Source: Lachnospiraceae bacterium
GTDB taxonomy: Bacteria; Bacillota; Clostridia; Lachnospirales; Lachnospiraceae
Direction of reading: 5' to 3'
NCBI GenBank assembly: GCA_017964055.1
Contig: JAGCSS010000377.1
Span: 1-10,384, forward strand
DNA length: 10,384 nucleotides
Of this stretch, positions 1-10,384 are shown piece by piece. The notes under the pieces are model-generated. The model saw only the letters and a program-made list of their open reading frames with translations. It made no database searches and was not told where the DNA came from. The stretch's first letter is position 1, and the number at the start of each line of letters is the position of its first letter. Position numbers and translations under genes: made by a program.

Positions 1-300
1 ATCAAGTATGTTGAGGGCAAGGAAGTTATCAATCTGCGCGGTACCGTTATTCCTCTTATCAGACTCGACAAGATCCTCGATGTCACCGATTCCAAGCAGG
101 ATGCGGAGAACCTTACGGTTGTCATCATTTCCAAGGGCGACAAGAAGGCCGGACTTATCGTTGACGACCTTATCGGACAGCTCGAGATCGTTATCAAGTC
201 GATCGGCAAGTACATCAACAACAGCAAGATGATCAGCGGTGCTACAATCCTCGGTGACGGTGAGATCGCACTGATCCTTGATGCTACTACATTAGTTTAA
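1..300 (+). CDS. cheA: Chemotaxis histidine kinase CheA, C-terminal fragment (P5 domain)
   Basis: The frame is open from the first base and ends at TAA 298-300, giving the last 99 residues of a protein whose start lies upstream. The residues form the end of a CheW-like SH3 fold: the segment INLRGTVIPLIRLDKIL is the conserved core strand pair of CheA P5 domains, and GLIVDDLIGQLEIVIKSIG matches the CheA signature usually written D-x-x-x-x-Q-x-E-V-V-I-K. The ending GDGEIALILDATTLV is also typical of CheA rather than CheW. P5 couples the kinase to CheW and to chemoreceptors, so this part controls kinase activity; the catalytic, dimerisation and phosphotransfer domains are outside the window. cheW follows after 18 nt, as in many chemotaxis operons. 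A second CheW-like protein is the alternative, but the VIKSIG motif and the adjacent full-length cheW favour CheA. Confidence 0.93.
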   Translation: MKYVEGKEVINLRGTVIPLIRLDKILDVTDSKQDAENLTVVIISKGDKKAGLIVDDLIGQLEIVIKSIGKYINNSKMISGATILGDGEIALILDATTLV

Positions 301-318
301 TTAAGGAGGACATTTCGC

Positions 319-783
319 ATGGCTGAGACAAATATTACTTCAACACTCGACGCGGTACAGTACATCGGCGTTGTTATCGATAACGAGCAGTACGGCATCG
401 ACATCAATTACATTGACAATATCGTAAAGATGCAGAGGATCACGAGAGTTCCGAAGGCACAGCCTTACTTCCTCGGAGTTATCAATATCCGCGGTGAGAT
501 CATCCCGGTTATGAGCCTCAGGATCAAGTTCGGCAAGAGCCCCGACACCTTTACGAATGCCACGAGGATCCTCATCATCAAGCCCGAACAGCAGGCTTCC
601 GTTGGTTTCGTGGTTGACGAGGTTAAGGAAGTAGTTAACCTCGAAGAGGACAGCATCGATCATAAGAATACATCGGATTCCGGTAATTCTTACATCTTCG
701 GCGTAGGAAAGCATGCCGACGGCCTTATCTCCCTGATGAACATTCAGGCGGTACTTGCGGAAAAGGAAGATCAGGCTAAGTAA
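319..783 (+). CDS. cheW: Chemotaxis coupling protein CheW
   Basis: This is a complete 154-residue protein, the normal CheW length, starting at ATG 319 behind a strong AAGGAGGA (303-310). One CheW-like domain spans roughly residues 13-148. Visible family landmarks are the first strands QYIGVVIDNEQYGIDI, the segment ITRVPKAQPYFLGVINIRGEIIPV (the RG-x-I-x-P-V core is the CheW hallmark), and GFVVDEVKEVVNL near residues 93-105. CheW is a cytoplasmic adaptor that binds the P5 domain of CheA and the tips of chemoreceptors to build signalling arrays. It lies between cheA and cheC and is almost certainly co-transcribed with them. No enzymatic residues are expected. CheV is excluded because there is no receiver domain. 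Confidence 0.95.
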   Translation: MAETNITSTLDAVQYIGVVIDNEQYGIDINYIDNIVKMQRITRVPKAQPYFLGVINIRGEIIPVMSLRIKFGKSPDTFTNATRILIIKPEQQASVGFVVDEVKEVVNLEEDSIDHKNTSDSGNSYIFGVGKHADGLISLMNIQAVLAEKEDQAK

Positions 784-822
784 TTTCAGGATATTCTAAA
801 CTATATAAGGGGGATAAACGTT

Positions 823-1437
823 GTGAGTACTCGTCTGGAAGAGTTTTCAGATATGGAATTTGACGTCCTGAAGGAGATCTCGAATATCGGCGCGGGCAAC
901 GCGACGACAGCGATCTCCACGATGCTCGGGATCAAGGTGAACATGGAAGTTCCCGTGATCAAGTTCCTTGAGTTCAAGGAACTGGCCGAGAGCATCGGAG
1001 GAGCGGAAAATATCGTTACAGGTATCCTTTTCGGCCTTGAGATGGATATCGACGGTATGATGATGTTCGTCATGGACTGCAAATCCGCACAGAGAATGAT
1101 CGCGAATATCCTCCACGTTGACGAGGCTGAGGGCACGGAGTTCTCCGAAATGGGACTTTCCGTGCTCCAGGAGCTCGGCAACATCATCGCGGGCTCTTAC
1201 CTGTCCGCGATATCGTCTTTGACGCATCTTTCCATTGCACCTACGGTGCCCTATCTGTCGGTTGACATGGCAGGAGCGATCCTTTCGGTTCCCGCCATTC
1301 AATTCGGTACGGTAAGCGACAAGGCACTCCTGATCCGCTCTGAGTTCGGCGACGAAGCGACGAGCGTGGACGGATATTTCATTCTTGTGCCTACGCTTGA
1401 AGCGTTTGAGAAGATATTTACTTCTCTGGGACTTTAA
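823..1437 (+). CDS. cheC: CheY-P phosphatase CheC
   Basis: The protein has 204 residues and starts at GTG 823, nine nt after the G-rich ribosome binding site AAGGGGG (807-813); no in-frame ATG gives a better start. CheC removes phosphate from CheY-P and binds CheD. It belongs to the CheC/CheX/FliY phosphatase family, whose active-site pattern is E-x2-N-x22-P. Both copies are intact: E18/N21/P44 in EISNIGAGNA and E117/N120/P143 in ELGNIIAGSY, with 22 residues between Asn and Pro in each. The pseudo-twofold repeat fits CheC rather than CheX, which is smaller and has one site. No N-terminal CheY-binding extension or C-terminal FliN domain is present, which excludes FliY. cheD follows 29 nt downstream, matching the known functional pair. 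Confidence 0.95.
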   Translation: MSTRLEEFSDMEFDVLKEISNIGAGNATTAISTMLGIKVNMEVPVIKFLEFKELAESIGGAENIVTGILFGLEMDIDGMMMFVMDCKSAQRMIANILHVDEAEGTEFSEMGLSVLQELGNIIAGSYLSAISSLTHLSIAPTVPYLSVDMAGAILSVPAIQFGTVSDKALLIRSEFGDEATSVDGYFILVPTLEAFEKIFTSLGL

Positions 1438-1466
1438 AAACAATAACAGGAATGGACAGTATGTGA

Positions 1467-1952
1467 ATGGGTAATATGGTAAAAGTCGGAATGGCCGACA
1501 TGAATATATGCAAGGCGCCCGATGCAATAACCACACTGGGACTGGGGTCCTGTATCGGAGTAGTCCTTTACGATATACGAACCAAGATATGCGGAATGGT
1601 CCATGTCATGCTTCCGGACAGCACCGCGATCAAGATGAACGACAATCCTGCCAAGTTCGCGGATACGGGCATCAGGGATATGCTGAAGATGCTTGAGAAA
1701 CAGGGAGTTCCGAAATCCGCGCTGAAGGCCAAGATGGCCGGCGGGGCGCAGATGTTCGCGGTTAAGTCGGACAATGACATGCTGCGTGTCGGACAGAGGA
1801 ATGCCGAAGCGGTACGCAAGGTGCTCCAGGGCTACGGCATCAAGCTTATGGCAGAGGACTGCGGAGCCAATTACGGACGCACGATCGAGTTTTATCCGGA
1901 GACGCAGGAGCTCTACATCAAGTCGATCGGAAAAGAATTAAAAATAATTTAA
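1467..1952 (+). CDS. cheD: Chemoreceptor glutamine deamidase CheD
   Basis: A 161-residue protein matches CheD in length and in all landmark motifs. LGLGSCIGVVLYD carries the catalytic cysteine (Cys29), GMVHVMLPDS carries the catalytic histidine (His46), and Thr23 lies six residues before the cysteine, as in the characterised Thermotoga enzyme. MAGGAQMF and the C-terminal DCGANYGRTIEF are further family signatures. CheD deamidates specific glutamines of chemoreceptors, and in Bacillus it is sequestered by CheC in adaptation. The start is ATG 1467; an in-frame TGA at 1464-1466 rules out a longer protein, though ATG 1476 is possible. The ribosome binding site is weak (AGGA 1448-1451 or GGA 1454-1456), in contrast to its neighbours, so translation may depend partly on coupling to cheC. 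Confidence 0.95.
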   Translation: MGNMVKVGMADMNICKAPDAITTLGLGSCIGVVLYDIRTKICGMVHVMLPDSTAIKMNDNPAKFADTGIRDMLKMLEKQGVPKSALKAKMAGGAQMFAVKSDNDMLRVGQRNAEAVRKVLQGYGIKLMAEDCGANYGRTIEFYPETQELYIKSIGKELKII

Positions 1953-1967
1953 AGGTTGGTGTCATCA

Positions 1968-2324
1968 GTGAAAGACAAACCTTTGGTGATAATAATAACC
2001 TTACTGGGTGGCGCGGTCTGCAGTATATGTTGTATACTGAAAAGGGCCGGGCTGCTTTGGACGTTACTGGCAACATTTATAACACTGCTCGTTTTCCTGA
2101 TCATCGGGCTGATCGTCAACAGATTCTATACCGAGGTCAAAAACGAGGTTATTGCGGCAGACAAGGAAAGAGAGCGTATTGCCGAGGAAGAACGGTTAAA
2201 GAGGGAAGAGGAGAACCGGCTTCGTGAGGAATGGGAGGCCGAACATCCGGGAGTGCCTTATCCCGAGGAGGAAGCGGCTGCCGAAGAGGCAACCGAAGAG
2301 ACAGAAGCAACGGAAACTTTGTGA
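1968..2324 (+). CDS. Small membrane protein with acidic, charged tail, function unknown
   Basis: About 118 residues if translation starts at GTG 1968. TTG 1956 and GTG 1959 are in frame and cannot be excluded, since AAAGG at 1951-1955 and GGTG at 1958-1961 are both poor Shine-Dalgarno matches. Two hydrophobic segments, about residues 6-24 and 29-50, look like a membrane hairpin. A highly charged helical region (about 55-92) rich in Glu, Lys and Arg follows, then an Ala/Glu/Thr-rich acidic ending. There is no catalytic motif. It sits 15 nt after cheD and its stop lies 18 nt before fliA, so it is part of the flagellar operon. I do not recognise a named family. The layout would suit a membrane-anchored accessory factor for flagellar or chemotaxis assembly, but that rests on position only. 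Confidence 0.72.
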   Translation: MKDKPLVIIITLLGGAVCSICCILKRAGLLWTLLATFITLLVFLIIGLIVNRFYTEVKNEVIAADKERERIAEEERLKREEENRLREEWEAEHPGVPYPEEEAAAEEATEETEATETL

Positions 2325-2342
2325 GAAGGAGCATAACTGATT

Positions 2343-3101
2343 ATGGCAGTTGATAAGGAAAAGCTCTGGAGTGATTATTCCGCAAACAAAACTCCGGAAC
2401 TGCGTGAACAGCTTATTATAGAATATGCGCCGCTGGTTAAGCTCGTGGCGGGCAAGCTCAGCATGTATCTCGGATACAATGTCGAGTTTGACGATCTGGT
2501 CGGATATGGGGTATTCGGCCTTATCGACGCTATCGACAAGTTTGACTACGGCAAGGGTGTAAAGTTCGAGACTTACGCGTCGTTAAGGATCCGCGGAGCG
2601 ATACTCGACCAGATCCGCAAGATGGACTGGATCCCCCGTACCGTCCGCCAGAAGCAGAAGGAGCTGGACGGCGCTTACCGCAGGATAGAGGAGCGCACCG
2701 GCAGGCCCGCGACCGACGAACAGGTTGCCGAGGAGCTGGGCATTTCCGTTGACGAGCTTGACGAGCTCCAGAACGAGACCAAGGTTTCCAACATCATTTC
2801 TCTCGACGAATACATGGAGCAGGGCGAGGCCAAGATCGAGCCCAGAGCGGATAAGGATTACATGCAGCCCGAGAAGGTTGTCGAGAAATCCGAGCTTAAG
2901 CGTCTGCTGCTCGAGGTCCTCGAGACCCTTACGGACAAGGAGAAAAAGGTTATCACGCTCTACTATTATGAGGAGCTTACGTTAAAGGAGATAAGCAGGG
3001 TTCTGGAAGTTTCGGAGTCACGTGTTTCACAGCTTCATTCGAAGGCACTGATCAAGATGAAGCAGAGACTCGGCGGCAATATGGCTATGTTTTTGGGGTA
3101 A
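2343..3101 (+). CDS. fliA: Flagellar sigma factor sigma-28 (FliA/SigD/WhiG family)
   Basis: A complete 252-residue sigma-70 family protein of the FliA/SigD/WhiG type, starting at ATG 2343 behind AAGGAG, which overlaps the end of the previous gene. Region 2 covers about residues 20-100, with FDDLVGYGVFGLIDAIDKFD and the -10-recognition segment FETYASLRIRGAILDQIRKMDW followed by PR. Region 3 is about 105-160, and region 4 is about 190-245 with the helix-turn-helix LTLKEISRVLEVSESRVSQ. This factor directs RNA polymerase to late flagellar and chemotaxis promoters and is normally held by the anti-sigma factor FlgM, which is not in this window. Position after cheC-cheD is the same as sigD in Bacillus subtilis. 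No sigma-28-type promoter was found in the window itself. The Bacillus name for this gene would be sigD. Confidence 0.95.
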   Translation: MAVDKEKLWSDYSANKTPELREQLIIEYAPLVKLVAGKLSMYLGYNVEFDDLVGYGVFGLIDAIDKFDYGKGVKFETYASLRIRGAILDQIRKMDWIPRTVRQKQKELDGAYRRIEERTGRPATDEQVAEELGISVDELDELQNETKVSNIISLDEYMEQGEAKIEPRADKDYMQPEKVVEKSELKRLLLEVLETLTDKEKKVITLYYYEELTLKEISRVLEVSESRVSQLHSKALIKMKQRLGGNMAMFLG

Positions 3102-3125
3102 ACTTATAAATCAGAGGGGTGACTT

Positions 3126-4721
3126 ATGAGGAATGGGTATTTTAAACTGGACAAAAGAACGGACGGAACATATCTGATCATATATCCGCCGGAGGAATCG
3201 GGGACATTTGTAGACGGAACCGAGATCGTAAATTATCTCGACGGCTTCAAGCTCGACTTTGAAAAGTCGGCTGTATACGAGGCTTTAAAAAAGTGCACGG
3301 GACCGGATCCTGTGGAGCTGAGACTGACCACGCTCCAGCTCGGAAATATCGATGAGATCCTTTCGGTCGACAGCCCGGACGGACTTGCGGCGATGGTAAG
3401 ATTCTATCCGCCCGAGAAGAGCGGAACGAAGATGACCTATGAGGATGTTGTTCATGCGCTGGCCGTAAAGGGGATCAAGAGCGGCTTAAACGAAGACGAG
3501 ATCAGGAAGTTCCTCAGAGAGAGACAGTACTGCACGACATACGTGCTTGCGGAAGCTACGCTGCCCGAAGAGGGACGCGATGCTGTCATAGAGTATCATT
3601 TTAATACGGACCTTACCAAAAAGCCCAAGCTTAACGAGGACGGATCGGTCGACTTCCATCAGCTCGATACCGTAAGCCATGTTGAGAAGGATATGGTGCT
3701 GGCTACGCTCACGCCCGCTATCCAGGGCAAGCCAGGCGTAGACGTAAAGGGCGTACCGATCAAGCCCAGAAACGTTCAGGTAAAGTTCCTGCGTCAGGTT
3801 AAGCATGCTCATCTGAGCCCGGACGGACTGCAGCTCATCTGCGACGTTAACGGGCATGTTATGCTGGTTGACGGACAGATATTCATTTCGGATACCTATA
3901 CAGTTCCGGCCAATGTCGATCCCACCACGGGCGATATCGACTACAACGGCAACGTGCAGGTTGAGGGCAATGTCAATACGGGATATAAGGTCACCGCGAC
4001 CGGAGACATCATCGTCAACGGCATCGTAGAGGGCGCCGAGCTCAATGCGGGCGGCCAGATCATATTAAAGCGCGGCATTCAGGGCATGGCCAGGGGAAAG
4101 CTTACCGCCGGCACCAATATCGTTACCAAATTCATAGAGAGCGCGGAGGTTTCCGCGGGCGGCTTCGTTCAGACGGAGTCCATCATGCACAGCACCGTAA
4201 CGGCCGGCAGCGAGATCATCGTTAAGGGCAAGAAAGGCTTCATCACGGGCGGTTCAGTACGCTCGGGCAAGTGCATCGAAGCTAAGACCATCGGCTCGGT
4301 CATGGGCACGAACACCGTGCTTGAAGTGGGCGTAAATATGAACCTCGCGAACAAGCTCAAGCAGCTCGAGGCGGAAAAGATCGAGACGCAGAAGCTCATG
4401 GACCGCGATGACAAGATCATTCTTCATTTTACGAACAAGATAAAGAACCACGAGGAGGTAACTCCCGAGAGGCTGGCGCAGTTCCAGCAGGTTGCGGGCG
4501 AGCGCAAGGAGCTCGACAAAAAAATGGAAGATATGACCAGACAGATAGAGAACATCACCGTCGAGCTGGATAACGCCACAGGCGGATACATTCTCGTCGA
4601 CGAGATCATCTATCCCGGCTGCAAAGTCACCGTTTCAAACGTAACCAACTATATCAGGACCGAGACCAAACACGCGCGACTTGTAAGAGACGGAGCGGAT
4701 GTCAGAGTTGCCGCATATTGA
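3126..4721 (+). CDS. FapA family (DUF342) polymer-forming protein
   Basis: A 531-residue protein starting at ATG 3126, six nt after GAGGGG. The N-terminal half (about 1-200) includes two short repeats of the YPPE-x-S-G-T form (residues 20-27 and 94-101). The segment GKPGVDVKGVPI (201-212) is the typical DUF342/FapA motif. Residues about 255-400 are a run of short beta-turn units rich in Gly and Val, such as GNVQVEGNVNTGYKVTATGD, consistent with a right-handed beta-helix. A coiled coil of Leu, Glu and Lys heptads covers about 405-485, and a beta-rich C-terminus follows. FapA proteins occur widely in bacteria, and in some Gammaproteobacteria they have been linked to polar flagellar assembly. 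Their role in clostridia is not established. Placement directly after the sigma-28 gene supports a flagellar or cell-envelope role here. Confidence 0.9.
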   Translation: MRNGYFKLDKRTDGTYLIIYPPEESGTFVDGTEIVNYLDGFKLDFEKSAVYEALKKCTGPDPVELRLTTLQLGNIDEILSVDSPDGLAAMVRFYPPEKSGTKMTYEDVVHALAVKGIKSGLNEDEIRKFLRERQYCTTYVLAEATLPEEGRDAVIEYHFNTDLTKKPKLNEDGSVDFHQLDTVSHVEKDMVLATLTPAIQGKPGVDVKGVPIKPRNVQVKFLRQVKHAHLSPDGLQLICDVNGHVMLVDGQIFISDTYTVPANVDPTTGDIDYNGNVQVEGNVNTGYKVTATGDIIVNGIVEGAELNAGGQIILKRGIQGMARGKLTAGTNIVTKFIESAEVSAGGFVQTESIMHSTVTAGSEIIVKGKKGFITGGSVRSGKCIEAKTIGSVMGTNTVLEVGVNMNLANKLKQLEAEKIETQKLMDRDDKIILHFTNKIKNHEEVTPERLAQFQQVAGERKELDKKMEDMTRQIENITVELDNATGGYILVDEIIYPGCKVTVSNVTNYIRTETKHARLVRDGADVRVAAY

Positions 4722-4724
4722 TAT

Positions 4725-4785
4725 TTGCGGAGCGAAAGGCAAGCAGAATCCGCCGAAGGCGGAACTGCGAGTGCCTGTAGTGCAA
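4725..4785 (+). other. Intergenic long imperfect hairpin before the small unknown gene
   Basis: The 78-nt gap between the DUF342 gene and the next gene can fold almost completely. TCCGCC (4749-4754) pairs with GGCGGA (4758-4763) around a GAA loop. GCAG (4743-4746) then pairs with CTGC (4765-4768), AGGCA (4737-4741) with TGCCT (4772-4776), and the ends TTGC (4725-4728) with GCAA (4782-4785). There is no T-tract after it, so it is not an intrinsic terminator. It ends four nt before the AAGGAG ribosome binding site (4789-4794) of the next gene, so it could act in mRNA processing, stability or translation. It does not match the consensus of a c-di-GMP riboswitch as I know it. Confidence 0.6.
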
Positions 4786-4799
4786 CGGAAGGAGATACT

Positions 4800-5129
4800 A
4801 TGATCACTCCTATCGAAATGTATACTATGGTTCCGAAGTCACAGGAAGCTACGCAGGTCAGGCTGGGCGAGCAGACGAAGGATATGTCCAGGATGGCTGA
4901 GATCACCCAGCATATCGAGCAGAATGCGAACGACAACGCCAACCGCACGGTAAGGATGTCGGAAGCTACTAACCCCGAATACCGTTACGACGCCAAGGAA
5001 AAAGGCAATAACGAGTATTCTTCCGGTGGGGGCCGGGGCAAGGGTGAGGAGCACGAAGAGGAAGAGGACAAGGAACCTAAGGTCAGGAATATGACCGATC
5101 ATCCCGGAGGGATAGATATCAGGATTTAA
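4800..5129 (+). CDS. Small hydrophilic protein of unknown function
   Basis: 109 residues from ATG 4800, chosen because AAGGAG (4789-4794) lies five nt upstream. The frame extends back to 4725, but that stretch is the intergenic hairpin and has no start with a ribosome binding site. There is no signal peptide or membrane segment. The N-terminus (ITPIEMYTMVPKSQEAT) looks ordered and conserved in style. Residues about 20-50 are helical and rich in Gln, Asn and Met. A low-complexity Gly/Lys/Glu-rich stretch (about 71-92) follows, and the protein ends in GIDIRI. The family is not one I can name. Being between a DUF342 gene and a SwrB-like gene, it is probably a flagellar-operon accessory protein, by context only. 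Confidence 0.75.
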   Translation: MITPIEMYTMVPKSQEATQVRLGEQTKDMSRMAEITQHIEQNANDNANRTVRMSEATNPEYRYDAKEKGNNEYSSGGGRGKGEEHEEEEDKEPKVRNMTDHPGGIDIRI

Positions 5130-5159
5130 AGGCTTGTTAACAGGGGGATATGTAATTAA

Positions 5160-6041
5160 ATGACAGGGCTTGAGATAACTTTATTTATATTGGGCGCGGC
5201 TTTTATAATCATCAGCTTTTTTATCGTCGGAGGAAACGAAAGGACTCCCCGTGATGCCGCCCGCAGCGCATTGGACGCCAATGTGCTCGAGCAGATGCAC
5301 GAGGATTTCGTTGAGAAGGCGAATAAAAGGGCTGATTTCCTTTTGCATGAAACAGAAGACAAGCTCGAATCACTTTCAAACGATAAGATCATAGCGGTAG
5401 GCGAATATTCGGACCAGATGCTCGAAAAAATTGAGAGCAACCACAAGGAGGTCGTATTCCTCTACCAGATGCTGAACGAAAAGGAAGAAGCACTCAAAAG
5501 CACGGTGCTCGGTATGGAAAATACCAGGATCGAATGCGAGAAGATGATACGTGACGCGGAGGCTGCGCGTGAGGCCGTCGATAAGGCTGCCGCAGCTGCG
5601 GAGAGCAGACTGAGCGCCGCTGTTGCCGCGCGTGCCGCAAAGCCTGCGGTGCAGACGACCGCAGCTGCCGGAGCAAAGCCTGCCGCACCCGCTGCGCGTA
5701 CAGCAGCCGCAAAACCCGCTGTGTCAGCCGGCACGAAGACCGCTGCCGCAGCGACCGGAACGGCACCAGCGAAGACGGCCGGCACCGCCGCAAAGCCCGC
5801 TTCGGGCGGGACGGGAGCGAAACCTGCGGCGCGTCCGCAGACTGTCAGACCTGCGGCACCCGCTGCTCCTTCGTTTGACAGCATGATCGGCGCACCCACG
5901 GAGAATCTCGATACGGGCGCTATCAACCGCAACGATGAGATCATTGCTCTGCACAAGAGCGGAAAGTCAGTCATGGAAATATCCAAACTCCTCGGAATGG
6001 GACAGGGAGAGGTAAAGCTTATCATAGACCTTTATTGCTGA
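5160..6041 (+). CDS. SwrB/YlxL-like membrane-anchored coiled-coil protein with C-terminal helix-turn-helix-like motif
   Basis: 293 residues from ATG 5160, ten nt after AGGGGGAT. A single N-terminal hydrophobic helix (about 3-23) should anchor it in the membrane. Residues about 35-160 are predicted coiled coil with many Glu, Lys and Ala, including KEVVFLYQMLNEKE. Residues about 157-238 are a low-complexity Ala/Pro/Lys/Thr linker with repeated AAKPA-like units. The C-terminal 37 residues contain EIIALHKSGKSVMEISKLLG followed by GQGEVKLIIDLY, a helix-turn-helix-like module. This order (one TM helix, coiled coil, small C-terminal helical module) and the location between sigD and rpsB match B. subtilis SwrB (YlxL), a membrane protein that promotes flagellar type III secretion activation and hook-basal body completion. 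Overall identity to SwrB is expected to be low, so the assignment rests on architecture and synteny. DNA binding is not implied. Confidence 0.75.
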   Translation: MTGLEITLFILGAAFIIISFFIVGGNERTPRDAARSALDANVLEQMHEDFVEKANKRADFLLHETEDKLESLSNDKIIAVGEYSDQMLEKIESNHKEVVFLYQMLNEKEEALKSTVLGMENTRIECEKMIRDAEAAREAVDKAAAAAESRLSAAVAARAAKPAVQTTAAAGAKPAAPAARTAAAKPAVSAGTKTAAAATGTAPAKTAGTAAKPASGGTGAKPAARPQTVRPAAPAAPSFDSMIGAPTENLDTGAINRNDEIIALHKSGKSVMEISKLLGMGQGEVKLIIDLYC

Positions 6042-6060
6042 TTGAAACGGGGAGAATGAG

Positions 6061-6879
6061 ATGAAACTGAAATACTATATGAGAGGAGTCGGAACGGGCA
6101 TACTGTTCACCCTGTTCATTTTCGTGGTGATCATCATTCCGAACCTCAAGCTTGAAAACAGGATAAAAGAAGCCACGGCGAACGAGGAGAACGCCGGCGG
6201 CAGCGGCAAGGACGACGAGATATCGTCTCTGGTTGGGAAGAATGACAAGACGGAGCCTACGCCGTCACCGGTGGAGGGGCCTACATTGTCACCTACACCC
6301 ACGCCGCCGTCCACCGAGCCTGACAGCTCACCCACACCGGTTGAGAGTTCTCTGGAAGACCCTACGGCAACACCTACGCCTGCGGACGAACCTACGGCCA
6401 CGCCTACACCCACAAAGGCACCCACGGTGACGCCTACATCTACGCCGACAAAGGCACCTACGGCGACACCTACGCCTACGAAGGCACCCACGGCGACGCC
6501 TACACCTACGCCCACGAAGGCACCTACACCGACTCCTTCGCCTGCGCCTACGCCCACACAGGCGCCCACACCGACACCGAGTCCTACACCTACGCCCACA
6601 CAGGCGCCTACTCCGACTCCCGGACCTTCGACGCCTACGCCCACTCCGTATGTGGATTCGACCGGAACTCTCAAGTTTACGATCACTAAGGGCATGACTT
6701 CGGAGACATTCAGTAAGGCTCTCGAGAGATACGGCATTATCGATGACTGGCAGGCCCTCAATTCGTATATCGGGCGCCACGGTTACTCGGAGAAGATCCA
6801 GGTAGGGACCTTTACCTTTACAAAGGGCATGAGTTACGACGCGATCTGCAAAAAGGTAATGGGCAAGAACTATAAATGA
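6061..6879 (+). CDS. Membrane-anchored MltG N-terminal-like domain protein with Thr-Pro linker, no lytic transglycosylase domain
   Basis: 272 residues from ATG 6061, six nt after GGGGAG. An N-terminal membrane helix (about 9-28) leads into a charged stretch. A long extracytoplasmic Thr/Pro-rich linker (about 65-197) follows, built from units such as TKAPTATPTPT. The last ~70 residues (TLKFTITKGMTSETFSKALE... and IQVGTFTFTKGMSYDAICKKVMG) resemble the small LysM-like subdomain that precedes the catalytic domain of MltG/YceG endolytic transglycosylases: beta strand, helix for a 'late' position, then VGTF-x-F-x-KGM-x-Y-x-x-I. The protein stops there, so the catalytic domain with its glutamate is absent. 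It probably projects this domain into the cell wall, but what it binds is unknown. It is the last gene of the flagellar operon, followed by a terminator. Confidence 0.8.
   Translation: MKLKYYMRGVGTGILFTLFIFVVIIIPNLKLENRIKEATANEENAGGSGKDDEISSLVGKNDKTEPTPSPVEGPTLSPTPTPPSTEPDSSPTPVESSLEDPTATPTPADEPTATPTPTKAPTVTPTSTPTKAPTATPTPTKAPTATPTPTPTKAPTPTPSPAPTPTQAPTPTPSPTPTPTQAPTPTPGPSTPTPTPYVDSTGTLKFTITKGMTSETFSKALERYGIIDDWQALNSYIGRHGYSEKIQVGTFTFTKGMSYDAICKKVMGKNYK
6253..6651 (+). repeat. Degenerate tandem repeat encoding the Thr-Pro linker
   Basis: About 400 bp consist of variants of the hexamer CCTACG/CCCACG (Pro-Thr codon pairs) organised in larger units that begin AAGGCACC (Lys-Ala-Pro) or CAGGCGCC (Gln-Ala-Pro) and are roughly 27-36 bp long. 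Third-position variation keeps the units from being exact copies. Such tracts are prone to length change by slippage or recombination, and every unit is a multiple of three, so changes would keep the frame. The opposite strand also shows long open frames here, which are an artefact of the repeat composition. Confidence 0.85.
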
Positions 6880-6881
6880 TC

Positions 6882-6918
6882 AATTCGGGAACGTTTTCGG
6901 ACGTTCCTGAATTTTTTT
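6882..6918 (+). terminator. Intrinsic terminator of the flagellar/chemotaxis operon
   Basis: AATTCGGGAACG (6882-6893) pairs with CGTTCCTGAATT (6902-6913) with one G-U pair, and T6894-A6901 adds another pair. The loop is six nt. A run of seven T (6912-6918) overlaps the end of the stem. It begins three nt after the stop of the MltG-like gene and precedes the rpsB promoter, so it separates the motility operon from the ribosomal transcript. Confidence 0.92.
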
Positions 6919-6930
6919 GTCGGGAAATGC

Positions 6931-6959
6931 TTGCATTCTCGCCAACTCTGTGCTAATAT
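6931..6959 (+). promoter_or_regulatory. Housekeeping (sigma-A) extended -10 promoter of rpsB
   Basis: TTGCAT (6931-6936) and TAATAT (6954-6959) are separated by exactly 17 nt, each one or two mismatches from TTGACA/TATAAT. TG at 6951-6952, one base before the -10 hexamer, makes an extended -10. Transcription should begin near 6966, giving a leader of about 140 nt before the rpsB start. It lies just after the operon terminator, as expected for an independent promoter. Confidence 0.85.
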
Positions 6960-6966
6960 TTCAAAG

Positions 6967-7079
6967 GTTGTGCGAGTGTACAACTATGCCCATCGGGCAT
7001 AAACCATCAATCACGCATGTCCTTTTAGGATCAGGTGCGGCCCTGCTCATGACCGTCGGTCCCATGAGACGGATATGCG
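6967..7079 (+). ncRNA. Structured 5' leader of rpsB mRNA, candidate autoregulatory RNA
   Basis: Two adjacent hairpins open the leader. GTTGTGC (6967-6973) pairs with GTGTACAAC over 6978-6984 around a GAGT loop, and TATGCCC (6985-6991) pairs with GGGCATA (6995-7001). A branched element follows. CGCATGTCC (7014-7022) pairs over nine positions with GGATATGCG (7071-7079, one G-U) and encloses two hairpins: CAGG (7032-7035) with CCTG (7042-7045), and CTCAT+GACC (7046-7054) with GGTC (7058-7061) + ATGAG (7064-7068), with a two-base bulge. CCGTC (7053-7057) can alternatively pair with GACGG (7068-7072), which would break both the inner hairpin and the closing stem. S2 is known to repress its own mRNA through the leader in Gammaproteobacteria; by analogy this may be an S2 leader. 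I cannot assign it to a described RNA family. Confidence 0.6.
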
Positions 7080-7107
7080 GAAGAAAAACCAAATGGAGGA
7101 AAAGAAA

Positions 7108-7845
7108 ATGAGTGTTATTTCAATGAAACAGCTTCTCGAAGCAGGTGTTCATTTCGGACATCAGACCAGACGCTGGAACCCCAAGATGGCTCCCTACATC
7201 TATACCGAGAGAAACGGTATCTACATCATCGACCTTCAGAAGTCGGTAGGCAAGGTTGACGAAGCTTACTTCGCGATCAAGGATATCGTTGCCAACGGCG
7301 GCAAGGTTTTATTCGTAGGAACCAAGAAGCAGGCTCAGGACGCTATCAAGAGCGAGGCAGAGCGCTGCGGTATGTACTATGTTAACGAGAGATGGCTCGG
7401 CGGCATGCTGACCAACTTCAAGACCATCAAGACCCGTATCGCACGTCTTAAGGCTATCGAGAAGATGAGCGAGGACGGAACATTCGATGTTCTTCCCAAG
7501 AAGGAAGTTATCCAGCTCAAGAAGGAGTGGGAGAAGCTTCAGAAGAACCTTGACGGTATCAAGGATATGGGCGGAATTCCCGATGCTATCTTTGTTGTAG
7601 ATCCCAAGAAGGAGAGAATCTGCGTACAGGAAGCTCACGCACTCGGCATCAAGCTTATCGGTATCGCCGATACAAACTGCGATCCCGAGGAACTTGACTA
7701 TGTTATCCCCGGCAATGACGACGCTATCCGCGCCGTAAAGCTTATCGTTGCCAAGATGGCTGACGCAGTTATCGAGGCTAACCAGGGCGCAGACGCAGCG
7801 GTTTCCGCTGAGCCTGAGACTGAGGAAGCAGCAGAAGAGGCTTGA
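7108..7845 (+). CDS. rpsB: 30S ribosomal protein S2
   Basis: 245 residues from ATG 7108, seven nt after GGAGGA (7095-7100). The frame is open a further 11 codons upstream to 7075, but that stretch contains the ribosome binding site and is not conserved S2 sequence. Family landmarks are plain: [20 protein letters not shown] at the N-terminus, [36 protein letters not shown], and [19 protein letters not shown] followed by [15 protein letters not shown]. The C-terminus is a variable acidic Ala/Glu tail. S2 is a late-assembling protein of the small subunit and is needed for binding of S1-type proteins and for mRNA interaction. Codon use is strongly biased, as expected of a highly expressed gene. 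It is paired with tsf, as in most bacteria. Confidence 0.97.
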
Positions 7846-7869
7846 TCGTACAGCGAATCATGAACCTTT

Positions 7870-7899
7870 CGGGGCGAGGGCTAGCCTCGTCCCGTTTTT
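7870..7899 (+). terminator. Intrinsic terminator or attenuator between rpsB and tsf
   Basis: CGGGGCGAGG (7870-7879) pairs with CCTCGTCCCG (7885-7894), ten pairs with one G-U, around a five-nt loop, and five T follow (7895-7899). It lies 24 nt after the rpsB stop and about 15 nt before the tsf ribosome binding site. No separate promoter for tsf is visible after it, so partial read-through would set the S2:EF-Ts ratio. A comparable terminator in the rpsB-tsf spacer is known from E. coli. Confidence 0.87.
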
Positions 7900-7929
7900 C
7901 ATTAAATAATAATTCAGGAGGATTTTAAC

Positions 7930-8859
7930 ATGGCAGAGATTACCGCCAGCATGGTAAAGGATTTAAGAGAGAAGACCGGCGCAGGAATGATGGACTGCAA
8001 GAAGGCTCTTACAGAGACTAACGGCAATTTTGATGAGGCTATTGAGTTCTTACGCTAGTAGGGCCTTGCGGCAGCTGAGAAGAAGGCAAGCCGTATCGCC
8101 GCAGAGGGCGTTTGCGATACATATGTAAGCGACGACAAGAAGTGCGCAGCGGTTGTTGAGGTTAACTCCGAGACAGACTTCGTTGCAAAGAACGAGAAGT
8201 TAAAGTCTTTTGTTGCCAATGTTGTTAAGCAGGCAGCTTCTTCGAACGCAGCTGACATTGACAGCTTCCTTGCTGAGAAGTGGGCACTTGACACTTCCAA
8301 GACAGTTAAGGAAGAGCTCAGCTCACAGATCGCTGTTATCGGTGAGAAGCTTGATATCCGTCGTTTCGTAAAGTTCACTACCAACGGATTTATCGTTTCC
8401 TACATTCATATGGGCGGCTCACATGCTGTACTTGTTGATGTTGACGCTCCCGTTAACGACGCTACCGTTGAGGCAGCAAAGAACCTTGCTATGCAGATCG
8501 CAGCACTTAATCCCAAGTATGTTGATCAGAGCGAAGTTCCCGCAGACTTCATCGAGCATGAGAAGATGATCCTCAAGGAGCAGGCGATGAACGATCCCGC
8601 AAATGCCAACAAGCCTGAGAACATCATCGACAAGATGCTCATCGGCCGTCTCCAGAAGGAGATGAAGGAGTTCTGCCTCATGGATCAGGTTTACGTTAAG
8701 GATCAGGAGATGAGCGTATCCAAGTACATCGATTCCGTTAAGAAGGCAAACGGCTGCGAGTTCAAGGTTAACAGATTTGTTCACTACATCACCGGTGAGG
8801 GTCTCGAGAAGAGAAACGATGATTTTGCGGCAGAAGTTGCAAAGCAGATGGGAATGTAG
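7930..8859 (+). CDS. tsf: Elongation factor Ts, reading frame interrupted by two tandem TAG codons
   Basis: The frame has 310 codons from ATG 7930 (AGGAGG at 7916-7921) to TAG 8857-8859, the normal EF-Ts length. EF-Ts exchanges GDP for GTP on EF-Tu and is normally essential or nearly so. The N-terminal UBA-like domain [20 protein letters not shown] is standard, as are [22 protein letters not shown], the EF-Tu-contacting TDFVAKN (residues 82-88), and the C-terminal dimer/core domain with HMGG near residue 161. Codons 43 and 44 are both TAG, exactly where the family reads Glu-Lys in [14 protein letters not shown]. Everything before and after is in the same frame with no other damage. The only in-frame ATG after the stops is at 8410, which has lost the UBA domain and TDFV, so simple restart would not give a working protein. 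Possible causes are sequencing or assembly error, a recent double mutation with suppression or a second tsf copy, or read-through. Confidence 0.9.
8056..8061 (+). other. Tandem in-frame TAG TAG within tsf
   Basis: After CGC (codon 42), codons 43 and 44 are TAG TAG, then GGC CTT GCG continue the conserved protein. Relative to a typical GAG AAG, each codon needs only its first base changed to T (G to T and A to T), leaving the other bases and the frame untouched. tsf is also the only gene in the window that ends in TAG; the other completed genes end in TAA or TGA. Confidence 0.9.
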
Positions 8860-8865
8860 TATAAT
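8837..8865 (+). promoter_or_regulatory. Putative sigma-A promoter overlapping the 3' end of tsf
   Basis: TTGCAA (8837-8842) and a perfect TATAAT (8860-8865) are spaced by exactly 17 nt; the -10 hexamer begins at the base after the tsf stop. Initiation would be near 8872, only about a dozen nt before the tsf terminator stem. It could serve the downstream membrane sensor gene, with the hairpin acting as an attenuator, or yield a transcript of under 50 nt. Chance is possible because the -35 lies inside coding sequence. Confidence 0.5.
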
Positions 8866-8883
8866 ACAATCACAGGAACAGAA

Positions 8884-8918
8884 AAAGGGAAACGCCTGTA
8901 GCGTTTCCCTTTGTTTTT
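8884..8918 (+). terminator. Strong intrinsic terminator after tsf
   Basis: AAAGGGAAACGC (8884-8895) is perfectly complementary to GCGTTTCCCTTT (8901-8912), a 12-bp stem with a five-nt loop CTGTA. G and then five T follow (8914-8918). The A-run at 8882-8886 gives a shorter T-tract on the other strand, so weak bidirectional activity is conceivable, though no convergent gene is present. It ends the rpsB-tsf unit. Confidence 0.93.
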
Positions 8919-8970
8919 CTTCTCGAAATATGCAGTTGCTTTATTTTTCTTTGACAATCGTGAGGACGGC

Positions 8971-10384
8971 ATGAAAGAAAGATCTTTCTCCTTTAGGAAC
9001 GAGTTATTGTGCTTTCTGGCAATAGTTTGCGGAATAGCCTTTAATCTCGCATGCTCATCTCTGAACGGTCTGATACCTGATTCACCTATTTATCTTGACA
9101 GCATCGGCACTATCGCTGTTGCCGGTATGGCGGGCTATTTCCCCGGGATCATCACAGGTGTCGCTACCAATATCCTCAGGATATTCTTTGACCCCGAGAA
9201 TCCGTATTATGCCATACTCAGCGCGGCCATTGCCATAGCCTCCGCATTTTTCTTCGGCAAAAAACTATATAAAAAACCGGTCAATATTATTTGGCTGATA
9301 CTGTTTCTCGCTGTGATAGGCGGGATACCGGGCACCTGGATATCACGGATATTATGGGGCACCGAGATCGACAATCCGTATATCTACGAACTGTTCAGGA
9401 TATTCCATAAAAAGGTCGGGATCGGAGATACGCTTTCTGCTTATCTGTCCAATTTTGCTTTTGATATAGCGGATAAGACGATCAGCGTGATCATTGCGCT
9501 GCTGATCATGGGCTTTATTCCCGAAACGATCCGCAACAGGCTCAGGAACAGCGGTTTAAGGCAGGACTACGTTCCCGCGGATACGAGAAAGGCATCGTTT
9601 TCACAGATGCGCAGATCGATCAGTTCGGGCAGCGTTATACTGATCCTGACCGTAACTATCGTTTCCGTCGGTGCAGTGACGTGGGTCAGCTCCGTGTTGT
9701 TTGCCAGATATGTTCAGGGGCAGGCATTGAAGGATGCCGAGCATGCCATTGAGCTGGTAAAAAATAAAGATGCGATCGATCCCGATGATCTCAGGGATTG
9801 TGTCAACAACGGAGAAGCATCTCCTGCTTACGAAGATATCAAAGATAAACTTGCTGAGATCAGAAACGGTGTTACCGATGTAAAAAACCTGTTTATCGTA
9901 TACCCGGTAGAAGAAGGATTACGTGTAGTGTTTGATCTTTCCCGGCAGGAAGCCAATAAGATGTACGAGTACGGGGAGATAGCGCCTTATGTTGAAGCTT
10001 TTCAGCCGTATAAGAACGATCTGCTCCGCGGAGAGGATAAAATAGATCCGATCCGGTACGATTCGAGCAGAGGCAGTCTGCTTTTGGTCCTGAGACCTGT
10101 CAATCAGGTGTCCGGTTCGCTTGTTTGCTACATCGGCGTGGAAGTTGATAAGGCTGCGAATCTTGACTATTATCAGAATGACTTTATCATACGCGTACTT
10201 CTGATCACGGCTGCGCTGATCGTTGTGGTAATAGCGTGGAGTATTCGCCTGTCGAGGTATCGTCTGGTCCTGCCGATCAACAGTATGGCATACTGCGCAA
10301 ATGAATTCATTACCGATTAAAACAGCAGGGGAGTATACGACGAGGCGAGACGTATCAGCCGCCTCAAGATCAGTACCGGCGACG
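8971..10384 (+). CDS. Membrane sensor protein, interrupted by an in-frame stop and cut by the window end
   Basis: The start is ATG 8971, four nt after GAGGA (8962-8966); the frame runs back to 8911 but would overlap the terminator. It is open for 449 residues to TAA 10318-10320. Residues about 10-185 hold several hydrophobic helices with LDSIGTIAVAGMAGYFPGII, resembling ECF transporter S components (substrate-binding membrane subunits). A TM helix (219-243), an extracytoplasmic Cache/PAS-like region (about 244-403), another TM (404-424) and the start of a HAMP-like linker (RLVLPINSMA) follow. After the TAA the same frame continues with DEARRISRLKISTGD, which looks like the rest of that linker (family members often read ...TGDEI there), so the gene is probably longer with one broken codon. 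In related proteins the missing C-terminus is commonly a GGDEF, phosphatase or similar output domain; which one applies cannot be seen. No close promoter other than 8837-8865 was found. Confidence 0.75.
10318..10320 (+). other. In-frame TAA inside the HAMP-like linker of the membrane sensor gene
   Basis: The protein would end at EFITD, in the middle of the linker just after the second TM helix of the sensor module and with no output domain. The 21 codons that follow in the same frame are open and linker-like (DEARRISRLKISTGD). A single first-base change in CAA, AAA or GAA would produce this TAA. The open stretch alone is too short to prove continuity; the resemblance to the family linker is the main evidence. 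Confidence 0.6.

Follow-up and report, generated by a model that had tools for sequence, protein, structure and literature searches.

A tandem TAG within tsf of a fragmentary Lachnospiraceae draft genome is most likely a consensus error

The rpsB-tsf locus and its tandem stop

The window analyzed here is an entire contig (C239) of a Lachnospiraceae draft genome, 10,384 bases in length. It carries tsf, a normally essential gene for elongation factor Ts (EF-Ts), which as assembled is interrupted by two adjacent TAG codons. The following features were located in the window.

7108 to 7845, forward strand: rpsB (ribosomal protein S2), intact, upstream of tsf (PF00318, E 2.6e-102, run on 7105-7845)
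7870 to 7894, forward strand: terminator-like hairpin in the gap between rpsB and tsf (consensus match only)
7930 to 8859, forward strand: tsf, 310 codons counting the terminal TAG, with the frame interrupted at codons 43-44
7930 to 8055, forward strand: N-terminal piece of tsf, 42 codons, open (PF25025 match, E 9.6e-06)
8062 to 8859, forward strand: downstream piece of tsf, open; its first in-frame ATG, GTG or TTG is the ATG at 8410
8884 to 8912, forward strand: terminator-like hairpin 3' of tsf (consensus match only)
10318 to 10320, forward strand: second in-frame stop of the contig, TAA, 64 bases short of the contig end

The tandem TAG occupies codons 43-44 of tsf (8056-8061, forward strand) and is present in the letters as assembled, confirming both the position and the single EF-Ts frame reported by a first-pass annotation. 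The gene starts at 7930 with AGGAGG upstream and rpsB preceding it, and past codon 44 its frame is open until the TAG at 8857-8859, so that tsf is in a single frame apart from the two stops. The rpsB start at ATG 7108 was our choice, and an ATG at 7075 is also within the ORF. The sequence on either side of the stops is EF-Ts. The PF25025 match of the short N-terminal piece falls below the model cut-off, while 8410-8859 matches PF00889 (E 2e-34) and TIGR00116, the latter above its cut-off. The gene thus resembles the EF-Ts family (TIGR00116 / PF00889) in sequence, length and rpsB-tsf order, with both the profile match and the place after rpsB found, and differs from it in having the frame across the N-terminal domain split as assembled. 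Restart at ATG 8410 would lose the TDFVAKN stretch, as had been pointed out, since this stretch lies upstream of that codon. A protein resembling the 149-residue restart product was absent among the best 120 of 148 matches listed (top match 70% identity).

A single tsf was present in the draft assembly, and the tandem TAG site is likewise single-copy, carrying the stops. Exact pattern scans of the genome and of viral contigs returned no match. A truncated EF-Ts protein (P0001) of 43 residues, comprising residues 1-42 and a Lys, derives from a 733-base contig; its terminus may reflect either the contig end or a stop, and it is not decisive since residues 1-42 are common to relatives.

The first-pass annotation had also described the locus as free of other damage. 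This is accurate for tsf and inaccurate for the contig, given the TAA at 10318-10320, where both copies in the relative G009 encode Tyr and two adjacent bases differ from G009. The gene containing it starts at 8911 or 8971, and its N-terminal part resembles the ECF transporter S component NF045596, below cut-off.

Other observations were made along the contig. The hairpin at 7870-7894, a consensus match only, might reflect attenuation or separate control of tsf. Positions 6061-6879 encode a protein in which a long Thr-Pro-rich repeat linker joins a hydrophobic N-terminal segment to a weak YceG-like C-terminal domain (PF02618, below its cut-off). A chimeric join was considered at a step in identity near 4749-4789 relative to G009 contig C34 and was dropped, as gene-by-gene comparison showed a shift to faster-evolving genes; downstream of the step, rpsB (97.4%) and tsf (94.3%) are again close to G009 C34.

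tsf in related genomes

In a search of 61 genomes tsf was matched in 57, and stops inside the gene were reported only in the draft's own tsf. The closest copies by DNA identity were those of G009 (96.7% on contig C18 and 94.3%), G005 (93.8%), G021 (90.1%) and G016 (81.5%). Judged by these relatives, the organism probably belongs to a rumen-type Lachnospiraceae. Alignment with these closest relatives, proposed earlier as a check, gave Lys-Lys at codons 43-44 in all five copies from the four genomes. The Glu-Lys previously expected at this site is therefore not the pair of this lineage, although it is the commonest among the best 120 of 7,997 EF-Ts homologues, all of which have sense at both codons (EK in 100, KK in 16, ER in 3 and KS in 1). 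Compared with G009 C18, tsf differs synonymously at 22 codons and non-synonymously at 6; the stops make up two of the six, and apart from these the gene is conserved, without other decay.

These comparisons bear on whether the tandem UAG could serve programmed read-through or another regulatory role in tsf. The gene is intact on both sides of the stops and a terminator-like hairpin separates it from rpsB, which such a role would accommodate. However, the stops are not conserved, the five closest copies and the best 120 of 7,997 homologues having sense codons instead, and an Rfam search of the window up to E 1 yielded a sole match far under its gathering score and located away from the tsf stops. 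Read-through, one of the candidates raised at first, thus found no support and is considered exceedingly unlikely.

A further possibility is that the stops are real in the strain or in a minority of the population, with another tsf in the missing portion of the genome providing EF-Ts, or with the assembled allele being a dead variant. About a third of the genome is absent from the draft, leaving room for a second copy. Furthermore, G009, an assembly with 6% contamination, has two intact tsf, on contigs C18 and C34, each with rpsB before it and the same neighbor after it. With the same neighbors, these are probably two strains of one locus. Against a second gene or a dead allele, only one tsf was found, the one copy of the site bears the stops, and tsf shows no further decay; moreover, this explanation leaves the stops in chorismate synthase, FGAM synthase, the SufC-like gene and others (see below) unaccounted for. 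The second tsf suggested earlier is accordingly unsupported, and we regard this alternative as improbable.

In-frame stops across the draft

The draft comprises 2.22 Mb in 408 contigs and is 64.9% complete. A sample of 81 contigs (485.7 kb, about 22%, one contig partly) was read, together with samples of the relatives G021 (151.9 kb), G009 (377.5 kb) and G005 (261.9 kb), the latter two totaling 639 kb; the relatives' contigs are non-random, having been picked mostly because ABC transporters were listed on them. Two scans were applied: a codon-use scan for stops with coding sequence on both sides, and an alignment scan in which coding-frame ORFs of each genome were aligned to the other genomes through stops. 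Taken together, and with hits sorted by judgement, the scans placed in-frame stops within conserved frames of ten draft genes, one of them weak, in the 485.7 kb.

tsf: TAG TAG
Gene at window position 8911: TAA at 10318
SufC-like ATPase: TAG
GH3 enzyme: TAG
FGAM synthase: TAG
Chorismate synthase: TGA
Cation efflux pump: TGA
LacI-type regulator: TAA
Permease: TAG
Contig C155, position 40, at the contig edge (weak): TAG, with a downstream piece of only 42 codons

The LacI-type regulator and the permease had no DNA-level relative in the sampled sequence and were assigned by protein alignment or family matches. The same two scans, sorted in the same way, gave no such stop in G009 (377.5 kb) or G005 (261.9 kb) and one in G021 (151.9 kb). 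The G021 case is an in-frame TAG at position 1427 of contig C13 (L218), minus strand, in the nucleotide-binding domain of an ABC transporter, where five of six aligned homologues have Glu. If the per-base rate were equal to that of G009 and G005, the probability that all ten of ten stops fall in the draft would be 2.2e-4, with the sorting taken as given. A surplus of isolated stops in the draft over the relatives was thus found, by two scans that both depend on hit sorting.

In the alignment scan, 7 of 11 stop positions were kept for the draft, the other four lying ahead of a gene start or in a weak frame, while 0 of 10, 0 of 17 and 1 of 5 were kept for G005, G009 and G021, respectively. In the codon-use scan the numbers kept were 6 of 16 (draft), 0 of 9 (G009), 0 of 4 (G005) and 1 of 7 (G021). 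The G009 and G005 matches were judged to fall before gene starts, at boundaries between genes or in other frames. Twenty-four dropped rows, a part of all those dropped, were rechecked for frame, and five in which both pieces led in their own frame were examined further. Three look like gene boundaries and were not counted as stops: one between chorismate mutase/dehydratase and dehydroquinate synthase, one where a DUF2975-like protein is followed by an HTH protein, and one where an unnamed frame follows a dehydrogenase. A histidine phosphatase row with only 35 codons after the stop was also not counted. The same applies to position 691 of draft contig C250 (L192), where an in-frame TAG lies between two coding-like pieces with no Pfam match on either side.

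A comparison independent of this sorting was provided by the PF00528 permeases of whole genomes. A stop lay inside 2 of 47 matches in the draft (one TGA, one TAG) versus 0 of 140 in G005 and G009 (59 and 81 matches without a stop), the chance of both stops falling in the draft being 0.06. This result agrees with an excess in the draft and is not strong alone. The TAG case is the permease already among the ten genes; the TGA case, a permease domain on the minus strand at 5018-5614 of draft contig C386, lies outside the sampled contigs. In a search for ABC_tran domains, among the matches listed, none with a stop came from the draft and one came from G021.

As a separate observation on the assembly, draft contigs C3 (L032) and C158 (L033) both carry a tRNA-Thr(GGT) and a tRNA-Pro(AGG) at identical spacing, which suggests duplicated or strain-mixed ends.

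Recoding, base changes and the origin of the stops

The ten genes carry TAG in six cases, TAA in two and TGA in two, compared to 5.1, 2.8 and 2.0 expected from one-step codon opportunity (exact multinomial p 0.92); one-step changes from the codon use of the draft predict 51% TAG, 28% TAA and 20% TGA. TAG is if anything over-counted, as the list of segment ends that yielded the permease was complete for TAG only. The kinds of stop are therefore as codon use predicts, leaving no TAG excess for recoding to explain.

Recoding of TAG to an amino acid, or its decoding by an amber suppressor tRNA, was considered once two more genes with in-frame TAG emerged in the first 21 contigs. In favor of this reading, TAG is in frame at Lys or Glu positions of several conserved genes, and few coding-like segments end in it (10 of 203 in 21 contigs; 84 of 805 in 81 contigs under a looser rule; antisense frames included). 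The idea was dropped with TGA and TAA affected alike and RF1 intact. The RF1 frame is open over 363 residues and has the PVT and GGQ motifs, which we take to mark RF1, and neither a surplus of TAG over TAA and TGA nor loss or change of RF1 was found. Moreover, relatives carry Lys at some of the TAG positions and Glu at others, and the terminal stop of tsf is also a TAG, with a terminator-like hairpin after it. A CUA anticodon was found in none of 22 tRNAs, and a pattern for a CUA anticodon arm plus T arm had no matches in the 65% complete genome; with a third of the genome missing, the absence of such a tRNA is weak evidence. The earlier proposal to search the genome for a second tsf and a CUA tRNA was thus carried out as far as the draft permits, with neither found. 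A release-factor family search returned one member only in the draft, as against two in each of G009 and G021, so that RF2 was not found either; its absence was taken as incompleteness, because coding-like segments end most often in TGA (106 of 203). TAG reassignment described in phages and ciliates (PMC10607447, PMC11687900) resembles the present case in having in-frame TAG in conserved genes and differs in that the draft also has TAA and TGA in frame, an intact RF1 and no suppressor tRNA found. On these grounds the amber suppressor put forward in the first-pass annotation is unsupported, and recoding or suppression is very unlikely. Equally doubtful is that the strain misreads stops broadly, tolerating them in essential genes and translating the tandem UAG of tsf; no support for this was found in the analysis, and we consider the chance very small.

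Base changes could be compared with relatives at the DNA level for eight of the interrupted genes. Six have a first-position G to T: the SufC-like gene, the GH3 enzyme, FGAM synthase, chorismate synthase, the C155 case and the efflux pump, in which the third base differs too. The stop at 10318 involves a T to A and that of tsf two A to T, three bases apart. The FGAM synthase stop is accompanied by four other draft-unique first- or second-position changes within 40 bases, whereas around the SufC-like and GH3 stops the changes are third-position only, without an error cluster. G to T artefacts are known to arise from oxidative damage (PMC12390751), and first-position G to T was counted in 12 of 84 unique changes in the draft, 9 of 178 in G009 and 27 of 438 in G005. 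This mutation spectrum was set aside as evidence because it is biased, some loci having been chosen for their stop. Oxidation does not account for the A to T pair of tsf; the spacing of three bases between the two changes suggests a single event.

The tandem TAG in tsf is most likely not a real feature. It is very probably a consensus error of a fragmentary, metagenome-type draft, with the tsf of the living organism being free of it, as stray stops of all three kinds occur in several unrelated conserved genes of the same draft. An artefact had been named from the outset as the most economical reading, and this is the reading favored here. Illumina error is given as about one in a thousand bases in one source (PMC11423848), and where read overlap is low, errors of single reads could have passed into the consensus. 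In tsf, one poor stretch of a read would bring both changes, and the clusters of changes at 10318 and in FGAM synthase would fit such stretches of single reads. Further support comes from the intact flanks of the isolated stops and from their absence, by our sorting, in the samples of the two close relatives G009 and G005.

Several observations weigh against a consensus error. Independent errors would rarely give two A to T changes three bases apart, so that a correlated error must be assumed. Draft-unique substitutions at codon positions 1 and 2 (1.13% and 0.69%) are not above those unique to G009 (1.56% and 1.03%), such that the supposed error load shows only as stops. Furthermore, G009 contig names carry a coverage of about 1.5-1.6, yet the G009 sample has no stops, indicating that thin coverage is by itself an insufficient account. 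The case for error was built entirely from assembled sequence, and the sorting of scan matches was a matter of judgement. Compared with nonsense errors in the consensus of fragmentary metagenome-assembled genomes, the likeness lies in isolated stops of three kinds within conserved genes of one draft, and the difference in the adjacency of the tsf stops, both A to T, and in the first-position G to T of six of the eight genes compared at the DNA level. Related pitfalls are reported by Shulgina and Eddy, in whose account in-frame stops of pseudogenes (yeasts) and contaminating contigs (prokaryote assemblies) cause false stop reassignments (PMC8629427).

Real stops would mean that suppression or recoding operates alongside an intact RF1 in a bacterium. 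The present results instead argue for caution: before biological conclusions are drawn from a lone conspicuous stop in an essential gene of a fragmentary draft, the frequency of stops throughout that draft should be examined.
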